From NCBI GenBank assembly GCA_021155855.1, contig JAJNAZ010000013.1, positions 1 to 62,678 of the forward strand: a stretch of DNA of 62,678 bases, given 5' to 3'. Shown one piece after another: positions 1 to 62,678 of this stretch. The position numbers and the translations under genes are program-made. This DNA comes from Solirubrobacterales bacterium (GTDB taxonomy: Bacteria; Actinomycetota; Thermoleophilia; Solirubrobacterales; 70-9). Each line of letters opens with the position of its first letter. Positions within the stretch are counted from its first letter, which is position 1. Below the pieces are notes generated by a model. It ran no database searches and was not told the origin of the DNA. It was given only the letters and a program-made list of their open reading frames with translations.

Positions 1-399
1 GAGGATCTCGCGGCCGCGATCGCGTTCTTCGTCGAACTGGGCCTGGAGCTGGAGGGCGAGGCAACGGTCGAGGGTGAATGGGTGGACCAGCTGATCGGAC
101 TGGAGGGCGTCCGAGCGGACATCGCCTTCCTGCGGACCCCGGAGGGCAACGGCCGGGTCGAGCTGTCGACGTTCCACACGCCGGCGGCCACCAGCGCTGC
201 ACCGCGGGCGCCCGTGAACACCCCGGGCATCCCTCGCCTCACGTTCGTCGTCGACGCCGTCGACGACGTCCTCGACCGCCTTCGCCCCCACGGCGCCGAA
301 TTCGTGGGCGAGGTGGCGCAGTACGAGGACATCTACCGGTACTGCTACGTCCGCGGCCCCGACGGCATCATCATCGGGCTGGTCGAGGAGCTCCGCTGA
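1..399 (+). CDS. VOC (glyoxalase-fold) protein, 5' end cut by the window
   Basis: The frame is open from the first base and gives 132 residues before the stop, so the N-terminus lies outside the window. The visible part starts inside a helix (AIAFFVELGLELEG) and ends with the typical VOC C-terminal beta strands (YVRGPDGIIIGLVEEL). VOC proteins are metal-dependent lyases, dioxygenases or drug-binding proteins of about 130 residues, so little is missing. The substrate cannot be told from sequence. It lies 154 bp upstream of the DHFR-like gene on the same strand. Confidence 0.85.
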   Translation, partial: EDLAAAIAFFVELGLELEGEATVEGEWVDQLIGLEGVRADIAFLRTPEGNGRVELSTFHTPAATSAAPRAPVNTPGIPRLTFVVDAVDDVLDRLRPHGAEFVGEVAQYEDIYRYCYVRGPDGIIIGLVEELR

Positions 400-553
400 G
401 CGACACTCCGAGTGGGCCCGCGCAGGTCTAGCAACACATGGAAGGGAGGGTGCCGATGCCCGAACGAGACGGACACACGGCGCGGCGATCCGATGAGTCG
501 GCGATGCGCTCCGGGTCTCAACTCTCGAAAGCAGCCACCAAGAATGAATCTCG

Positions 554-1111
554 ATGAGCAAGCTGATCTTCGAACTGAGCGTCTCGCTCGATGGCTACAT
601 ATCGGGGGCCGACTCCTCGCCCGAGCGGCTCCACGGGTGGGCGTTCCGCGGCGACGACACCGACCGAGCCATGCTCGACAAGGCGTGGCCGGACGGCGGC
701 GCGATGATCTGCGGCCGCAACACCTATGACCTGTCGGTCCCGCAATGGGGCGCAGAGGGCCCCTCGGCGAACAAGCGAATCCCGCTGGTCGTGATCACGC
801 ACTCCGAGCCCGCCGAGGTCCCGGCGAACGCTGTGTACTCGTTCGCGACCGGCGGGATCGAGGCCGCACTCAAGGAGGCGAGGGACCGCGCCGAAGGCGG
901 CAATCTCGTGATCATGGGAGGGCCTGGGGTCGGCCGGCAATACTTGCGCGCCGGCCTCCTCGACGAGGTCGTCCTCCACGTCGTCCCGGTCTTCCTCGGC
1001 GCGGGCACGCGCCTCTTCGACGACCCCGGCGGCGCGATCGGCATGGAGACGATCGAGGTGATCCGCACCGACGCGGCGACCCACCTCCGGCTGCGGGTGG
1101 CCGGCGGTTAG
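554..1111 (+). CDS. Dihydrofolate reductase family protein (RibD C-terminal fold)
   Basis: The 185-residue protein opens with the family pattern LIFELSVSLDGYISG. It has the nucleotide-binding segment NLVIMGGPGVGRQYL near residue 120 and the end motif VPVFLGAGTRLFD. Proteins of this type are NADPH-dependent reductases related to RibD and DHFR; in actinobacteria they are usually stand-alone and of unknown substrate. The ATG at 554 follows several possible upstream starts but is the one that aligns with the conserved N-terminus. A second paralogue is at 45737-46273. Function beyond reductase fold is inference. Confidence 0.88.
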   Translation: MSKLIFELSVSLDGYISGADSSPERLHGWAFRGDDTDRAMLDKAWPDGGAMICGRNTYDLSVPQWGAEGPSANKRIPLVVITHSEPAEVPANAVYSFATGGIEAALKEARDRAEGGNLVIMGGPGVGRQYLRAGLLDEVVLHVVPVFLGAGTRLFDDPGGAIGMETIEVIRTDAATHLRLRVAGG

Positions 1112-1278
1112 GCCGGGGCCTCTGGTCGGCACCTGGAGCAGGAACACCAATCTGGTCGGCTCCGGTGAGGAGAAACGCCTACGCGCGCAATCCAGCGTCG
1201 CGGCTGGAAGGCAGCCGTTAGTACTGCGAGCGATCACGTTCGGCGTGGGCTCCCCGCCGCGCTTCCCCCTCCGCGTGA

Positions 1279-1353
1279 AAGCGGACGTCTTGTCACGCCG
1301 GCAGGCGACGCCGCTCGACGATCCGTGCGTCGTAGCGAGAAACGAATCGGGCC
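1279..1353 (+). repeat. Dispersed repeat, copy 1 (core 1312-1353)
   Basis: The 42-bp core starting CGCTCGACGATCCGTGCGTC is identical to 3165-3206 and differs by one base from 13851-13892. A shorter, diverged match is at 8700-8716. Weaker similarity (GGCAGGCGAYG just upstream) extends the element to the left. Every copy is intergenic and on the plus strand. Confidence 0.85.
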
Positions 1354-1380
1354 ACCTATCGGATCTCGCTACGACGCACG
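1324..1380. repeat. 17-bp perfect inverted repeat overlapping repeat copy 1
   Basis: Bases 1324-1340 (CGTGCGTCGTAGCGAGA) are exactly reverse-complementary to 1364-1380, with a 23-nt loop. The left arm is part of the dispersed repeat core, while the right arm is a second, inverted partial copy. It lies about 80 bp beyond the stop codon of the minus-strand M1 peptidase gene, so it could fold as a transcript-end hairpin, although no T-run is visible. Confidence 0.85.
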
Positions 1381-1457
1381 TTCGAGCTCTCCCGAACACC
1401 GCGCCCGGAACGACCAAGTCCCGTGCGCTCAGGCGCCTCCCGGCGACCGGCGAGGCG

Positions 1458-2969
1458 TCACCAGGTCGTGGGCTTGGTCGGAGTGCGCACCCACACGTCG
1501 AAGAACGCGGTCAGGTCCTGGCCGGAGACCTCCTCGAAGAGCGCTTCGAAGTCGTCGGTGGTGGCGGTCGAGTCGTCGTAGCGCGTGAGCCACTCCCGGC
1601 TGGCCTCGAAGAACGCCTCGTCGCCGACCTCGACCCGGAGGGCGTGCAGCGTCGCCGCGCCCCGGTCGTAGACCGCGCCGTGGAAGAGGCCCAACGGGCC
1701 CGGGTCCGCGATGGCCAGGTCCCAGAAGGGGTCGTCAGCGGGGATCGCCATGACGGCGTCGAAGCTCGCCTGGGCGGAGTCGCCGCCGCTGTCCTCGCTC
1801 CACAACCACTCGACGTAGGTGGCCCAGCCCTCGTTGAGCCAGATGTCCGCCCAGCGCTCCGGGCTCACGGCGTTGCCGAACCACTGGTGCGCGAGCTCGT
1901 GGGCGACGGTGCCCTCCCGTGCCCTCCGCGAGTACACGGGCCGGGTCTGCGTCTCGAGCGCGTAGCCGACGCTGTCGTCATCGACGATCGCGCCGGCAGA
2001 ATTGAACGGGTACGACACGAAAGTCTCCTCGAGGAAGGCGATCATCTCCGCCTGCAGGTCGAGGCTCGCCTCGGTGATGTCCGCGTCGGCGGGCGTGAGG
2101 TTGTCGTCGACCGCGTCGATGATCGGCAGCCCGCCGGCCGTCTCGGAGAAGCTCAGCTCGTAGTCACCGACCGAGGCGGTGGTGAGATAGCTGGCCTGCG
2201 GGTCGGGGGCGTCCCAGAACCAGGTCGTCCGCCCGCCCTCGGTGACGGGGTCGCGTGCCTGCAGCCCGTTGGCGACCGCGACCTTGCCCTCGGGCACGGT
2301 GATCTCGAAGCCGTAGGTCGCCTTGTCGGTCTGGTGGTCGCTGACCGGGTACCAGGTCATCGAGCCCTCGGGCTCGTTCACCACCATGGCGCCGTCCCGC
2401 ATGGTCACCCAGCCGTAGAGGGCGCCCTCGATGTCCTCCGGCCGAGTGGTCGCACCGCCGTAGGTGACGACGACGCGCGCCGTTTCCCCCTGCTTGATCT
2501 TGGGGCGGGGCTGAATCGTGAGCTCCCAGATGCGGGCCGCGTCGTCCTGCACCTGCCAGTAGGCCGAGCCCTCGACCTCGGCCCCGCCAGCGGGCGGCGC
2601 CACCTCGCTGGCCGGCTTCCCGTTGACGGTGATCGCCTGCACGTCCAGGTCGCGCAGATCGAGGTTGAATCGGTCCAGGTCCTGCGTGGCCACCAGGTCG
2701 ATCGTCGCCACACCGCTCAGCTGGCCGACGAGCGGCGCCGGGGAGGGCGCCGGCGGCGTGTAGGTGAGGTCGAGGTCGTAGTGCTTGACGTCGTATCCAC
2801 CGTTGCCGGCGAACGGGAAGTAGGGGTCGCCCGCACCAGGGGCACCGGCCGTGTACGTCGGTCCCGCGGGACCGCTCTGGGCGGCCGTCGGACCGGCCGA
2901 CAGCGCGAGCGCCCCCGTTGCCACCAGGACTGCCGCCAACGCTCCGGACACCTGCCTGCGAACACCCAC
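1458..2969 (-). CDS. Secreted M1 family zinc aminopeptidase
   Basis: The 503-residue protein has the M1 metallopeptidase signature HELAH at residues 357-361 and the third zinc ligand E380 in NEG, the HExxH-18-E spacing of the family. The N-terminal half is the beta-sandwich domain usual for M1 enzymes. A signal peptide runs over about residues 1-30 with cleavage near TAA-QSG, so it should act outside the cell, trimming N-terminal residues from peptides. I chose GTG at 2969 because GAGGAG lies seven bases upstream and the signal peptide starts there; the frame is open further upstream to 3074. Dispersed repeat copies lie on both sides. It is shorter than ERAP-like M1 enzymes because it lacks the C-terminal helical domain. 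Confidence 0.93.
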   Translation of the reverse strand: MGVRRQVSGALAAVLVATGALALSAGPTAAQSGPAGPTYTAGAPGAGDPYFPFAGNGGYDVKHYDLDLTYTPPAPSPAPLVGQLSGVATIDLVATQDLDRFNLDLRDLDVQAITVNGKPASEVAPPAGGAEVEGSAYWQVQDDAARIWELTIQPRPKIKQGETARVVVTYGGATTRPEDIEGALYGWVTMRDGAMVVNEPEGSMTWYPVSDHQTDKATYGFEITVPEGKVAVANGLQARDPVTEGGRTTWFWDAPDPQASYLTTASVGDYELSFSETAGGLPIIDAVDDNLTPADADITEASLDLQAEMIAFLEETFVSYPFNSAGAIVDDDSVGYALETQTRPVYSRRAREGTVAHELAHQWFGNAVSPERWADIWLNEGWATYVEWLWSEDSGGDSAQASFDAVMAIPADDPFWDLAIADPGPLGLFHGAVYDRGAATLHALRVEVGDEAFFEASREWLTRYDDSTATTDDFEALFEEVSGQDLTAFFDVWVRTPTKPTTW

Positions 2970-3110
2970 AATGATCTCCTCTGCACTCGGGTCGCGCGCA
3001 TTGTAGACGGCCAACGTGGCACCGCACCGAAGCCCTTGAGGCCGCTGGGCCTCCGGAGTAGCCCGGAATCGCACCTTGGACGACTGCGGGGCGTCCAGAC
3101 GGCGCTGCCC

Positions 3111-3222
3111 CGCTCCCGCTTAGGACGACAAAGCCGTAGCCGAGATCAGGCCGGTAGGCGTGCTCGCTCGACGATCCGTGCGTCGTAGCGAGAAACGAAT
3201 CGGGCCCCGCTATGTCTGTCAC
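3111..3222 (+). repeat. Dispersed repeat, copy 2
   Basis: The core at 3165-3206 is identical to copy 1. Similarity to copy 3 extends on both sides, from CGCTCCCGCT (3111) to about 3222, with small gaps. It lies just upstream of the M1 peptidase start and is a direct repeat of copy 1 on the far side of that gene. Confidence 0.82.
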
Positions 3223-3232
3223 TACCACGCTG

Positions 3233-3254
3233 AAGCCCTTTGCCTGGAGGGCTT
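3233..3254 (-). terminator. Probable intrinsic terminator
   Basis: A seven-base stem (AAGCCCT / AGGGCTT) with an eight-base loop lies five bases downstream of the stop of the small minus-strand frame 3260-3397 and beyond the SDR gene. The U-tract is weak. The position suggests it closes the SDR transcript. Confidence 0.5.
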
Positions 3255-3259
3255 TCGCG

Positions 3260-3397
3260 TTATCGAACGTCCGGGATCCGGGCGAGCTGTTCGGCTAGCT
3301 CCTCGTCCTCGGCCTCCTGGCGCTCGGCGCCGATGCCGTCCGGGCGGTCGCGCGGTCGGCTCGCGGGGCTACCAAGGGTGACCGGCCAGAACTCCAC
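3260..3397 (-). CDS. Small acidic hypothetical protein (45 aa), overlaps the SDR end
   Basis: A GTG at 3397, inside the last codons of the SDR gene, opens a 45-codon frame whose second half is highly charged and codon-biased like a real gene (for example AERQEAEDEELAEQLARI). Its stop is followed directly by the hairpin at 3233-3254, as expected for the last gene of an operon. I do not recognise the product. It could also be a remnant of a longer C-terminal extension of the SDR lost by a frame change. Confidence 0.4.
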   Translation of the reverse strand: MEFWPVTLGSPASRPRDRPDGIGAERQEAEDEELAEQLARIPDVR

Positions 3398-4094
3398 CGT
3401 CCACCGTCCAGACCGCGCCGGTGACGTATGACGCCTCCTCGGAGGCGAGGAAGGCGACGACGGCCGCCACCTCCTCGGGTCTGCCGGCCCGGCGCAGCGG
3501 AACGCGTCCGTAACGCGGATCGACGCCGGGCTCCCCCAGGCGCTCCTCGCCCGTCACGTCTATCGCCCCCGGGGCTACCGCGTTTACCCGGATGGCGCGG
3601 TCGCCGAGTTCCTCCGCCGCCTGGCGTGTCAGGGCGACGAGCGCCCCCTTGCTCGTGGCGTAAGCCGCCGCTCCCCGGAGCGCGAGCAGCGCGTGAATGC
3701 TCGCGATGTTGATGATTGCGGCGCCGGAAGCCATGGCTCGAGCGGCGGCCCTGATGAGAAGCAGCGGCCCGGTGACGTTTACGGCGAGGGTGTTATCCCA
3801 GGCAACGCGCTCGGCGTCGAGCAGCGGCTGGTAGGTCTGATCCGCGGCGTTGTTGACGAGAACGTCTAGCCGACCGGTGGTCGCCAAGATCCGTGCCACC
3901 TGTCGGGAGTCGCTGACATCGCCCTCCACCACGGCGCCGTCAAGCTCGGCGGCCAGCCTCTCCGCCCGGTCGAGTTCCTCGACGGCATTAACCCACACCC
4001 GTGCTCCCTCCTCTCCCAGCCGCCGCGCGATCGCGGCACCGATGCCGCGCTGGGCGCCGGTGACCAGAGCGTTCTTGCCACGAAGACCCCTCAC
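3369..4094 (-). CDS. SDR family oxidoreductase
   Basis: This is a classical short-chain dehydrogenase of 241 residues. It has the Rossmann motif TGAQRGIG near residue 12, NNAA in place of NNAG, a serine in NIASIHA, the catalytic YATSK pair and the C-terminal TVDGG. It should use NAD(P)H to reduce or oxidise a small carbonyl or alcohol; the substrate is unknown. I chose the GTG at 4094 because GGAG lies nine bases upstream; an in-frame ATG at 4112 is possible but has no ribosome site. The upstream flank to 4244 is open by chance. Confidence 0.9.
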   Translation of the reverse strand: MRGLRGKNALVTGAQRGIGAAIARRLGEEGARVWVNAVEELDRAERLAAELDGAVVEGDVSDSRQVARILATTGRLDVLVNNAADQTYQPLLDAERVAWDNTLAVNVTGPLLLIRAAARAMASGAAIINIASIHALLALRGAAAYATSKGALVALTRQAAEELGDRAIRVNAVAPGAIDVTGEERLGEPGVDPRYGRVPLRRAGRPEEVAAVVAFLASEEASYVTGAVWTVDGGVLAGHPW

Positions 4095-4384
4095 GCGGCG
4101 ATTCTCCAACATCACGGGCACCGGAAGGCCGGGTTCTCCTGAGCGAGAATGACGACACGGCCAAAGGTGCGCCTTGATAACTCTGGAACGGATGCCAGGG
4201 GATTCGTGAGCATGGTCGATCAGGGAGTCGATGACGCGATCCATGCGAGCCTCACCCGGAGGTCACCAAGCCCGGCCTGAATGAGCCAGAGCCGAGGGGG
4301 CGGCAGTGCACAACTGTCGACCGGCTGAGTACTGATCGAGCGTGCGCGGCGAGGCGCTTTCACCGGCGGCGCGCGACGAGATCC

Positions 4385-6172
4385 CTAGACATCCAGAACC
4401 CCGTCGACGGTGAGAATGACCCCGCAGGCGACGAGCCCGGTCGCCAGCAGCCGGCCGGCCCACCGAAGGACCCGGCCCCATGGGCCCTCGGTGGGCCCCG
4501 TGGCCGTCAGCGCCGTCAAGGTCACGACCCCGACGGCGATTGCGCCGGCGCTCACGAGAAGATCGCTGTCGGCGCCTGCACCGAGCGCGAGCACGACCAG
4601 GGCGGGCCGGGCCACGACTGGGATCGCCACCGGGACCAGCACGGCGCGCCAGCCGGCGAGGGACGGCTCGGCTGGGGGCGGTCGCCGGAACAGATCGGCG
4701 ACGCCGGCGATCGCGGCGATGATCCCAGCGGCGGCCCGGAACGAGGGCTCGCTGACATCTAGGGCTTCCAAGAGCGGATCGGCGAGCGCCGCGACGACGC
4801 AAACGGCGAGCCCGCCAATCGCGCCCCCGACCGCGGCCAGGCCGATCGCGGTCTGCGACGACCGTCCGGCGCGCGGGATTGCGAACGCCGCCCGGGCCGG
4901 GTTGAGCGCCAGCACCAGGGCGACGGCCCAGAGCCAGCCCGATGGCGGGTCATCACCCGGGTCTGACGACTCGCTCGAGCCCGACGTTTCCTGCGCCTCG
5001 ACGATCGGGATCGTCCTCAACAGCCCCGCCAACGCGTGCTGCTGATCGTCCATGCGAGTCTCGCCGTCGACGAACCACGCACCCTCCAACCGTTCGGGGC
5101 TGGCGGCGTCCGCGGCGTCCCTGGCATCCGATTGCTCGCTCACAGCGAGCCCGGCGATGCAGGTTGCGCGCTCGGCGAGCGGGCCCTCGAGGTCCGTCAG
5201 TCTGGGCTCTTGCTGGGCGACCAGCCACCAGCCGGTGAGTGCCTCGCTGATCACTCCGTACCCGCCACCGCGAGGCGTGTCGCTGCCCCGCACCAACTCG
5301 CCCCATGGCCCGAACTGTTGGCTGACCCAGCGGGTTGCGCTGCCGAACAGCTCCGCTTGCCGGCGCGCGTACTCAACCTCTCGCTCGGTGAGCGGCCCGC
5401 CGCCACGCTCCGGGAACTCGACGGTCTCGGCCTGCCCGTAGGCGGCCCAGTGATCGGGGATCGGCGGCCAGTAGTCCTCGACCTCGTCCCGCGACGTCGC
5501 CAGGTAGGCGCCGATGCGGTCGGCGGCGTCGCCCCACCCCTGGCCGGGGAAGGCTCGGTGAAGCAGCGCCAGGGCCCAATAGGCCTCCCCGGTGTAGTAC
5601 TTCGAATACTCGCCGGCCACCGGTGCCCGGACGCCCTCATCGTAATACGCCAGCACGGCGCCGGTGGGCTCGGTCTGGGCAAGCAGAAAGCGCCCGAGTC
5701 GGCGCAGGACGCGGTCGTAGCGGGTCTCGCCGGTGGCCTCCCTCCGATACACCAGCCCCGCGACCAGGAGCGCGCTCGCCCCCGTTGACACCTCGCCCTG
5801 ATAGGTGACTGCGGCCCAGCCATCGCGCTCGAAAAGCGTGTCAAGTGCCCACTCGAGACCGCGGTCGGCGGATTGCAGCGCGCCGGGCAATTGCGCGGCG
5901 GCGGCCTGGTAGAGGCCCATTGTCACCCCCGCATGACGAACGGCGTTGTAGTCGGGCGGGATCGAGTCGTCGTCGGCGTCGTAGATGTAAACCCAGGTGC
6001 CGTCCGCTTCCTGATTGCGGATGAACCAGTCGACGCTCGCCTGCGCCGACTGCCGAAGCTCTGCCGCGGTAACCGAGGGGCAATGTTCCGGCGGCGCCAC
6101 CACCGCGAAGGCGACGGCGATGGCGAGCGCGAGGGTGAGGCCGGCCCTCCAGACGCGCGTCGTGGCGGTCAT
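4385..6172 (-). CDS. Secreted/membrane toroid-like protein, third gene of HTTM cassette
   Basis: The 595-residue protein has an N-terminal signal or anchor (LTLALAIAVAFAVVAP). A helical region of about 350 residues follows, rich in aromatic and acidic residues (QEADGTWVYIYDADDD, DYWPPIPDHWAAYGQAE, GYGVISEALTGWW) and reminiscent of alpha/alpha-toroid enzymes such as squalene-cyclase-like or glycan-epimerase-like proteins. The C-terminal 190 residues form about six membrane helices. I do not recognise a specific family. Its start overlaps the HTTM gene stop by four bases (ATGA), so the two are translationally coupled. The toroid probably faces outside the membrane. A role in modifying a lipid or secreted substrate together with the HTTM protein is inference. 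Confidence 0.7.
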   Translation of the reverse strand: MTATTRVWRAGLTLALAIAVAFAVVAPPEHCPSVTAAELRQSAQASVDWFIRNQEADGTWVYIYDADDDSIPPDYNAVRHAGVTMGLYQAAAAQLPGALQSADRGLEWALDTLFERDGWAAVTYQGEVSTGASALLVAGLVYRREATGETRYDRVLRRLGRFLLAQTEPTGAVLAYYDEGVRAPVAGEYSKYYTGEAYWALALLHRAFPGQGWGDAADRIGAYLATSRDEVEDYWPPIPDHWAAYGQAETVEFPERGGGPLTEREVEYARRQAELFGSATRWVSQQFGPWGELVRGSDTPRGGGYGVISEALTGWWLVAQQEPRLTDLEGPLAERATCIAGLAVSEQSDARDAADAASPERLEGAWFVDGETRMDDQQHALAGLLRTIPIVEAQETSGSSESSDPGDDPPSGWLWAVALVLALNPARAAFAIPRAGRSSQTAIGLAAVGGAIGGLAVCVVAALADPLLEALDVSEPSFRAAAGIIAAIAGVADLFRRPPPAEPSLAGWRAVLVPVAIPVVARPALVVLALGAGADSDLLVSAGAIAVGVVTLTALTATGPTEGPWGRVLRWAGRLLATGLVACGVILTVDGVLDV

Positions 6173-7305
6173 CGCGAAGCCACGGACGCGGTGATCCCCT
6201 CGTCACCCGCGCGCCGGGCGCGGCGGACCGCGGGCAAGAGCAGCGCCGGGAGCGCGAACCAGGCCGTTAGCGGTAGGCGGCTCAACGTCAACGCGACGGC
6301 CGGCGCCCCGCGGAGCGTGGTGCCGTCCCGGTCGGTGACCGCGAGCGCGGAACCCGGCGGTGCGGGCTCGACGCGGAAGCGCGCCAGCCAGTCGAGCCCA
6401 CCGACGAGTCTGCCCAATCGCGCCTGGCGAGCAGATGTCGAGTCGATCCGCAGCACCCGATCCCGAGTCGAGGGCACCGCCCAGATCACCAACACCGCGA
6501 TGCCGAGCAACGAGAACACCTGGACCGACGCGGACGTCTCGATCGTGACGTGGAAGACGACTGCGACCCAGACGGCCGCATAGCGAGTGCGAGGCCACCA
6601 CAGTCCGAGCGCGATGAACAGCTCGGTGAGGACGATCAGCTTCGCTGCCCCCGTGTGGAAGCCGCGGTCGGTCAGGGCCGAGAGCGCCCAGTCCGGCAGC
6701 GGCCACGCCTCGAGGTCGTCCCGGGCGCGGACCACGCGCTGCCAGGTGACGGTGCCCCCGAACCAGTCGGGGTCGACGAGCTTGCTGAGGCCGGACGCCC
6801 CGTAGATCGCCGCACACTCAAACCGCAGCAGCCATAGCGGCCAGGCCGGCGCCAAGGGGTCTCGCGCCGGCTGCCCCCGGCGGTGGCGGATCCACGCGTC
6901 CAAGGACAGCTCGCGTCCGCATGGGGCGACCGCCAACAGTCCGAGGACGACGACCAGATAGGCCCGGTTGTTGTGGAAGTGCGTGGTCGAGAGGAAGAGG
7001 TTGTAGGTGACGACCGCGAACGTCGTCGCCGTCGCGACGCGGGTCAGAAAGCCCAGCGACATCGCGACGGCGGCTGCCGCCGCCAGCCACAGGAGCCCGA
7101 CGTAGATCGCCTCGGGCAACTCCGGATACCAGGCGGCGTAGGGCTCGTAGAAGGCGTCCCGATACGTTTCCCCGCGCCACGCGTCGGAGAGAAACGGCTG
7201 CAGATGGAGGAGCACCACGGGTCCGGCCAGCGCCCGGAGCAGGGCGAGGGCCCGCATGCTGACCGTGCGGCCGAGCAGGTCGTCGAACCTCGCGAGCGCG
7301 TTCAC
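6169..7305 (-). CDS. HTTM domain membrane protein (vitamin K-dependent carboxylase-like)
   Basis: The 378-residue polytopic protein matches the horizontally transferred transmembrane (HTTM) family, which includes the membrane part of vitamin K-dependent gamma-carboxylase. The characteristic segment STTHFHNNRAYL is near residue 106. About eight hydrophobic helices are visible (for example AIYVGLLWLAAAAAVAMSL and LIVLTELFIALGLWW). Bacterial HTTM proteins are widespread but mostly of unknown reaction. It overlaps both neighbours by four bases, so 7748-4385 is one operon. The function is not assigned beyond the family. Confidence 0.85.
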   Translation of the reverse strand: MNALARFDDLLGRTVSMRALALLRALAGPVVLLHLQPFLSDAWRGETYRDAFYEPYAAWYPELPEAIYVGLLWLAAAAAVAMSLGFLTRVATATTFAVVTYNLFLSTTHFHNNRAYLVVVLGLLAVAPCGRELSLDAWIRHRRGQPARDPLAPAWPLWLLRFECAAIYGASGLSKLVDPDWFGGTVTWQRVVRARDDLEAWPLPDWALSALTDRGFHTGAAKLIVLTELFIALGLWWPRTRYAAVWVAVVFHVTIETSASVQVFSLLGIAVLVIWAVPSTRDRVLRIDSTSARQARLGRLVGGLDWLARFRVEPAPPGSALAVTDRDGTTLRGAPAVALTLSRLPLTAWFALPALLLPAVRRARRAGDEGITASVASR

Positions 7306-7748
7306 CCAGCGCCCTCGCGTTCACGACTTCGCAGGACCTCGACCTCGGGCGGGTCGGCGTTGTGCCAGGACGTGACCCTCGCTTCGAGATATCTGGTGTC
7401 GCCGTCGCGCGGGGTGTTGTCCGCGACCCAGTCGAGGGCGGCGTCGAGAAAGGCGAGCTGGTTGTCGAGCCCCGCGTCGGCGTGGTGGCGGACCGACGGG
7501 TAGCTGAGACCGCGATCTGCGACCAGATCGTCCCAGCGGTACCCCGACCATGGGCGCTCGATCGGGATCCGCCGGCCGTCGGCGGTGACCCGGACCACGT
7601 CCGCCCGCCAGGTGCTCGACTCGGGAAACATCTGGAACGCGAACTCCTTGTGGTCGGACGAGTAGCCCCGCACCACCAGTCCGAGCTGCAAAGCCACGAC
7701 GGCGGCGAAGACGACGCGGCGCCCGACGACCCTGACCCTCGGCGACAC
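7302..7748 (-). CDS. Small membrane-anchored protein, first gene of HTTM cassette
   Basis: The protein has 148 residues from a GTG at 7748. It has one N-terminal hydrophobic helix (RRVVFAAVVALQLGLVVRGY) and an outside domain with FQMFPESSTWRADVVRV. It does not resemble a known enzyme, but small partners of this kind occur beside bacterial HTTM genes. Its stop overlaps the HTTM start by four bases. The frame is open further upstream to 7922, but that stretch is arginine-rich shadow of the divergent gene. No clear ribosome site is seen, so translation may be leaderless. Confidence 0.72.
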   Translation of the reverse strand: MSPRVRVVGRRVVFAAVVALQLGLVVRGYSSDHKEFAFQMFPESSTWRADVVRVTADGRRIPIERPWSGYRWDDLVADRGLSYPSVRHHADAGLDNQLAFLDAALDWVADNTPRDGDTRYLEARVTSWHNADPPEVEVLRSREREGAG

Positions 7749-7798
7749 GGGCTTACGATGACACCGCCCGTCGTTCGTCGCTTGCGACGCTGTGCGGC

Positions 7799-8608
7799 GT
7801 GTATTTCGAGCTCGACACCGCGATGCTCGACGCTGCGCAGGCGGTCTGCGTCGCGCTCCCCGCGGCGGGACTGCCCGCGCTGCTGCGGCGATTCGGCGGC
7901 CGTGGCTGGTCGCTGGTAGCACCGCTGTCGGTGGTCGCGACGGTGATCGCGATCACCGTGGCAGCCGAAAGCGCCGAAGTCCTGACCTGGATCGCGCTGC
8001 TGCTCGTGCCGCCCGGCTGCGCACTCGCGCTCGGTTGGGCTGCGCACGGCGCCCGGCCGTGGATGGCCGGCCTCGTCGTCCCGATGCTCGCCGCGGCGAT
8101 GGTCGCCCCCGACGATCCGCTTGGCCGTCTCTTGAGGCTCGGCTTGATCGTCGGTTCGTGCGTGACCGTCGGGCGCCTGCTCGCCGGCGCCGCGCCGCTC
8201 GCGCTGCTCAAGGGCGGCGTCCTCGCGATGGCCACGATCGACGCCGTCTTCATCTTCGGCGACTTCTTCGCCGAGCAGAACGCACAGTTCAACGCCGCCG
8301 CTCCCGCGGGCCTACCCCGGCTTCAAGTCGCCGACATCGGTGACGTATCGACTGACTACGGCGACTTCTTCGTCGCTGCGCTCGTCGGCGGAATCCTGGC
8401 CGCCGAACGGCGTCCCCAAGTGGTCGCTGCGCTGGCGACGTTCGCGGTTGCCCAGGCGTTCAACCAGCTCTTCCTAGTGACCGATTCGCTGCCAGGCACC
8501 GTGCCACCGGCGCTTGTCCTGCTCGCCTTCGAGATCCGGCAAGCGCTTCGACCGAAATCGTCGACGACGCTCCTCGACGCCGAGCTGGCGGGACGGCCGC
8601 GCTTATAA
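7799..8608 (+). CDS. Polytopic membrane protein of unknown function
   Basis: The protein has 269 residues, mostly hydrophobic, with six to eight predicted helices (ALLLVPPGCALALGWAAHG, LLRLGLIVGSCVTVGRLLAGAAPLALL). Acidic loops include IDAVFIFGDFFAEQNAQFN. GTG at 7799 is the first start in this frame and lies 50 bp from the divergent HTTM cassette, so the two may share a control region. It is not recognised as any named family. Its last codons run into a tRNA-like sequence. Confidence 0.7.
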   Translation: MYFELDTAMLDAAQAVCVALPAAGLPALLRRFGGRGWSLVAPLSVVATVIAITVAAESAEVLTWIALLLVPPGCALALGWAAHGARPWMAGLVVPMLAAAMVAPDDPLGRLLRLGLIVGSCVTVGRLLAGAAPLALLKGGVLAMATIDAVFIFGDFFAEQNAQFNAAAPAGLPRLQVADIGDVSTDYGDFFVAALVGGILAAERRPQVVAALATFAVAQAFNQLFLVTDSLPGTVPPALVLLAFEIRQALRPKSSTTLLDAELAGRPRL

Positions 8609-8629
8609 CCCGGAGGTCGTGGGTTCAAA
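8602..8629 (+). other. tRNA-like fragment
   Basis: The stretch from CTTATAACC through GGAGGTCGTGGGTTCAAA reads like the anticodon-loop, variable-loop and T-arm 5' part of a tRNA of the Met/Ile-CAU type. The 5' half and the acceptor end are missing, so it cannot be a working tRNA. It overlaps the stop codon of the membrane protein gene. It may be an integration footprint or chance. Confidence 0.4.
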
Positions 8630-8659
8630 GAGAAAGGGGGAGCGGATCGCTTGGAACGA

Positions 8660-8716
8660 GAAGCGGGAGCTAGCCGTTACGTGACGGGCAAGCGATGCCC
8701 GCTCGACGATCCGTGT
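8660..8716 (+). repeat. Dispersed repeat, copy 4 (diverged, truncated)
   Basis: GGCAAGCGATGCCCGCTCGA and the following CGATCCGTG match the central part of the dispersed repeat. The sequence then departs after base 8716. The 252-bp gap (8609-8860) that holds it contains no gene. Confidence 0.6.
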
Positions 8717-8860
8717 GTGCGCGGTCGGGATGCCCGCATCCGGTCGGAGCGCGGGAGCTGTGTCCGGTCCGTGGATGCTTCAGACGGGACGGGTCAACGC
8801 GGGAACGGCAGCCGCGGTAAGGATCGGCGGATACGCTGCGGCCGAGGAAGGAGAAAGCAC

Positions 8861-9247
8861 ATGAACGTCGCATTGTGGATCGCTGCCGGCGCGCTGGCCA
8901 CCGTCCTGCTGATCAGCACCTCCAAGGCGTTCGTGCCCCGGGAGAAGATCGCCGCCGTGGGCGGCCCCGCCGCGCAATGGGTCGAAGACTTCAGCCCCAG
9001 TGCGCTCAGGGCCATCGCGACCCTCGAACTCCTTGCTGCGGCAGGCCTGATCCTGCCCGCCGCGCTCGACATCGCGCCGGTACTGGTGCCGCTGGCCGCT
9101 ACCGGTACCGCGTTGCTGTTTATCGGCGCGGTCACCATGCGCCTCCGCCGCGGCGAGAGGGGAACGATCGTGCCCGACCTGGTCTATCTCGCCCTGGCCA
9201 TATTCGTGGCGTGGGGCCGCTTCGGCCCCGAGTCCTTTACCAACTGA
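8861..9247 (+). CDS. DoxX-like integral membrane protein
   Basis: The 128-residue protein has four hydrophobic helices and the DoxX-family features STSKAF in the first loop and LRAIATLELLAAAGLIL in the second helix. DoxX proteins are small quinone-linked or stress-related membrane proteins of uncertain reaction. The ATG at 8861 has a strong ribosome site (AGGAAGGAG seven bases before it). The longer open frame upstream overlaps repeat copy 4 and is not coding. It stands alone. Confidence 0.87.
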   Translation: MNVALWIAAGALATVLLISTSKAFVPREKIAAVGGPAAQWVEDFSPSALRAIATLELLAAAGLILPAALDIAPVLVPLAATGTALLFIGAVTMRLRRGERGTIVPDLVYLALAIFVAWGRFGPESFTN

Positions 9248-9459
9248 GACCGATCGACGCGCCTGGACCAAGCGATGGATGTTGTCCGCGCCGGTCTCGC
9301 CGGCCTGCTGGCGACGCCCGATAACGAAGACCCCTGGGGCTCAAGGCGGCCCAATAGGGGCCCCGTTGCTCGGGATGTTGATGTGTTTATTCCTCGACGG
9401 CAGGACTGGTCGTCAACTCCCCGCTTTCGCGCGAACCAGCACCGATGCCACCGGTGAGC

Positions 9460-10692
9460 TCACCCATTGGGCAGCGTGACCACATCGAGATCGGTGAGCC
9501 CGCGATCGCGAAACCTGCCGTGAGCGGAGCGATCGATCGGTACCGGAGGCACCGGGGGCGGGGCAGCATCGGCGTCGATGAGCACCTGGAGCGAGGGGAC
9601 GCGACCGTGAAGCGTGAATCGGTCGAGGACGAACGGAAGACCATCGGCGTCGAGCAGCGAGGGGTGGTTCATTGACTGAAAGTGAAGGTGCGGCCCGCTC
9701 GAGTTCCCCGAGTTCCCGAGCTTGCCGAGGACCTGCCCCTCCCGCACCCGTTCGCCGCGATGGACGCGGACGCTGCCGGGAATGAGGTGCGCGTAGCCGG
9801 CGAACACCCCCTTGCCGAGCTTGAGGATGACGTGGTTGCCGTCCGCGGCCCCGAGCGACACCGGGTCCGGATGGTTCGGGACTTGGTCGGGGAAGCGATC
9901 GACGGCTTCGACCACCTTGCCGGCGCCGACCGCCAGCACCGGCTGGCCATAGTTGAAGTAGCTCTCGTTCTGGTTGGGATCGCCGACGTGGGTCCGCCCG
10001 GCGTCGTCGAGCAGCGCCGACCAATCGATCGCGAAGCGCTGGCCGTCGCGGAGGGCGCCGTTGACGGGTTGCAGCGCGCGCCGGTGGGCGCCGACGACCG
10101 CGACCCACCGCCCGCCGCGAAGCGGGGGCCCGATCTCCCGCGCCGGCTTCGAGGCGACCGCCGCCTCCCCGCCGGTGTCGGTGATGATCGGCCCGACCGG
10201 GAAGCCGGGGCCAACGTCGACGGCGAGCCGATGCTCGATCCCCCTCGGGACCTGGCGCCGATGGGCGAAGCTCAGGTCGACCCAGACGATCCCGACGGTC
10301 GCGGGCGGGAGCTCGGTGGTGGGCTGGTCGGGGGCCCCAAGCAGGCTCATCGCCGCCTCGAGCCCTCCCCCCGACAGGGTCGTGATCCGCTGGCCGCCGG
10401 AGCGGAGCACCTTAAGCGAGGTGACGCTCACGGGCACCGTAACCGCGTTTGTGAGCTTGAGCTCGTACTCGAGGTGGAACCGGCCGTCGTCGCCGTGATA
10501 CCAGCGCGGCGGTGAGAGCACCCGCTGGGTGACCGGCGTCAGGGTGTCGTGCTTGGCTCCAGTCTGTGGTGAGGGCTCGGGGGCCCGCGACCACGCGACC
10601 GTCGGGAGGCCGATCGCGGCCGCCAGCAGCACGGCGAGCGCGACCAATCGACGGCGGGCTCCGGGGGGAGAGACTAATGCCGGACGGTTCAT
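9460..10692 (-). CDS. Secreted M23 (LytM-type) metallopeptidase
   Basis: The 410-residue protein has an N-terminal signal or anchor (LVALAVLLAAAIGLPTVAW) and a C-terminal peptidase_M23 domain. The zinc ligands are probably H203 in GAHRRAL, D223 in FAIDW and H337 in GPHLHF, with the catalytic H302 in GYAHL. M23 enzymes cut peptidoglycan peptide bridges or other glycine-rich peptides. The first 180 residues form a separate beta-rich domain of unknown role. It is monocistronic, and nothing in the flanks indicates regulation. Confidence 0.92.
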   Translation of the reverse strand: MNRPALVSPPGARRRLVALAVLLAAAIGLPTVAWSRAPEPSPQTGAKHDTLTPVTQRVLSPPRWYHGDDGRFHLEYELKLTNAVTVPVSVTSLKVLRSGGQRITTLSGGGLEAAMSLLGAPDQPTTELPPATVGIVWVDLSFAHRRQVPRGIEHRLAVDVGPGFPVGPIITDTGGEAAVASKPAREIGPPLRGGRWVAVVGAHRRALQPVNGALRDGQRFAIDWSALLDDAGRTHVGDPNQNESYFNYGQPVLAVGAGKVVEAVDRFPDQVPNHPDPVSLGAADGNHVILKLGKGVFAGYAHLIPGSVRVHRGERVREGQVLGKLGNSGNSSGPHLHFQSMNHPSLLDADGLPFVLDRFTLHGRVPSLQVLIDADAAPPPVPPVPIDRSAHGRFRDRGLTDLDVVTLPNG

Positions 10693-10847
10693 GCCTCGTA
10701 CGGCTTTATCGCAGAAGCGCGCCTATTCCGCTTTGCGTGAAAGCAGGAGCGGCGTCGAAAGAGCAGCTCGTGGGTAGCGAGAGCCACCGGCTTGCTTTGC
10801 TGTCTTCGCAGTCGGTTGTCCGGCACGCCGGGTCTCGCCCCCACTCC

Positions 10848-10869
10848 GCGAGATACTGCGCGGGCGATG
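10848..10869 (+). promoter_or_regulatory. Conserved leaderless start region, copy A
   Basis: GCGAGATACT is followed by nine bases and the ATG at 10867. The GATACT hexamer (10852-10857) is at the right distance for a -10 box whose transcript would start at or next to the ATG. The same arrangement precedes the genes at 12327, 13989 and 15221. No matching -35 box is conserved. Confidence 0.6.
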
Positions 10870-11271
10870 TCGCAGGAGAACGTCGAGCTGGCCGTCCGCT
10901 TCTACGAGCCGGCGACGAGCAAGGCCGAGCTACTGGCCGCGATGCCAAGGGCGATGGCCCTCTGCCATCCGAACGTGGAGTGGACGAGCCGCGAGGACGG
11001 GTCGACCTACCGGGGCCGCGAGGGAGCGACGGAGGCGATGGAACGCTACCTCGAGAGCTTCGATGACTATCGGTTCGAGGTGCAGCGGATAATCGACTGC
11101 GGAGGCGACGATGTACTGGTCATCGGACTCGAGGTGGCGACGGGCGCAAGGAGCTGCGCCGAGGTTCGCTCGCGCAACTACGAGCTGCTGACCATTCGGG
11201 ACGGAATGATCGTCCGCTTCCGCGACTTTCGGCACGAGCCAGAAGCCCTCAAAGCCGCCGGGCTGCGGTAG
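10867..11271 (+). CDS. SnoaL-like (NTF2-fold) protein
   Basis: The protein has 134 residues, beginning MSQENVELAVRFYE and ending EALKAAGLR, the hallmark of a large paralogous family in Thermoleophilia. The NTF2-like fold forms a cone with an internal pocket; members may be hydratases, isomerases or ligand-binding proteins, but the polar pocket here does not identify a substrate. The ATG at 10867 matches the conserved N-terminus, and translation is probably leaderless (see the promoter feature). A 174-bp gap without features separates it from the divergent M23 gene. Paralogues lie at 12327, 14274, 14676 and 15221. Confidence 0.88.
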   Translation: MSQENVELAVRFYEPATSKAELLAAMPRAMALCHPNVEWTSREDGSTYRGREGATEAMERYLESFDDYRFEVQRIIDCGGDDVLVIGLEVATGARSCAEVRSRNYELLTIRDGMIVRFRDFRHEPEALKAAGLR

Positions 11272-11435
11272 TCGCGCGCCGACTTCCGCTGTGCGCGAGA
11301 GGCAGCAGTCTTCTGCTTTCGCATGGGGAGCGGGCGCGAGGGACGGCCCCCGTTAAGACGACTCGTCTCGCGCGACGCGAGTCAGCGCATTGGCCGAGCT
11401 CGAGCGGCCGGCGGGGTAGCCGGGTCCGCCGCCCG

Positions 11436-12167
11436 TCAGCCGTAGCTCAGCTTCTCGTCCCAGTCCGGGCGTCCCTCTCTCGTCAGGTCGAGCATGTTCC
11501 ACAGCGGCTCGAGCGTGCCGACGCTACGGTGGTCCTGTCCGGGGTCCATCGGCGCGAAGGTCAGCTCCGCGCCCCAGAAGTGGCGGATCGTCTCGCCGTC
11601 GCGGTGGAAGACATTGAGCATTGGTACCTGTGATCCGTCCGCGGTTTCCCCGTGATAGTCACGGTTATAGGCATTGCCGGCCGAGGACAGAAGCCGCAGG
11701 TGGCGCCAGCCGCGCTCATCGCCCCAGGTCAGCAGTCGCTGCAATGACGTCTTCGCCACGACCGCGAAGTTGAGGTGCTGAGCCGCGTGCAGGGCGGCGC
11801 CGTCGAGCTGATCGAGCAGCGCCACGCACGACGGGCAGGGGCCCTCCTCGAGCGGCAGCTGCGCCGTCTTCCCACTCACGGGCCCCGGTCGATCGCCGCC
11901 ATAGGTTCGCGGGAACATGAAGTTGTAGATCACGAGCGAGTCCTTGCCCGGCGCGAAACAGTCCGACATCCGCGCCTCGGACGGGGCGCCACCCGCGCCG
12001 GCCGCCTCGAAGACGTAGTCCTCGCGAACGGCTCCACCGGGCGGCAGATCACGCCTCGCGGCGGCCACCGCCTCCATCTGGCGACGCAGCTTGACCTCCC
12101 GCTCGAGCAGTCGGTTCCGCGCCGCTCGGTACTCCGCCGACTCGCCTGGAAACGCGATCGGGCTCAT
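11436..12167 (-). CDS. DUF899 thioredoxin-like protein (paralogue 1)
   Basis: The 243-residue protein belongs to the DUF899 family, which has a thioredoxin-like fold and no established reaction. It has an N-terminal coiled region (RLLEREVKLRRQMEAVAAARR), then SLVIYNFMF, then a CPSC motif about residue 105 followed by LLDQLDGA. The ATG at 12167 has an excellent ribosome site, AAGGAGGAG. Two paralogues lie at 12961 and 36990, with CPVC and CPGC at the same place. The CxxC suggests redox activity; this is inference. Confidence 0.88.
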   Translation of the reverse strand: MSPIAFPGESAEYRAARNRLLEREVKLRRQMEAVAAARRDLPPGGAVREDYVFEAAGAGGAPSEARMSDCFAPGKDSLVIYNFMFPRTYGGDRPGPVSGKTAQLPLEEGPCPSCVALLDQLDGAALHAAQHLNFAVVAKTSLQRLLTWGDERGWRHLRLLSSAGNAYNRDYHGETADGSQVPMLNVFHRDGETIRHFWGAELTFAPMDPGQDHRSVGTLEPLWNMLDLTREGRPDWDEKLSYG

Positions 12168-12307
12168 TTCTCCTCCTTGGACCGGTCGTTGTTGCTCAGC
12201 TCCCTCGCTCCACCTCGAGCGCCGGTACCGCGCCTGCGGAGGTTTGGGCAATCACGGCCGGTCAACCTCCTAACGGGCGCTCGCTCCACATGGAAGCAAC
12301 TCTTCCT

Positions 12308-12329
12308 GCGAGATACTGAGCGGGCGATG
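12308..12329 (+). promoter_or_regulatory. Conserved leaderless start region, copy B
   Basis: GCGAGATACT, nine bases, then the ATG at 12327. GATACT is at 12312-12317. It is identical to copy A except for two bases in the spacer. Confidence 0.6.
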
Positions 12330-12743
12330 TCGCAGGAGAACGTGGAGATCGTGCGGGAGGCCATGGACGCCTACCACCTCGGCGACAAGGACGCGTGGGC
12401 GCAGTTCATGGACCCCGAACTCGAAACATTCCCTGTCGCCGAGTTCCCCGAACCCGGTCCCCTGATCGGCCCGGACGCGGCTTGGGATTTCTACCAGCGG
12501 TTCGGGGAAACGATGGCGGGGAGCGGGCTGTACGAGACCGCTGGGTTCGAGACCGCCGAGTTGATCGACGCTGGCGAACGGGTCTTCGCCTGTCAACGGA
12601 CTCCGCTACATGGCCGAGGGAGCGTGGAAGAGGTCGAGTTCAGGCTGTGGGGGGTGCACACGTTCGATCAGCGGCGATGGGTCCGGACCCAGTGGTTCTT
12701 CGATCGGAGTGAGGCGCTCGCAGCAGCAGGGCTGTCGGAGTAG
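12327..12743 (+). CDS. SnoaL-like (NTF2-fold) protein
   Basis: The protein has 138 residues with the family start MSQENVEIVREAMDAY and end SEALAAAGLSE. It is divergent from the DUF899 gene at 12167, with 159 bp between their starts. Like its paralogues it has no diagnostic catalytic residues and is assigned by fold only. Transcription probably begins at the ATG. Confidence 0.88.
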   Translation: MSQENVEIVREAMDAYHLGDKDAWAQFMDPELETFPVAEFPEPGPLIGPDAAWDFYQRFGETMAGSGLYETAGFETAELIDAGERVFACQRTPLHGRGSVEEVEFRLWGVHTFDQRRWVRTQWFFDRSEALAAAGLSE

Positions 12744-12758
12744 CGCTTGGACGAACAC

Positions 12759-12774
12759 CGGGAGCGCGCTCCCG
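12759..12774. terminator. 16-bp perfect palindrome after the SnoaL gene
   Basis: CGGGAGCGCGCTCCCG is a perfect palindrome 15 bases after the stop at 12743. It could form a hairpin that ends the transcript, but no T-run follows. An operator is an alternative. Confidence 0.4.
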
Positions 12775-12820
12775 CGTGTCGCGCGAGGCGGGAGCGGGTG
12801 CCGCGGACGACAACGGGAGC

Positions 12821-12834
12821 CGGGCATATGCCCG
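12821..12834. promoter_or_regulatory. 14-bp palindrome upstream of DUF899 gene
   Basis: CGGGCATATGCCCG is a perfect palindrome 127 bp upstream of the GTG at 12961. It is a candidate operator. No regulator is encoded directly beside it. Confidence 0.3.
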
Positions 12835-12887
12835 AAGTCCAGGCCGCTCGTCTTGCCGCGCCTGCGGTCTAGCCTGGGCGATGATCG

Positions 12888-12921
12888 GTTTGCGGACCTG
12901 AGCAGTTTGCGGACCTGAGCA
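12888..12921 (+). repeat. Tandem 17-bp duplication
   Basis: GTTTGCGGACCTGAGCA occurs twice with no spacer (12888-12904 and 12905-12921). It lies 40-73 bases before the DUF899 start codon, in its leader or promoter. Confidence 0.9.
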
Positions 12922-12960
12922 GGTCTCTAGTAGAGGGCCCCTAGCGACAAGGAGGCAAGC

Positions 12961-13716
12961 GTGACGACGGAGCACAAGGTAGGAACGCGCGAGGAGTGGC
13001 TGGCCGCCCGCGAGGAGCTGCTCGCGCAGGAGAAGGAGCTGACCCGCCGCAATGATGAGCTGTCGCGCCAGCGGCGGGAGCTGCCGTGGGTGCAGGTCGA
13101 GAAGGAGTACAGCTTCGAGACCGACGACGGAACGAAGACGCTGGCGGAGCTCTTCGACGGGCGCTCGCAGCTGCTCGTCTACAACTTCATGTTCGGCCCG
13201 GCGTACACGGCGGGTTGTCCGGTCTGCTCGTCCGGGGCCGACACTTACGACGGCGCGGTGCCGCATCTGAACGCGCGCGACGTGACGTTCCTCTGCGTCT
13301 CGCGCGCGCCGCTCGAGAGGCTGCAGGCGTACAAGCAGCGCATGGGCTGGAGGCTTCCGTGGGTCTCGTCGGCGGGAACCGACTTCAACTTCGACTTCGG
13401 AGCGTCACACACCGAGGAGGAGCTGAAGCCGTTTCTGGAAGGCGGCGACCTCGGTCCCGTTCCCGAGCTGGCGGTCGCGTGCGGGACCGATCCCGCCGGA
13501 TATCTGGCCGAGGCGCCAGTGCTGAGCTCCTTCGTGCTCTCCGACGGCGTCGTCTACCGCGCGTACTCGACCGCCGAACGCGGCCTCGAATTCATGATGG
13601 GCTTCTACGGGCTGCTGGACCGGGCGCCGAAGGGACGCGACGAGGGCGACCCGCCGGACTTCTGGATCCGCCGCCACGACGAGTACGAGGACGTCGGCGC
13701 CGGACGGACCGGGTAA
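12961..13716 (+). CDS. DUF899 thioredoxin-like protein (paralogue 2)
   Basis: The protein has 251 residues. An N-terminal coiled coil (EEWLAAREELLAQEKELTRR) precedes the thioredoxin-like core with QLLVYNFMFG, then GCPVCSSGADTYDG, and the C-terminal DFWIRRHDEY typical of the family. GTG at 12961 is preceded by AAGGAGG at good spacing. The role of DUF899 proteins is not established; the buried CxxC-like pair suggests thiol chemistry. A tandem 17-bp duplication and a palindrome lie upstream. Confidence 0.9.
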   Translation: MTTEHKVGTREEWLAAREELLAQEKELTRRNDELSRQRRELPWVQVEKEYSFETDDGTKTLAELFDGRSQLLVYNFMFGPAYTAGCPVCSSGADTYDGAVPHLNARDVTFLCVSRAPLERLQAYKQRMGWRLPWVSSAGTDFNFDFGASHTEEELKPFLEGGDLGPVPELAVACGTDPAGYLAEAPVLSSFVLSDGVVYRAYSTAERGLEFMMGFYGLLDRAPKGRDEGDPPDFWIRRHDEYEDVGAGRTG

Positions 13717-13794
13717 CGCCCGACCACCCGCCCACCAGCCCGCTTCTGCTTCCGCGGGAACTCAGAACCGGGCGGCTCGCAGTGACAGGTCCTT

Positions 13795-13912
13795 CGCTCC
13801 CGCTATGGACGACGAGCGATAGCAAGCATCACGCAATGGGCAGGCGATGTCGCTCGACGATCCGTGCGTCGTAGCGAGTAACGAATCGGGCCCCGGCTAC
13901 TGTCAACTTCGG
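13795..13912 (+). repeat. Dispersed repeat, copy 3
   Basis: The core at 13851-13892 differs from copies 1 and 2 by one base (13879). Together with copy 2 it defines the longest version, from CGCTCCCGCT at 13795 through GGGCCCCGGCTACTGTCAAC at about 13908. Confidence 0.82.
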
Positions 13913-13969
13913 GACCGGAATGCAAAAACGCCGGTCACTGCCGCCGGGAATCACCGCCCGGTCCGCCCA

Positions 13970-13991
13970 GCGAGATACTGCGTGGGCGATG
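13970..13991 (+). promoter_or_regulatory. Conserved leaderless start region, copy C
   Basis: GCGAGATACT, nine bases, then the ATG at 13989. GATACT is at 13974-13979. The downstream gene is not a SnoaL protein, so the motif is not just shared coding ancestry. Confidence 0.6.
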
Positions 13992-14270
13992 AAGCTCTAC
14001 GTTTGCTGGGGAACCTTCCGTACCAACAAGGGTCACCCTTGCGGCGAGGCCCACGAAGCCTTGGTCGCTGCGGGCTACGAGCCCCAGGTAGTCAAGACCG
14101 GCGGCTGCTACAGAACCGACCCGCTCTTTGCAGGGCGGCGTGAGGTCAAGCGGCTGACAGGCACCTACAAGGTGCCCACGCTCGTGCTCGACACCGGCAC
14201 GACCATCGACGGCTCGGAGAACATCATCGAGTGGGCACGGGCCAGTGAAGCCGCCGGGCTGCCGGAGTAG
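13989..14270 (+). CDS. Glutaredoxin/GST-N-like thioredoxin-fold protein
   Basis: The 93-residue protein begins MKLYVCWGTF and has a thioredoxin-type active region (KGHPCGEAHEAL, a single C in place of CxxC), the cis-proline segment YKVPTLVLD and the downstream GSENIIEWA of GST N-terminal domains. It may be a glutaredoxin-like thiol protein or mycothiol-linked reductase. The ATG at 13989 fits the conserved start and the promoter motif; the frame is open upstream to 13920. The last residues, EAAGLPE, imitate the tail of the SnoaL proteins, and the next gene starts three bases after the stop, so the genes are coupled. Confidence 0.82.
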   Translation: MKLYVCWGTFRTNKGHPCGEAHEALVAAGYEPQVVKTGGCYRTDPLFAGRREVKRLTGTYKVPTLVLDTGTTIDGSENIIEWARASEAAGLPE

Positions 14271-14273
14271 GCG

Positions 14274-14672
14274 ATGTCGCGGGAGAACGGCGAGATGTGC
14301 GCGAGGCAATCGAAGCGTGGAACCGGCGAGACGTGCCGATCACGCGGGCCTTGTGGCACCCCGAAGCGGAGGTTGACTGGTCCCGTTCTCGAGGACCGCT
14401 CAAGGGTGTCTATCGCGGTCGTGAGGAGGTCGAGGCGTTCCAGGACGAGTTCTGGTCGATGTTCGACAAGGTCGACCTTGAAGCCCACGGCTTCATGCAG
14501 GCGGGCTCCGACGTCGTCGTCCCGAACACCGCCCACCTGCGGGGACGAGATGGGATGGAAGTGCTCGCGAGGAGTGCCTTCGTGTACACGGTCGAGAGAG
14601 GGCAGATCACACGCCCTTCGGATGTTCCAGGACCGAGCCGAGGCCCTCGAAGCCGTCGGGCTGTCGGAGTAG
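14274..14672 (+). pseudogene. SnoaL-like gene with two compensating frame breaks
   Basis: The start MSREN at 14274 and the end MFQDRAEALEAVGLSE (stop 14672) are in one frame, but the middle (REAIEAWNRRDVPITR to VYTVERGQIT) is in another. One base is missing near 14295, where GAGATGTGCGC should read GAGATCGTGCGC, and one extra base lies near 14610 in CGCCCTTCGG. Repaired, it would be a normal 132-133-residue family member. As read it is not functional. It sits between, and is coupled to, its neighbours, with start codons three bases after each stop. Confidence 0.85.
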
Positions 14673-14675
14673 GCG

Positions 14676-15091
14676 ATGTCGCGGGAGAACGTGAAGCTCG
14701 CTCGCAGGGGCTTTGATGCGTTCAACCGGGCGTTCTCGGAAGGGGCGGCATCCGACTTTTACGAGACGCTCGACCCGAACGTCGAGTGGGTCCCCATGTC
14801 GGCGCTCCTGGAAGGAACGCGTTACAAGGGCCACGACGAGGTGCGGGAGTGGCTCGAGGAAATGAGGCGGGATTGGACCAGCTTTGAGGTGAGGCCGAAG
14901 CACTACCGGGACCTGGGCGACGACCGGGTACGGGTCTTGGGCTCGTGGCGTGCACGGGGGCGGGGGGAGAAGTGCTGCTCGACTTCCCGCAAGCGGCCTG
15001 GCTGGTGCAGTACCGAAAGGGAAAGCTGATCCGGCTGCAGACTTTCACCGAGCGAACGAAGGCCCTCGAGGCCGCCGGGCTGTCGGAGTAA
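14676..15091 (+). pseudogene. SnoaL-like gene broken at a G-run
   Basis: MSRENVKLARRGFDAF to LGSWRARGRG (about residue 96) is in frame, then the frame fails in the run of six G at about 14961-14966. With one more G the protein continues GEVLLDFPQAAWLV and ends KALEAAGLSE at 15091, a complete family member. As read it stops at 15029. A homopolymer error in the assembly is as likely as real inactivation. Confidence 0.85.
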
Positions 15092-15201
15092 GCGCTTCAC
15101 GACTTCACGCCCCTTTTTTGGCCGATTGGCGCGCGCCCCCGCCACCTCGGCGGTCCTATATGGGGATGAGAGGGTCGTAGGCCACCCCGCCAGCCTGGTT
15201 G

Positions 15202-15223
15202 GCGAGATACTGAGGGGCCGATG
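15202..15223 (+). promoter_or_regulatory. Conserved leaderless start region, copy D
   Basis: GCGAGATACT, nine bases, then the ATG at 15221. GATACT is at 15206-15211. Confidence 0.6.
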
Positions 15224-15628
15224 TCGCAGGAGAACGTAGAGATCGTTCGGCGCGTGGCGGACGCCTACAACCGCCGCGACGTGGAAGCGATGCTCGACGA
15301 ACTCCAGCCCGAGATCGAGTGGCACCCCTGGTTGCAGGTTCAGCTCGGCGGGGGAGCCACCGTGTATCGGGGGTACCAGGGCGTCCGCGCGGGAATCCGG
15401 GACGGGGAAGACGCTTTCTCTGAAGTCCAGGCAGAGCTGTCAGAGATCCGGGACCTTGGCCAGCGAGTCGTCGCCATCGGTCAGCTCCGGGGACGCGGCA
15501 GGGAGAGCGGCGCGATGACCGAATCGGCACTTGCTTGGATCGTGGAGTTCAAGAGTGGCAAGGTGATTCGGGTCCGCGAATATCTCGACCCTCAGGAAGC
15601 CCTCAAAGCCGCCGGGCTGTCGGAGTAG
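15221..15628 (+). CDS. SnoaL-like (NTF2-fold) protein
   Basis: The 135-residue intact family member runs from MSQENVEIVRRVADAYNRRD to EALKAAGLSE. It is the last of the plus-strand SnoaL run. The segment WHPWLQVQLGGGATVYRGYQG forms the usual central strands. No substrate is indicated. It ends about 225 bp before the likely true end of the convergent fasciclin gene. Confidence 0.88.
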   Translation: MSQENVEIVRRVADAYNRRDVEAMLDELQPEIEWHPWLQVQLGGGATVYRGYQGVRAGIRDGEDAFSEVQAELSEIRDLGQRVVAIGQLRGRGRESGAMTESALAWIVEFKSGKVIRVREYLDPQEALKAAGLSE

Positions 15629-15778
15629 GCCGGCGCGACTTTTCGAGGGCCCGATCCCGGCTCACCATCGTACTGCGCTGATAACAAGTGCCCGTAATTC
15701 GGGGACGTCTTCGCTGAGCGCCGGGCGCCTACCGCATCGACGTCAACCAGGAAGCGATCGCACAGGGATGGCAGTGAA

Positions 15779-15804
15779 GCGGCCCGGGGTGATCCCCGGG
15801 CCGC
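15779..15804 (-). terminator. Strong intrinsic terminator hairpin
   Basis: An 11-bp perfect GC-rich stem (GCGGCCCGGGG and its complement) has a four-base loop. It lies about 50 bases past the TAG at 15854-15856 where the fasciclin gene should end, and it could also stop plus-strand transcription from the SnoaL genes. Confidence 0.75.
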
Positions 15805-15853
15805 TCGGTCTCGCGCGCGAATGGGCAGCCGCGCTTGAGTTTGCCGTTTGGCG

Positions 15854-16428
15854 CTACAGCTCGAAGGCCGCAGGACACCGTCGATGACGTGGATGATCCC
15901 GTTCGAGACCTTGGCGGCGTTCGGCGCGGCGATCGTGATCGTCCGACCGGTCGCGTCGGTCAGCTCGGCCGACCCTCGGGCCTTGGTGAGGAACGAGTTC
16001 TGCAGCAGCGTCGGGATCCGCTTAGTGTTCACGACCTGCTTCGCGGCTCGGCGGCCGGGAGCGACGTGGTACTTGAGCACCTGCTTCACCGCCGGCAGGC
16101 CGAGGGCCGCCGTTGCGTTGAAGGCGTCCGCTTCGGTGGCCGCCCCGGTCAGATCCAGAAACGCCTGATCGGTGGGCGCGAAGACGGTGAGCTGGCGGCG
16201 GCCGTCGAGCTTGTCGTCGAGCCCGGTCGCGATGACCGCCTCGCGGAGGATGTCGAAATCGGCCGGGTTGGTGTCGAACCCGCTCGGGCCGGAGATCCTT
16301 ACGACCTTCTCGACGATCGTCTTGCCCTTCTTGCCGGCGCTCTTGCCCTCCTTGTCGGCGAGAGCCGGTGCCGCGGTGAGCGCGAGGGCGGTGCCGATGC
16401 TTGCCACTGAGACGAAGAACCTACGCAT
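15854..16428 (-). CDS. Secreted fasciclin (FAS1) domain protein, probable frame break at the end
   Basis: A signal peptide (SIGTALALTAAPALA) is followed by one FAS1 domain with the H1 region TVFAPTDQAF near residue 85, YHVAPG near residue 121 and the end segment GIIHVIDGVLRP. FAS1 proteins are secreted adhesion or matrix proteins. As read, the frame runs on for about 85 low-complexity residues to 15592, through the terminator hairpin and into the SnoaL gene. One added base near 15862-15866 would give the natural end LRPFEL and a stop at 15854, so I give that extent. ATG 16428 has AAAGGAG upstream. Confidence 0.8.
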
Positions 16429-16487
16429 GAGTCAACTCCTTTTGGGTCGGATGATGTCCAAGGTCTGTTCAGACCGACATGAGCGAA

Positions 16488-16515
16488 AGTATCAGTTATG
16501 ACCGCGACATGTCCA
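16488..16515 (-). promoter_or_regulatory. Probable sigma-70-type promoter of the fasciclin gene
   Basis: On the minus strand TGGACA (16515-16510) and GATACT (16493-16488) are separated by 16 bases. The transcript would carry a leader of about 55 bases with the ribosome site AAAGGAG. It lies in the divergent region shared with the CarH-like regulator gene. Confidence 0.5.
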
Positions 16516-16605
16516 GGGTTCGCCCTAAGTTCTTGTTAACCTGCCGGGGCACGTCGCACAGGAGAGCGGGCGAAGGGTCCCGGCTTCCTGTCAAGGTCCT
16601 GCCCA

Positions 16606-17487
16606 ATGTCTGCCCGGCCACAGCAAGAGCAAGAACGCGTCCGGATCGGCGAGCTCAGCCGGCGCACCGGGGTGCACGCCGACACGATCCGTGTGTGGGA
16701 GCGTCGCTACGACCTGGTCGAACCGCAGCGCACCCCGAAGGGCTATCGGCTCTACTCGAGCGCAGACGAGGACGTCATCCGGGCGATGCGCGAGCTCACC
16801 GCGAAGGGCGTAGCCGCGGCCGAAGCGGCGGCGCTCGCTCGCCGCGGGGCCGAGGCGCCGGCCCCACCCTCGTCCGGCGTGCTCGACCCGACGGTGCAGG
16901 CCCGCCGCCTGCGCCGCGCCCTCGAGGCGTTCAACGAGGAGGAGGCAAACGCGATACTCGACGAGTGCCTGGCGGGCCTCTCGCTCGCTAGGGTCGTCGA
17001 GGACGTGATCCCAGCGGCGATGGCCGAGATCGGGAGCCGCTGGCAGGACGGTCAGGCAACGGTCGCTCAGGAGCACTTCGCGTCGAACGTCGTTCGCGGC
17101 CGCCTGCTGGGCCTCGCGCGTGGCTGGGGCGCCGGCGCCGGCCCGCTCGCGCTGCTGGCCTGCCTGCCCGGCGAGCTCCACGACCTCGGCTTGATCGCGT
17201 TCGGGCTTTCGTTGCGCCAGCGTGGCTGGCGGATCGCCTATCTCGGCGCCGACACCCCGCTCGACACGCTCGACGATGCGGTGAATCGGCTGCGACCGCG
17301 GGTGGTCGTCCTCACCGCCTCGGAACCAAGCCGGCTCGCCGCCGTCGCCACGGAGCTGCGCGCGCTGGCCGTGCGCGTCCCGGTCTCGGTCGGGGGGCGT
17401 GCCGCCTCAGCCTCGCCGATCGCAGGCGTGACGATGCTCGAGGGCATCGCCTCGAGTGAGGCCTTCGATCGCTTCCGCTCGCTTTGA
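16606..17487 (+). CDS. CarH/LitR-like MerR regulator with B12-binding domain
   Basis: The 293-residue protein has an N-terminal MerR helix-turn-helix (IGELSRRTGVHADTIRVWERRY), a four-helix B12-binding domain (about 95-170) and a Rossmann-type B12 domain. Key residues match the CarH photoreceptor: W146 and E156-H157 (the Wx9EH motif) and H192 in ELHDLGL, the lower axial cobalt ligand, with the same 10 and 35 residue spacings as W131, E141-H142 and H177 of Thermus CarH. The residue after the Trp is Q147, whereas CarH has the light-state ligand H132. In the dark such proteins bind adenosylcobalamin and repress light-induced genes. The ATG at 16606 lacks a strong ribosome site. It is divergent from the fasciclin gene. 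Confidence 0.88.
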   Translation: MSARPQQEQERVRIGELSRRTGVHADTIRVWERRYDLVEPQRTPKGYRLYSSADEDVIRAMRELTAKGVAAAEAAALARRGAEAPAPPSSGVLDPTVQARRLRRALEAFNEEEANAILDECLAGLSLARVVEDVIPAAMAEIGSRWQDGQATVAQEHFASNVVRGRLLGLARGWGAGAGPLALLACLPGELHDLGLIAFGLSLRQRGWRIAYLGADTPLDTLDDAVNRLRPRVVVLTASEPSRLAAVATELRALAVRVPVSVGGRAASASPIAGVTMLEGIASSEAFDRFRSL

Positions 17488-17586
17488 GCTTTGTCCTGCG
17501 CGCGGGCTCGCGCCATAGAAGCTCGCTGAAGTCCTGCTGACGCATCAGATCGGCGACCCCAGCCGGGGCACCGTAGGATTGCGACC

Positions 17587-17988
17587 GTGCCGTTCACGCT
17601 CCGGAACCTCAAGGAGGACCTAGAGGACGTCGGGTCCAGGTTCGACGGCGCGCCGGACCTGGAGTTCCGCTTGGCGACCGAGGCTCTCGAGCTCGAGCAA
17701 TCCGGCCTGGGCTACCAGCGCGTCCCGCCCGGCCATCGCTTTCCGTACGGCCATACGCACAAGGAGCAGGAGGAGGTGTACGTGGTCGTGCGCGGGAGCG
17801 GGCGGATGAAGCTCGACGACGAGATCGTCGAGCTCGAGGAGTGGGACGCGGTGCGCGTCCCGCCCGGTACGTGGCGGGGCTACGAGGCCGGGCCCGAGGG
17901 TCTCGAGATCCTCGTCATCGGCGCGCCCAATCTCGGCGAGGATCCGCGCGAAGACGTCGAGGGCCAGCGCGACTGGTGGGCTGACTAG
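17587..17988 (+). CDS. Single-domain cupin protein
   Basis: The protein has 133 residues with cupin motif 1 as GHTHKEQEEVYVVVRGSG near residue 55-72 and motif 2 as AVRVPPGTWRGYEAG. Histidines and glutamates for one metal site are present (H56, H58, E62/E63), although the motif-2 His is replaced. Cupins include isomerases, dioxygenases and sensors. GTG at 17587 follows TAGGAT by seven bases, so the mRNA is probably leaderless. It stands alone after the CarH-like gene. Confidence 0.87.
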   Translation: MPFTLRNLKEDLEDVGSRFDGAPDLEFRLATEALELEQSGLGYQRVPPGHRFPYGHTHKEQEEVYVVVRGSGRMKLDDEIVELEEWDAVRVPPGTWRGYEAGPEGLEILVIGAPNLGEDPREDVEGQRDWWAD

Positions 17989-18135
17989 CGCCACGTAGGT
18001 GAACATGAAGCGGGGAGAGGTAACTCACTCAGCCGAGGGCAGTGCACGCTCCCCTTCTAGCTGGTAGACCAGCCAGAAGGCGGATGACGGCGGCCTCGCG
18101 CCGATGCGGTGAGCTTCACCGGTGGGCGTTGACGA

Positions 18136-19737
18136 TCAGTCAAACACCGGCCACGCGGGCTCAGGGGCTCCCGGCGGCCGGCCGGCCGGGTGGCCGATGC
18201 TCGGCGGTTTGCGCGGCGGCATATGGACCGAGCTGTAGACGCGCTCGCACGTGGAGCCCTTCGGCGTGTGAGCGCGGGTAAACGCACCGACCGCGATCCT
18301 CGGCCGCTGAGCCGCGTCCGCGGACGCCCCTTCGGTGCCCACGATCCGGTCGCCGGGATCGGCGATCACCATGTCGGTGCCCGGGCCACAGTCGACCACG
18401 TCGTCGCCGGTGCGGTCGCGCACGACGATGCGGTCGTCGCCGCGGCCGGCCACCATGCGATTTCTTCCCTGGGCGTCGAAGAGCGAGTCGCTGCCGCGGT
18501 TGCCGATCGACACGTCGGGCCCGGGACCGCCCTGCAGCAGGTCGTGGCCCGAGTTGCCTTTGAGCCGGTCTCCTCCGGCCAAGGACATCAGGTCGTCGTG
18601 GCCGCCGCCGCCGCGCAGGCGGTTGGCGCCCCGACCGGCGAGCACCTGGTCGTGGCCGGCGCCGGCGAGGATCTTGACGTCGCCCTTTTCGGCCCTGAAC
18701 TCGTCGTTTCCGCTCGTCCCCAGTATTGGGCTCTTGGCCGACGAACCCGGGTGGATCGCTTGCCCGGCCGTGCCGCGGGCCGCCCCGGAGACCACGGCGC
18801 GCGGCCTCGCCGAGCGGCGGGCCGCGCCAAAGCAGCTGGGTACGGGTGCGCAGCTGTCCTGGCCGGCCAGAGACTCGGCCGTGGCGGTGATGCCGGGGCC
18901 CTGCTTCAGGGTCACGCGGGTCGCTCCGAGGTACACACGGGCGTACGGGGCGGGTGGCCTGTTCTGGTAGTAGGAATCGCTGGGGTTGTAGGAATACCAG
19001 TTGATCAGAGCCGGGTTGACCGATGACGGCGTGATCGCGGGATCGCCCGAAGGGTTGATTCCGAGAGCCCCACCCGTGCCCGGCCAGGTGAACCACGAGT
19101 ACCAGTCACCAGTCCCCGTCTTCGAGGGCACCGTCCAGTCCCAGTCCGCGCCCTGCAGCGCCTCCTCTTCCTGGATCAAGTCCGAGATCACCGCCTTGAG
19201 CACGCTGACAAGCGCATCTGCGATGGCCTCTCCGGCCGCCGCGGCCTCGCTTTCCGGCGGGAACAGGTTGCCCGCGACCGCATCCTCGGAGAGCGAGCCG
19301 GCCAAACTTTCAAGGAATGTCTTGAGGAGCCCATCCGCCGTGATCGCCGTGTAGCTGACCTCCGATCCGTCGGGTCCGATCATGTACGGGAACCCGGTGT
19401 TGAAGGCCGGGTCGACCTCGCCGGCGTCCGGCGCCTTGACCGGCACGTCCTCGGGAGCGAGCAACGGGAAATTGGTCTCCTTGGAGCCGCACTGAAGGGC
19501 CGCAGGACCGGATCCAACCTGGAAGCCGAGCTCCGGGTTCACCGGCGTGGTCGACTCGTTCGCGGTGCCACACGGGTCGATGTCGGTGCTGGCGCGGGCG
19601 CTTCCCACCAGGCCGAGCTCGGACCCGACCGGGGTGAGCAGGAGCGTCCCGATCGTGATCAGGCCGGCCGTCGCCAGGGTCAGCCGGCGCCGAGCGAGCG
19701 CCCGCAGGTGCGGCCGATCCAACACCGCGACCTCCAC
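18136..19737 (-). CDS. Secreted RTX-like calcium-binding repeat protein
   Basis: The 533-residue protein has a signal peptide (LATAGLITIGTLLLTPVGSELG) and a central region of about 300 residues without recognised domain (WDWTVPSKTGTGDWYSWF). Glycine-aspartate nonapeptide-like repeats follow at about residues 340-467 (GTSGNDEF, AGAGHDQV, GGGGHDDL, GNSGHDLL, RGDDRIVV). Such repeats form calcium-bound beta-rolls outside the cell. The C-terminal 60 residues are proline/arginine-rich. GTG at 19737 has GAGGAGGG upstream. In these bacteria such proteins are often surface or esterase-associated; no catalytic motif is visible here. Confidence 0.83.
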   Translation of the reverse strand: MEVAVLDRPHLRALARRRLTLATAGLITIGTLLLTPVGSELGLVGSARASTDIDPCGTANESTTPVNPELGFQVGSGPAALQCGSKETNFPLLAPEDVPVKAPDAGEVDPAFNTGFPYMIGPDGSEVSYTAITADGLLKTFLESLAGSLSEDAVAGNLFPPESEAAAAGEAIADALVSVLKAVISDLIQEEEALQGADWDWTVPSKTGTGDWYSWFTWPGTGGALGINPSGDPAITPSSVNPALINWYSYNPSDSYYQNRPPAPYARVYLGATRVTLKQGPGITATAESLAGQDSCAPVPSCFGAARRSARPRAVVSGAARGTAGQAIHPGSSAKSPILGTSGNDEFRAEKGDVKILAGAGHDQVLAGRGANRLRGGGGHDDLMSLAGGDRLKGNSGHDLLQGGPGPDVSIGNRGSDSLFDAQGRNRMVAGRGDDRIVVRDRTGDDVVDCGPGTDMVIADPGDRIVGTEGASADAAQRPRIAVGAFTRAHTPKGSTCERVYSSVHMPPRKPPSIGHPAGRPPGAPEPAWPVFD

Positions 19738-19952
19738 GTGAATTCCCTCCTCGCCGCCCCGCAGATTCGCGGTCCGGCATCGTCCGAGTGGCGGGCTCAG
19801 CCTAACCGAGATCCAAGGCCGGTCAAGTGGGCCGCTCGCCCGCCATTGGTCGAAGGCTCCGCTCATGCGGGCCTCGCCTGATCCGCGACCTCGGCGCGCT
19901 CAGCGAACGAGAAAGTCCGGAGCGAAGGGCTGCTGATTGGACTGGCAGACTG

Positions 19953-20101
19953 CCAAGAATCCCTTCCATCTTGACGGCGTTGGGGTAGCCCGAGTTGGGG
20001 TCATAGGTCTGGTTGACCAGCAGGATCGGGTTCGGGGTCGAGGCGTTCCACGGGCCGCGGTACGCGTCCTCGCCCTCCACCCGCCAATTGGCGCAGGGCG
20101 C
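19953..20101 (-). pseudogene. Fragment of a TAP-like alpha/beta hydrolase
   Basis: About 50 residues on the minus strand (APCANWRVEGEDAYRG, then PNPILLVNQTYDPNSGYPNA) match the C-terminal acid-residue region of secreted TAP-like alpha/beta hydrolases, where CxxW, ANPIL and DPxTPY are typical. The nucleophile domain and the final His segment are absent and the frame runs into unrelated sequence. This is a decayed remnant. An 85-codon frame covering it is open but is not a convincing protein. Confidence 0.55.
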
Positions 20102-20222
20102 CCACTCCCACGGTGAACCTGTTCGCCCCGGCTCCGCGTGTCAACCGCGCCGGCGGTGGCCCGAACCAGGTGGCGAGCGCGTCCGTGAGCCCCCTCGCCG
20201 GCTATTCATACAGACGAGAAGA

Positions 20223-20241
20223 GCCCCCTCATCGAGGGGGC
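20223..20241 (-). terminator. Intrinsic terminator
   Basis: GCCCCCTC and its complement form an eight-base stem with a three-base loop. On the minus strand the T-rich run TCTTCTCGTCT follows. It closes the small gene 20285-20533 and sits immediately downstream of the orphan start motif at 20246-20264. Confidence 0.75.
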
Positions 20242-20245
20242 GCGA

Positions 20246-20264
20246 CGCCCGCTGAGTATCTCGA
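20246..20264 (-). promoter_or_regulatory. Orphan copy of the leaderless start motif
   Basis: Read on the minus strand this is TCGAGATACTCAGCGGGCG, matching the conserved region before the SnoaL genes, but the expected ATG is TCG. Only the terminator hairpin follows. Confidence 0.4.
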
Positions 20265-20284
20265 TCCGATTGCTTGATCTCCTT

Positions 20285-20533
20285 TTAGTCGCCTTCGACT
20301 GCCACCCACCTTGGATGCTCGAAGAAGGCCACCCACTCGGTGTCGTCCTCGAACCGGACCTCCCACTCGCGCATGATGCCCGCGTCCTCCTCGCGTTGGA
20401 AGCGGAACTCCCACGCGGGCGAGTGCGGGTCGGCGCCCATCGGAGGGACTCGGCCGACGTGGAAGCCGTCCTCCCACTCGATGACGATGTCCTCGCGGGT
20501 CAGCTCGGTCGTCGTGTTGCTCGTCTCGGGCAT
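20285..20533 (-). CDS. Small acidic hypothetical protein (82 aa)
   Basis: It is rich in Glu, Asp and Trp (IVIEWEDGFHVGRVPP, WEFRFQREEDAGIMREWEVR) with no membrane helix. The ATG at 20533 has a clear AGGAGG site, and a terminator follows at 20223-20241, so it is a well-defined single gene. The pattern of alternating acidic and aromatic residues suggests a small beta-rich domain. No function is recognised. Confidence 0.75.
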   Translation of the reverse strand: MPETSNTTTELTREDIVIEWEDGFHVGRVPPMGADPHSPAWEFRFQREEDAGIMREWEVRFEDDTEWVAFFEHPRWVAVEGD

Positions 20534-20731
20534 CTCGCCTCCTTTCGCCCCCGCTATTGCGCGGGCTCGCTCTCTGCGTTCGCTGTTGTGACGGCGGGTC
20601 CGGGAGCACGACGCCCGAACCCTTACCGACGGATGGCCGGTACGAGCGTTCTTCAGCGCTCGCGTTCGAGCTCCTCCTCGAGGGGCATCGCCGTGGTCTG
20701 GGCACGAACCTCGCGCCAGGCGAGCGCCTGG

Positions 20732-20908
20732 TTACGCCAAGAAGATGGTCGCCAGTGAAACCGCGACCAGGAGCGCCCCCACCGTCACCACGATTCCCAG
20801 GAGATAGCGCAGGAACCGCTCAGAATCGAGGGGCGACGGCGGTAGCTTCGTGCGGGGAGGTTGCGGGGGAGGTGGGAGCGTTGGATGCGGCTCGCGGGAC
20901 ACTTTCAC
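20732..20908 (-). CDS. Small single-helix membrane protein (58 aa)
   Basis: A proline-rich N-terminus (PTLPPPPQPPRTKLPPSP) is followed by one C-terminal hydrophobic helix (YLLGIVVTVGALLVAVSL), the layout of a tail-anchored peptide. I suggest the GTG at 20908; the frame is open to 20989. The ribosome site is weak. The function is unknown, and it could be a chance frame, although the helix is well formed. Confidence 0.45.
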   Translation of the reverse strand: MKVSREPHPTLPPPPQPPRTKLPPSPLDSERFLRYLLGIVVTVGALLVAVSLATIFLA

Positions 20909-21179
20909 GGCTTCGCTCGTTAGGGGGGATTTCCTTTCTTTCGAGCGGCGTGCAACGTTCCCGTCGCCGAGGCGCGCCCTGGGCATCAAGCCACGCCGGC
21001 GGACGGTGGGCCGAAGGCGCAGGGAGGTTCGGCTCCACCGCGCGTAGCTACTACGGGGGCAGGTATTTCTTCACCGAGAACTTCTAGGGGATTTTCGGCC
21101 CTCGAAGGGACGGAGCTCATGCCGTCACGGTGCCTGTCGACTCTGGCTCGCCTGGTAGGGGGTCTCGTAAGGGGCAGGG

Positions 21180-21458
21180 GTGGCTGCAGGCCGCGGCAAA
21201 CGTGAAAACGTTGTGCTCGTACGGGGCGAGGATTACAAGAGCGCAACCTCAAACGAAGCACAACGGTTGCGCAACATGGCCAAAAGGCTTGGCCTTTAGG
21301 TGCGCGTAAGGCAGCTCCGATCCGTCGAGGACTTGAATGAGCGGCTGCGGGTGCCGTCCGTTGACGCGGCCCGCGCGCCGGGGTCGGTCGTCACCATCGG
21401 TCCCGAGAGCGCCGCGCCCCGCGTATGTAGTTCAAGAGCGGGGAATCGCGGTCTTTAA
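21180..21458 (+). pseudogene. 93-codon frame with one internal TAG
   Basis: GTG at 21180 follows AAGGGG at a good distance. The frame reads VAAGRGKRENVVLVRGEDYK, then SATSNEAQRLRNMAKRLGL, a TAG at 21297-21299, then in the same frame VRVRQLRSVEDLNERLRVPS to a TAA at 21456-21458. The residues on both sides of the TAG look like one continuous helical protein. It may be an interrupted gene, a short 39-residue protein, or chance over a structured RNA. I do not recognise it. Confidence 0.35.
21241..21294 (+). ncRNA. Candidate structured RNA with two adjacent hairpins
   Basis: GCGCAACC (21241-21248) pairs perfectly with 21265-21272, and GGCCAA (21278-21283) pairs with TTGGCC (21289-21294) around a five-base loop followed by TTTA. 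The second hairpin resembles a terminator. The element overlaps the interrupted frame above, so it may be RNA structure inside an mRNA. Confidence 0.3.
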
Positions 21459-21633
21459 TCGCGGCCATCCGCTCCTTGCGTCCGGCTCTCCGCTTCTTGC
21501 GTGCGCCTTCCGCCTTGCCCTGTTCTGGGCCTTGATCTGCGCAAAACGCATCACGGGTGGCGGGCGCCGCTGGGGCAGCCGGGTATCCGCCCGTCGAGCA
21601 CCTTCTGCAGCGCAAGCCGACCACGGTCGCCGA

Positions 21634-22539
21634 CTACCCGGCACTCAATCCCTCGGCCAGGTCGCGCACCAGCCGCTCCACGCTGCCCGAGCCAGCCTCG
21701 ACGTGGTCCGGGTTCAACTCGGTGACCGTCACCCCGGCGAGTCTCGGCGAGGCCAACAGGGTGTGCAGCGCGCTCGCGGCCGCCTCATAAGGGATCCCCT
21801 CGTTGCGCCCCCAGTTCTCCGACAGGGGCGTGTCGGTGAAGTCGACGACGTCGACGTCGAAGTGCACCAGCAGACTTTGACTGTGCCTATCGAGGAGCGC
21901 GAGCGCGCCGGCGGCCGCGGCGGCCGGGTCGGCTGCAATCTCGCCGGCCGGGATCACCTTCATCCTCAGCCGCTCGATCGCTGCCCGTTCGTGCGCTTCT
22001 GATTGCACCTCGTCCCAGCCGAGCAGCACCGCTTGGTCGGGCTTGAGCAGCGGCACCCGTGGCCCCGCCCGCACGAGCTCGGCGCAGGCGCCTTGCTCGC
22101 CGAGCATGTGCGCCATCCCCATCCAATCGAGTGTGCCGGGGCGGACGCTCGCCGGCACGTTGAGGTCGGCGTGCGCGTCGAAGTAGATGACGCCAGGGCG
22201 ATGGCCATCCACGCTGTGTCCCGCGACCGTCCCCACCCCCACGGTGCAGTCGCCGCCGAGCACCAGCGTCAGCTCACCAGAGCCGGCCGCCTCCGCTACG
22301 CGGCGCGCAGTGTCGCTCACGATCTCCACCACTTGGTCGAGGTTTTGCGCCCGCCGGTTCTCGCGATCCGGCCGCCAGCGCCAGCCCTCGCGATCGCCGT
22401 GGTCCCGCGTTTCCAGCCCGCGCTCGCGCAGCCGCGCGACCAGCCCCGCATCTCGCAGCGCCTGCGGTGCGCGCTCCTGACCCGCCGCGAACGCTCCGGC
22501 GCTGGTGGGAACACCGATGACGCCGATCCGGCGGCTCAC
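21634..22539 (-). CDS. Arginase/agmatinase-family ureohydrolase
   Basis: The 301-residue protein has the family metal-binding motifs DAHADLN (D121, H123, D125) and HFDVDVVD (D228, D230), and E274 in TELNP. In the first motif GGDC the usual metal-binding histidine of GGDH is C98, a variant seen in a subset of arginase-like proteins. The family hydrolyses guanidino groups of arginine, agmatine or similar compounds to release urea. It lies 50 bp downstream of agmatine deiminase on the same strand, so agmatine or a related guanidine is the likely substrate. Exact activity is inference. Confidence 0.85.
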   Translation of the reverse strand: MSRRIGVIGVPTSAGAFAAGQERAPQALRDAGLVARLRERGLETRDHGDREGWRWRPDRENRRAQNLDQVVEIVSDTARRVAEAAGSGELTLVLGGDCTVGVGTVAGHSVDGHRPGVIYFDAHADLNVPASVRPGTLDWMGMAHMLGEQGACAELVRAGPRVPLLKPDQAVLLGWDEVQSEAHERAAIERLRMKVIPAGEIAADPAAAAAGALALLDRHSQSLLVHFDVDVVDFTDTPLSENWGRNEGIPYEAAASALHTLLASPRLAGVTVTELNPDHVEAGSGSVERLVRDLAEGLSAG

Positions 22540-22589
22540 CCGCCTGATGGTAAGGCGACTTCACTTCTGACTGCGACCCCGCTACGCGA

Positions 22590-23729
22590 TCAGCGAATCG
22601 TTCGGCGATTCGTGCAGGGCTCCGGAGCACGGCGGCCGCGAGCTGGAACCTGTTGGGTGATGCAGTGGATGTTGCCGCCGCCGAGCAGGATCTCGCGCGC
22701 GGGAACGCCGACCATCTCGCGGTCGGGAAAGCAGGAGCCGAGGATCTCGGCAACCTCATCGTCGAAGCGCCGATCGAGGAGGGGGAAGATCACCGCCCCG
22801 TTGGCGAGGTAGGAGTTGACGTACGACGCCGCGAGGCGGTCGCCGAGCCGCCGCGGCCTCGTTCCCGTCACCGCGTCGACCCCGGCGGCCTCGGTCTTGG
22901 TCATCGTCAGCGGGCCCGGAGAGGGCAGCCTGATGACCTCGAACGAGCGCCCGCGCGCATCGGTGGCCCGCTCGAGCCGCTCGTGCGCGTCGCGCGAGAT
23001 CTCGTGCTGAGGGTCCGACCTCTCGTCGCTCCAGCTGAGCAGAACGACGCCGGGCCGGACGAAGCAGGCCAGATTGTCCACGTGGCCGTCGGTCTCGTCG
23101 TTGTAGACGCCACGCCCGAGCCAGATGACCGTTTCGGCCCCGAGGTACCGGCGGAGGATCTCTTCGATTCGCTTTCTCGAGAGGCCGGGGTTCCGGTTTC
23201 GGTGCAGGAGACACTCCTCGGTCGCCAGGACCGTGCCGCCGCCGTCGGTGTGGATCGCCCCACCCTCGAGCACGATCGGAGCTCGGTAGCGATCCGCCGC
23301 CTCGACCTCGAGCATCCACGCGGCAACTCGCTCGTCGCGATCCCAGGGGTGGTAGAGGCCGCCGTCGTGCCCGCCCCAGGCGTTGAAATGCCAGTCGACG
23401 CCGCGCAGGCCGCCCGCCCGGTCGATGACGAAGGTCGGGCCGGTGTCTCGCAGCCAGGCGTCATCGGTCTCCATCTCCACGACCCGGATCGACGCCGAGA
23501 GAAGCGAGCGACAGCGCGCGAGCTCGGCCCTCGAGGCCGCCATCGTCACGGGCTCGAAGCGGTTCACCGCCTCGGCGACCTGAGCGAACGCGTCCTGCGC
23601 CGGCCTCGCGGCGTCGCGCCAGTTGTCGGGGCGCTCGGGCCAGGCGATCCAGCAGCCGGAGTGCGGCTCGAACTCGGCGGGCATTCGGTAGCCGTCCTCG
23701 GCCGGGGTCGAGTCGAGGGTCACGCTCAT
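22590..23729 (-). CDS. aguA: Agmatine deiminase
   Basis: The 379-residue porphyromonas-type peptidylarginine deiminase family protein has the whole agmatine deiminase signature. This includes EFEPHSGCWIAWPERPDNW at the N-terminus, DDAWLRDTGPTF, the EGGAIHTDGGGTVL segment, DETDGHVDNLACF with the catalytic His and Asp, and the nucleophile C356 in GGGNIHCITQQ. It converts agmatine to N-carbamoylputrescine and ammonia in the cytoplasm. The next enzyme of the path is encoded divergently 53 bp away. The C-terminal PEPCTNRRTIR tail is slightly longer than usual. Confidence 0.95.
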   Translation of the reverse strand: MSVTLDSTPAEDGYRMPAEFEPHSGCWIAWPERPDNWRDAARPAQDAFAQVAEAVNRFEPVTMAASRAELARCRSLLSASIRVVEMETDDAWLRDTGPTFVIDRAGGLRGVDWHFNAWGGHDGGLYHPWDRDERVAAWMLEVEAADRYRAPIVLEGGAIHTDGGGTVLATEECLLHRNRNPGLSRKRIEEILRRYLGAETVIWLGRGVYNDETDGHVDNLACFVRPGVVLLSWSDERSDPQHEISRDAHERLERATDARGRSFEVIRLPSPGPLTMTKTEAAGVDAVTGTRPRRLGDRLAASYVNSYLANGAVIFPLLDRRFDDEVAEILGSCFPDREMVGVPAREILLGGGNIHCITQQVPARGRRAPEPCTNRRTIR

Positions 23730-23782
23730 CGCCCCACTCTATGAGTGCGGCTCCCCGATGAAGCGCCGCTACAGTCACCGGC

Positions 23783-24733
23783 GTGGAGCGAATACGGTTG
23801 ATCGTCGCGCCCGAGGTGCCCGACTCGCCCGCGCGCACGCAGGCCCCGCGTCGCGAGCCGTTTCGAATCGCCGCGGTCCAGCATCGCTGGCATCCCGATC
23901 CATCGGTCCACCAGGCCCAGCTCGCCGAGGGGGTGCGGATGGCGGCCGGCCGAGGGGCGCGCTTGGTGTGCCTGCAGGAGCTGACGCTGAGTCGCTACTT
24001 CGCGGTCGACCCGGCCGGCCCGGCCGCGATCGGGGTCGAGCCCGAGGAGCTACCCGGCGGGCCGACCCACGCGTTCGCCGCCCGCTTGGCCTCCGAGACC
24101 GGCGCGCATATCCACTCCTCCCTCTATGAGTGCGCGGACGAAGGGGGCGGGCTCGGCTTCAACACGGCGATCATCGTGGCCCCCGACGGCGGCCTGGTCG
24201 GTCGGACTCGAAAGCTGCACATCCCGGTGACCGCCGGCTATCACGAGGACCGTTACTTCCGCCCCGGCCTGGATGACCCCGATCCGTTCCCGGTCATCGA
24301 CATCGGCCAGGCACACCTCGGCCTCCCGACCTGCTGGGATCAGTGGTTCCCGGAGGTGGCCCGCGCCTACAGCCTGGAGGGCGCCGACGTGATCGTCTAT
24401 CCGACGGCGATCGGCTCCGAGCCCGACCATCCCGACTTCGATACCGAGCCGCTCTGGGAGCGGGTCATCATCGGCAACGGGATCGCCAACGGCGTCTTCA
24501 TGGTCGCGATCAACCGCACGGGCGAGGAGGGGAGCCTGACCTTCTACGGGTCCTCGTTCATCTCCGACCCCTACGGCCGCAAGCTGGTCCAAGCGCCGCG
24601 CGGCGAGCCGGCGGTGCTGGTCGCCGACCTCGACCTCGACCAACGCGAGGACTGGCTCGAGCTCTTCCCGCTCCTCGCCACCCGGCGCCCCGAGACCTAT
24701 GGCCGGCTCGCAGCGAAGCAGGTCATCCCTTGA
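23783..24733 (+). CDS. aguB: N-carbamoylputrescine amidase
   Basis: The 316-residue nitrilase-superfamily protein has the catalytic triad E66 (LQELTLS), K144 (RKLHIP) and C184 (TCWDQWFPE). TCWDQWFPE and TAGYHEDRYF are characteristic of AguB. It hydrolyses N-carbamoylputrescine to putrescine, CO2 and ammonia. The N-terminal 25 residues are an unusual extension. GTG at 23783 lies seven bases after TACAGT, so it is probably leaderless. It is divergent from aguA, with which it forms the arginine-decarboxylase-type putrescine route; no arginine decarboxylase gene is in the window. Confidence 0.94.
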   Translation: MERIRLIVAPEVPDSPARTQAPRREPFRIAAVQHRWHPDPSVHQAQLAEGVRMAAGRGARLVCLQELTLSRYFAVDPAGPAAIGVEPEELPGGPTHAFAARLASETGAHIHSSLYECADEGGGLGFNTAIIVAPDGGLVGRTRKLHIPVTAGYHEDRYFRPGLDDPDPFPVIDIGQAHLGLPTCWDQWFPEVARAYSLEGADVIVYPTAIGSEPDHPDFDTEPLWERVIIGNGIANGVFMVAINRTGEEGSLTFYGSSFISDPYGRKLVQAPRGEPAVLVADLDLDQREDWLELFPLLATRRPETYGRLAAKQVIP

Positions 24734-24737
24734 GTCT

Positions 24738-25219
24738 CTAGCGCCTCCCGGGCAGGAGCTTCTTCGCTCGATGACGAAGGATGCGCGGCAGGAGCCGGGG
24801 GCCGGGGATGACGGCCAGGCCCAGCTGCTCGAGCAGTTTGCCCTGGTCGAACTCGAACCAATGCTCCGCCACATTGCCGTCCACCATGCGATTGAGCTCT
24901 ACCGATGTAAAAACCACCTCCCTGTTCGTCGGCGGGAGGCCCTGGAACTCACCGCGGTGGGTGCCTCGGAAGGCCATCCGGGCCGCGACCGTGTTGTCAC
25001 TGCACCCGATCTCCTCGATCGTGAGCCGAAGGTCGGGAAACGCCCCGACAAAGACATCGAAGATGAACTCCACCCAGGCATCTGCGTCCAGGGGGTCGGG
25101 CACACCCGGGGCATGGGCCACATAGCCCGGAGCGCGCGCGTCGGCCCTTCCTGCTCGTCGCGGTCGTTGTAGGCGTCGATCCACCGTCGAAAGACCGCCT
25201 CGTTCTCCTCAGCTGACAC
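24738..25219 (-). pseudogene. SnoaL-like ester-cyclase-type gene with one frame break
   Basis: The start VSAEENEAVFRRWIDAYNDR (GTG 25219) is in one frame. The rest (APGYVAHAPGVPDPLDADAW to AKKLLPGRR) is in the next frame. One missing base near 25160, where GACGAGCAGG should probably read GACGAGGCAGG, explains it. The repaired protein of about 160 residues resembles SnoaL ester-cyclase-like proteins with an extended C-terminus. It is adjacent to the methyltransferase gene on the same strand. Confidence 0.8.
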
Positions 25220-25246
25220 CGCCGTGCTCCCTTCCTCAGCTACCTC

Positions 25247-26047
25247 TCAGGCTTCGACCCTGCCCCAACTCTGGATCAGGGTGAAGGTGGTGCCCCAGCG
25301 GCCCGGCGCGGCCAACTCGGCCTCGGCCTCGCGGCGGAGCGAGGCGAGCTCGTCGTCGCTCAGCTTCTCAAGCAGGCGGGACTCGAGCGCGACGCTGAAC
25401 TGAAGCGGCAGACGCAGATAGGGGTGGCCGGGTTCGAGCGCGATCACGTGTGCGTCTATCGCTGGCTCCTCGATACCGATTTCGCGGAGCAGCTCCGGAA
25501 GTCCGCGGCCCGCCTCTCCCCCCAGGGCGGCAAAGATCTCGCGAAGTAATCCGATCAGTCGCTCGGCCGCGGGGGCCGGGGGATTGAAATGCCACGAGCC
25601 CAGGTCCCACTCCTCCAGTACCAGTGAGCCACCGCGTCTGACCAACCGCCGGTACGTGGCCACCTGCTCATGTCCGCGTCCGAGCGGAGCGATCACGTAG
25701 CGGGCATGGACGAGATCGAAAGATTGGGGCTCGAGCTTGGTCTCGAACAAATCATCGACGACGAGCTCAACGTTGGAGATCCCTTCTGCCCTTAGAAATG
25801 AACGAGCGGCATCGAGCAGGCCCTCGTCTATGTCGGTGCCGACGATCTGGCCGGAGGGGCCGACCCACTCGCTGAGGATCCGAAGCCAGCCCAACGCTCC
25901 GCAGCCGAGGTCAAGGGCGCGCCCGCCGGATCCGCCGTCGACCTTGGAGAGGAGCTGCCGCCCGGCGGGCTCCCACACGCGCGATTGCACCTGCAGGCGC
26001 TCCAACTCCGAGGGTTGGTTGGCCAGCAGGTAGTCCTCCTGGGACAT
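25247..26047 (-). CDS. Class I SAM-dependent methyltransferase
   Basis: The protein has 266 residues with motif I LDLGCGALG (45-53), the acidic end of strand 2 (VGTDID), motif II near VDDLFETKLEP and LVHARYVIAPLG. It should transfer a methyl group from S-adenosylmethionine to an unidentified small molecule. The start MSQEDYLLANQPSE is conserved in this group. It is 28 bp upstream of the SnoaL-like pseudogene and probably co-transcribed with it. Confidence 0.9.
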   Translation of the reverse strand: MSQEDYLLANQPSELERLQVQSRVWEPAGRQLLSKVDGGSGGRALDLGCGALGWLRILSEWVGPSGQIVGTDIDEGLLDAARSFLRAEGISNVELVVDDLFETKLEPQSFDLVHARYVIAPLGRGHEQVATYRRLVRRGGSLVLEEWDLGSWHFNPPAPAAERLIGLLREIFAALGGEAGRGLPELLREIGIEEPAIDAHVIALEPGHPYLRLPLQFSVALESRLLEKLSDDELASLRREAEAELAAPGRWGTTFTLIQSWGRVEA

Positions 26048-26067
26048 CGGACTAGGGGCGTCCGGCG

Positions 26068-26454
26068 CTACGACGCCGGGAACGGCTCATGGACGCAGAG
26101 GATGTTGCCCGCCGGGTCAGTGAACCAGGCGCCGGTCGGGGCGTCGGACATCCGTGCGATCCCCTTTTCGTCCTGGTCGAAGCCCTCGTAGCGCTCCATC
26201 TCGATCCCGTGCGAGTTGAGCTGGTCGACCGCCGCCTCGGCGTCTGGAACCTCGAAGTTGAGGATCGTGTACGTCGCCGGGGTGAAGTCGGGCTTGTGGT
26301 AGATGAGCGTGTCGCGTCCGCCCGGAAGGTTGAGATTCAGCCCGCCGGGGAAAGGCTCGGAGACCTCGAGGCCGAGCTTCCCGCCGTAAAACCCGCGCGC
26401 CTCGTCGATGTCGTCGGTGGCGAACCCGCTGTACGCCTTCGTGCCTTGGAACAT
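26068..26454 (-). CDS. VOC family protein
   Basis: The 128-residue single VOC domain runs from MFQGTKAYSGFATDDIDEAR to the closing TDPAGNILCVHE. The usual metal ligands are partly replaced (Y, E positions), so it could be a binding protein rather than an enzyme. The ATG at 26454 has AAGGAG seven bases upstream; the longer open frame to 26661 is not coding. It lies 20 bp downstream of the methyltransferase start, in the same orientation. Confidence 0.9.
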   Translation of the reverse strand: MFQGTKAYSGFATDDIDEARGFYGGKLGLEVSEPFPGGLNLNLPGGRDTLIYHKPDFTPATYTILNFEVPDAEAAVDQLNSHGIEMERYEGFDQDEKGIARMSDAPTGAWFTDPAGNILCVHEPFPAS

Positions 26455-26797
26455 GCCCAACTCCTTCGTTCGGGAAACTCGATCCTCCCCTTCTATCCGA
26501 TTCCGCGGGACCGGGTGTGAAGGCTCTACGCCCACCGCTTCCGCATGAAAAGCGACACTTCCATGCGGAGTGGGCGTTTTCGCAGCGAGGCTCGCTCTCG
26601 CTTCGCGCGAGAACCAGCAGCGCGGCGCCGACGGGGTTACCCGCGAAAGAGCAGCGCGCATTCAGCCCACGCCTTCCGAGATCACGGTGATTGGCGCGTT
26701 AGTCGCGTATTCGGCGAGTACGTCGCCATCCGGCCGCGATATCGCTTCTGGTCTCTATGAAGAAGCGCCGGGTGTCAAGTAGCGGTCGGTAGTCGGC
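26455..26797. other. 343-bp gap with a large hairpin
   Basis: No gene is supported here. The left part holds the inverted repeat 26529-26580. The right part, to 26797, is ordinary noncoding sequence without promoter-like elements that I can defend. Confidence 0.6.
26529..26580 (+). terminator. Orphan hairpin with T-run
   Basis: Two stacked perfect stems, CGCCCAC with GTGGGCG and CCGCATG with CATGCGG, surround a 14-base loop and are followed by TTTT on the plus strand. It has terminator form, yet no plus-strand gene lies upstream; the genes on both sides are on the minus strand. Confidence 0.55.
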
Positions 26798-27520
26798 TCA
26801 ACCGGGTGCGGAGGTCGGCGACATCAAGATTCCCGCCGCATTCCGGGGCCTCGGCTCGGTGTGGGCGCCGGAGAGGCTCGCGTTCACGAGTCGATCCATT
26901 CGTTCGGTACAGCGACGCGCGAACTGCACCTGCTCGCGTCGCCCCACGAGCCGAAAACCGAGGCTCAAGATCGGGTTGCGGATCTCCGCCATTTGGGAAA
27001 CGGCGTGGATGCGGTACTCCACCTCGCCCGTGTCCAGCCACTTCCAGATCTGGTAATCCATCTGCCCCCGTTCCAGGTGTCCCTCGAGGGTTCGGTAGGC
27101 CCAGCCCCAGACGCGCGCGCTCCTTCCGGCGATCTCGCGAACCTCGTCGAACACCGCACCGATGCGCACGCCGACCCGGACCCGCAGGATGAGATAGCGG
27201 ATCTCGAGCAGCATGTCGCGGCCCTCGAGTGGCGCATCAGCCCGGTAGTAGGCGCGGATGCGCCCGGGATCGGCGAACTCGTAGTCGCAAAGCAGGAGCT
27301 TTGCGATCTCGAACGATCCGTGCCGGACCGGGTCGCCCGGCGGCTCGGGCGGCAGCGAGCGGCGATGGTCGTCGACGTGCCAGGCGTGTTGTGCCACCGC
27401 GGGGAGGTCGGCGGGAGCGAAGTTGAGTTTCAGGTCGTGGAGCCGCTGAAGCTGAGCTTGCACTTGGCCACGCCGGGCGAGCCACGGTGGGCCGGCTGCG
27501 AGGCGGCGCTCACTCGTCAA
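26798..27520 (-). CDS. DUF1990-like hypothetical protein (downstream paralogue)
   Basis: The 240-residue soluble protein has segments FEIAKLLLCDYEFADPGRIR, MLLEIRYLILRVRVGVRIGA and WGWAYRTLEGHLERGQMDYQ. It resembles DUF1990 proteins, whose function is unknown. It overlaps the upstream gene by 11 bases and shares with it the phrase TLEGHLExGQ, so the two arose by duplication or form a heteromer. Confidence 0.7.
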   Translation of the reverse strand: MTSERRLAAGPPWLARRGQVQAQLQRLHDLKLNFAPADLPAVAQHAWHVDDHRRSLPPEPPGDPVRHGSFEIAKLLLCDYEFADPGRIRAYYRADAPLEGRDMLLEIRYLILRVRVGVRIGAVFDEVREIAGRSARVWGWAYRTLEGHLERGQMDYQIWKWLDTGEVEYRIHAVSQMAEIRNPILSLGFRLVGRREQVQFARRCTERMDRLVNASLSGAHTEPRPRNAAGILMSPTSAPG

Positions 27521-28226
27521 GCGCGCTTGCCTCGATCCTGCGGGTATGGATCTCGATTCCGCCGCTCATGCGCCCGCCGGCAAGTTTGACGATCCGCTCG
27601 AGCGTCGAGATCCACATGTGAAGCTGCACCTCCTTGCTCATCCGCAGCCGGTCGTAGAGCAGGTCCGTGAGCCGGTCCTTGCTGCGCGCCCAGCTCTCGA
27701 TCTCAAAGACAACGAGCCCGTTCTCCTCGTAGGCTCGGAATTCGATCTGCCCGGACTCGAGGTGCCCCTCGAGCGTCACGAGCCTGAACATTGACAGGTC
27801 GCGCTTGGCGACCCGAACCGGACCGTCCCAGGGGCTCGCCATCCGGACGACGTACTCGTCGTTGACGCGCATCGTCCCTGCGGGGCCGCTGAGCTTGTTG
27901 AACGTCGCGAACTCGGACGGCGCGACCGAATCCGGTTCAGCGGCAACTCGCTGCACGAGCTCGTCCGCTGAGAGGTCGCTGTCGCGGATCCGGACCCTGT
28001 AGCGCCGATGGAACAGCGGTCCGGTGCCGCGCTCGGGCAGTTGGAGCTCGGAGCGCTGTAGCTCGCCGGGGAGCGAGGGCGGCGAGTCTCGTTCGAGGCT
28101 GCCCTCGGCCTCGTCGCGGTGAAGGGGGGTAGTCCGCCAGAGGTAGCGCCACGAGGTGATGGCGACGCCCAGCGGCCAGCGGCCGGTGGTTGCCAAGCGT
28201 CGGGCGAGGCTCTGTTCGCGGGGCAC
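27510..28226 (-). CDS. DUF1990-like hypothetical protein (upstream paralogue)
   Basis: The 238-residue protein includes HRRYRVRIRDSDLSADELVQ, a central strand-rich segment and VTLEGHLESGQIEFRAYEE, the same signature as its downstream neighbour. It also has VFEIESWARSKDRLTDLLYD. A lipid- or ligand-binding fold is plausible but not proven. No membrane helix is seen. The start ATG at 28226 fits; no strong ribosome site is visible. Confidence 0.7.
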   Translation of the reverse strand: MPREQSLARRLATTGRWPLGVAITSWRYLWRTTPLHRDEAEGSLERDSPPSLPGELQRSELQLPERGTGPLFHRRYRVRIRDSDLSADELVQRVAAEPDSVAPSEFATFNKLSGPAGTMRVNDEYVVRMASPWDGPVRVAKRDLSMFRLVTLEGHLESGQIEFRAYEENGLVVFEIESWARSKDRLTDLLYDRLRMSKEVQLHMWISTLERIVKLAGGRMSGGIEIHTRRIEASALDE

Positions 28227-28322
28227 TTCAGGCCCTTACCCGCTCAGGATCGTGGATCACGCGGTGGCCACGTCGCGTAGATCCGCCGGTTAGGAGGGCG
28301 CCCGAACGGGCAATAGGCGGTC

Positions 28323-28580
28323 GTGCTCGTCGACCTCCTCCATCGCATCGGCCTGCGAGGCTGGCATCTGCATCTGGGTGCGACGGGGTCCGTTTCTCTG
28401 TGCATCGGCCTGTGGATCAGGGCCAAGACCCACGATCAGAGCGAACGCGGTAACGCCGAACGGCGGGCGCTGTTCGTGGGCCTTTGGCCGCCGTTGCTGT
28501 GGCTGATCGGCGACTCGCTCGAGCGTCGAGAGCGTCCGCCGCGCGGCAGCGCCCGCCTGCGACGGGCCGTCGGTAAGTAG
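28323..28580 (+). CDS. Small hypothetical membrane-associated protein (85 aa)
   Basis: From GTG 28323 the frame gives LHLGATGSVSLCIGLWIRAK and RRALFVGLWPPLLWLIGDSL, two moderately hydrophobic segments with a charged loop between them. The end is Arg-rich. Codon use is gene-like and it is followed after 21 bp by the SRPBCC gene, so it may be the first gene of a pair. It is not recognised. Confidence 0.5.
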   Translation: MLVDLLHRIGLRGWHLHLGATGSVSLCIGLWIRAKTHDQSERGNAERRALFVGLWPPLLWLIGDSLERRERPPRGSARLRRAVGK

Positions 28581-28601
28581 CGGACCGACGCGAAGCAGGC
28601 A

Positions 28602-29144
28602 GTGAGCCGGGTCCACGTCCTCGCGCGCGAGCAAATGGTCCCCCGGGCCCCCGAGGACGCGTTCGAATTCTTCGCCGACGCCTTCGCGCTGGCCCGGATT
28701 ACTCCGCCGTGGCTCGACTTTCAGGTCATCACCCCGGCGCCGCTCGAGATGGCCGAGGGCACGCTGATCGAATACGCGCTACGGCTGCGTCGCGTGCCGA
28801 TCAAATGGCTGACCCGGATCGAGGTCTGGGAGCCGCCCCGCCGGTTCGTCGATGTGCAGCTCAGGGGGCCCTACCGGCTCTGGGAGCACACGCACTCGTT
28901 CGTGCCTCGAGGCGCGGGAACCGCGATTGTCGACCGGGTCCGCTACGGGCTACCGCTCGGGCCGCTCGGCGAGCTCGCCCGGATCGCGATCGTGCATCGC
29001 GATCTGGAGCGGATCTTCGACTACCGTCGCGAGGCGATCTCGGAGCTGCTCGGGGATCCCACGAGCGCCCGGTCCCAGGCGGCTCGAGGTTCGCGCCCGG
29101 CTCGCGAAGCTGCACACACCCGGGCCCATCGCCGGGATCGGTGA
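28602..29144 (+). CDS. SRPBCC family protein
   Basis: The protein has 180 residues with the START/Bet v1-like cavity-fold pattern: LAREQMVPRAPEDAFEFFAD at the start, then TPPWLDFQVITPAP, RWxxW-like WLTRIEVWEPPRRFVDVQLR and the long C-terminal helix DLERIFDYRREAISELL. Such proteins bind hydrophobic ligands or help polyketide cyclisation. GTG at 28602 is used. The last 30 residues are disordered. A bidirectional terminator lies 53 bp downstream. Confidence 0.88.
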   Translation: MSRVHVLAREQMVPRAPEDAFEFFADAFALARITPPWLDFQVITPAPLEMAEGTLIEYALRLRRVPIKWLTRIEVWEPPRRFVDVQLRGPYRLWEHTHSFVPRGAGTAIVDRVRYGLPLGPLGELARIAIVHRDLERIFDYRREAISELLGDPTSARSQAARGSRPAREAAHTRAHRRDR

Positions 29145-29196
29145 ACGGACACCCTGCTGATTTCCGGTCGGCAGAAACTCAGTATTTCGCGACGAG

Positions 29197-29219
29197 GAGC
29201 GGCCGGAGAAGGGCCGCTC
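29197..29219. terminator. Bidirectional intrinsic terminator
   Basis: GAGCGGCC and its complement form an eight-base stem with a seven-base loop, between the SRPBCC gene (plus) and the 36-residue peptide gene (minus), which converge on it. Flanking T-runs are weak. Confidence 0.65.
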
Positions 29220-29251
29220 GCAGAGCGACCCTCCTCCGTGGACCATCCGCT

Positions 29252-29362
29252 TTAGCCGCCGAATGGCGGACAGTTCGGGTTAGAGCTCGAGTTCTTAGAG
29301 AACGCGAAAGCGCCGGCGATCGTCACTGCGGCGAGCTTTCGCCGTACCGTCGTTTTGCGCAT
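29252..29362 (-). CDS. 36-residue putative secreted peptide
   Basis: The ATG at 29362 has a near-perfect AGGAGG eight bases upstream. The product begins MRKTTVRRKLAAVTIAGAFA, a basic then hydrophobic signal-like start, and ends NSSSNPNCPPFGG. A terminator lies 33 bases past the stop, and a GC-rich hairpin sits just before the ribosome site. These signals make a real gene likely despite its size. No family is recognised. It may be secreted or inserted in the membrane. Confidence 0.6.
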   Translation of the reverse strand: MRKTTVRRKLAAVTIAGAFAFSKNSSSNPNCPPFGG

Positions 29363-29380
29363 TGTGCGCACCTCCTACAA

Positions 29381-29418
29381 ACCCCGGCGCTGCCCCACCC
29401 ACGTGGCCCAGCCGGGGT
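29381..29418 (-). promoter_or_regulatory. Hairpin directly upstream of the peptide ribosome site
   Basis: ACCCCGGC (29381-29388) pairs with 29411-29418, with an inner CCACGTGG palindrome in the 22-base loop. In the minus-strand transcript it ends about five bases before AGGAGG, a position where folding could control translation. The rest of the 228-bp gap (to 29590) shows nothing else I can support. Confidence 0.45.
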
Positions 29419-29590
29419 CTCCCGTTTCCTTACCTGCGGGAGCCGCCCCATCGCCGGCGGAGGGCCTGTTGGTGCTTCGCGGGCGTGGCCGCTCTGAGCG
29501 GTCCAGAAGATGTCATGGCCTACTTGGGCGGGGGATTGGCCTGCAGGCGCCGCTGGGGCGACCGCTCGCGCCCGAGTTTTCGTCCGCGAC

Positions 29591-31480
29591 CTAGGTGATG
29601 AGAAGTGGACGCATCATCTCGTTCTCCTCGTGCTCGAGGATGTGGCAGTGGAACACGTAGTGGGCCGGTGTCGCGGTCCCCGGCCCCGTCGTCGGGAGAT
29701 CGAACTTGAGGCGGATCCGCGTGATCTCACCCGGGTTGGCAATCACCGTGTCCTTCGGGCCCTTCTCCTCCGGCGGCACCCCGTCATTGGGCTGCTTCAG
29801 CGTGGGCTCGTAAGCCTGGGAGAACGGATCCGGATAGGTCGCCGGGTCCCACAGCTCCGGGTGGGTGGGCTCTGGCGGACGCGGGGCCACGCCGTCTGCG
29901 CGGTTCCCGCCTCCGCGATGCGTCTCCAGGTCCACGAGGTAGGTCTCGGCATCGAATGTCCAACGCTCCATCACCTCGAAGTGCGCGAGGTGGGTGTGGA
30001 ACGGATGCGAGTCCGCGGTCAGGTTGAGGTAGAGCCAGTCGACCGTGGAGCCGTTCGGCACCTGCTCGGTGCTGTACGGAGCGGTGGCGTCGTTCGTCAT
30101 CTCGCCGTTTGCGTCGCGCTCCATGAACGGGGTGCCGTTGACGACTGCCATCACCGGCTCGTCGGCGGCGTCGACCACCTCCTCGAGCGTGACCTTCGAG
30201 GTCGTGCTGGGGTTGTTCCCGGGCCGCGGGGTGGGGCTGTCGGTGTCCCAGCCGGGGAGTACCGGACGACCAGCGAACGGGTCGGGCCCGTCAAGCGCCG
30301 GGCCGACCACTCGGAACTCCATGCAGTTGCCGAGTGGCTTCGTCGGACTCACGACTCCCTTCGGGAGGCGCCTGTCGGCGAGCCTGAGCCTTGCGCCGAT
30401 CGGCATCTTGGAGAAGTCGACGATCACGTCCGCACGCTCCGCGGGCGCGATCAGGATGTTCGAGACCGACACCGGTGAGTCGATCGGCCCCAGCTCGACG
30501 CCGATCTGGGTGATCGACACGCGGCCGGTGAATTTCAAATTGTAGAACCGGCTTTGGGACCCGTTCAGGAAGGTGAACCGGTACCTGCGGGGCTGCACCC
30601 TGAGATACGGGAATGCCCTGCCGTTGACGAGGCAGGTGTCACCGAAGAACTCCGGCACCCAGGGAAAGGGGTAGACGAGCTGCCCGTCGGTGTCGAGGGT
30701 CTTGTCCTGGATCACGAGCGGGATATGGAGAGGGATCTTGGCGTCCTCGTCCTCGGCGTAGGGGTCCGGGACGTCGCTCGCATCAAACGCCGTGGGCACG
30801 TTGTCCACGGCGTGCGGCGATCCGGGAGGCTCGGTCAGCAGGTAACCGCCGGCCAGGCCGGCGTAGACGTTCGTGCGCGTGATCCCAAGCGCGTGGTCGT
30901 GGTACCAAAGCAGCGTCCCACCCTGCTCGTTGGCGTACGTCATCGTCTGCGAGCCGCCCGGTGGTACCTCCTGTTGGCCGCTCGCGTCGCCGTAGGCATC
31001 GAACGGATTGCCGTCCTCCGTGTCGCCGATGCGCCCGCCGTGCAGGTGGGTGTTGATGCGGGAGTCGTCCGCCCCGGGCGGCACCAACTCCGGGTCGGCC
31101 GGGAACAGCGGCGTCGTCGGGAGCTGGTTGTTGTGGGTGACGTCTACCGGCGTGCCGCGCTCGGCGATGAGCGTCGGCCCCAGGTACGTCGAGCGATTGG
31201 CCGCCGGGCCGTCGCTCGGCTCATAGCCCCAGACGTTGGTGGTCGGGCCGAAGCGCGGGTGCACCTCGACCTGGAACGGCTTGAGGTTCAGCGTCGTGGC
31301 GGGCGTCGTCCTCAGGTCGATCACGGGCCACGATTCCCCTGGCGTGGGGCAAGCGGTGCGGAACTTCTTCAGCGGGCTGCGACCCTGCGCGAGCGTCCGA
31401 CTGGTCAACAGTCCGCTCGGCATCATGAGCACGGCCCCGCCGACGGCGCCTCGCTTCAGGACTTGACGTCTGGTGAGCAT
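29591..31480 (-). CDS. Tat-exported multicopper oxidase
   Basis: The 629-residue protein has a twin-arginine signal (MLTRRQVLKRGAVGGAVLMM) and all four copper-binding motifs: HLHG, WYHDHA, HPFHTHLAHFEV and HCHILEHEENEMM with the axial Met of type 1 copper. It belongs to the CotA/bilirubin-oxidase-like group and oxidises phenols, metals or similar electron donors with reduction of O2 to water outside the cell. The ATG at 31480 has GGAGG seven bases upstream; the frame is open to 31594. It is divergent from the beta-propeller gene. Confidence 0.95.
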   Translation of the reverse strand: MLTRRQVLKRGAVGGAVLMMPSGLLTSRTLAQGRSPLKKFRTACPTPGESWPVIDLRTTPATTLNLKPFQVEVHPRFGPTTNVWGYEPSDGPAANRSTYLGPTLIAERGTPVDVTHNNQLPTTPLFPADPELVPPGADDSRINTHLHGGRIGDTEDGNPFDAYGDASGQQEVPPGGSQTMTYANEQGGTLLWYHDHALGITRTNVYAGLAGGYLLTEPPGSPHAVDNVPTAFDASDVPDPYAEDEDAKIPLHIPLVIQDKTLDTDGQLVYPFPWVPEFFGDTCLVNGRAFPYLRVQPRRYRFTFLNGSQSRFYNLKFTGRVSITQIGVELGPIDSPVSVSNILIAPAERADVIVDFSKMPIGARLRLADRRLPKGVVSPTKPLGNCMEFRVVGPALDGPDPFAGRPVLPGWDTDSPTPRPGNNPSTTSKVTLEEVVDAADEPVMAVVNGTPFMERDANGEMTNDATAPYSTEQVPNGSTVDWLYLNLTADSHPFHTHLAHFEVMERWTFDAETYLVDLETHRGGGNRADGVAPRPPEPTHPELWDPATYPDPFSQAYEPTLKQPNDGVPPEEKGPKDTVIANPGEITRIRLKFDLPTTGPGTATPAHYVFHCHILEHEENEMMRPLLIT

Positions 31481-31667
31481 GCGGGGTCCTCCGTTTGGGT
31501 CTGGAGCCCCCTCCTCTTCCGGGGCGGCCTCCGAAGTTCGAACCCTCGCATACTGGGGCCACCGATCATCCGGGTTCACCACGGGTATCGCCATGCGCGT
31601 TTTCTACGGAACCGGCGAGGTACGACGACGGATACTGCCAACCAGCGTGGCTAAGTAGGCTGCGCTC

Positions 31668-32624
31668 GTGGTCAGCGCCTCGTCGAACAGGATGCCCCGG
31701 CGATCCCTCGCCGCGGCGACGAAGACTCGGGTGCGCGCGGGCGCGTTGGGCCTCGTTGCGTTCGTGGTGTTGGCGGCCACGGTGCCGTCGGCCGAGGGCG
31801 CCTGCACACCGTGGCGCGCGAGCAGCGTGCTCTCCGGGCAGGGGGCGCTCGAGAACCTCGCCTTCGATGGCCGCGGCGCGATGTTCCTCTCGGCGATCCG
31901 CGACGACGCGATCCTGCGGGTCGGCCGCGAGCGGAACCTGAGGACGTTGATCGCCGACGTCCACGCCCCGGGAGGCCTGCGCTATCGCCGCGGCATGCTC
32001 TATTTCAACACCGGCGACGACATCATCTCCGGGCTTCAGGGGTTGACCGACGGGACGCTCGAGCGCTACAGGCTCAAGAGCGGCCGCCGCAGCATCTGGG
32101 CGCGGGGCCTGACGATGCCAAACGGGCTGGTCTTCTTGCGCAATGGCGATGCGGTCGTCAGCCGCGACATCGGCCAGGGGACCGGGATGACCCGGATTCC
32201 GGCCAACGACCCCGCGAACCCGGAGTTCAACTGGGCGCCGCTCGACGACACCAACGGGATGGCAACGGACGCCAACGGGCGGTGGCTGTACACGGTCGAG
32301 ACGTTCAACCCGGAGTCCCGGGTGCTCCGGGTCCGAATCGGCAATCCCGCTCGGATCGAGGTGGTCGCCTCGCTGGGAGACGGAACGAGGTCGAAGGGGC
32401 TCGACGACATGACCATCGACGACCGGGGCCGCCTCTACATCACCGCCAACTTCGCAGGCGAGGTGATCCGGTTGAACCCGAGCACCGGGGCCACCTGCGT
32501 GATCGCCTCGGGTCTTCAAGGCCCTTCCTCGGTGAAGTTCGGACGCGGCCGCGGCTGGTCGAAGCGAAGCCTCTATGTAACCGCCTTCGACGGCACCGTG
32601 ACCCGACTGTCGCCGCCGGATTGA
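31668..32624 (+). CDS. Secreted beta-propeller (SMP-30/NHL-like) protein
   Basis: The protein has 318 residues with a signal peptide (AGALGLVAFVVLAATVPSAEGA) and six repeated strand segments such as NLAFDGRGAMFLSAIRDDAI, GLTMPNGLVFLRNGDAVVS and DDMTIDDRGRLYITANFAGE. This is typical of SMP-30/gluconolactonase-like propellers. No clear metal triad is assigned, so catalytic activity is uncertain. GTG 31668 follows TAGGCT by six bases (possible leaderless start); ATG 31692 is an alternative. Confidence 0.82.
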   Translation: MVSASSNRMPRRSLAAATKTRVRAGALGLVAFVVLAATVPSAEGACTPWRASSVLSGQGALENLAFDGRGAMFLSAIRDDAILRVGRERNLRTLIADVHAPGGLRYRRGMLYFNTGDDIISGLQGLTDGTLERYRLKSGRRSIWARGLTMPNGLVFLRNGDAVVSRDIGQGTGMTRIPANDPANPEFNWAPLDDTNGMATDANGRWLYTVETFNPESRVLRVRIGNPARIEVVASLGDGTRSKGLDDMTIDDRGRLYITANFAGEVIRLNPSTGATCVIASGLQGPSSVKFGRGRGWSKRSLYVTAFDGTVTRLSPPD

Positions 32625-32714
32625 CCCGGAAGTCATGCTCGGACCGCACCCCCAGGGAATGCGCTGTGACTCCGAGCAGGAATCGCATCGACGAGAAGAG
32701 GTAGGCGCGCGGCG

Positions 32715-33617
32715 ATGACCATCCTCATCGGCCACGGTGGTGCGAGCGCGATCGCTCCGGCGAACACGATCGCATCGTTCGATGCGGCCTTGCGGGCCGG
32801 AGTCGACATGATCGAATTCGACGTTCGGCCGCGGGGCTCACGGCTGCTGGTGGCCCACCTCGCTCCGCAGGCTCGCCGCCGCGGCTGCCTGACTTTCGAC
32901 CACGCCTTGGACCACCTGGCGCACCCGCGTTTCTCGCAGATCGCGCTCAACGTGGACGTGAAGGGCCGGGGCTGCGAGTCGGCGCTCGTGGCGATGCTGC
33001 GCGCGCACGGCATGTTGGAGCGCTCCCTGATCTCATCTCAGTCGGCGGCCGTCGTCGAGACGGTGCGGGCGATCGCCGGTGAGGCGCGAACCGCGATCTC
33101 AATCGGTGGACACCTGTCTCGCCGCGCCAACCGCTGGCACCCACGCGACTGGCGCGGGCGGCTGCTTAAGGAGCTCGCCGCCGGCCGATTCGGCGACGTG
33201 ATGCTGCACCACAAGCTCGTCGACGCCGAGATGGCGGAGGCGATCAGGCGGCTCGGTCGCCGGCTGTTCGCCTGGACCGTGGACGAGCCGGCGCTGTTCG
33301 CGAGGATCGCCGATCTCGGCGTGGCCGGTGTGGCGACGAACGACCCGGCGCGCCTCCGGCGCCGGTCGGACGTTGACCACGCGAATAGATCCGATGGTGT
33401 GGACCTAAGATCCACCCGTGCCGGAAAGGTCGAACGAGTTGAGCCTCGAGATAAAGCGCGTGCTTCCCGCCGCGCCTTCGGTCGTCTTTACGGCGTTCAG
33501 CGATCCGAACGAACTGGCGAAATGGTGGGGACCGCAGGGCTTCACCATCCCGAGGCTGGAATTCGACCCGCGTGTCGGGGGGACCTATCGGATCGAGATG
33601 CAGCCACCCGAGGGTGA
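32715..33617 (+). CDS. Glycerophosphodiester phosphodiesterase-like protein, uncertain 3' end
   Basis: The TIM-barrel pattern of GDPD is clear: ILIGHGGASAIAPANTIASF with the first His (HG instead of the usual HR), IEFDVR with Glu and Asp ligands, VAHL, then LNVDVKG and FAWTVDEPALFARIADLGVA to TNDPARL. GDPDs cleave glycerophosphodiesters to glycerol-3-phosphate and an alcohol. Family members end soon after NDPARL (about 33363), yet this frame runs on 80 residues of Arg-rich sequence and overlaps the next gene by 200 bp. The true end is probably near 33376 with a lost base. The changed HR motif may reduce activity. Confidence 0.75.
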   Translation: MTILIGHGGASAIAPANTIASFDAALRAGVDMIEFDVRPRGSRLLVAHLAPQARRRGCLTFDHALDHLAHPRFSQIALNVDVKGRGCESALVAMLRAHGMLERSLISSQSAAVVETVRAIAGEARTAISIGGHLSRRANRWHPRDWRGRLLKELAAGRFGDVMLHHKLVDAEMAEAIRRLGRRLFAWTVDEPALFARIADLGVAGVATNDPARLRRRSDVDHANRSDGVDLRSTRAGKVERVEPRDKARASRRAFGRLYGVQRSERTGEMVGTAGLHHPEAGIRPACRGDLSDRDAATRG

Positions 33618-33870
33618 CGCCTTCCATCTGATCGGGGAGTTTCGCGATGTCGATCCACCCAGGCGTCTCGTCTACACGTTCATTTGGGAAGACCCGGATC
33701 CCGACGACATCGAGAACCGGGTCCGCCTGTCGTTCCATGATCTCGGCGGATCGACGGAGGTCACTCTCGTGCAGGCCCCGTTCAACACCGAGGCGCGCCG
33801 TGACCTGCATCGGGACGGTTGGACGGACAGCTTCGACAAGCTCGAGCAGCTCATGTCCGCGAGCCGCTGA
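33418..33870 (+). CDS. SRPBCC (AHSA1-type) protein
   Basis: The protein has 150 residues: SLEIKRVLPAAPSVVFTAFS, WWGPQGFTIPRLEFDPRVGG and a closing helix GWTDSFDKLEQLM are diagnostic of activator-of-Hsp90 homologue 1-like SRPBCC proteins. They have a ligand cavity and no settled reaction in bacteria. GTG 33418 follows TAAGAT by six bases, so it probably has its own leaderless promoter inside the end of the GDPD frame. Confidence 0.9.
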   Translation: MPERSNELSLEIKRVLPAAPSVVFTAFSDPNELAKWWGPQGFTIPRLEFDPRVGGTYRIEMQPPEGDAFHLIGEFRDVDPPRRLVYTFIWEDPDPDDIENRVRLSFHDLGGSTEVTLVQAPFNTEARRDLHRDGWTDSFDKLEQLMSASR

Positions 33871-33922
33871 GGCTGGAGGCATCAGCCGTGGTACCCGACT
33901 GTCCGTTCGCGCAACAACCGAT

Positions 33923-34276
33923 CTAGCAGGGTCGGCGAGCGCATAGATGAGCACGGAAGGTCTCAGGCGCGGTAGCCGGTGGCCGGAAGGGGCCCAACCG
34001 CGGGTAGAGATGAACGAGCAAGGAGCCGGGCCTCGCTTCGGCGACGAACGCCGCGTAGCCGGAGCTCGCCGATTGACCGACCACGGCAACCGGACCGGAC
34101 ACGCCCTCGAGGGCCGCTAGGGCTGGGCGGACCCGCGGCTCGAATCCCGCGTCGGGATCGTCGTATGGCAGATCCGGTGCCACCGCCTCGTGACCCCGTG
34201 CGCGCAGGGGCCCAATCAGGGGATCCCAACATGACCCGTCGTGCCAGTCTCCGTGGAGCAAACACAAGGTGGCCAC
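33923..34276 (-). pseudogene. Truncated alpha/beta hydrolase
   Basis: The N-terminal half is normal: LCLLHGDWHDGSCWDPLIGP with the oxyanion region, APDLPYDDP, and the nucleophile elbow GQSAS. The frame ends after ETFRAHLCARRPC at 117 residues, whereas relatives have about 230 and carry the catalytic Asp and His later. The downstream 50 bp do not restore it. It is probably inactive. GTG 34276 is the start. Confidence 0.7.
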
Positions 34277-34364
34277 GGATGGCAGCTATCAGCCGTTTCG
34301 CTGCGATCAGGGCGAAACGGAATCGCCCCGCGCCGAACCGCCGAGACTCATACCGGCGAAGGGG

Positions 34365-34532
34365 TCAGTACCAGCGGCCGCGAGCGAAGCCTCCGAATGC
34401 GATCAGTCCGATGAGCGCGACGATCAGGCCGCCCCAGAAGCTCCAAACGAACATGAGGACGATCCCGACGATGACCAGGATGCCGCCGAGGGTTATTCCC
34501 CCGGTTCCTCCGCGGTGCTCCGATGTAGCCAT
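34365..34532 (-). CDS. Small membrane protein (55 aa)
   Basis: It begins MATSEHRGGTGGITLGGILV and has two hydrophobic helices (ILVIVGIVLMFVWSFW and LIVALIGLIAFGGF) joined by a short turn, ending ARGRWY. AAAGGA precedes the ATG at 34532. This hairpin-like topology resembles small inner-membrane proteins such as DUF6131-type, but I cannot name a function. It is upstream of the truncated hydrolase on the same strand. Confidence 0.72.
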   Translation of the reverse strand: MATSEHRGGTGGITLGGILVIVGIVLMFVWSFWGGLIVALIGLIAFGGFARGRWY

Positions 34533-34645
34533 GCGGTTCCTTTCTTGAGTAGTGGGGCGAAGCAGCCTAGCGCCGCGAACGATCCCCGGGGAACGGGTCG
34601 CGAGACCGTGCCATAGATGCTGCAGACCGCCGGGGGCGATCCGGC

Positions 34646-35704
34646 TCAGGCCCGAGTGGCCGTCAGCGCCCGACGCAGGGTCCCGATGACGTAGTAGAGC
34701 GCGAGGGCGAAAAAGAGCGCACCCACCAGCGCGCGCACCTGCTCGTCCGCCAGCCCAGTCCGCTCGGACACCGGTCTCGCGACGCCGGCGGCAGCCTTCT
34801 CGCGCCAACCCACGAGCGCCGTCTGACCAAGCTCGGTCGCCTTCATCCTCCTCCGATCTCGCTCCTGTTTCGCCTTGCTACTCGCTCTCTCTGAGCGCCC
34901 TACCCGATCAGGGGCTGAAGAAGCGCTGCCACCGGGCGGCTCCCGGCAGGCGACCGTCTCGCGGCGGCGCTCAACGAAGGTCGCGAGCGCGTAGCGGCCG
35001 GCGGGGTGCTCACGTGCGCGCGCGACGAGCGCGGCTGTGTGGGCGGGCAGGACGGCGGGCTGGGGGAGCGCGACGCCGTACCCGGGGGGTACCACGACGG
35101 AGGCCGAAAGCGCCGCAAAGGTGAGGTCCGCGGCACCGAATCGCTCACCGCAAAGGTGCTTGCGGCCGTCAGCGAGCAACTCGGCAACGAAGTCGAACTC
35201 GCGCCAGACCGCGGCTTCGTCCTCGGCCTCGATCCCTGGGCGGATCGCGAGTTCGCGCCGCGCCCAGCGCACGGCGAGCGGCCATCCCACCCGGAGCGCC
35301 AGACCCTCCCAAGGCGGGACGCCCTGATTGTTGAAGCGCAGCATGAGTTTCGGCTGGGCGAGCATGTGGATGTACATCAGCCGTCGGCCCGTTCGGCCGA
35401 GTCCTGTGTCGAAACGCCGGCATAATCGCTCGACCTCGGCACGCTCGGATGGTGCAGCGGGGAAGAGCCGGGATTCCTGGGGCGTGCGCTGATCGGCCCA
35501 GACGATGATCTCCTCCGACTCGCTGAGCGCACCGTCCGGCGTCACCAGAACCGGGACCGTCGCTCCGCCGCCCGCGCGCCGGGCCGCGATGCGGTGGATG
35601 GCCTGGACGTGTCGCTCCTCGCGGTAGGGGATTCGGGCCCGCTCGAGGGCCCACCGCGCCTTCTCGCAGTAGTGGCTGATCGGGATCGTGACGAGCCGCA
35701 CCAC
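34646..35704 (-). CDS. Glutathione S-transferase-like protein with extra C-terminal membrane tail
   Basis: Residues 1-250 form a GST: VRLVTIPISHYCEKARWALE (thioredoxin-fold N-terminus), TVPVLVTPDGALSESEEIIV with the cis-Pro and Ser-Glu substrate-thiol site, then a helical C-domain (FDFVAELLADGRKHLCGERF, AADLTFAALSASV). Residues 287-352 form a separate unit with one membrane helix (VRALVGALFFALALYYVIG). This tail begins with an in-frame ATG at 34846 preceded by GGAGGAGG, so it may be an independent 66-residue gene fused here by a frame change. Actinobacteria use mycothiol, so the thiol substrate is uncertain. Confidence 0.8.
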   Translation of the reverse strand: MVRLVTIPISHYCEKARWALERARIPYREERHVQAIHRIAARRAGGGATVPVLVTPDGALSESEEIIVWADQRTPQESRLFPAAPSERAEVERLCRRFDTGLGRTGRRLMYIHMLAQPKLMLRFNNQGVPPWEGLALRVGWPLAVRWARRELAIRPGIEAEDEAAVWREFDFVAELLADGRKHLCGERFGAADLTFAALSASVVVPPGYGVALPQPAVLPAHTAALVARAREHPAGRYALATFVERRRETVACREPPGGSASSAPDRVGRSERASSKAKQERDRRRMKATELGQTALVGWREKAAAGVARPVSERTGLADEQVRALVGALFFALALYYVIGTLRRALTATRA

Positions 35705-35785
35705 CCCGGAGAGGATAGGCAGCGCACCCCCTGCCAGAGAGAACCTCTCGCGGCGTAGGTCGGCCTCAACAGCCGTTCCCGCTAA

Positions 35786-36790
35786 CTAGTCGCGTAGCGA
35801 GCGTGGCAGTCCGAACTGCGGGAATACGCTGCTGTCCGCGAACCAGGTGATCGCGGATATCCGCTCGCCCGCGAGCGTCAGCACCATGAGCCCGTATGGG
35901 CGCGCGATCGCCGCCTGCGGCGAGGGCAGATAGCAGCCGAAGGCGGGCTGGCCGTTGGCCCGCGTGGGTACCAGCCGCAGCGGCCGGCCGCGGAGGTCGG
36001 CGCGGTCGCGCAAGAAGCGCGCGATCGCCGCGTGTCCCTGGTACTCGAACGGCTGCGGCGGCATCGTCAGCCAGGCGTCGTCGGTCAAGAGCGAAACCAC
36101 GGTCTCGACGTCGCCGCGCTCGACCGCGTCGGCGAAGCTCCCGGCCAGCTCACGTTCGCCCGCGGAGTGCGGCGCCGGCGCCGACTCGCGGTCGCCGGGT
36201 CCAAGGCGCGCGTCCAGCGCCGCCCGGGCACGCTGCAAGGCGCCCTTGACCGCGGCCTCGCTGGTCCCGAGCATGTCCGCCACCTCCGCCGCGCGGAAGC
36301 CGAGCGCGTCGCGCAGGACGAGCACCGCCCGCTGGCGCGGCGGAAGCCGCTGGAGCGCGGCGACGAACGCAAGCGCGACCGCCTCCTTGGTCTCATAGCG
36401 CGCCTCCGGGCTCGCGGAGGTGTCGGCGAGGCCCTCGAGCAGCACGTCCGGGTACGGCTGGAGCCAGATCGGGTCGGCGCTGCGGGTGGGCTCGGGCGGC
36501 TCGACCATCGGCGGCAGCTGACGCGGGCGCCGGCTTCTATCCCGCACTGCATTCAGGCAGCGGTTGGTAGCGATGCGGTAGAGCCAGTTGCGCACCGACG
36601 CCCGCCCCTCGAAGCGGTCAAGCCCGCGCCAGGCCGCCAACAGCGTCTCCTGGACCAGGTCCTCCGCGTCCTCCACCGAGCCCACGATCCGGTAGCAGTG
36701 CAGCTGAAGCTCGCGCCGGTAGGGATCGGTGAGCTCCCGAAACGCCTCCTCGTCCCCCGCCCGAGACCGGGCGAGCGTGTCCTCGGTCAC
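35786..36790 (-). CDS. ECF sigma factor with C-terminal SnoaL domain (paralogue 1)
   Basis: The protein has 334 residues. Sigma region 2 (DPYRRELQLHCYRIVGSVEDA, then DLVQETLLAAWRGLDRFEGR) and region 4 (LPPRQRAVLVLRDALGFRAA) are followed by an NTF2/SnoaL-like domain (LTDDAWLTMPPQPFEYQGH), the layout of the SigJ/SigX5-type (TIGR02960-like) group. In this group the C-terminal domain replaces an anti-sigma factor in controlling activity. GTG 36790 gives the conserved start TEDTLARSRAGDEEAF; the frame is open to 37054. It is divergent from the DUF899/GFA pair. Confidence 0.9.
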   Translation of the reverse strand: MTEDTLARSRAGDEEAFRELTDPYRRELQLHCYRIVGSVEDAEDLVQETLLAAWRGLDRFEGRASVRNWLYRIATNRCLNAVRDRSRRPRQLPPMVEPPEPTRSADPIWLQPYPDVLLEGLADTSASPEARYETKEAVALAFVAALQRLPPRQRAVLVLRDALGFRAAEVADMLGTSEAAVKGALQRARAALDARLGPGDRESAPAPHSAGERELAGSFADAVERGDVETVVSLLTDDAWLTMPPQPFEYQGHAAIARFLRDRADLRGRPLRLVPTRANGQPAFGCYLPSPQAAIARPYGLMVLTLAGERISAITWFADSSVFPQFGLPRSLRD

Positions 36791-36989
36791 CGGGGCATCC
36801 TCGCATCGCCACCTCCCTGCGCCTTCACCGAACCTAATGACCCCATCAGCGCTCGAAAGGAATCGGCGCCGTTCCGTTTCCGCGCCCGGCGGTGTCTCCA
36901 TCAGAGAAGACAGTGAAGGTCTGAAACCATCGGAGGACCAAGTGCTACTCGAGAACAAGAACGCGGATCTGAAGGAGCAAGAGCCGGAG

Positions 36990-37754
36990 ATGAACATGCC
37001 GCCGATCGTGTCAGCGCAGGAGTGGGAGTCCGCGCGCGAGGAACTGCTGGTCAAGGAGAAGGAGCTGACCCACGCCCGCGATGCGCTCGCCGCCGAGCGC
37101 CGCCGGATGCCGAGGATGGCCGTCGAGAAGGACTACGCGTTCGAGGGGCCGAACGGGCCGGCGAGCCTGCTCGACCTGTTCGAGGGCCGTCGCCAGCTGA
37201 TCGTCTACCGCTTCTTCTTCGAGCCCGGCGTCGCCGGCTGGCCCGAGGGTGGCTGCCCCGGCTGCTCCTGGATCGCCGATCAGGTCGCCCACCCGGCCCA
37301 TCTGAATGCGCGCGACACGACGCTCGCGTTCGTCTCGCGCGCCCCGCGGGCCGACATCGAGCGCTTGAAGGCGCGGATGGGCTGGGAGCTAATCCCGTGG
37401 TACACGATCATCGGCGACTTCGACGCCGACTTCGGCGTCGACGAATGGCACGGGACCAACGCCTTATTCCGTGACGACGACCGGATCTTCCGCACCTACT
37501 TCGTCGACGGTCGCGGCGACGAGGCCCTGGGCGGTATCTGGAGCTACCTCGACATCACCGCGCTCGGACGCCAGGAGGAGTGGGAGGACTCGCCGGAGGG
37601 CTACCCGCAGACCCCGGCCAACCACTGGATCAGGCGCCACGATGAATACGACGCGCCGGCCGAAGAGGAGGCCGCCATCGCGAGTGACGCACGGATCGCT
37701 GCCGGTGGTAGCGTTGCCGCGGATCGTTCAACCCAACCCGAAAAGGGGTCGTGA
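36990..37754 (+). CDS. DUF899 thioredoxin-like protein (paralogue 3)
   Basis: The protein has 254 residues. SAQEWESAREELLVKEKELT forms the coiled start, QLIVYRFFFEPG the core strand, GCPGCSWIADQV the CxxC region and NHWIRRHDEYD the end. Of the two ATGs at 36990 and 36996, the second has the better-placed GGAG. The last 30 residues are variable. Its TGA overlaps the ATG of the GFA gene by one base, so they form an operon, and it is divergent from an ECF sigma gene that may control it (inference). Confidence 0.9.
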   Translation: MNMPPIVSAQEWESAREELLVKEKELTHARDALAAERRRMPRMAVEKDYAFEGPNGPASLLDLFEGRRQLIVYRFFFEPGVAGWPEGGCPGCSWIADQVAHPAHLNARDTTLAFVSRAPRADIERLKARMGWELIPWYTIIGDFDADFGVDEWHGTNALFRDDDRIFRTYFVDGRGDEALGGIWSYLDITALGRQEEWEDSPEGYPQTPANHWIRRHDEYDAPAEEEAAIASDARIAAGGSVAADRSTQPEKGS

Positions 37755-38143
37755 TGGCGGAAACGCTCAAGGGAACCTGTTTGTGTGGCAGCGTGGAGTA
37801 CGAGGTGCAAGATCCCGAGGCACTGGGTTACTGTCACTGCACTCGCTGCCAGCACTGGACGGGCTCGAGCCTCGCAGGGGTGGTCGTGGCCAAGGAGAAC
37901 TTCAGGTTCACCGAGGGCGAGGACCTGGTCACGCGGTACGAGAGCGAGCTCGCGCCCCGCAACTTCTGCAGCCGCTGCGGATCCAGCCTCTATGACGATC
38001 TCGGTGAGAAGTACTTCGTCGCCGCCGGGCTGATAAGTGAGCTCGACCTCGAACCGAGCTTCCACCAGCAGGTCGCATACAAGGCGAGCTGGCATCAGAT
38101 CGGCGACGACGCGCCGCAGTTCGCCGAGATGCCGTCGGCCTGA
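37754..38143 (+). CDS. GFA family (CENP-V/GFA domain) zinc protein
   Basis: The 129-residue protein has the zinc-binding cysteines CLCGSVEYEV, CHCTRC and FCSRCGSSLYDD. These are typical of the family named for glutathione-dependent formaldehyde-activating enzyme; in organisms without glutathione the role is unclear, perhaps thiol adduct metabolism. It is translationally coupled to the DUF899 gene through a one-base TGATG overlap, which suggests both work on thiol or aldehyde stress (inference). Confidence 0.92.
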   Translation: MAETLKGTCLCGSVEYEVQDPEALGYCHCTRCQHWTGSSLAGVVVAKENFRFTEGEDLVTRYESELAPRNFCSRCGSSLYDDLGEKYFVAAGLISELDLEPSFHQQVAYKASWHQIGDDAPQFAEMPSA

Positions 38144-38163
38144 CGCGAGGGCGCGAGCCCGAG

Positions 38164-38382
38164 TCAGACCAGCGTGAGGAAGCTCATGTGCTCGTACCAG
38201 TCCGGGGCCAAGCGGCGTAAGGCGCGAAGCAAAGCGTCGGAGTCGAGGTTTCCTGCGCCGAGGTCGTAGGCACGCCGGCTCTCGCTGCCTACGGACCGGA
38301 GCACCCCCGTGTCTCGCTCGAGGCTGTCGAGGATCTGGCGGCCTCGTTCGCTGCGCGTGGTGAACTCGACTTGCTTGCCCAT
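38164..38382 (-). CDS. Small hypothetical protein (72 aa)
   Basis: From ATG 38382 the frame reads MGKQVEFTTRSERGRQILDS and ends APDWYEHMSFLTLV. Leu/Arg-rich amphipathic helices (DSDALLRALRRLA) suggest a small soluble helical protein. No strong ribosome site is present. It is not recognised. It converges with the GFA gene and diverges from the 90-residue gene. Confidence 0.5.
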   Translation of the reverse strand: MGKQVEFTTRSERGRQILDSLERDTGVLRSVGSESRRAYDLGAGNLDSDALLRALRRLAPDWYEHMSFLTLV

Positions 38383-38557
38383 AGTGTCTTGCTGCCCGTT
38401 TGGGCAGTCAGGAAACCCTCTGACCAGCGCGAGGTCGCGGCGCGATTTCGGGTAGGAGGACACCACTTCGACAGGCGCTCGATCGGCAAGAGGCGGTTCG
38501 AGGCGCCGCAACCAAGACCAGGGCGCAGCGGATCGCGGCCCCGGAGAGGAGGATGAG

Positions 38558-38830
38558 ATGCCGGCTTGGGTCCTGCAAGCGTTGTCAGCGGCAAGAAAGG
38601 TCCCCTGGGGCCGAGTGATCGCGGCGATCGTCTGGTTGAGCACGCGCGGCCGGGAGTATTGGGACCGTCTCACCCCCGATGAGCGGCGAGAGGTCCGTGA
38701 CCTGGCGGTCAAATCGAGGGGCAGGAGAGCGAACCTGACAGGGACCGACGAGGACCGCTTGGTAGCCCTGTTCCTGAAAATTCGCCGCGGGCCGGATGGC
38801 ACTGGCGGAGCGGCGGGAGCGTCGGGCTGA
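38558..38830 (+). CDS. Small hypothetical protein (90 aa)
   Basis: The ATG at 38558 has GAGGAGG nearby. The product MPAWVLQALSAARKVPWGRV has a hydrophobic N-terminal helix, then a basic helix-rich part (YWDRLTPDERREVRDLAVKS) like those of actinobacterial proteins of unknown function. Its stop directly abuts the stop of the convergent CGNR gene with no gap. No domain is recognised. Confidence 0.68.
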   Translation: MPAWVLQALSAARKVPWGRVIAAIVWLSTRGREYWDRLTPDERREVRDLAVKSRGRRANLTGTDEDRLVALFLKIRRGPDGTGGAAGASG

Positions 38831-39436
38831 TCAACCCCGACGCTCAGCTCTCCTCCAATAGAGGGCGCGGGACTTCTCGCGGTCGCCGCAGACCTTCATC
38901 GAGCACCAGCGCGAGCTTCCGTTGCGCGAGTGGTCAAAGAAGACCCAGCCGCAGTTGCGCCCGGGGCAAGCCTTGAGCCGCTGCCACGTCCCCTCGACCT
39001 TGGCCCGGGCCGCGACTGCGATCAACAGGCCGAGGGCCGGTTCGACGCCATAGGCGTCGCCGGCCAAGAACTCGGGACCGTCGGACTCAAGACGCACCTC
39101 GACCTGGAGGCCACTCGATGCTCTACGCATCTGAGTGACCGTCTGCGCGGCGAGGGGGCGACCGTTGTTGGCGAAGGCGAGCGCACGCAGTCCTTCGCGG
39201 ATGGCGATCGCCCGAACCAGATCCGCTTCCGTCAGGTCTGGGCGTTCATCAACGAGCCCGCGCGACGCCAGCCAAACGACCAGCGCCTCCGGGTCGGTGA
39301 AGGTCTCACCATGATCGTCCGCCATCAGGTTGAAGCGGGTATTGAGAAACGCCTGAACCAGCGCCAACTGACCGGGAGCCGGCTGCCGGCTGCCGGGCTG
39401 GGGTTCGACGGGGTTACTTGGTGGCTCACCACTCAT
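38831..39436 (-). CDS. CGNR zinc-finger regulator (ABATE domain)
   Basis: The protein has 201 residues. The N-terminal ABATE-like domain (LALVQAFLNTRFNLMADDHG to VEPALGLLIAVAARA) precedes a C-terminal CGNR zinc finger with CPGRNCGWVFFDHSRNGSSR and WCSMKVCGDREKS. Such proteins are putative DNA-binding stress regulators. It is oriented away from the SDR gene at 39526 and lies 89 bp from it, so it may control that gene (inference). Confidence 0.93.
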   Translation of the reverse strand: MSGEPPSNPVEPQPGSRQPAPGQLALVQAFLNTRFNLMADDHGETFTDPEALVVWLASRGLVDERPDLTEADLVRAIAIREGLRALAFANNGRPLAAQTVTQMRRASSGLQVEVRLESDGPEFLAGDAYGVEPALGLLIAVAARAKVEGTWQRLKACPGRNCGWVFFDHSRNGSSRWCSMKVCGDREKSRALYWRRAERRG

Positions 39437-39525
39437 AGCGTTTAGCCGGTAAGGTAGCGCCTTCGAGGGGGCGCTTCAGCCGACGCTCGCGCACTAGGCG
39501 TGGCGAACCAAGAGCGGAGCTTCGC

Positions 39526-40455
39526 ATGAACACCCCCGCTGACAAGACAAGACCGCTGAACGGCAAGGTCGCGCTGGTCGCCGGCGCTACACGCGGCGCC
39601 GGGCGCGGTATCGCGACCGCGCTCGGCGAGGCGGGCGCGATTGTGTATTGCACCGGCCGCACCACCGGCGACCATCGCTCGGAATACGATCGCCCGGAGA
39701 CGATCGAGGAGACCGCCGAGCTCGTCGGCGCCGCCGGTGGCATCGGGGTCGCCGTCGCCGTCGATCACCTCGAGCCCGACCAGGTCGAAACGCTCACCCG
39801 CCGGATCGACGACGAGCACGGCCGGCTGGACGTGCTCGTCAACGACATCTGGGGCGGCGAGGGGATGTACGCGTGGGACACCCCGCTTTGGGAGCACGAT
39901 CTCGCCAAGGGCTTGCGGATGCTCCGCTTGGCGCTCGACACCCACCTGATCACCAGCCACTTCGCGCTCCCGCTGCTGATCCGCCGGCCCGGTGGTCTCG
40001 TCGTCGAGATGACCGACGGCACCCGCGAGTACAACGACGTCAACTACCGCAACCCGGTCTTCTATGACTTGGCCAAGCACGCCGTCCTGCGGCTCGCCTT
40101 CTCTCAGGGCACCGAGCTCGCACCGCATGGCTGCACCGCGGTGGCCTTGACCCCCGGCTGGCTGCGTTCGGAGATGATGCTCGAGGCGATGGGCGTCAGC
40201 GAGGAGAACTGGCGGGATGGGGCGAATCCGCACTTCGCCGCGATCTCCGAGAGCCCCCGCTTCGTCGGCCGCGCGGTCGCCGCGTTGGTGGCCGACCCCG
40301 AGGTCGGCCGCCGCAACGGCGGATCCTTCTCATCCGGCGGCCTCGCCCAGGAATACGGGTTCACAGACGTTGACGGATCCCGGCCCGACTGCTGGCGCTA
40401 CCTGGTGGAGGTTCAGGACGCCGGCCTCGCGCCCGACGCCACCGGGTACCGCTGA
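39526..40455 (+). CDS. SDR family oxidoreductase, DHRS1-like
   Basis: The protein has 309 residues with AGATRGAGRGIA as the nucleotide motif, CTGRTT, a catalytic YDLAK pair at about residues 184-188 and the long C-terminal extension typical of DHRS1-type SDRs. It uses a Ser/Thr-Tyr-Lys mechanism with NAD(P)H; the substrate is unknown. It is divergent from the CGNR regulator. The ATG at 39526 fits the conserved start, though the ribosome site is weak. Confidence 0.91.
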   Translation: MNTPADKTRPLNGKVALVAGATRGAGRGIATALGEAGAIVYCTGRTTGDHRSEYDRPETIEETAELVGAAGGIGVAVAVDHLEPDQVETLTRRIDDEHGRLDVLVNDIWGGEGMYAWDTPLWEHDLAKGLRMLRLALDTHLITSHFALPLLIRRPGGLVVEMTDGTREYNDVNYRNPVFYDLAKHAVLRLAFSQGTELAPHGCTAVALTPGWLRSEMMLEAMGVSEENWRDGANPHFAAISESPRFVGRAVAALVADPEVGRRNGGSFSSGGLAQEYGFTDVDGSRPDCWRYLVEVQDAGLAPDATGYR

Positions 40456-40478
40456 CCGAAGGGTCGAGAACCCGGCGC

Positions 40479-41039
40479 TCAGTCCTCCTTCACGGCAGCG
40501 AGATCGAGCGCGAGCTTCACCTTGTCGGCGACTACGGCGTCGCCGCTGCCGAGCGCGGCGTTGAAGCGCATGCCGTACTCACGCCGCGAGAGCTGGCCGC
40601 TGACCTCGAGGCCTAGCCGCTCTTCGTCGCGTGCCCCGAGGCCGGTGCCGAGCACCTCGGCCTCGAGCTCGAGCTCGTGTGTGACCCCGTTCAGCGTCAG
40701 CTCGCCGACGATCCGCAGGGTCTCCTCGTCGATCGCCTCGATGCGCGTCGACTCGAAGCGAAGCTCCGGGTGGGTGCCCGCGTCGAAGAAGTCGGCCGAG
40801 CGCAGATGCTCGTCGCGCTGCTCCTGGCCGGTGTAGACCGATGCTGACTTCACGGTCCCATAGACCCGCGAGGAGTCGAGGTCCTCACCGAACTCGACCG
40901 TCCCCTCGAACTCGCGGAACTCGCCGCGGACGGTGGCGACACCCATGTGCTTGACGGCGAAGCCGACCTTCGAGTGGACCGGGTCGATCGTCCAGGTGCC
41001 GGTCGGGATTGCGGTGCGGGTGAGTGTTGCGGTTGTCAT
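40479..41039 (-). CDS. YceI family protein
   Basis: The 186-residue lipocalin-like protein has the YceI patterns TWTIDPVHSKVGFAVKHMGV, VRGEFREFEGTVEF, HLRSADFFDAGTHPELRFES and the end VADKVKLALDL. YceI proteins bind polyisoprenoid or amide lipids. There is no signal peptide, so it is cytoplasmic. The ATG at 41039 has GGAGGAG. It is divergent from marR, with a promoter (TTGCTT, 18 bases, TATAGT on the minus strand) lying across two operators, so repression by the MarR protein is very likely. Confidence 0.93.
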   Translation of the reverse strand: MTTATLTRTAIPTGTWTIDPVHSKVGFAVKHMGVATVRGEFREFEGTVEFGEDLDSSRVYGTVKSASVYTGQEQRDEHLRSADFFDAGTHPELRFESTRIEAIDEETLRIVGELTLNGVTHELELEAEVLGTGLGARDEERLGLEVSGQLSRREYGMRFNAALGSGDAVVADKVKLALDLAAVKED

Positions 41040-41067
41040 TTCGTTCTCCTCCGGGAGTCGAGTTAAA

Positions 41068-41106
41068 TGCTTGCGCAAACAACTATATCATATGCTTGCG
41101 CAAGCA
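41068..41106. promoter_or_regulatory. Two MarR-type operators between yceI and marR
   Basis: TGCTTGCGCAAGCA at 41093-41106 is a perfect 14-bp palindrome; TGCTTGCGCAAACA at 41068-41081 is the same site with two mismatches to symmetry. Their centres are 25 bp apart, and the AT-rich spacer holds the promoters of both divergent genes. Confidence 0.8.
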
Positions 41107-41131
41107 AGCAATAACGGGTACGCTTGGGCCG

Positions 41132-41599
41132 ATGAAGGCCGCGGAGACGACACCCGCCTCCGCGCCCCTGAGCGCGGCCGGCTTGCGCACCTGGAAAGCC
41201 TTCCTTCGCGCCCACTCGCGCCTCGCGCCCGAGCTTGACCAAGAGCTGCGCGAGCGACACGGCTTCGCCCTCGGCGACCTCGACGTGCTCGCCCAGCTCG
41301 CCGAGGCCCCCGGCGGCCGGTTGCGGATGTGCGACCTCGCGCAGGCGGTCGTCTTGAGCCCGAGCGGGCTCTCGCGTCGCGTCGATCGCCTCGAGCGTGC
41401 GGAGCTGGTCACCAGGGAGCGCGCCGGCCATGATGCGAGGAACATCGAGGCCCGGCTCACGCCCGCCGGTAACGGGCTCCTCGTTCGCCTGCGCGCGAGC
41501 CATCGGGCCGCGGTCAAGGCTCGCTTCGCCGATCGCTTCAGCACCGAGGAGCTCGAGACCCTGGCCGAGCTCCTGGGGCGGCTGACGGACGAGAGCTGA
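41132..41599 (+). CDS. MarR family transcriptional regulator
   Basis: The 155-residue winged-helix protein has ALGDLDVLAQLAEAPGGRLR and DLAQAVVLSPSGLSRRVDRL as the recognition helix region and DARNIEARLTPAGNGLL as the wing. It probably binds as a dimer to the two palindromes in the shared promoter region, repressing itself and yceI until a ligand releases it. The ATG at 41132 lies seven bases after TACGCT, so it may be leaderless. The frame is open upstream to 41024 but includes the operators. Confidence 0.92.
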   Translation: MKAAETTPASAPLSAAGLRTWKAFLRAHSRLAPELDQELRERHGFALGDLDVLAQLAEAPGGRLRMCDLAQAVVLSPSGLSRRVDRLERAELVTRERAGHDARNIEARLTPAGNGLLVRLRASHRAAVKARFADRFSTEELETLAELLGRLTDES

Positions 41600-41723
41600 G
41601 CGACGGTTAGACGGCAAACAGCGAGACGAGGTCAGCGGTGGGCCCAACGACCCCGCCGCGATCCGCAGCCTCAGATATCTCCCTAGGGTGACGGCGGCAT
41701 CGGCTAACGAGAAGGGAGTACCG

Positions 41724-42610
41724 ATGATGGAGCGAGACGGATACCCGCCCGGCGTCCCGTGCTGGATCGACACCACGCAGCCCGACCCGGAGTCGGCCGT
41801 CGACTTCTACAAGGGGCTGTTCGGATGGGAGTTCGAGGACGTGCTGCCGCCGGGATCGCCCGGCAAGTACTTCGTCGCGCGGCTTCACGGCGGCGACGTC
41901 GGGGCCGTCGGATCACAGCCGGAGGGCGCGCCGCCGATGGCGGTCTGGAACACCTACGTCTGGGTCGAGAGCGCCGACGAAACCGCGTCCAAGGTCATCG
42001 ATGCCGGGAGCACCGTGCTGATGGATCCGTTCGACATCATGAACTCGGGCCGGATAGCAGCGTTCGCGGATCCGTCGGGTGCCGCGTTCTGCGTCTGGCA
42101 GGCCAAGGAGCACCGGGGGGCGAAGATCGTCAACGAGCCCGGCAGCCTGAACTTCAACGACCTCAACACCCGCGACCCGGAGGGCGCCAAGTCCTTCTAC
42201 GGCTCGGTGTTCGGCTGGGAGACGCCCGGTCTCAACGGCGGCTTTGAGATGTGGACCCTGCCCGGCTACGGCGACCACCTCGAGCAAGCCGACCCGGGGC
42301 TCCGTGAGCGCATGGCCGACACCGGCGCGCCGGCGGGGTTCGAGGACGTGGTCGCAAGCCTCAACCCGATCGTCGACGACGGGCCGGAGACGCCGCCCCA
42401 CTGGGGCGTGACCTTCGCGGTCGACGACGCGGACGCGATCGCCGACAGAGCGCGAGAGCTCGGCGGGCAAGTGGTCGCCGCGCCGTTCGACGCGCCTGGG
42501 TCAGGATGACCGTGATCACCGACCCCCAGGGAGCGACGTTCACGGCGAGCAAGTTCGTGCCCGAGAACAAGGATCTGCCGACGGGAGTCGACGCCGCGAG
42601 GAGCGCTTGA
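41724..42610 (+). pseudogene. Two-domain VOC protein gene with frame break near the end
   Basis: Two VOC domains are clear: PGVPCWIDTTQPDPESAVDF and SLNFNDLNTRDPEGAKSFYG, each followed by FGWE. The frame stops at 42509 after APFDAPGSG. One more base at about 42497 (GCGCCTTGGGTC instead of GCGCCTGGGTC) restores WVRMTVITDPQGATF to the natural end at 42610. The intact protein would have about 295 residues. Two-domain VOC proteins of this kind are linked to hydroxylation or resistance. ATG 41724 has AGGGAG upstream. Confidence 0.85.
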
Positions 42611-42638
42611 CAGGGGCCGCCGATCGGGTCCCAGAGGC

Positions 42639-43028
42639 TTACGACGGGAGGTCGACGGCGCGCGGTTTCGGCTGCCAGAGGGCGACCTCGGCACCGTCGG
42701 GCACGCCGACCACGCTGCGCCAGCCCTGAGGGCCCTCCCGGGCGTCGAGCAAGACCCTCGCTCCGGCCCTGCGCGCGGCGTCGGTGGCGGCGTCGATCCG
42801 CCCGACCTCGACGTAGGGCAGCCAGAGCGAGCGCCGCGTTCCGCACTCGACCACGCCGCCCTCGAGCCCGCCGCCCCAGTCGAAGCCGTGGTACGAGCGA
42901 GCTTCGGCCTTTAGGCGCTCGACCCCCCAGCCGAAAAGGTGCGAGTAGAACCCGCAGGCACGGGCCAGGTTGCAGGTGTGAAGCTCGAGGTGGACGATCG
43001 CGCTCGGTCCTCGATGTGGCGGTGGCAT
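42639..43028 (-). CDS. VOC family protein
   Basis: The 129-residue single-domain protein has SAIVHLELHTCNLARACGFY, then FGWGVERLKAEARSYHGFDW and the end SVVGVPDGAEVALWQPK. It converges on the broken two-domain VOC gene at 41724 with 28 bp between stops, and it is divergent from the ECF sigma gene at 43114, which might control it. The ATG at 43028 is the first that matches the family start. Confidence 0.88.
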   Translation of the reverse strand: MPPPHRGPSAIVHLELHTCNLARACGFYSHLFGWGVERLKAEARSYHGFDWGGGLEGGVVECGTRRSLWLPYVEVGRIDAATDAARRAGARVLLDAREGPQGWRSVVGVPDGAEVALWQPKPRAVDLPS

Positions 43029-43113
43029 TCGCTCGTATAGATCCCCCTGCGCACCGAATCCATCGCACCGGCGATGGATTTTCGGGGTCGGCCGGGTCAA
43101 AAGGGGTGAGCGA

Positions 43114-44151
43114 ATGGGTTCCCCGATCGCGACAACGCCCGATTCCGGTGAGCCGGCAGCGCCCCGCGGTGGCGACCATGCCGCGTTCGAGCGACTGATC
43201 GAACCCCACCGCGCCCGCCTCCACGCGCACTGCTACCGGATGCTGGGCACTTCCCACGACGCCGACGATGCCCTGCAGGAGACGCTGCTGCGGGCTTGGC
43301 GCGGCCTGCCCGGTTTCGAGGGCAGAAGCTCGCTTCGTTCCTGGCTCTATCGGATCGCCACCAACGTCTGCCTGCGTGCGATCGAGCGGCGGCCGAAGCG
43401 GATCATGCCGGTCGACTACGGTCCGCCCGGCGATCCGCACGACGAGCCCGATGCGCCGCTGGTCGAGTCGGTCTGGGTCGAACCCTATGAGGACGGGGCG
43501 ATCGCCGACGGCCTCGCCTCGCCCGAGGCGCGCTACGAGGAGCGCGAGAGCGTCGAGCTCGCCTTCATCGCCGCGTTGCAGCATCTGCCCGAGCGCCAGC
43601 GGGCGGTGCTGCTGCTCCGCGACGTGCTCGGGTTTGCGCCGAGCGAGATCGCGTCGGCGCTCGACGCAACTCCGCCGGCGATCTACAGCGCCCTGCAGCG
43701 CGCACACGAAGCCGTCGACCGGCGGCTTCCAGCGCGCAGCCAGCAGGCCACGCTTCGCGCGATCCCGGACTCGCATCTGCGCGACACGGTGGCGCGCTTC
43801 GTCGAGGCGTGGGAGGCGAGCGATGTCGCCGCGATCGCCGCGATGCTCACCGACGATGCCGTGACGGCGATGCCGCCGCGCCCGAGCTGGTACCGCGGGC
43901 GCGACGCCGTCGCCGCCTTCCTCACCAATTGGCCGCTTGCCGACGGCGAGCGCTGGCGCCTCGCACCCGCGAGCGCCAACGGCCAGATCGCCTTCGGGGT
44001 CTACGGGCCCGAGAGCGGCGGCGACCGCTTCGTCCCGCATGCGATCTTCCTGCTCACCCTCGAGCCTGACGCCCGCATCGCCGAGCTGATCGCGTTCCTG
44101 GAGCCCGGCGCCATCGTTCGGTTTGGGCTCCCGCGGGCGCTTCGCGGCTAG
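43114..44151 (+). CDS. ECF sigma factor with C-terminal SnoaL domain (paralogue 2)
   Basis: The protein has 345 residues. Region 2 (HRARLHAHCYRMLGTSHDAD, then DALQETLLRAWRGLPGFEGR) and region 4 (LPERQRAVLLLRDVLGFAPS) are followed by a complete SnoaL-like domain (LTDDAVTAMPPRPSWYRGR to GLPRALRG). It is the same subgroup as 35786-36790. It probably directs transcription of genes close to it, such as the MFS exporter 88 bp downstream, and may control itself through its C-terminal domain. Confidence 0.92.
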   Translation: MGSPIATTPDSGEPAAPRGGDHAAFERLIEPHRARLHAHCYRMLGTSHDADDALQETLLRAWRGLPGFEGRSSLRSWLYRIATNVCLRAIERRPKRIMPVDYGPPGDPHDEPDAPLVESVWVEPYEDGAIADGLASPEARYEERESVELAFIAALQHLPERQRAVLLLRDVLGFAPSEIASALDATPPAIYSALQRAHEAVDRRLPARSQQATLRAIPDSHLRDTVARFVEAWEASDVAAIAAMLTDDAVTAMPPRPSWYRGRDAVAAFLTNWPLADGERWRLAPASANGQIAFGVYGPESGGDRFVPHAIFLLTLEPDARIAELIAFLEPGAIVRFGLPRALRG

Positions 44152-44239
44152 CGGGCACCGACCCGATTGATTCCGCCCCGGCGGCGGATCTCTACCTCCA
44201 AACGCCGGCGGGGATGCCGCCGCTACCGAGAGGAGAGCC

Positions 44240-45673
44240 ATGCCCACGAAAGCGTTCGCGACCCGGTCTCAAACCTGGGTGCTCGTCCTTGCCTCGGCGG
44301 CCTCGTTCATGGCGGCGCTCGACACGCTCGTCGTCACCACGGCCCTGACCACGATCCGCGTCGACCTCGATGCTTCGCTCGAGCAGCTCGAGTGGACCGT
44401 CAACGCCTACAACCTGAGCTTCGCCGTGCTGCTGATGTCGGCGGCGGTACTCGGCGACCGGTTCGGGCGCCAGCGGATGTTCGCCGGCGGCGTGGCGCTG
44501 TTCGCGCTCGCGTCGGCCGCGTGCGCCGTGGCGCCGTCGGTCGGGTGGCTGATCGCTGCGCGCGCGGCCCAGGGCGTCGGCGCCGCGCTGATCACCACGC
44601 TGGCGCTCGCGCTCGTCGGCACGGCGTTTGCGCCGCAGCGGCGCGGCTCGGCGCTCGGCATCTTCTTCGCCCTCACCGGTCTCGCCGTCGCCAGCGGGCC
44701 GCTGATCGGCGGCGCGATCACCGAGGGGATCGCCTGGGAGTGGATCTTCTGGCTCAACGTTCCGATCGGGCTGGCGCTGGCGCCGCTCGCGCTCGCGCGG
44801 ATCCCCGAGAGCTTCGGTCCCGACAAGGGCCTCGACCTGCCGGGCCTCGCCTTGGTCACCGCCGGAGCCCTCGGCCTCGTCTGGGGTCTGGTGCGCGGGA
44901 ACATCGCCGGATGGGGGAGCGTCGAGGTCGTCGCGACGCTCGCCGGTGGCGCGGTCATGGTCGCCGCCTTCGTCGCCTGGCAGCTGCGCGCGCCGGAGCC
45001 GATGCTGCCGATGCGCTTCTTCCGCTCGCGCACGTTCTCGGCCGGCAACGCGGCGATCTTCTTCGCCGTCGCCGCGCTTTTCTGCGGCGTCTTCTTCATC
45101 GCCCAGTTCATGCAGAGCGGGCTCGGCTACGGCCCGCTCGACGCCGGCCTCCGCCTCCTGCCGTGGACGGCGACGCTGTTCTTCGTCGCGCCGATCGCCG
45201 GCGCCCTGGTCGACCGGTTCGGCGAGCGTCCGTTCATGATCGCCGGTCCGTTGCTGCAGGCGGCCGGCATGGGTTGGATCGCGCTCGTCGCCGACGCGGG
45301 GATCGCCTACGGCGCCCTGATCCCGCCCCTGATCGTCGCCGGCGTCGGAGTATCGATGTCGTTCCCGGCCGCTCAGAACTCCGTCGTCGGCGCGGTGCCC
45401 GAGGCGGCGATCGGCAAGGCGGCGGGCACCAACATGACGATGCGCGAGCTCGGCGGCGTCTTCGGCATCGCGATCAGCGTCGCGGTGTTCGCGGGCGCCG
45501 GAAGCTATGCCTCCGCGCAGGCGTTCAGCGACGGCTTCGTCGCGGCGATGGGCACCTCGGCGGCGCTGTCGGTGCTCGGCGCCCTGTGCGGCGCCGCGCT
45601 TCCGCGCCGGTCGAAGCGGGCCGCTGCGGTGCCCGCGACGGCGATCCCGGCGATCGAGGCGGAGGGCCGTTGA
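44240..45673 (+). CDS. MFS transporter, DHA2 (EmrB/QacA) type
   Basis: The 477-residue protein has about 14 membrane helices. Motif A is visible as LGDRFGRQRMF in loop 2-3 and motif C-like GLAVASGPLIGGAI in helix 5, with the family start MAALDTLVVTTAL containing the D of motif D1. Such proteins export drugs or hydrophobic compounds with proton antiport. The ribosome site GAGAGGAGAG is strong. It is downstream of an ECF sigma gene in the same orientation and upstream of a DHFR-like gene. Confidence 0.94.
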   Translation: MPTKAFATRSQTWVLVLASAASFMAALDTLVVTTALTTIRVDLDASLEQLEWTVNAYNLSFAVLLMSAAVLGDRFGRQRMFAGGVALFALASAACAVAPSVGWLIAARAAQGVGAALITTLALALVGTAFAPQRRGSALGIFFALTGLAVASGPLIGGAITEGIAWEWIFWLNVPIGLALAPLALARIPESFGPDKGLDLPGLALVTAGALGLVWGLVRGNIAGWGSVEVVATLAGGAVMVAAFVAWQLRAPEPMLPMRFFRSRTFSAGNAAIFFAVAALFCGVFFIAQFMQSGLGYGPLDAGLRLLPWTATLFFVAPIAGALVDRFGERPFMIAGPLLQAAGMGWIALVADAGIAYGALIPPLIVAGVGVSMSFPAAQNSVVGAVPEAAIGKAAGTNMTMRELGGVFGIAISVAVFAGAGSYASAQAFSDGFVAAMGTSAALSVLGALCGAALPRRSKRAAAVPATAIPAIEAEGR

Positions 45674-45736
45674 GCGCCAACAACCTCCATGTGCTAGTCA
45701 CCGCTCACGACGACCGCGCGCAAGCTGATCTACTCG

Positions 45737-46273
45737 ATGGGAGTCTCGCTCGACGGCTTCATCGCCGGGCCCGAGGGCGAGATCGGCTGGGCGGCACCCG
45801 ACGAGGAGCTGCACCGGTTCCACAACGAGCAGACGCGGGCGATGGGCGGGCACCTCTGCGGGCGGCGGCTCTACGAGGAGATGGTCTTCTGGGAGACCGC
45901 GGACGAGAACCCGTCGGCGGCCGAGCACGTGCTCGAGTTTGCCCGGATCTGGAAGCAGAGCCCAAAGATCGTGTTCTCGACCACGCTCGAGAGGGTCGAG
46001 GGCAACGCGAGGCTGGTCCGGGACCACGTCGGTGAAGAGGTCGCGAAGCTGAAGGCACAAGCCGGCAAGGACCTGTCCGTCGGCGGGGCCAACCTCGCCG
46101 CGAGCCTGATCGAGCTCGGCCTCGTCGACGAGTACCGGCTCTTCGTCAGCCCGGTTGTCCTCGGCGCAGGCACGGCGTACTTTCCCGCCCTCGACGAGGG
46201 GATCGACCTCGCGCTGGTCGAGACACGGGTTTTCGGTTCCCGCGTCGTCTACCTTCGCTATCTGAGCGTCTGA
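45737..46273 (+). CDS. Dihydrofolate reductase family protein (second paralogue)
   Basis: The protein has 178 residues, MGVSLDGFIAGPEGEIGWAA to FGSRVVYLRYLSV, with LSVGGANLAASLIELGLVDE as the nucleotide part and VVLGAGTAYFPAL. Relatives start eight to ten residues earlier with RKLIYSMGVSLDGF; those residues are encoded here (ARKLIYS) but no start codon precedes them, only ACG codons, so the natural start may have been mutated or is non-standard. The role is NADPH-dependent reduction of an unknown substrate. Confidence 0.85.
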   Translation: MGVSLDGFIAGPEGEIGWAAPDEELHRFHNEQTRAMGGHLCGRRLYEEMVFWETADENPSAAEHVLEFARIWKQSPKIVFSTTLERVEGNARLVRDHVGEEVAKLKAQAGKDLSVGGANLAASLIELGLVDEYRLFVSPVVLGAGTAYFPALDEGIDLALVETRVFGSRVVYLRYLSV

Positions 46274-46316
46274 CGGCCCCCGTGGTCGAGCGGCGATAGC
46301 AATTACCCTGCTCGCG

Positions 46317-47176
46317 ATGATGTCCGAGGCCCGGTTGCAGCGCACTGACGCCGGGCTCGTACCCGCCGAGGACGGCTGGTTCGTCGTCAACGCCCGCGAG
46401 GCACGCTGGCGGTACGGTGAGGGGCGGGGTGCCCGGCTGACGTTCGAGGGCGAGCCGGAGTTCCCGCAGGTCGGAATCAGCCTCTTCGTGCTCGCGCCGG
46501 GCCACCCGATCGGGATGTATCACTGGGAGGCGGATCAGGAGGACTTTCTGGTCCTGTGCGGCGAGGCGCTGCTGATCATCGAGGGCGAGGAGCGGCCGCT
46601 GCGGCAGTGGGACTTCGTCCACTGCCCGGCCGAGACCAAGCACATCGTCGTCGGCGCCGGCGAAGCGCCCTGCGCCGTGATCGGGGTTGGCGCACGCGAG
46701 CACCAGGCGGGCGCCGACTGGGGCGGCTACAGCGTCGACGAGGCTGCCCTCCGCCACGGCGCCGGCGTCGAGCGGGAGACGAACGACGCGGGCGAGGCTT
46801 ACGCGCGGCTCCCGAGGCGCGAGCCGATCGGATACCGCCACGGCTGGCTCTTCGAGTCCCGTGTGGTGCCTTCCGGGGCCGGCTACTTCCTGGTCGAGCG
46901 CGCGAAGGTCCCGCGTGGGACCACTCGCGCGGGCGGCGCGAGCAGGCCGGATGGGACGAGCACACCGCGTTCATGGACGGACTCGCCGAGGAGGCATTCG
47001 TCGTCCTCGGCGGCCCGGTCGGCGAGGGCGATGGCGACGACGCGCTGCTGGTCGTCGACGCCGACAACGAGGCGACGGTCCGTGCCCGCCTGGCCGAGGA
47101 CCCATGGCCCGACGATCTGCTGACGGTAAGGAGCATCCGGCCCTGGGCCGTTTGGGTGCGCGCGGCGCCGCCTTAG
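46317..47176 (+). pseudogene. Cupin-YciI gene with one frame break
   Basis: The first 185 residues form a cupin: FVLAPGHPIGMYHWEADQED and FLVLCGEALLIIEGEERPLR with LRQWDFVHCPAETKHIVVGA give metal-binding H and E. At about 46900 the frame changes; one more G in AAGGTCCCGCG restores KGPAWDHSRGRREQAGWDEH and a YciI-like domain (AFMDGLAEEAFVVLGGPVGE) ending at 47176. As read, the cupin frame ends at 47123. Whether the intact version is one fused protein or two overlapping genes is unclear, because no start codon for YciI is evident. ATG 46317 may be leaderless (TACCCT seven bases before). Confidence 0.75.
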
Positions 47177-47192
47177 CGCGCGACGTGGCCGG

Positions 47193-49340
47193 CTACGGCC
47201 GCGCTTCCGCGCCGACCGCGCCCCGCTCGACGTCGAGTCGCGGCAGGATTCGCTCGAGCCAATTCGGGATCCACCAGTTGCGGCTGCCGAGCAGCTGCAT
47301 CACGGCCGGAACGAGCACCATCCGGACGACGGTAGCGTCGAGGAAGATCGCCGCGGCCAGGCCGATCCCGAACAGCTTCAGGAACACGTCGGGTGCCGCC
47401 AGGAAGGCGAGGAAGACGACGACCATGATCGCGGCCGCCGCGGTGATCACCCGCGCGGTCTTCGCCAGCCCGTCGGCGACCGCCCGGCGGGTGTCGCCGT
47501 GCTTGAGGTACTCCTCGCGGATGCGCGAGATCAAGAAGACCTCGTAGTCCATCGAGAGGCCGAAGAGGATCGCGAACATCATCACCGGCAGGAACGGGGC
47601 CACCGGCACCTCGTGATCGATCCCGATCAGCTCGCCGACCGCGCCGCCCTTCGCCACCAGCGTCATCACGCCATAGGCGGCGCTGACCGAGAGCAGGTTC
47701 ATGATCGCGGCCTTGAGCGAGATCAGCGGTGAGTGGAAGGCGACCAGCAGAAGCAGGAAGGAGAGGCCGATGATGCCGGCGATGAACACGGGCATCCGGT
47801 CGACGATGTATTCGCTCTGGTCCTCGAGCGCGGCCGTCACGCCTCCGACCTGCGCCGTGACCCCGGTCTTTGACAGCGCCTCCGGGACGACGTCCTCGCG
47901 CAGCCGTTGGACGAGGTCCTCGGTCTCCGCGTCCTGAGGGGAGGTCGTCGGGATCACGGTGACGATCGCCGCGCTGCCATCTTCGTTGATGATCGGGTCG
48001 GGGACGAAGGCGACGCCGTCCTCGCCGCGGAGCCGCTGTGCCAGGGCGTCGATCTCGCCCTCCGCACTCGCATCGGGCAGCTCGGCGGCGATCACGAGCG
48101 GACCGTTCGTGCCGGGTCCGAACCCCTCCGTGTTCAGGTCGTAGGCCTGGCGGGTCATGGTGTCGGGCGGATCGTTGCCGGCGTCGGGAAAGCCCAGCCG
48201 CATGCCCAGCGCCGGGGCCGCCAGCGCGAGCAACAGCACCGTGGCGGCGATCGCGAACGGCCACGGCCGGCGCTGGACGATGTGACTCCAGCGCGCCGCC
48301 GGTGATTCGCCGTTCTCTTCCGCCCTCAGCGTCCGGCCGAGGAACGGGATCTTCAGCCGGTCCACCCGCGGCCCCAGGTAAGAGAGGAGTGCCGGCAGCA
48401 GCGTGACCGCCGCGAGCATCACCACGAGGACCGCGATCGAGGCCGAGATCGCGACGCCGTACATGTAGGGCAGGCCGGTGAGCAGAAGGCCGAGAACGGC
48501 GATCACGACGGTCGCGCCGGCGATGATCACGCTGCGCCCGGCGGTGGTGACGGCCTCGACCACCGCGTCGTGGCGGTCCTTGCCGTCGTTCATCGCAGAC
48601 CGGAACCGGGTCAGGACCAAGAGCGCGTAGTCGATTCCGACTCCGATGCCGATCAGTCCCGACACCGCCGTCGTCCAGTCGGGGACGTCGACGACGTTGG
48701 CAAGCAGGGCGATCAAGCCCGCGGAGGAGATCCCGAGGCCGGTGAGCGCGATCGCGAGCGGCAGGCCTGCGGCGACGACGGAGCCGAAGGCGATCAGCAG
48801 CACGATCGCAGCGCCGAGGAACCCGATCCCCTCCGGCGTCGGCGCCTCCTGCGCGCGGTAGATCGGATCACCGCCGAGCTTGATCTCGAGCCCGTCGCCG
48901 CTGTTGGCCTCGGCGGCGGCGATCAGCTGCTCGCCCTCCTCCTTCTCGACCTCCCATCCGGGGATCGTCAGCGGGAGCGTGGTCGTGCCAATCGTGCCGT
49001 CCTCGGAAATCCGGATCGGAGTCTCCTCGGCGATGTGATCGACCTGCTTCGCCTCGGCGAGGAAGGCGTCGACGCGCTCCTTCGCCGCGGGGCTGTCGGC
49101 TCCGGCCTCGTCCTTCCAGACGACGTAGACCTCCTGGCCGGAGTAGCCGTCGAACTGCCGCTCGGTGAGGTCGCTGGCCGCCTTCGACTCCGATCCCGGG
49201 GTGTCGTAGTCGGCGTTGTATTCGCCCGCCAGCGACGAGCCCAGCCCGATGATCACGACCGCGGCCACGACCCAAGCCACGACCATGCGGCCGCGGCGGC
49301 GGTAGGCGATGTCGGCGAGTCTGGCCAGACGACGCGTCAT
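47193..49340 (-). CDS. MMPL family transporter (RND superfamily)
   Basis: The 715-residue protein has the 12-helix RND layout in two halves. Each half has a first helix, a large outside domain, then five helices. The conserved GIGVGIDYALLVLTRFR and FGLSMDYEVFLISRIREEYL carry the Asp-Tyr proton-relay pairs. MMPL proteins export lipids or hydrophobic compounds across the actinobacterial membrane. It lies alone between the cupin-YciI gene and a hydrolase gene. A second MMPL gene is at 52221. Confidence 0.95.
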   Translation of the reverse strand: MTRRLARLADIAYRRRGRMVVAWVVAAVVIIGLGSSLAGEYNADYDTPGSESKAASDLTERQFDGYSGQEVYVVWKDEAGADSPAAKERVDAFLAEAKQVDHIAEETPIRISEDGTIGTTTLPLTIPGWEVEKEEGEQLIAAAEANSGDGLEIKLGGDPIYRAQEAPTPEGIGFLGAAIVLLIAFGSVVAAGLPLAIALTGLGISSAGLIALLANVVDVPDWTTAVSGLIGIGVGIDYALLVLTRFRSAMNDGKDRHDAVVEAVTTAGRSVIIAGATVVIAVLGLLLTGLPYMYGVAISASIAVLVVMLAAVTLLPALLSYLGPRVDRLKIPFLGRTLRAEENGESPAARWSHIVQRRPWPFAIAATVLLLALAAPALGMRLGFPDAGNDPPDTMTRQAYDLNTEGFGPGTNGPLVIAAELPDASAEGEIDALAQRLRGEDGVAFVPDPIINEDGSAAIVTVIPTTSPQDAETEDLVQRLREDVVPEALSKTGVTAQVGGVTAALEDQSEYIVDRMPVFIAGIIGLSFLLLLVAFHSPLISLKAAIMNLLSVSAAYGVMTLVAKGGAVGELIGIDHEVPVAPFLPVMMFAILFGLSMDYEVFLISRIREEYLKHGDTRRAVADGLAKTARVITAAAAIMVVVFLAFLAAPDVFLKLFGIGLAAAIFLDATVVRMVLVPAVMQLLGSRNWWIPNWLERILPRLDVERGAVGAEARP

Positions 49341-49382
49341 TCGGGGTCCTCTCGGTGGGCTGGCTCGGACGAGGTCAAGGTT

Positions 49383-50249
49383 TCACCTCGCCGGGTCTTT
49401 AGAAAGGTGGCTAGCCCGCGTTCCGGGGTGCGGATAACCGCCGGTGGTGCCCGCGGCGAAGAACTCCGTCAGCACCGGCGCCAGGACCGGCATCTTGATG
49501 TTGTGGCTGACGCCCTCGAGCTCGCGCAGCTCGGCGTTCGGCAGCACCTCGGCCAGCGCCCGCGAGCCCTGCTCGAGCACGTCCATCGTCTTCGACCCGT
49601 AGACGACCTGCGCCGGCATCGTCACCGTGGCCCATTCCGCGGGATCGAGCGGCGCGCCGTACATCGTGTGCTCGCCGAGCGCCGCCCAGTCGTAGGGCAG
49701 GGTGGGGGCCGTGGCCTTCACTCCCTTCCACATCGGCATCAGCGGCATCACCGCGACGAACGGCGCCGGGATGCCGATTGCGTTGCGCATGAAGTGCTTG
49801 ACCGCGCCGCTGCGGTCGTCGGCGGCGACCAGCTCGTCGAGTCGCTCGGCGTAGTCGCGCGTCGGGCGCTTTGCCCCGGGCGTGACCATGAACGGCACCT
49901 CGTAGACGGAGACCTTCTCGACGCCGATGCCCGCGCCGGCCGCGCGCAGCGCCAGCGCGCCGCCCGACGACCAGCCCCAAAGCGACGCGGAGCCGCCCTC
50001 GGCGTCGACCAGCGCCGCGATGTCCTCGATCTCGCGCTCGAGCGCGAACGGCTTCACCTCGGTCGAGTCGCCGCGTCCGCGCCGGTCGTAGTTGATCACC
50101 GTGCAGCGCCCGGACAGCAACCGGGCGAGCTCTTCCATCTTGTTGAACTTGCGGTAGCCGAGCGCGCCGGCGACGAGGATCACGGTCGGACCCTCGCCAG
50201 AGCGGTCGTAGGCAATGCGGCTGCCGTCGTTTGAGGTAACTGTTTCCAC
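49383..50249 (-). CDS. Alpha/beta hydrolase
   Basis: The protein has 288 residues: GPTVILVAGALGYRKFNKME (oxyanion region), INYDRRGRGDST, the nucleophile in LWGWSSGGALAL (GWSSG), and a C-terminal LEGVSHNIKMPVLAPVL with the catalytic His. It is of the small esterase or hydrolase type of unknown substrate. GTG 50249 is chosen because AAGGGA lies six bases before it; an ATG at 50264 is possible. It lies upstream of the MMPL gene on the same strand, 42 bp apart. Confidence 0.9.
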   Translation of the reverse strand: METVTSNDGSRIAYDRSGEGPTVILVAGALGYRKFNKMEELARLLSGRCTVINYDRRGRGDSTEVKPFALEREIEDIAALVDAEGGSASLWGWSSGGALALRAAGAGIGVEKVSVYEVPFMVTPGAKRPTRDYAERLDELVAADDRSGAVKHFMRNAIGIPAPFVAVMPLMPMWKGVKATAPTLPYDWAALGEHTMYGAPLDPAEWATVTMPAQVVYGSKTMDVLEQGSRALAEVLPNAELRELEGVSHNIKMPVLAPVLTEFFAAGTTGGYPHPGTRASHLSKDPAR

Positions 50250-50357
50250 GGAGGATCCCTTCATTCGGCCCGCGGTCGGTTGTCAGATAAGACCGTCCGA
50301 GATCGTCGAACTAATCGCGGCCCAGCGGAAGAAACGGGCGTGAGCCGGTTCTCGGAA

Positions 50358-50813
50358 TCAACTCCACTCGCCGGCTTGGCTGGAGTCCGGGACCTCGATC
50401 GGGCCCTCCTTGGGCTGCCCGATTCGAAGCGCGTTGCCGAACGGGTCGCGCAGGCCGCAGTCGGTGCCGTAGAAGCGCTCGGTGGGCTCCTCCGTGAACT
50501 CGACGCCCTTCGCGACCAGCTCCTCGTAGGTCTTATGGATGTCGTCGACGGTGAAGATGCCGGCCATGCCCATCGCGCCCTTGGTCACCAGCTCGCGAAC
50601 CTGCTCGGCGGTCGCGTCGTCGTGGGCCGGCGGGCCGGGCTTCTCGAGCAGCAGCTGGTGCTCGGGGTGTCCCGGGACGTTGACCGTCAACCAGCGCATG
50701 AAGCCGAGGTCGGCGTCCGTGTTGACCTCGAGGCCGAGCTTGCCGACGTAGAAGTCGAGCGCCTCGTCCTGATCGAGGACGTAAACCTGTGAATGGGTGA
50801 TGTTCGTGAGCAT
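50358..50813 (-). CDS. VOC family protein paired with AraC regulator
   Basis: The 151-residue protein runs from MLTNITHSQVYVLDQDEALD to GTDCGLRDPFGNALRIGQPK. The pattern and the pairing with the next gene, an AraC regulator 9 bp upstream, are a known arrangement in actinobacteria. It probably handles a small toxic compound sensed by the regulator. Metal ligands H8, E53-like and E-rich strands are present. Confidence 0.9.
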   Translation of the reverse strand: MLTNITHSQVYVLDQDEALDFYVGKLGLEVNTDADLGFMRWLTVNVPGHPEHQLLLEKPGPPAHDDATAEQVRELVTKGAMGMAGIFTVDDIHKTYEELVAKGVEFTEEPTERFYGTDCGLRDPFGNALRIGQPKEGPIEVPDSSQAGEWS

Positions 50814-50822
50814 GCGGCGAGG

Positions 50823-51248
50823 CTAATCCACGGACAACCCCCGCGCTTCTCCAAAACTGCTCGGTCTCGTCCACGCCTTGGCGAAGCAGGCCGGGACCGC
50901 GCGCAGGTCGGCGGCTCGCCAGCGGTAGGTCGTCGGCGGCTCGCCGACGACCTCGGTGAACGTGCGGCTGAAGGTCCCGAGGCTGGTGAAGCCGACGTCG
51001 AGGCAGATCTCGCTGACGCTGCGATCGGTCTCCCGCAGCAGGAACATCGCTCGCTCGACGCGCCGCCGTTGCAGGTAGCGGTGCGGCGTTTCCCCGAAGG
51101 TGGCGCGAAAGGTGCGGATGAAGTGCGCCTCCGAGACATAGCCGATCCTCGCCAGGGTCGGGATGTCGAGCGGTTTTGCGTAGTCGCGGTCCATCGCATC
51201 CCGGACTCGCAGCATGTGGCGGTTGCGATCCTCGACGGCTCGGCTCAT
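50823..51248 (-). CDS. AraC family transcriptional regulator
   Basis: The 141-residue protein has mostly the two-helix-turn-helix DNA-binding domain: LDIPTLARIGYVSEAHFIRT and EICLDVGFTSLGTFSRTFTE. It lacks a separate ligand-binding domain, and the C-terminal 30 residues are variable. I chose ATG 51248 (MSRAVEDRNRHMLRVRDAMD). A TTG at 51260 overlapping the upstream gene is possible. It probably controls the VOC gene 9 bp downstream. Confidence 0.9.
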   Translation of the reverse strand: MSRAVEDRNRHMLRVRDAMDRDYAKPLDIPTLARIGYVSEAHFIRTFRATFGETPHRYLQRRRVERAMFLLRETDRSVSEICLDVGFTSLGTFSRTFTEVVGEPPTTYRWRAADLRAVPACFAKAWTRPSSFGEARGLSVD

Positions 51249-51256
51249 CACGACGC

Positions 51257-52189
51257 TCAAGGAGTGATTCCCGGACCCGTGATTCGCCGGATCCCCGACG
51301 GCGTGTGCACGAACACCTGCCAGCTGTGGAAGGCGAAGTACGCGCGGCGGTCGTGGCGCATCCGGCTCGCGTAGCGCAGCACCGCGTCGACGTAGGACCG
51401 CGATGGGTTGTAGGCATACAGTGCCCGGCGGTAGCTCTCGGGCGCGCCGGAGGCCCGCAGGTAGTTGGCCGCTCCCATGATCGCGTCGCGCGGATCGTCC
51501 ACGTCGCCGCCCATGCCGTAGGCCTCCCAGGTCGAGGGGATGAACTGCATCGGCCCGCGGGCGCCGGCGGTGCTCTTGTTGCGCACCCTGCCGAATGCCG
51601 ATTCGACGAGGTTGACGGCGGCGAGCACCTTCCAGGAGACTCCGAACCGCCGCTCGGCCTTGCGGTAGTAACGCTGGAGCACCGCCGCCGGAAGCGCCGG
51701 CCCGGTGCGGAAGCGCCGCCGCGGGACCGGGGAGGCCAGGGAGCTGAGCCGGCGCCGGGCGGCGAGGGTGTCGCGGGCTTCGGCGGCGTCCGCGCCCCGC
51801 AGTCGGGCGCGCACCGCGCGTGCGAGCTTCTCTCTGGACGTCAGCAGGACGTAGATGCGCTGCTGGTGCAGGGCATACAGCGTGACCTCCCGCGGTGCTC
51901 GCTCGCGCCGTTCGGTGCCGGCGCGCCAGCGGTCGATCGCCCGGTGAAGCGAGTCGCGGGTACTTCGCAGCCGCTCGGCGAGGCGGTCCGGCCCCAGCGG
52001 GATCCCCTCATCGGGGCGCGGCGGAGTCGGCTCGACGCCGGCCGTCTCGCGTCCGGCGGTCGGCGCCTCGGCGCCCCCGCCCTCCGAGGCGCAGCCATGC
52101 AGTGACACGAATACCGCCAGGGTGAGCAGGGCGGACAAAATCGAGATCACGTCGCGCGACCGTAGCGCGGGCGCGGATCCACCGCTCAT
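51257..52189 (-). CDS. Lipoprotein lytic transglycosylase (SLT domain)
   Basis: The protein has 310 residues with a lipobox LHGC at C33 after a signal helix, so it is membrane-anchored outside the cell. The C-terminal SLT domain has the catalytic Glu in LAAVNLVESAFGRV, then STAGARGPMQFIPSTWEAYG and YNPSRSYVDAVLRYA. It cuts the glycan chain of peptidoglycan with formation of 1,6-anhydromuropeptides. The region 40-150 is linker-like and Arg-rich. It ends where the AraC gene begins. Confidence 0.93.
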   Translation of the reverse strand: MSGGSAPALRSRDVISILSALLTLAVFVSLHGCASEGGGAEAPTAGRETAGVEPTPPRPDEGIPLGPDRLAERLRSTRDSLHRAIDRWRAGTERRERAPREVTLYALHQQRIYVLLTSREKLARAVRARLRGADAAEARDTLAARRRLSSLASPVPRRRFRTGPALPAAVLQRYYRKAERRFGVSWKVLAAVNLVESAFGRVRNKSTAGARGPMQFIPSTWEAYGMGGDVDDPRDAIMGAANYLRASGAPESYRRALYAYNPSRSYVDAVLRYASRMRHDRRAYFAFHSWQVFVHTPSGIRRITGPGITP

Positions 52190-52220
52190 ACGCGCCCTCG
52201 ACTAACTGAGGCCGAGTGGC

Positions 52221-54428
52221 CTAGACCGGGCCGCTGGCCGGCTCGAGGTTCGTCCGCGGCCTGCGCCCGGCTCGCTCGACGCGGACGTCGGGAAGCCAGC
52301 GAAGCCACGAGGGCAGATACCAGTTGCGCTCGCCGAGCAGCTTCATCGCGGCGGGGACGAGAACGAGGCGGACCACGGTCGCGTCGAGCAGCAGGGCCAC
52401 CGCCACGCCGAATCCCATCTGCTGGAACATCACCAGGTCGCCGCGAGCAAAGCCGCTGAAGACGGCGATGATGATCAGGGCCGCACCGGTGATGATGCGC
52501 CCCGTCGAGCCGACCCCGTGGACGATCGCATCACCGTTGTCAGCGGTCTGGCGAAAGCGCTCGCGGATCCGACTGAGCAGGAAGACGTGGTAGTCCATCG
52601 ACAGCCCGAAGAGGACCGCGAACAGAAACAGCGGCACCCACGACTCGATGGTGTCGACCTGCGGGAAGCCCAAGAGCTCGTTCCCGATCCCTTCCTGGAA
52701 GACCAGCACCAACAGCCCGTAGGCCGCGCCGACCGAGAGCAGGTTCACCGCGATCGCCTTGAGGGCGACGACGAGTGAGCGGAAGGCGACCGTCAAAAGG
52801 ATGAAGCTGAGCCCGAGCACGAACGCGAACGCGATCGGAAGCCAGCGGTCCATCGTGTCCGATTCGTCCACCGATTCCGCGGTGTCGCCGGTCACGAGCA
52901 CCTCGACCGCGGGATCCGGGAAGGCGGCGGGAACGTGCTCTGTGCGCAGCTCGCGGACCGCCTCGACCGCGTCCTCGCCGAGCGGATCGCCCTCGATCGG
53001 GACGATGAGGACGGTGAGGTCACCCGCTTGGTTCGTCTCCAGTTCGGCACGGCCCAGTAGAGGCTCGCTCGCCAGCCGCTCGCGCAGGCGCGCGATCCCT
53101 GCCCCGACCGCCGGCGAGCCGGCGTCGCCGTCGATTACGATCTCGACCGGCTCGGTGGTCTCGCCCGGAAACTCGGCGTTGAGGGCGAGATATCCCTGCT
53201 TGGCGGGGAGCCGGTCGGGAAGCGTGCCCACGCCCGCTTCGCCCGAGCGCAAGGCGAGCACGGGCACCGCCATCGCGAGCAGGGTTGCGGTCGCGAGCAC
53301 CGCGCTGATCAGCGGGCGCCTGACGACCCCCCGCACCGTCCGCGACCAGAACGGACTCCGGACGCGGCTCGCGGTGCGCCCGAAATACGGGATCCGCAGG
53401 GCGTTGACGCGATCCCCCAGCAGGCTCAGGAGCGCCGGCAGAAGAGTCAGCGCGGCGGCGACCGAGACCATTGCGACGACGATCGCCCCGGCGGCCAGGC
53501 TTCGCATGATCGTGCTCGGCACGAGCAGCAGCCCGAGCATTGCGAGCGTGAAGGCGATCCCGCTGAACAGCACCGCGCGGCTGGCCGTGGCGCCGACCTC
53601 GGCGATCGCGTCGAGCTTCTCGCGCCCGTGGAGGCGCTCCTCGCGGTAGCGGGAGAGGACGAACAGCGAGTAGTCGATCCCGAGCGCGAGCCCCATCGCG
53701 GTGAGCATGTTGGTGGCGAAGACCGAGAGCGGGAAGGCCTGTCCGACGAGCGCGATGAGCGCGAGTGCGACGACGATCGAGACGATCGCAAGCAGCAACG
53801 GGATCAGGCCGGCGACCACTGAGCCGAAGACGATCAAGAGGACGATCAGCGCGGCCGGCAATCCGAACCCGAGCTCGCCGCTGAGCAGGTCCTCCTCCGC
53901 CAGGGTGGAGAAGTCGGCATCGAGCGTGAACTCGCCGGTGATCGTGGCGTCGAGCACGTGGCTACCGTCGGCGCGCCGCACGACGTCGACGACCGCCTCG
54001 ACGTCGTCCTCGGCATCGCGGCCGAGGGCCACGAGCATTGCGGTGGCATCACGATCCCCGGAGACCAGCCACCGCTCGCCGGTGTCGTAGAAGGTGGTGA
54101 CGCGCGTCGCGCCCGAGCGTCGCAGCTCCCCCGCGGTCATCCGGACCCGCCGCTCGAAGCGCGGCTCATCGACGGACGCGCCCGAGGAGCGAAGGACCAC
54201 CACCTCGGTGGCGTCCGGCCCGCCCCCGCCTCGGCCCTCGGCAAGCCGCTCCGACCGCAGCTCGTCGGCGCGCCTCGACTCGGTGTCGCCCGTGACCTCC
54301 TCATCGCCCGACAGCGCGTCGCCCAAAAACGCGGCGCTGATCGCGATCGAAGCCACGAGCGCGAACGCCCAGCCGGCCAGCGCGTGCCAGGGCCGGCGAC
54401 TGCTCCAGAGTGTGAGTCGTTCGGTCAT
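52221..54428 (-). CDS. MMPL family transporter (RND superfamily)
   Basis: The 735-residue protein has the 12-helix two-half layout. GLALGIDYSLFVLSRYREER and FGLSMDYHVFLLSRIRERFR carry the conserved Asp-Tyr pairs. The first outside domain is large and acidic. It should export lipid-like or toxic compounds. ATG 54428 shares one base with the monooxygenase stop (TGATG), so the two are coupled, and both follow an ECF sigma gene. The start of the protein (MTERLTLWSSRRPWHALAGW) is conserved. Confidence 0.95.
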   Translation of the reverse strand: MTERLTLWSSRRPWHALAGWAFALVASIAISAAFLGDALSGDEEVTGDTESRRADELRSERLAEGRGGGGPDATEVVVLRSSGASVDEPRFERRVRMTAGELRRSGATRVTTFYDTGERWLVSGDRDATAMLVALGRDAEDDVEAVVDVVRRADGSHVLDATITGEFTLDADFSTLAEEDLLSGELGFGLPAALIVLLIVFGSVVAGLIPLLLAIVSIVVALALIALVGQAFPLSVFATNMLTAMGLALGIDYSLFVLSRYREERLHGREKLDAIAEVGATASRAVLFSGIAFTLAMLGLLLVPSTIMRSLAAGAIVVAMVSVAAALTLLPALLSLLGDRVNALRIPYFGRTASRVRSPFWSRTVRGVVRRPLISAVLATATLLAMAVPVLALRSGEAGVGTLPDRLPAKQGYLALNAEFPGETTEPVEIVIDGDAGSPAVGAGIARLRERLASEPLLGRAELETNQAGDLTVLIVPIEGDPLGEDAVEAVRELRTEHVPAAFPDPAVEVLVTGDTAESVDESDTMDRWLPIAFAFVLGLSFILLTVAFRSLVVALKAIAVNLLSVGAAYGLLVLVFQEGIGNELLGFPQVDTIESWVPLFLFAVLFGLSMDYHVFLLSRIRERFRQTADNGDAIVHGVGSTGRIITGAALIIIAVFSGFARGDLVMFQQMGFGVAVALLLDATVVRLVLVPAAMKLLGERNWYLPSWLRWLPDVRVERAGRRPRTNLEPASGPV

Positions 54429-55000
54429 CACCCCGACCCGGGGCCGGGGTAGAGCCAGGCGCGCAGTAGCAGCGTTACCCGGGGCATCACCACCCAGGTC
54501 ATCAGCGGTACCGCCAACGCGGTCGTGATTCCCAGGCTCGGGACGAGCGGCAGATCCTCGAGCAGCGGTTCCAGCGCCACGACGAGGCCGGTGATCACAG
54601 GGAAGATCGTGATCCAGGTGAGCAGTGCCATCTTGTACGGAGGCGGCGGGGTGGTCCCCGGCCTGCCCGGCAGCGTGAACCAGCTCTCGAGACCGGTGAC
54701 GAACTCGGTGCGCCTGGGTCCGATCACATGCGGCTCGGCTCGCTCGACCCACGCGTCATGCTCCTCGGACTCGAGCCACCAGCGCAGGTGCTCGGAGGTG
54801 TCGAACCGGTAGACGACCCGGTAGTCGCCTGCGATTGCGCTCTCCGGCCGAAACACTTCGACCCCGAGATGGCCCGGAAACTCGCTCGCGGCTGCGATGA
54901 TCCCGTTCAGGAACTGCTCGTAGAACGGCTCGTGACCCGGCTTCACGCGGCGCGTTAGGACCGTGGTCGCTGGGCCGCTCGGGGAGGTCGTCGCGCTCAG
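54428..55000 (-). CDS. Antibiotic biosynthesis monooxygenase (ABM) membrane protein, CTG start likely
   Basis: The protein has 190 residues. The ABM ferredoxin-like domain (TVLTRRVKPGHEPFYEQFLN, then FPGHLGVEVFRPESAIAGDY and WVERAEPHVIGP) is followed by two C-terminal membrane helices (ALLTWITIFPVITGLVVALE, LGITTALAVPLMTWVVM), as in bacterial DUF-ABM fusion proteins. There is no ATG, GTG or TTG at the natural start; CTG at 55000 overlaps the sigma gene stop (CTGA) and has GGAGG seven bases before it, so I take it as the start. It is coupled to sigma and MMPL genes. Confidence 0.78.
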   Translation of the reverse strand: MSATTSPSGPATTVLTRRVKPGHEPFYEQFLNGIIAAASEFPGHLGVEVFRPESAIAGDYRVVYRFDTSEHLRWWLESEEHDAWVERAEPHVIGPRRTEFVTGLESWFTLPGRPGTTPPPPYKMALLTWITIFPVITGLVVALEPLLEDLPLVPSLGITTALAVPLMTWVVMPRVTLLLRAWLYPGPGSG

Positions 55001-55806
55001 CCGACTTCCTCCTCGCACATATCGTCGACCACGACGGAGAGGATCGTCTCGATGTCTCCCCGGTCGAACGCGTTGGCAAGGCGTTCGCCCGTGTCGAGCA
55101 CGCGGGCGTCCCCGACCGAGTGCGGCCCCGCCTCCCGGCCCTGCGCGAGCCGGCGCGCGTCGACGGTCCGACGCGCTCGCTGAAGTGCACTGTTGACCGA
55201 TGCGACGGTCGTGCCGAGCATCACCGCCACCTCCTTGGCGGAGTAACCGAGCACATCGCGGAGGATCAGTACCGATCGTTGCCGCGTCGGCAAGACGTGC
55301 TGCGCGATCGCGAACGCAAGCTTCACCGCCTCCGTCCGCTCGTAATGGGCCTCGGGCGCCGGGGCACCGTGTCCGACTCTCAGCGCCCGGTCTGGCTGGG
55401 ACTCGCTCCAGGAGCGTTCCCCCGGCCATTTTCGCCCGGGCGGGGCCGCTTCGAGGGGGTCGATCGGTGGCGGGCGCTTGCGTCGCCGATGGATCGCGTC
55501 GATGCAGACATTCGTCGCGATCCGGTGAAGCCAGCTGCGTAGCGAGCTCCGTCCCCGAACGCCGGAAAGCCCTCGCCAAGCCCTCAGCATCGTGTCTTGA
55601 ACGGCATCATCGGCGTCGTGGAGTGACCCCAAGATTTGGTAGCAGTGCGAGTGGAGCGCCGCTCGCTGGCCCTCGACCAGGCGCCGGAAGTCATCGTCGT
55701 CGCCGTGCCAGGCGGCCTCCAACGGAAGCCGGGGGCGCGCGTGGTGATCGCGCCGGCGGTCCAGCGAAGTCTCCGTCTCACTGGAATTTTCTCGTGTCTC
55801 GATCAT
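54997..55806 (-). CDS. ECF sigma factor with shortened C-terminus (paralogue 3)
   Basis: The 269-residue protein has complete sigma regions: QRAALHSHCYQILGSLHDAD, then DAVQDTMLRAWRGLSGVRGR and LPTRQRSVLILRDVLGYSAK. The C-terminal SnoaL domain seen in its two paralogues (about 334-345 residues) stops after ETILSVVVDDMCEEEVG, with about 70 residues missing. The stop overlaps the monooxygenase start, so the truncation is part of a stable operon. Without the C-terminal domain it may be less controlled or lack autoregulation (inference). ATG 55806 has no ribosome site. Confidence 0.88.
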   Translation of the reverse strand: MIETRENSSETETSLDRRRDHHARPRLPLEAAWHGDDDDFRRLVEGQRAALHSHCYQILGSLHDADDAVQDTMLRAWRGLSGVRGRSSLRSWLHRIATNVCIDAIHRRRKRPPPIDPLEAAPPGRKWPGERSWSESQPDRALRVGHGAPAPEAHYERTEAVKLAFAIAQHVLPTRQRSVLILRDVLGYSAKEVAVMLGTTVASVNSALQRARRTVDARRLAQGREAGPHSVGDARVLDTGERLANAFDRGDIETILSVVVDDMCEEEVG

Positions 55807-55994
55807 TGAGTCGATCCGGTGCCAACGTAGATCGCCGAGCGGGATCGCACATCGGCCCACGGGTCAAAGTCGCCCTCCGACCGTGGTCTGAGATGCGTGG
55901 GACGCGACTACGTACTCAGGCAGTGACGCGGTGCTCCCACGGGGCATCGCGGCGATGTGCAACGTGACGACACCAGCGAGGAGGCGGGCGGGGC

Positions 55995-56672
55995 CTATCC
56001 GGTGCGGGGCGGTGGGGTGGCGCCCGGGCTGACGACCCCGTGGTCATAGGCGAACACGATTGCCGCCGCCCTGTCGCGTACCTGCAGCTTCCCGAAGATG
56101 CTGCCGACGTGGGTCTTCACGGTCGCCTCGGCGACGGTCAGTCGGGCGGCGATCTCGGCATTGGTCGCGCCCCGGGCCATCAGCCGCAACACCGCGTGCT
56201 CGCGGTCGGTGAGCAGATCGAGGCGGCCCGCGTCGCGATTCGCCGGCGCGACCAGCTGCCGGTAGCGGTCGAGGACCCGCGGCGCGACGGCGGGGTCGAA
56301 CCAGGCGCCGCCGCCGGCGACCGCCCGGACCGCCGCGATCAGATCCTCCGCCGAGCTGTCCTTGAGCACGAACCCCTCCGCGCCGGCCTCGATCGCCCCC
56401 CACAGCACCTCGTCCTCGCCGAAGGTCGTGAGCACCAGGATCGGGATCGGGTCCGGCCTCGCCCGCAGCTGCTCCGTCGCGGCAATGCCGTCGAGCCTCG
56501 GCATGCGGATGTCCATCAGGACGATGTCGGGGCCGATGGCGGGAAGTTCCTCCACGGCCTGTTCTCCGTCGCCACACTCGGCGACCACCTCGAACCCGTC
56601 GCTAGGCGAGAGGATCCGCGCCAACCCGGCCCGGACGATCGCCTGATCGTCGACGAGCGCCACCCGGATCAT
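55995..56672 (-). CDS. NarL/LuxR-type response regulator
   Basis: The protein has 225 residues. The receiver domain has D8-D9, the phosphorylation site D54 (IVLMDIRMP), T82 and K104-like VLKDSSAED; the LuxR helix-turn-helix follows (LTDREHAVLRLMARGATNAE to VKTHVGSIFGKLQVRDR). It is coupled to the histidine kinase by a four-base overlap (56669-56672), so the pair is one two-component system of unknown signal. Confidence 0.95.
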   Translation of the reverse strand: MIRVALVDDQAIVRAGLARILSPSDGFEVVAECGDGEQAVEELPAIGPDIVLMDIRMPRLDGIAATEQLRARPDPIPILVLTTFGEDEVLWGAIEAGAEGFVLKDSSAEDLIAAVRAVAGGGAWFDPAVAPRVLDRYRQLVAPANRDAGRLDLLTDREHAVLRLMARGATNAEIAARLTVAEATVKTHVGSIFGKLQVRDRAAAIVFAYDHGVVSPGATPPPRTG

Positions 56673-57892
56673 GCGGTCCCCAGCTCCCCGGTTGGGGTTC
56701 GGTCCTCGGCGTCGAGCGGAAGCCGGCAGCTCACCCTCCAGCCCTCGGGCGTCGGCCCGGCGGCGAACTCGCCCCCGAGCGCCGTCGCCCGCTCTCGCAT
56801 CCCGATCAGGCCGTAGCTGGGCCCCTCAGGCTCCCCGGCCGCGCCGGCGACCGTCGGCCCGGTGGTCTCGGCGATGAGGGATGCCCGCCGATCTGCAACC
56901 TCGAGCCCGAGCACGGTCCGAGCGCGGGGCGCGTGCCGTGCCGCATTCGCGAGCGCCTCCTGGGCGATCCGGTAGATCGCGACCCCAACCCCCGGTGCGA
57001 TCCGGGAAAGATCGCCTTTGGTGCGCAGCTCGACGGCGAGGCCCGCGGCCTGCGCGTCGTCGATCAGCGTCCGGATGTCCCGTGCCGACGGAAGCGGCGG
57101 CGCCACCCCCGGTTCGTCCTCGCGGCGAAGCAGCGCCACCGTGCGGCGCAGTTCCTGCATATTGCGCCGACCCACCATCTCTGCCGACCGCAGCGCCTCC
57201 TCGGCGGCCGCGGGGTCGCGGCGGAGCACGTGGCGCGCGCTCGTGATCTGAAGCATCACTGCCGCCAGCCCGTGGCCGACGAAGTCGTGGACGTCGCGGG
57301 CGATCCGGCGCCGCTCCGCGAGCAGCGCCTGTTGGGCGAGCTCGCGGCGGGTGGCGTCGAGCTGGGCTGCCAACTGCCTCTGGCGAGCGGCGGCAATGCC
57401 CAGCGCCCACGGGAAGGCGATGCCCATGATCCAGATCGCCACGGCGATCTCGGAGGGGTCCTGAAGCTGGCTCGCAGCGACCGGCGACAGCGCGGCGAGC
57501 AGGCCGAGCGCCAAGGCGACGGCGAGCGAGGGGGCCGAGCGCCCGATGAGGAAGCCGAGCAGCGATACCTCGAACATGAGCGGCTCGAGCTGCCCGGAGC
57601 GCTGTGCGATTACGACCGGGACGACCACGGCCACCGAGACCGCCCACAGCGGCACGTTGGGCACGTAGGCCCAGAACGCGAAGGCCCCGACCGCGAGGGC
57701 GGCAAGGAGGAGGTCCGCCGCAGACGACGGGTCGGTGACGCCGGCGACGATGGCGACGACGAGCGCGAAGACCGCAACCACCGCGCGCACCTGATCGGAT
57801 GGGGCCGAGGGCAGACGCGACCTGAACACACCTCGACGGTACTCCGCCGCGCCGCCCTGGACACTTGCTCTGTTGCGCGTCTCAACTCTCAT
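56669..57892 (-). CDS. Sensor histidine kinase (DesK/NarX type)
   Basis: The protein has 407 residues. Five to six membrane helices at the N-terminus (AVVAVFALVVAIVAGV, LLLAALAVGAFAFWAYV, WIMGIAFPWALGIAAARQ) are followed by a HisKA_3 dimerisation domain with H202 in RRIARDVHDFVGHG, then an ATPase domain with the N box IAQEALANAARHA and a C-terminal GLIGMRERATALGG. It should autophosphorylate and pass phosphate to the response regulator. ATG 57892 is chosen; the frame stays open upstream to 58801 without being coding. Confidence 0.93.
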   Translation of the reverse strand: MRVETRNRASVQGGAAEYRRGVFRSRLPSAPSDQVRAVVAVFALVVAIVAGVTDPSSAADLLLAALAVGAFAFWAYVPNVPLWAVSVAVVVPVVIAQRSGQLEPLMFEVSLLGFLIGRSAPSLAVALALGLLAALSPVAASQLQDPSEIAVAIWIMGIAFPWALGIAAARQRQLAAQLDATRRELAQQALLAERRRIARDVHDFVGHGLAAVMLQITSARHVLRRDPAAAEEALRSAEMVGRRNMQELRRTVALLRREDEPGVAPPLPSARDIRTLIDDAQAAGLAVELRTKGDLSRIAPGVGVAIYRIAQEALANAARHAPRARTVLGLEVADRRASLIAETTGPTVAGAAGEPEGPSYGLIGMRERATALGGEFAAGPTPEGWRVSCRLPLDAEDRTPTGELGTA

Positions 57893-58011
57893 AGCGCTCG
57901 CGTAGCCGCGGGCTGGCGATGAGGAGGCGAACGCTCGCGCCGGCGGTCGCGGTCGCCATCGAACAGCCCTGCAGGGACCGCCCTCAAACGACACAGAGAA
58001 AGGAGGATCGG

Positions 58012-58425
58012 ATGCTGAAGGACGGAAGGGTCGCAACCCGGCTTCCCGCACGGGACCTCGAGCGGGCGCGGGCGTTCTACGCCGAAAAGCTCGGCCTCGA
58101 GCCGGCCGAGGAGAGGGAGGGCGGCCTGCGCTACATCGGTGGTGCCGGGGGCGAGTTCGCCTTGTTCGAGTCGGCCGGCTCGGCGTCCGGCGATCACACG
58201 CAGATGGGCTGGGAGGTCGATGACATCGAGGCGACGGTCCGCGACCTGCGCGCCCGCGGCGTGGTCTTCGAGGAGTTCGACCTGCCCGGCCTGAGGACCG
58301 TCGACGGGATCGCGGACATCGAGGGCAACTACCCGAGCAAGGGCGACGGCGAGCGCGGCGCCTGGTTTCGCGACAGCGAAGGCAACATGCTCGCGATCGG
58401 CCAGCCGCTTCGCGCCGCGCCGTAG
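58012..58425 (+). CDS. VOC family protein
   Basis: The 137-residue single VOC domain runs from MLKDGRVATRLPARDLERAR to WFRDSEGNMLAIGQPL. The strong ribosome site AAGGAGG precedes ATG 58012. It is divergent from the histidine kinase with 119 bp between starts, so the two-component system could control it (inference). The metal site is incomplete. Confidence 0.92.
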   Translation: MLKDGRVATRLPARDLERARAFYAEKLGLEPAEEREGGLRYIGGAGGEFALFESAGSASGDHTQMGWEVDDIEATVRDLRARGVVFEEFDLPGLRTVDGIADIEGNYPSKGDGERGAWFRDSEGNMLAIGQPLRAAP

Positions 58426-58433
58426 CCCAAGGG

Positions 58434-58712
58434 CAGGGTTCGGTGCCCTGGAGACTCGGGAGGAACGCCTCCGTCGCCTCGTCGGCCGGCAGGAACGCCT
58501 CCAGTCGCAACTCGGCGACGGTGACATCGACGGCGGTCCCGAAGTGCGTAGGGTCGTGATCAACTCGAGCTCGGAATCGCGCATCCGAAGGCGCAGCGGC
58601 ACGGCGAACCCGATGTAGTCCGGTGTCGCTGCCCGCGGGGGATCGGGTGCAAGAGCCTCGCGCTCGCCGACCAGCGTCTCGAGCCGCTCGTCGGTCGCCG
58701 CGAGCGGTCTTG
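58434..58712 (-). pseudogene. Decayed C-terminal fragment of a probable XRE-type regulator
   Basis: Two minus-strand pieces join with one missing base near 58545: ERLETLVGEREALAPDP to FAVPLRLRMRDSELELITTL, then TFGTAVDVTVAELRLEAF and LPADEATEAFLPS. The pattern resembles the C-terminal part of a family of actinobacterial helix-turn-helix regulators. No N-terminal or HTH part exists upstream, where sequence changes abruptly near 58712. The family assignment is tentative. Confidence 0.4.
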
Positions 58713-58720
58713 TGGGAGAT

Positions 58721-58850
58721 TTGGAACTCGTTGGTTATCGTCCACTTCTGGATGGTCGAATCGGACGGCGGAGCGGAGCACCCCGTGCGCTTCGAGATCA
58801 CCGAGTTCTCCGAGCCCGAGTTGCTCGCGGCGCTGCTCGGCTTTGGCTAG
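58721..58850 (+). pseudogene. 3' fragment of an unidentified gene
   Basis: The frame WEIWNSLVIVHFWMVESDGG continuing to FEITEFSEPELLAALLGFG has coding-type codon use but no start. It ends in TAG at 58848-58850, overlapping the GTG of the next gene by one base as translational coupling would. Its 5' part has been replaced by the minus-strand fragment at 58434-58712. Not recognised. Confidence 0.35.
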
Positions 58851-59758
58851 TGGACCTCTCGCTCGAGCGGATAGAGGCGGCGGCGGAGAAGATCGACCCG
58901 GTCTTTCTCGACTCGCCCCAGTTCATCGACGAGCGGCTCTCGGCCGAGTTCGGACGCGAGGTCCTGGTCAAGGTCGAGACCCTGAACCCGATCGGCAGCT
59001 TCAAGGGGCGTGGGACCTGGCTGCTCGCTCAGGAACTCGACCCTAAAAGAACCTGGGTGTGTGCGACAGCGGGCAACTTCGGGCAGGGGCTCGCCTACGC
59101 GGCGCGGGCGCGCGGTGCGCGCGTGCAGGTGTTCGCCTCCGCCGACGCCCCACCGGCGAAGCTCGAGCGGATGCGCGCGCTCGGCGCCCGGGTCGAGGTC
59201 CGCGAGCGGCCCGGGTCGGCGGCCCGCGAGCACGCCTCGGAGAGCGACGAGCGCGTGCTCGTGGTTGACGGTAAGGATCCGTCGATTGCGGAGGGGGCAG
59301 CGACGATCGGAGTCGAGCTCGGCTCGGCCGGCCCGATCGATACGGCGGTGGTGCAGATTGGCGACGGCGCCTTGATCTCGGGGGTGGCACGTTGGCTCAA
59401 GTCCAGGGATCCGCGGACCCGGATCGTCGGGGTTTGCGCGAGCGGCGCCCCGGCGATGGCCCGCAGCTTCGCCGCCGGTCGCGCGATCTCGGTCGAGGGC
59501 GCCGGAACGATCGCCGCCGCGCTCGCGATCAACGATCCCGTGCCCGAATCGCTCGCGCGGGTGACAGAGCTGGTCGACGTAATCGTCCTCGTCGACGACG
59601 ACGAGTTGCGGTCGTCGATCGAGCTCGTTGCGGAGAGCCTCGGGCTACTCGTCGAGCCTGCCGGGGCGGCAGGGATCGCGGCGCTTGCTCGCCACGGGGC
59701 AAGCCTGCAGGGCCGGCGGGTTGCGGTCGTGCTCACGGGCGCCGGGACGCCGAGCTGA
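58850..59758 (+). CDS. PLP-dependent threonine dehydratase-like enzyme
   Basis: The 302-residue fold-type II PLP protein has K52 in NPIGSFKGRG as the Schiff-base lysine, TAGNFGQGLAYAARARG as the SSGNH-equivalent, and VEPAGAAGIAALARHG near the end. The gap at TIGVELGSA shows a shortened middle. It is related to threonine/serine dehydratases and serine racemases; the replacement of SSGNHG by TAGNFG suggests a changed substrate. GTG 58850 overlaps the preceding frame. It leads the plus-strand cluster with enoyl-CoA hydratase and SDR. Confidence 0.88.
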   Translation: MDLSLERIEAAAEKIDPVFLDSPQFIDERLSAEFGREVLVKVETLNPIGSFKGRGTWLLAQELDPKRTWVCATAGNFGQGLAYAARARGARVQVFASADAPPAKLERMRALGARVEVRERPGSAAREHASESDERVLVVDGKDPSIAEGAATIGVELGSAGPIDTAVVQIGDGALISGVARWLKSRDPRTRIVGVCASGAPAMARSFAAGRAISVEGAGTIAAALAINDPVPESLARVTELVDVIVLVDDDELRSSIELVAESLGLLVEPAGAAGIAALARHGASLQGRRVAVVLTGAGTPS

Positions 59759-59815
59759 GCCGGTCCCTCCGCGAGCGAGCGGTCGGTCGGGACGCCCGTC
59801 CCGTAGGGTCCGGCC

Positions 59816-60601
59816 ATGGAGGGCGTGAGGATCGAGCGCCACGGCGGCACGCTCGAGCTGACCATCGATCGGCCGAAGGCGAACGCGATCAACTCGGCGA
59901 CCAGCACGGCGATGGGCGAGGCCTTCATCGCCTTCCGGGATGACCCGGAGCTACGGGTTGCGATCGTCACCGGTGCCGGCGACCGCTTCTTCTCCGCCGG
60001 CTGGGACCTGAAGGCCTACGCGGCCGGCGACCCCGGCGACGCGGAGGCCTTCGGCCCGGGAGGGCTCGCGGGGCTGACCGAGCTCTTCGACCTCGACAAG
60101 CCGGTGATCGCGGCGGTGAACGGCTACGCGGCAGGGGGAGGGTTCGAGCTCGCGCTCGCTTGTGACCTGATCGTCGCCGTGCCCGATGCCCGCTTCTCGC
60201 TGCCCGAGGTGAAGCTGGGCCTGGTCGCCGACTCGGGCGGGATCTTCCGGCTCTCACGCCGCATGCCCGATGCCTTGGCGAGGGAGCTGCTGCTGACGGG
60301 CAAGCCGATCGACGCCGCCGAGGCCGCGCGGTGGGGCATCGTCAACCACGTGGTCGAGCGCGAGCGTCTGCTCGGCGGGGCACGTGCTCTGGCGGCGGAG
60401 ATCGAGGCGGCGGCCCCGCTGGCGACGCGGGCGGTGAAGGCGGTCCTGGCCGCGACCGAGCGGATGACCGTCGAGGGCGCATTCACCGCGCTGCGCGACG
60501 GGAGCATCCCAGCGTATGACCGCGCGATGGGGTCGGCCGACGCCGAGGAGGGGCCGCGGGCGTTCGCCGAGGGTCGCGAGCCGGTCTGGCGCGGCGAATG
60601 A
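59816..60601 (+). CDS. Enoyl-CoA hydratase/isomerase family (CaiD-like)
   Basis: The 261-residue crotonase-fold protein has LTIDRPKANAINSATSTAMG, the first oxyanion motif SAGWDLKAY and the second NGYAAGGGFELALACDLIVA, then FSLPEVKLGLVADSGGIFRL. The Glu at the second site (PEVKLG) fits a hydratase, closest in style to crotonobetainyl-CoA hydratases. ATG 59816 lies six bases after TAGGGT, so it is probably leaderless. It overlaps the SDR gene by four bases (ATGA). Confidence 0.93.
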   Translation: MEGVRIERHGGTLELTIDRPKANAINSATSTAMGEAFIAFRDDPELRVAIVTGAGDRFFSAGWDLKAYAAGDPGDAEAFGPGGLAGLTELFDLDKPVIAAVNGYAAGGGFELALACDLIVAVPDARFSLPEVKLGLVADSGGIFRLSRRMPDALARELLLTGKPIDAAEAARWGIVNHVVERERLLGGARALAAEIEAAAPLATRAVKAVLAATERMTVEGAFTALRDGSIPAYDRAMGSADAEEGPRAFAEGREPVWRGE

Positions 60602-61389
60602 GCGCCGCCCTGGCTTCGGACGCGAACCGGGACAAGGTCGCGCTGATCACCGGCGGCGGCACCGGGATCGGCCGCGCGACGGCGCTCGCCTTCGCCGGTT
60701 CCGGGGCCAGGGTGGCGATCTGCGGGCGCCGCCGAGAGCCGCTCGAAAAGGTGCGCGCGGAGCTCGAGCGGAGCGGTGCCGAGTCGCTGGCGGTCCCGTG
60801 CGACGTGCGCGAGCCCGAGCAGGTGCGGGCGCTCGTCGACATGGCGCTCGAGCGATTCGGAGCCGTCGACGTGCTGGTCAACAACGCGGGGGGTCAGTTC
60901 GCCGCCGCGGCCGAGGAGATCACGGCCAAGGGGATGCGCGCCGTACACCGGCTGACGTTCGACGCCGCCTGGGAGCTGAGCCGCGAGGTCGCCAGACGTT
61001 CGATGATCCCCGGACGCGGCGGGCTGATCGTGTTCGGAAGTTTCTCGCCCCGCCGCGGCATCCCCGGGTTCGCCCACGCCGCGGCGGCCCGCGCGGCGCT
61101 CGAGAACCTTGCCCAGGGGCTTGCCCTGGAGTGGAGCCGACACTCGGTGCGCACGGTCTGTGTGGTGCTCGGCAACATCGATACCGAGGGCTTGGCGGCC
61201 TACGGACCGGAGGCGCTCGAGCGCGCCCGCCGGCAGGTTCCGCTGGGTCGGCTCGGCCGGCCACAGGAGGTGGGGGAGACGATCGCCTTCCTCGCCACCG
61301 CGCCCGCCGCCTACATCACCGGATCCAGCGTCGTCGTCGACGGCGGGCTCGACGCCTGGGGGCAAGGCGAGTCGCCGCCGCAGGGCTGA
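60598..61389 (+). CDS. SDR family, trans-2-enoyl-CoA reductase (PECR)-like
   Basis: The protein has 263 residues. ITGGGTGIGRA is the nucleotide motif, CGRRREPLEKVR gives NADPH preference, and VNNAGGQFAAAAEEI follows. The usual YxxxK is absent; instead AHAAAARAALENLAQGLALE corresponds to the AHxxAARAGV segment of PECR-type enoyl-CoA reductases. It is coupled to the enoyl-CoA hydratase gene, so the pair may handle successive steps of an acyl-CoA path. Confidence 0.9.
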   Translation: MSAALASDANRDKVALITGGGTGIGRATALAFAGSGARVAICGRRREPLEKVRAELERSGAESLAVPCDVREPEQVRALVDMALERFGAVDVLVNNAGGQFAAAAEEITAKGMRAVHRLTFDAAWELSREVARRSMIPGRGGLIVFGSFSPRRGIPGFAHAAAARAALENLAQGLALEWSRHSVRTVCVVLGNIDTEGLAAYGPEALERARRQVPLGRLGRPQEVGETIAFLATAPAAYITGSSVVVDGGLDAWGQGESPPQG

Positions 61390-61545
61390 CTCGGGCCGCG
61401 GCGTGGCCTTCGGATCGCTCGTGTCGATCATCCGCGACGGTCGCGCGCTCCCCCTCCGAAACCGCGCCGAGCGACGCGGTCGTGATCGTCACTACATCGG
61501 AGTTCGGGTGGGCGCGCGGGCAAGGAGGACGCCGAGGCGGCGCGC

Positions 61546-61668
61546 GTGGTGGCGGCGACGAAGGTCGAACGCCTTGCGGCGCACGTCGACGCCGCGGCGG
61601 CGGAGCAGGTGCTCGACGCCGTCGACCACGCGGCCCAGGAGGGCACCCTCATGCCCCGTCGTAGCTAG
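61546..61668 (+). CDS. Small hypothetical protein (40 aa), possible 3' part of a broken gene
   Basis: Strongly coding codon use gives VVAATKVERLAAHVDAAAAE and QVLDAVDHAAQEGTLMPRRS, an amphipathic helical peptide. GTG 61546 is a possible start with GAGGCGG before it; the frame also reads backward through GKEDAEAAR to about 61520 without a start. It may be a small protein or the end of a longer gene broken upstream. Not recognised. Confidence 0.4.
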   Translation: MVAATKVERLAAHVDAAAAEQVLDAVDHAAQEGTLMPRRS

Positions 61669-61700
61669 CCGGGCCCGAATCGGCGTTACCTTGAGGGGCT

Positions 61701-62483
61701 GTGCAAGACGCCATCGTGCGCCCGGGCGGCGCTGAGACGATTACCGCGAAGGCGAACCGCGAGGTCGTCCTGCTCGCCGACCGGGGGAAGATCTCGATCA
61801 CGCACTCGCGCTACGGGCCCGGCGAGCGCGGGCCGGATCCGCACGTCCACCGCGAGCACACGGACGCGTTCTACGTGCTCGCCGGGGAACTGACGTTCAA
61901 GCTCGGCCCCACAGGCGAGCCGACCCGGGTGACGGCGGGAGCCTTCGTCGCCGTGCCGCCGAAGGTTGTCCACTCGTTCGCCAACGAATCGAGCGCCGAG
62001 GCCAAGTTCCTCAACTTCCACTGCCCGGACGGCGGCTTCGCCGCTTACATGCGCGACCTTCGCGACGGGGGCGACGCGAGCTTCGACAGCTTCGACCCGC
62101 CAGCCGACGGCGGGGGGCCCGCCGCCGACGCGATCGTCAGCGGTCCCGGCGAGGGCGAGCGCCTGGCGTCCCGAAACCGGGTCGCCCTGCTGAAGGCCGC
62201 CGAGCCGGACCTCTGCTTCGGCGAATGGGAGCTCGACGGCCCGTTCGACGGCCCCGACCTTCACCACCACGATGCCGAGGTCGACTCGTTCTACGTCCTC
62301 GAGGGGGAGCTTGCGATCACGGTCGATGGCTCCGTGCGCGAGGCGAGCCTGGACACGCTCGCCTCGATCCCGCCCGGCGTCCAGCACAGCTTCGCTCACA
62401 CCGGGCCCGGCCGGGCTCGTTTTCTCAACCTCCACACACCCGACGGGGGCTTCGCCGACTACCTGCGCCGGGTCTCGGACTGA
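61701..62483 (+). CDS. Bicupin protein
   Basis: The protein has 260 residues with two cupin domains: DPHVHREHTDAFYVLAGELT with VAVPPKVVHSFANESS, and DLHHHDAEVDSFYVLEGELA with LASIPPGVQHSFAHTG. Each has the His/His/Glu-or-Asp/His metal set and a repeated FLNxHxPDGGFAxYxR end, so the halves arose by duplication. Bicupins include oxalate decarboxylase and quercetin dioxygenase types. GTG 61701 follows TACCTT by eight bases (leaderless likely). Confidence 0.92.
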   Translation: MQDAIVRPGGAETITAKANREVVLLADRGKISITHSRYGPGERGPDPHVHREHTDAFYVLAGELTFKLGPTGEPTRVTAGAFVAVPPKVVHSFANESSAEAKFLNFHCPDGGFAAYMRDLRDGGDASFDSFDPPADGGGPAADAIVSGPGEGERLASRNRVALLKAAEPDLCFGEWELDGPFDGPDLHHHDAEVDSFYVLEGELAITVDGSVREASLDTLASIPPGVQHSFAHTGPGRARFLNLHTPDGGFADYLRRVSD

Positions 62484-62518
62484 CGCCGCCTCCTCCGCGA
62501 CGCTGTCACGTTCCTTCG

Positions 62519-62554
62519 GCGCAATGCGTCATAGAGGTGACGACGCAAATGCGC
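62519..62554 (+). promoter_or_regulatory. Imperfect hairpin just before the ribosome site of the last gene
   Basis: GCGCAATGCGTC (62519-62530) pairs with GACGCAAATGCGC (62542-62554) except for a small internal loop. The ribosome site AAAGGAGG starts at the next base. It could act as an attenuator or translational control. Confidence 0.4.
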
Positions 62555-62568
62555 AAAGGAGGCTCCCA

Positions 62569-62678
62569 ATGCAGGCGACGGATACCTCGAAGGCGGAGAT
62601 CATCACCGGGATCGCGGGCACCCTGGTCGGTCTCGGGGCGGTGACGATGGCGCTCTTCCCGCTCGCGCTTCCGATCCT
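62569..62678 (+). CDS. Small membrane protein, 3' end cut by the window
   Basis: ATG 62569 follows AAAGGAGG at good distance. The 36 visible residues, MQATDTSKAEIITGIAGTLV then GLGAVTMALFPLALPI, include one hydrophobic helix. It runs off the end of the window. The family cannot be named. Confidence 0.7.
   Translation, partial: MQATDTSKAEIITGIAGTLVGLGAVTMALFPLALPI

Follow-up and report, generated by a model that had tools for sequence, protein, structure and literature searches.

Our analysis showed a conserved four-component actinobacterial membrane system, which in the window (the whole 62,678-nucleotide stretch of DNA that was analysed) was encoded by three genes. Its four parts are a small N-anchored protein, an HTTM protein, an exoplasmic (α/α)6 toroid, and a MarC/LysE-like six-transmembrane (6-TM) domain, and the unit is well supported. 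HTTM proteins, found widely among bacteria, are relatives of the human enzyme whose cofactor is depleted by warfarin-type drugs; to our knowledge, few of the bacterial members have an assigned function. In this work, an HTTM subfamily was tied to three defined other parts through repeated linkage and genome co-occurrence, and one of these partners was an enzyme-like toroid outside all Pfam and NCBIfam families. The short, testable gene set provides a route to the job and substrate of a non-carboxylase HTTM enzyme.

Four parts encoded by three overlapping genes

As described in the original prediction, three genes overlapped by four bases each, all on the minus strand between positions 4385 and 7748 (Table 1). 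The overlaps were GTGA at 7302-7305 (small protein/HTTM) and ATGA at 6169-6172 (HTTM/595-aa protein). The three predicted genes were real, but the parts numbered four, since the 595-aa protein was a fusion of the toroid and the MarC-like domain. The same set with the same ATGA/GTGA overlaps recurred in other genera, distantly related actinobacteria among them, so the gene set is far beyond chance. Toroid and MarC-like domain were also fused in L012, L097, and L111, and in most other relatives they were encoded by two separate, adjacent genes. Against PF01914 (MarC), the domain of the window scored 14.5 bits (E 0.024), and relatives reached E 3.7e-5 in L013 and 5.5e-5 in L087 (23.7 and 23.1 bits), all below the cut-off of 23.9 bits. 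A distant relationship of the 6-TM domain to the MarC (PF01914)/LysE superfamily is likely, and a conserved N-P-x-R motif was found at its first TM helix. The 595-aa protein had been expected to carry a signal peptide, a helical toroid-like domain, and C-terminal membrane helices. The toroid (model, Z up to 28) and the C-terminal TM region stood; at the N-terminus, the model and the hydropathy suggest a signal anchor that is not cleaved, in place of a plain signal peptide.

Table 1. Positions of the cassette features and of the adjoining gene in the window
Feature	Position	Strand	Remarks
Small N-anchored exoplasmic protein gene	7302..7748	-	GTG start, ~148 aa, one N-terminal TM helix
HTTM protein gene, VKGC superfamily	6169..7305	-	378 aa; PF05090
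595-aa fusion protein gene (TM anchor + toroid + MarC-like 6-TM)	4385..6172	-	
N-terminal TM anchor of the 595-aa protein	6101..6166	-	Model helix, residues 3-24
Toroid domain of the 595-aa protein, residues 34-398	4979..6073	-	Model, structure matches, and conservation
MarC/LysE-like 6-TM domain of the 595-aa protein, ~residues 410-595	4388..4945	-	Sub-cut-off PF01914 match, alignment
Divergent membrane protein gene, family unassigned	7799..8608	+	Beside the cassette; doubtful fifth part

Toroid, HTTM protein, and small anchored protein

The AlphaFold2 model of the toroid (pLDDT 89, pTM 0.86) revealed an (α/α)6 barrel, which aligned with an AGE epimerase over 332 residues (Z 28.4, rmsd 4.0). 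GH76 and UGL matched the model with Z of 26.3 and 24.8, respectively, and drimenyl diphosphate synthase and squalene-hopene cyclase with Z of 25.4 and 25.1. Because terpene cyclases share the barrel with similar Z, the chemistry of the toroid does not follow from its fold alone. The toroid sequence matched no Pfam or NCBIfam family, including the AGE family profile, and no solved structure in the PDB (best E 0.18, to AprG), which agreed with the view that it is not a well-known enzyme. In sequence, the nearest relatives found were fusion proteins of a toroid and a MurF-like ligase, encoded on Agrobacterium and Sulfitobacter plasmids (E 4e-28 and 5e-23), and the search of the plasmid collection returned Mur-ligase fusions only. 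These homologous toroids had the same RHA, GEA, DHW, and DD..H motifs, but they were attached to an ATP-dependent ligase, were presumably cytoplasmic, and had no adjacent HTTM or MarC-like partner.

Analysis of 43-44 toroid sequences showed that R79, H80, R143, R144, D153, E232, D240, W242, R281, E310, C338, Q347, W366, D375, Q378, and H379 were invariant, together with C31 just outside the domain (C31 in 44/44 and C338 in 43/43). Provided that the last helix aligns ungapped (model 398 = chain 409), H379 fell at the position of His390 of RmCE, a general acid/base of that enzyme (PMC5726027). For the AGE catalytic pair, H259 and H390 of RmCE, no second invariant toroid His was placed to match; H80 was invariant. 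The toroid thus shares the (α/α)6 barrel with AGE epimerases, GH76, and GH88 (Z 25-28), and its last-helix invariant His may match RmCE His390, but it differs from them in being membrane-anchored and exoplasmic, with the invariant C31 and C338, at ~8-16% identity and with no family-level sequence match.

The HTTM protein scored 79.2 bits against PF05090 (E 4.8e-22), above the curated cut-off of 27.7, which bore out its proposed HTTM identity. Its profile matched structures of human GGCX, the vitamin K-dependent gamma-glutamyl carboxylase (E 8e-5), and the hhalign comparison with bacterial VKGC gave 99.5%. Residue K175 was aligned with K218, the catalytic lysine of human GGCX, and was invariant in 20/20 cassette HTTM proteins; the invariant positions of these proteins were K, W, G, E, and H. 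The position of GGCX His160 (NH motif) was not conserved in the cassette HTTM proteins, so these proteins need not use the GGCX mechanism. At this position, all four VKGC proteins had NH, the subfamily of the window had N then R, and group 2 HTTM proteins aligned with N or H of HTEN/HTEH. The VKGC luminal β domain (PF22777) had no match in G000. Compared with GGCX/VKGC, the cassette HTTM protein therefore kept the HTTM domain, the lysine, and a detectable profile match, but was without the luminal β domain and a conserved His160, and had the small protein, the toroid, and the MarC-like domain as partners.

The small protein was membrane-anchored, as had been claimed, with an N-terminal TM helix, and its homologues were located directly upstream of the HTTM gene in relatives. 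The helix was followed by the residues F-x-[FWY]-Q-M-F and then by a β/α/β domain. The AlphaFold2 model (pLDDT 71) matched known structures at chance level only (best Z 5.6). In Pfam and NCBIfam, the small proteins of both groups gave no match at E<1 except chance matches, and no SdpA model was matched; the label “SdpA-like” refers to position and architecture only. A likeness to F-x-W-x-M-[MF] had prompted the idea of a detached VKGC luminal domain, which was rejected with hhalign E values of 0.3-0.7 and a structure model at chance level.

Linkage and co-occurrence in actinobacteria

The survey covered 43 full-length toroid loci from two actinobacterial classes. The small protein/HTTM pair was located ≤6 kb from the toroid in 20 of the 43 loci, in five arrangements, and the gene order of the window was found in L101, L104-L107, and L112. 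The linkage state changed at least eight times on the toroid tree. For the second class, HTTM was present in 25 of 38 toroid genomes and in 1 of 20 genomes without the toroid (Fisher 5e-6). That single HTTM was a VKGC without the small partner, and the small protein/HTTM pair was found in none (0/20) of these control genomes. When no pair was near the toroid, it was located elsewhere in 7 of 17 genomes of this class, and all seven unlinked HTTM genes carried the same small partner. Of the 399 genomes in the class of the window, four contained the small protein, and each of these also had a toroid/MarC-like sequence, in one case just a contig-edge fragment. The partners were thus conserved beside HTTM genes elsewhere, as the original prediction required, and the conserved linkage together with the genome-level co-occurrence supported its view of one tightly coupled machine at the membrane. 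Toroid and MarC-like genes also occurred in genomes without any HTTM (G704, G445, G680, and G176), so HTTM is not required for the job of the core. The core of the system, and its more widespread half, is the toroid plus the MarC-like domain; the small protein and HTTM form a module found with the toroid and paired in the cassettes.

A relative of the 7799-8608 gene (62% identity) also adjoined the SdpA-like/HTTM pair in G324. As a fifth part this gene was rejected, being present beside the pair in the window and G324 and in no other cassette. A tRNA-borne island was likewise rejected, with no tRNA in the window or the scanned neighbourhoods save one beside the unlinked HTTM pair in L037, as was a defence or phage system, with no PADLOC match at E<0.01 and no PHROG match. 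Several f37 neighbours (malic enzyme, kinase-like gene) reflected plain synteny. A conserved small substrate gene had been proposed as something to look for nearby; among gene families present in three or more genera, no substrate-peptide gene was found near the cassettes, and no recurrent small secreted gene of the SdpC precursor type. Nor did any other additional gene prove conserved beside them. No description of a toroid/HTTM system was found in the open literature, which supported the claim of an undescribed composition.

Proposed function and competing explanations

The best explanation is an envelope-modifying system with a toroid/MarC-like core and an SdpA-like/HTTM module, to which we assigned, as a whole, a probability of roughly 0.4; the chemistry is what we infer for it. 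The cassette would modify an exported molecule, one that carries carbohydrate or peptide, on the outer side of the cytoplasmic membrane, and the MarC-like domain may export or flip this substrate. The toroid would work in the manner of AGE epimerases or GH76/GH88 enzymes, on a substrate that bears a carbohydrate or an aminoacyl/peptidyl sugar; its putative site is formed by a cavity that is buried and lined with histidines and acidic residues (R79, H80, E196, D240, D375, and H379). By analogy to GGCX, HTTM may use its conserved lysine for carbon-acid chemistry on the same substrate, a deprotonation that would probably depend on quinol. The small protein is a candidate for the exoplasmic subunit of HTTM that binds the substrate or serves as a scaffold. 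More tentatively, the four parts may constitute an undescribed envelope modification pathway that couples two enzymes, one of the VKGC superfamily and one an exoplasmic toroid, to a MarC-like permease; the two would act in turn on one exported molecule, amounting to quinol-powered chemistry on a surface glycan or glycopeptide.

Maturation of a secreted peptide (RiPP or bacteriocin) is a rather unlikely alternative. The pair would then work as SdpA/SdpB or the linaridin HTTM protein do, and a ribosomal peptide from a gene elsewhere would be cleaved, epimerised, or exported by the toroid and the MarC-like domain. We know of no toroid or MarC-like partner of SdpAB. In sdpABC of B. subtilis, a small anchored protein is likewise encoded directly upstream of a membrane-acting HTTM protein (SdpB), and the small protein and HTTM of the cassette have this SdpAB layout (PMC6818787). 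HTTM matched the SdpB family (TIGR04033) weakly, with E 0.0025 in the window and 1.1e-6 in L105, but the scores (17.5 bits for the window and 28.5 for the best relative) were far under the cut-off of 178.4. Membership in SdpAB was rejected on these scores. The small proteins matched no SdpA model, and no recurrent small precursor gene or SdpC-like gene was seen near the cassettes. An HTTM protein is also present in linaridin clusters (PMC9927463), where LinH works with a second membrane-associated protein, LinL, and LinHL have been named peptide epimerases (PMC10406935). However, no linaridin precursor or α/β-hydrolase was seen near the cassettes, which pair HTTM with a toroid.

It is improbable that the HTTM pair is a quinone-linked, MauE/DoxX-like redox helper that oxidises or matures the toroid, with C31-C338 as an essential disulfide. 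Both cysteines were invariant and HTTM proteins had secondary MauE and DoxX matches, but toroids in HTTM-free genomes kept both cysteines as well, and no CxxC motif was seen in HTTM or the small protein of the window. The Z scores of the two terpene cyclases, and the fact that HTTM relatives (GGCX) bind vitamin K, would fit a class II terpene-cyclase-like toroid whose substrate is a lipid carrier or menaquinone and whose quinone-binding partner is HTTM. The DxDD motif of class II cyclases, present in the window as DADD (residues 65-68), was however not conserved in the toroid alignment, and the sequence relatives of the toroid were fused to Mur ligases, making isoprenoid chemistry quite improbable. 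Chance or synteny alone, with genes that have nothing to do with each other inherited together on mobile or conserved segments, would account for the patchy distribution and the synteny of the f37 neighbours; this reading is highly improbable given the five arrangements, the fusions, the overlaps, and the co-occurrence of unlinked parts in genomes of different families.

Gene layout and conservation of the cassette

The cassette is real and conserved. Its three genes are encoded on the window's minus strand and overlap by 4 bases each (GTGA and ATGA), in agreement with the original prediction for the overlaps. That prediction also knew of no described system of such composition, and the literature that could be searched likewise contained no description. 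The partner families are not named in the libraries searched here.

Coordinates of the cassette genes, related loci (L) in compared genomes (G), and neighbouring features
Feature	Location	Strand	Remark
Small gene	window 7302-7748	minus	overlaps HTTM gene
HTTM gene	window 6169-7305	minus	PF05090 match
Gene for 595-residue protein	window 4385-6172	minus	toroid and MarC-like fusion
Toroid and Mur ligase fusion, Agrobacterium plasmid	L019:5560-8496		MurF-like
Toroid and Mur ligase fusion, Sulfitobacter plasmid	L020:5119-8184		
G210 HTTM gene, L014 subfamily (67% identity)	L038:5938-7056		no small partner beside it
VKGC-type protein, G565	L115:473-2769		overlaps imelysin-like gene
DUF3105-like anchored protein (by eye)	L027:8932-9549		3 bases upstream of toroid gene, operon-like
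DoxX-like small membrane protein (by eye)	window 8860-9247	plus	close to cassette
Row of paralogous small genes, SnoaL/NTF2-like (by eye)	window 10848-15635		
85-nt interspersed repeat, three copies	window 1293-1377, 3146-3230, 13832-13916		partly palindromic core

The SnoaL/NTF2-like paralogues were alike at their starts, with about 40-88 nt conserved (repeat families D1, D2, and D4), and GACGATCCGTGCGTCGTAGCGAGAAACGAATCGGGCC was present in the core of two of the three 85-nt copies.

Close relatives of the window's genome were mostly without the set. Among 399 sampled genomes of the window's class, the toroid was found in five and as a contig-edge fragment in one more, a count that leaves aside two additional weak matches to the membrane part. 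The small protein was found in four, from four families, all of them among these six (hypergeometric 1.4e-8, or 3.8e-6 without the fragment, both ignoring relatedness). The toroid was also carried by 42 of 395 genomes from another class of the same phylum. A neighbourhood survey covered 43 full-length toroid loci, and the pair formed by the small protein and HTTM genes was located within 6 kb of the toroid in at least 20 of them, a lower bound because some contigs ended inside this distance. Seven of the 20 linked pairs were on the same strand in the window's order, ten were divergent, and one each was located after the MarC-like gene (L088), convergent (L014), or about 4 kb away (L093). Seven of 17 further toroid genomes without a linked pair carried an HTTM gene elsewhere, with the small protein beside it in all seven. 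Among 38 toroid genomes, three of which were f37 genomes with no HTTM at all, 25 had an HTTM gene, versus one of 20 toroid-less genomes, in which it was a VKGC that overlapped an imelysin-like gene and had no small protein (Fisher 5e-6, relatedness ignored). At least eight changes of linkage state were needed on the toroid tree. Because the linkage was repeated in different arrangements, these sequence comparisons provide strong evidence that the toroid and the HTTM pair share a function, and the cassette, predicted to be one joint machine, is close to certain to be a unit. Among the neighbourhood gene families, no substrate gene was found to recur near the cassettes. Since the toroid/MarC-like pair occurs alone in several genomes, it is the core, to which the HTTM pair is an addition.

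The VKGC-type gene of L115, with a c-type cytochrome-like gene upstream, represents an HTTM context distinct from that of the cassette. G1093 contained two toroid copies, of which the second and more divergent one (L108, G1093:C2) had neither HTTM nor MarC-like neighbours.

The toroid and its membrane partner

In profile searches (Pfam/NCBIfam), the only family matched by the 595-residue protein was MarC, below threshold and in the C-terminal third, and a sequence search of the PDB gave no match. In relatives (L013, L014, and L026-L029), the toroid and the membrane domain each had a gene of their own, side by side and usually overlapping. Fused forms were present in the window and at L012, L097, and L111. 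Because they are separate genes in relatives, the system has four parts, and the third gene is a fusion. This fusion probably arose twice, since L111, on a long branch of the toroid tree, fell outside the clade of the window, L012, and L097. Judged by hydropathy and by reading, the C-terminal part had about six TM helices; it also contained an N-P-x-R motif. The membrane parts of two relatives were less than 1 bit from the MarC cut-off, which points to, without proving, a distant LysE/MarC-type protein.

The AlphaFold2 model of the toroid with nine homologues (pLDDT 89, pTM 0.86) had one N-terminal TM helix followed by an (alpha/alpha)6 barrel, which would be outside the cell because of the positive N-terminus and the anchor position. 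In structure comparison, the model matched AGE enzymes, cellobiose 2-epimerases among them (Z 28.4), as well as GH76 mannanases (26.3), AprG and drimenyl diphosphate synthase (25.4 each), squalene-hopene cyclase (25.1), heparin UGL (24.8), and MmpH (24.7). As these values are close together, they make the fold clear without fixing the chemistry. R79, H80, R143, R144, D153, E232, D240, W242, R281, E310, Q347, W366, D375, Q378, and H379, as well as C31 and C338, were invariant in 43-44 sequences. H379 fell at His390 of the cellobiose 2-epimerase RmCE, provided that the last helix aligns ungapped; His390 is a general acid/base of that family (PMC5726027).

The HTTM pair and a proposed mechanism

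The window HTTM protein matched PF05090 (E 4.8e-22), and a profile of five cassette-type HTTM proteins matched human GGCX structures (E 8e-5) and bacterial VKGC (99.5% probability). K218 and H160 are active-site residues of GGCX. K175, which aligned with K218, was kept in all 20 HTTM proteins from cassettes, as were W181, G184, E228, and H252. However, the NH-motif histidine of VKGC (GGCX H160) was not kept in the window's HTTM subfamily, and the VKGC luminal domain was not found in the window protein. The protein therefore lacks two defining features of a gamma-carboxylase and is, by its sequence, a superfamily member that keeps one key residue. The toroid gene of G210 runs off the contig end (L015).

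The small protein comprised two groups with marginal mutual similarity (hhalign E 0.01). Common to the two groups were one N-terminal TM helix, a short beta/alpha/beta domain, an ...MF motif, and a position directly upstream of the HTTM gene. Profile searches of both groups found no family match, and structure search found no fold match with a model of pLDDT only 71. The label "SdpA-like" refers to position and layout only.

Judging from the anchors and the GGCX topology, the small protein, the toroid, and the HTTM active site should all face outside. Any chemistry assigned to the cassette is guesswork within the limits set by fold and homology. GGCX deprotonates a weakly acidic carbon using reduced vitamin K. 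The MarC-like domain may export or flip a substrate whose sugar or peptidyl-sugar moiety the toroid would process, and the HTTM pair would add a modification starting, by analogy with GGCX, with deprotonation of a weakly acidic carbon. Alternatively, the cassette may serve peptide maturation, a reading that is still alive because bacterial HTTM proteins of known context act in this process, such as SdpB/YitO with SdpA/YitP (PMC6818787) and an HTTM protein encoded in linaridin clusters (PMC9927463), whose LinHL were named epimerases (PMC10406935).

Toroid relatives fused to Mur ligases

Two plasmid proteins with a Mur ligase annotation were also matched by the toroid profile, over their N-terminal half (E 5e-23 and 4e-28). 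They kept the YN..RHA, GEA, DHW, and DD..H motifs, and their C-terminal half was the Mur ligase. Bap-type adhesin genes were found near both fusions, with type I secretion genes additionally in the Agrobacterium locus.
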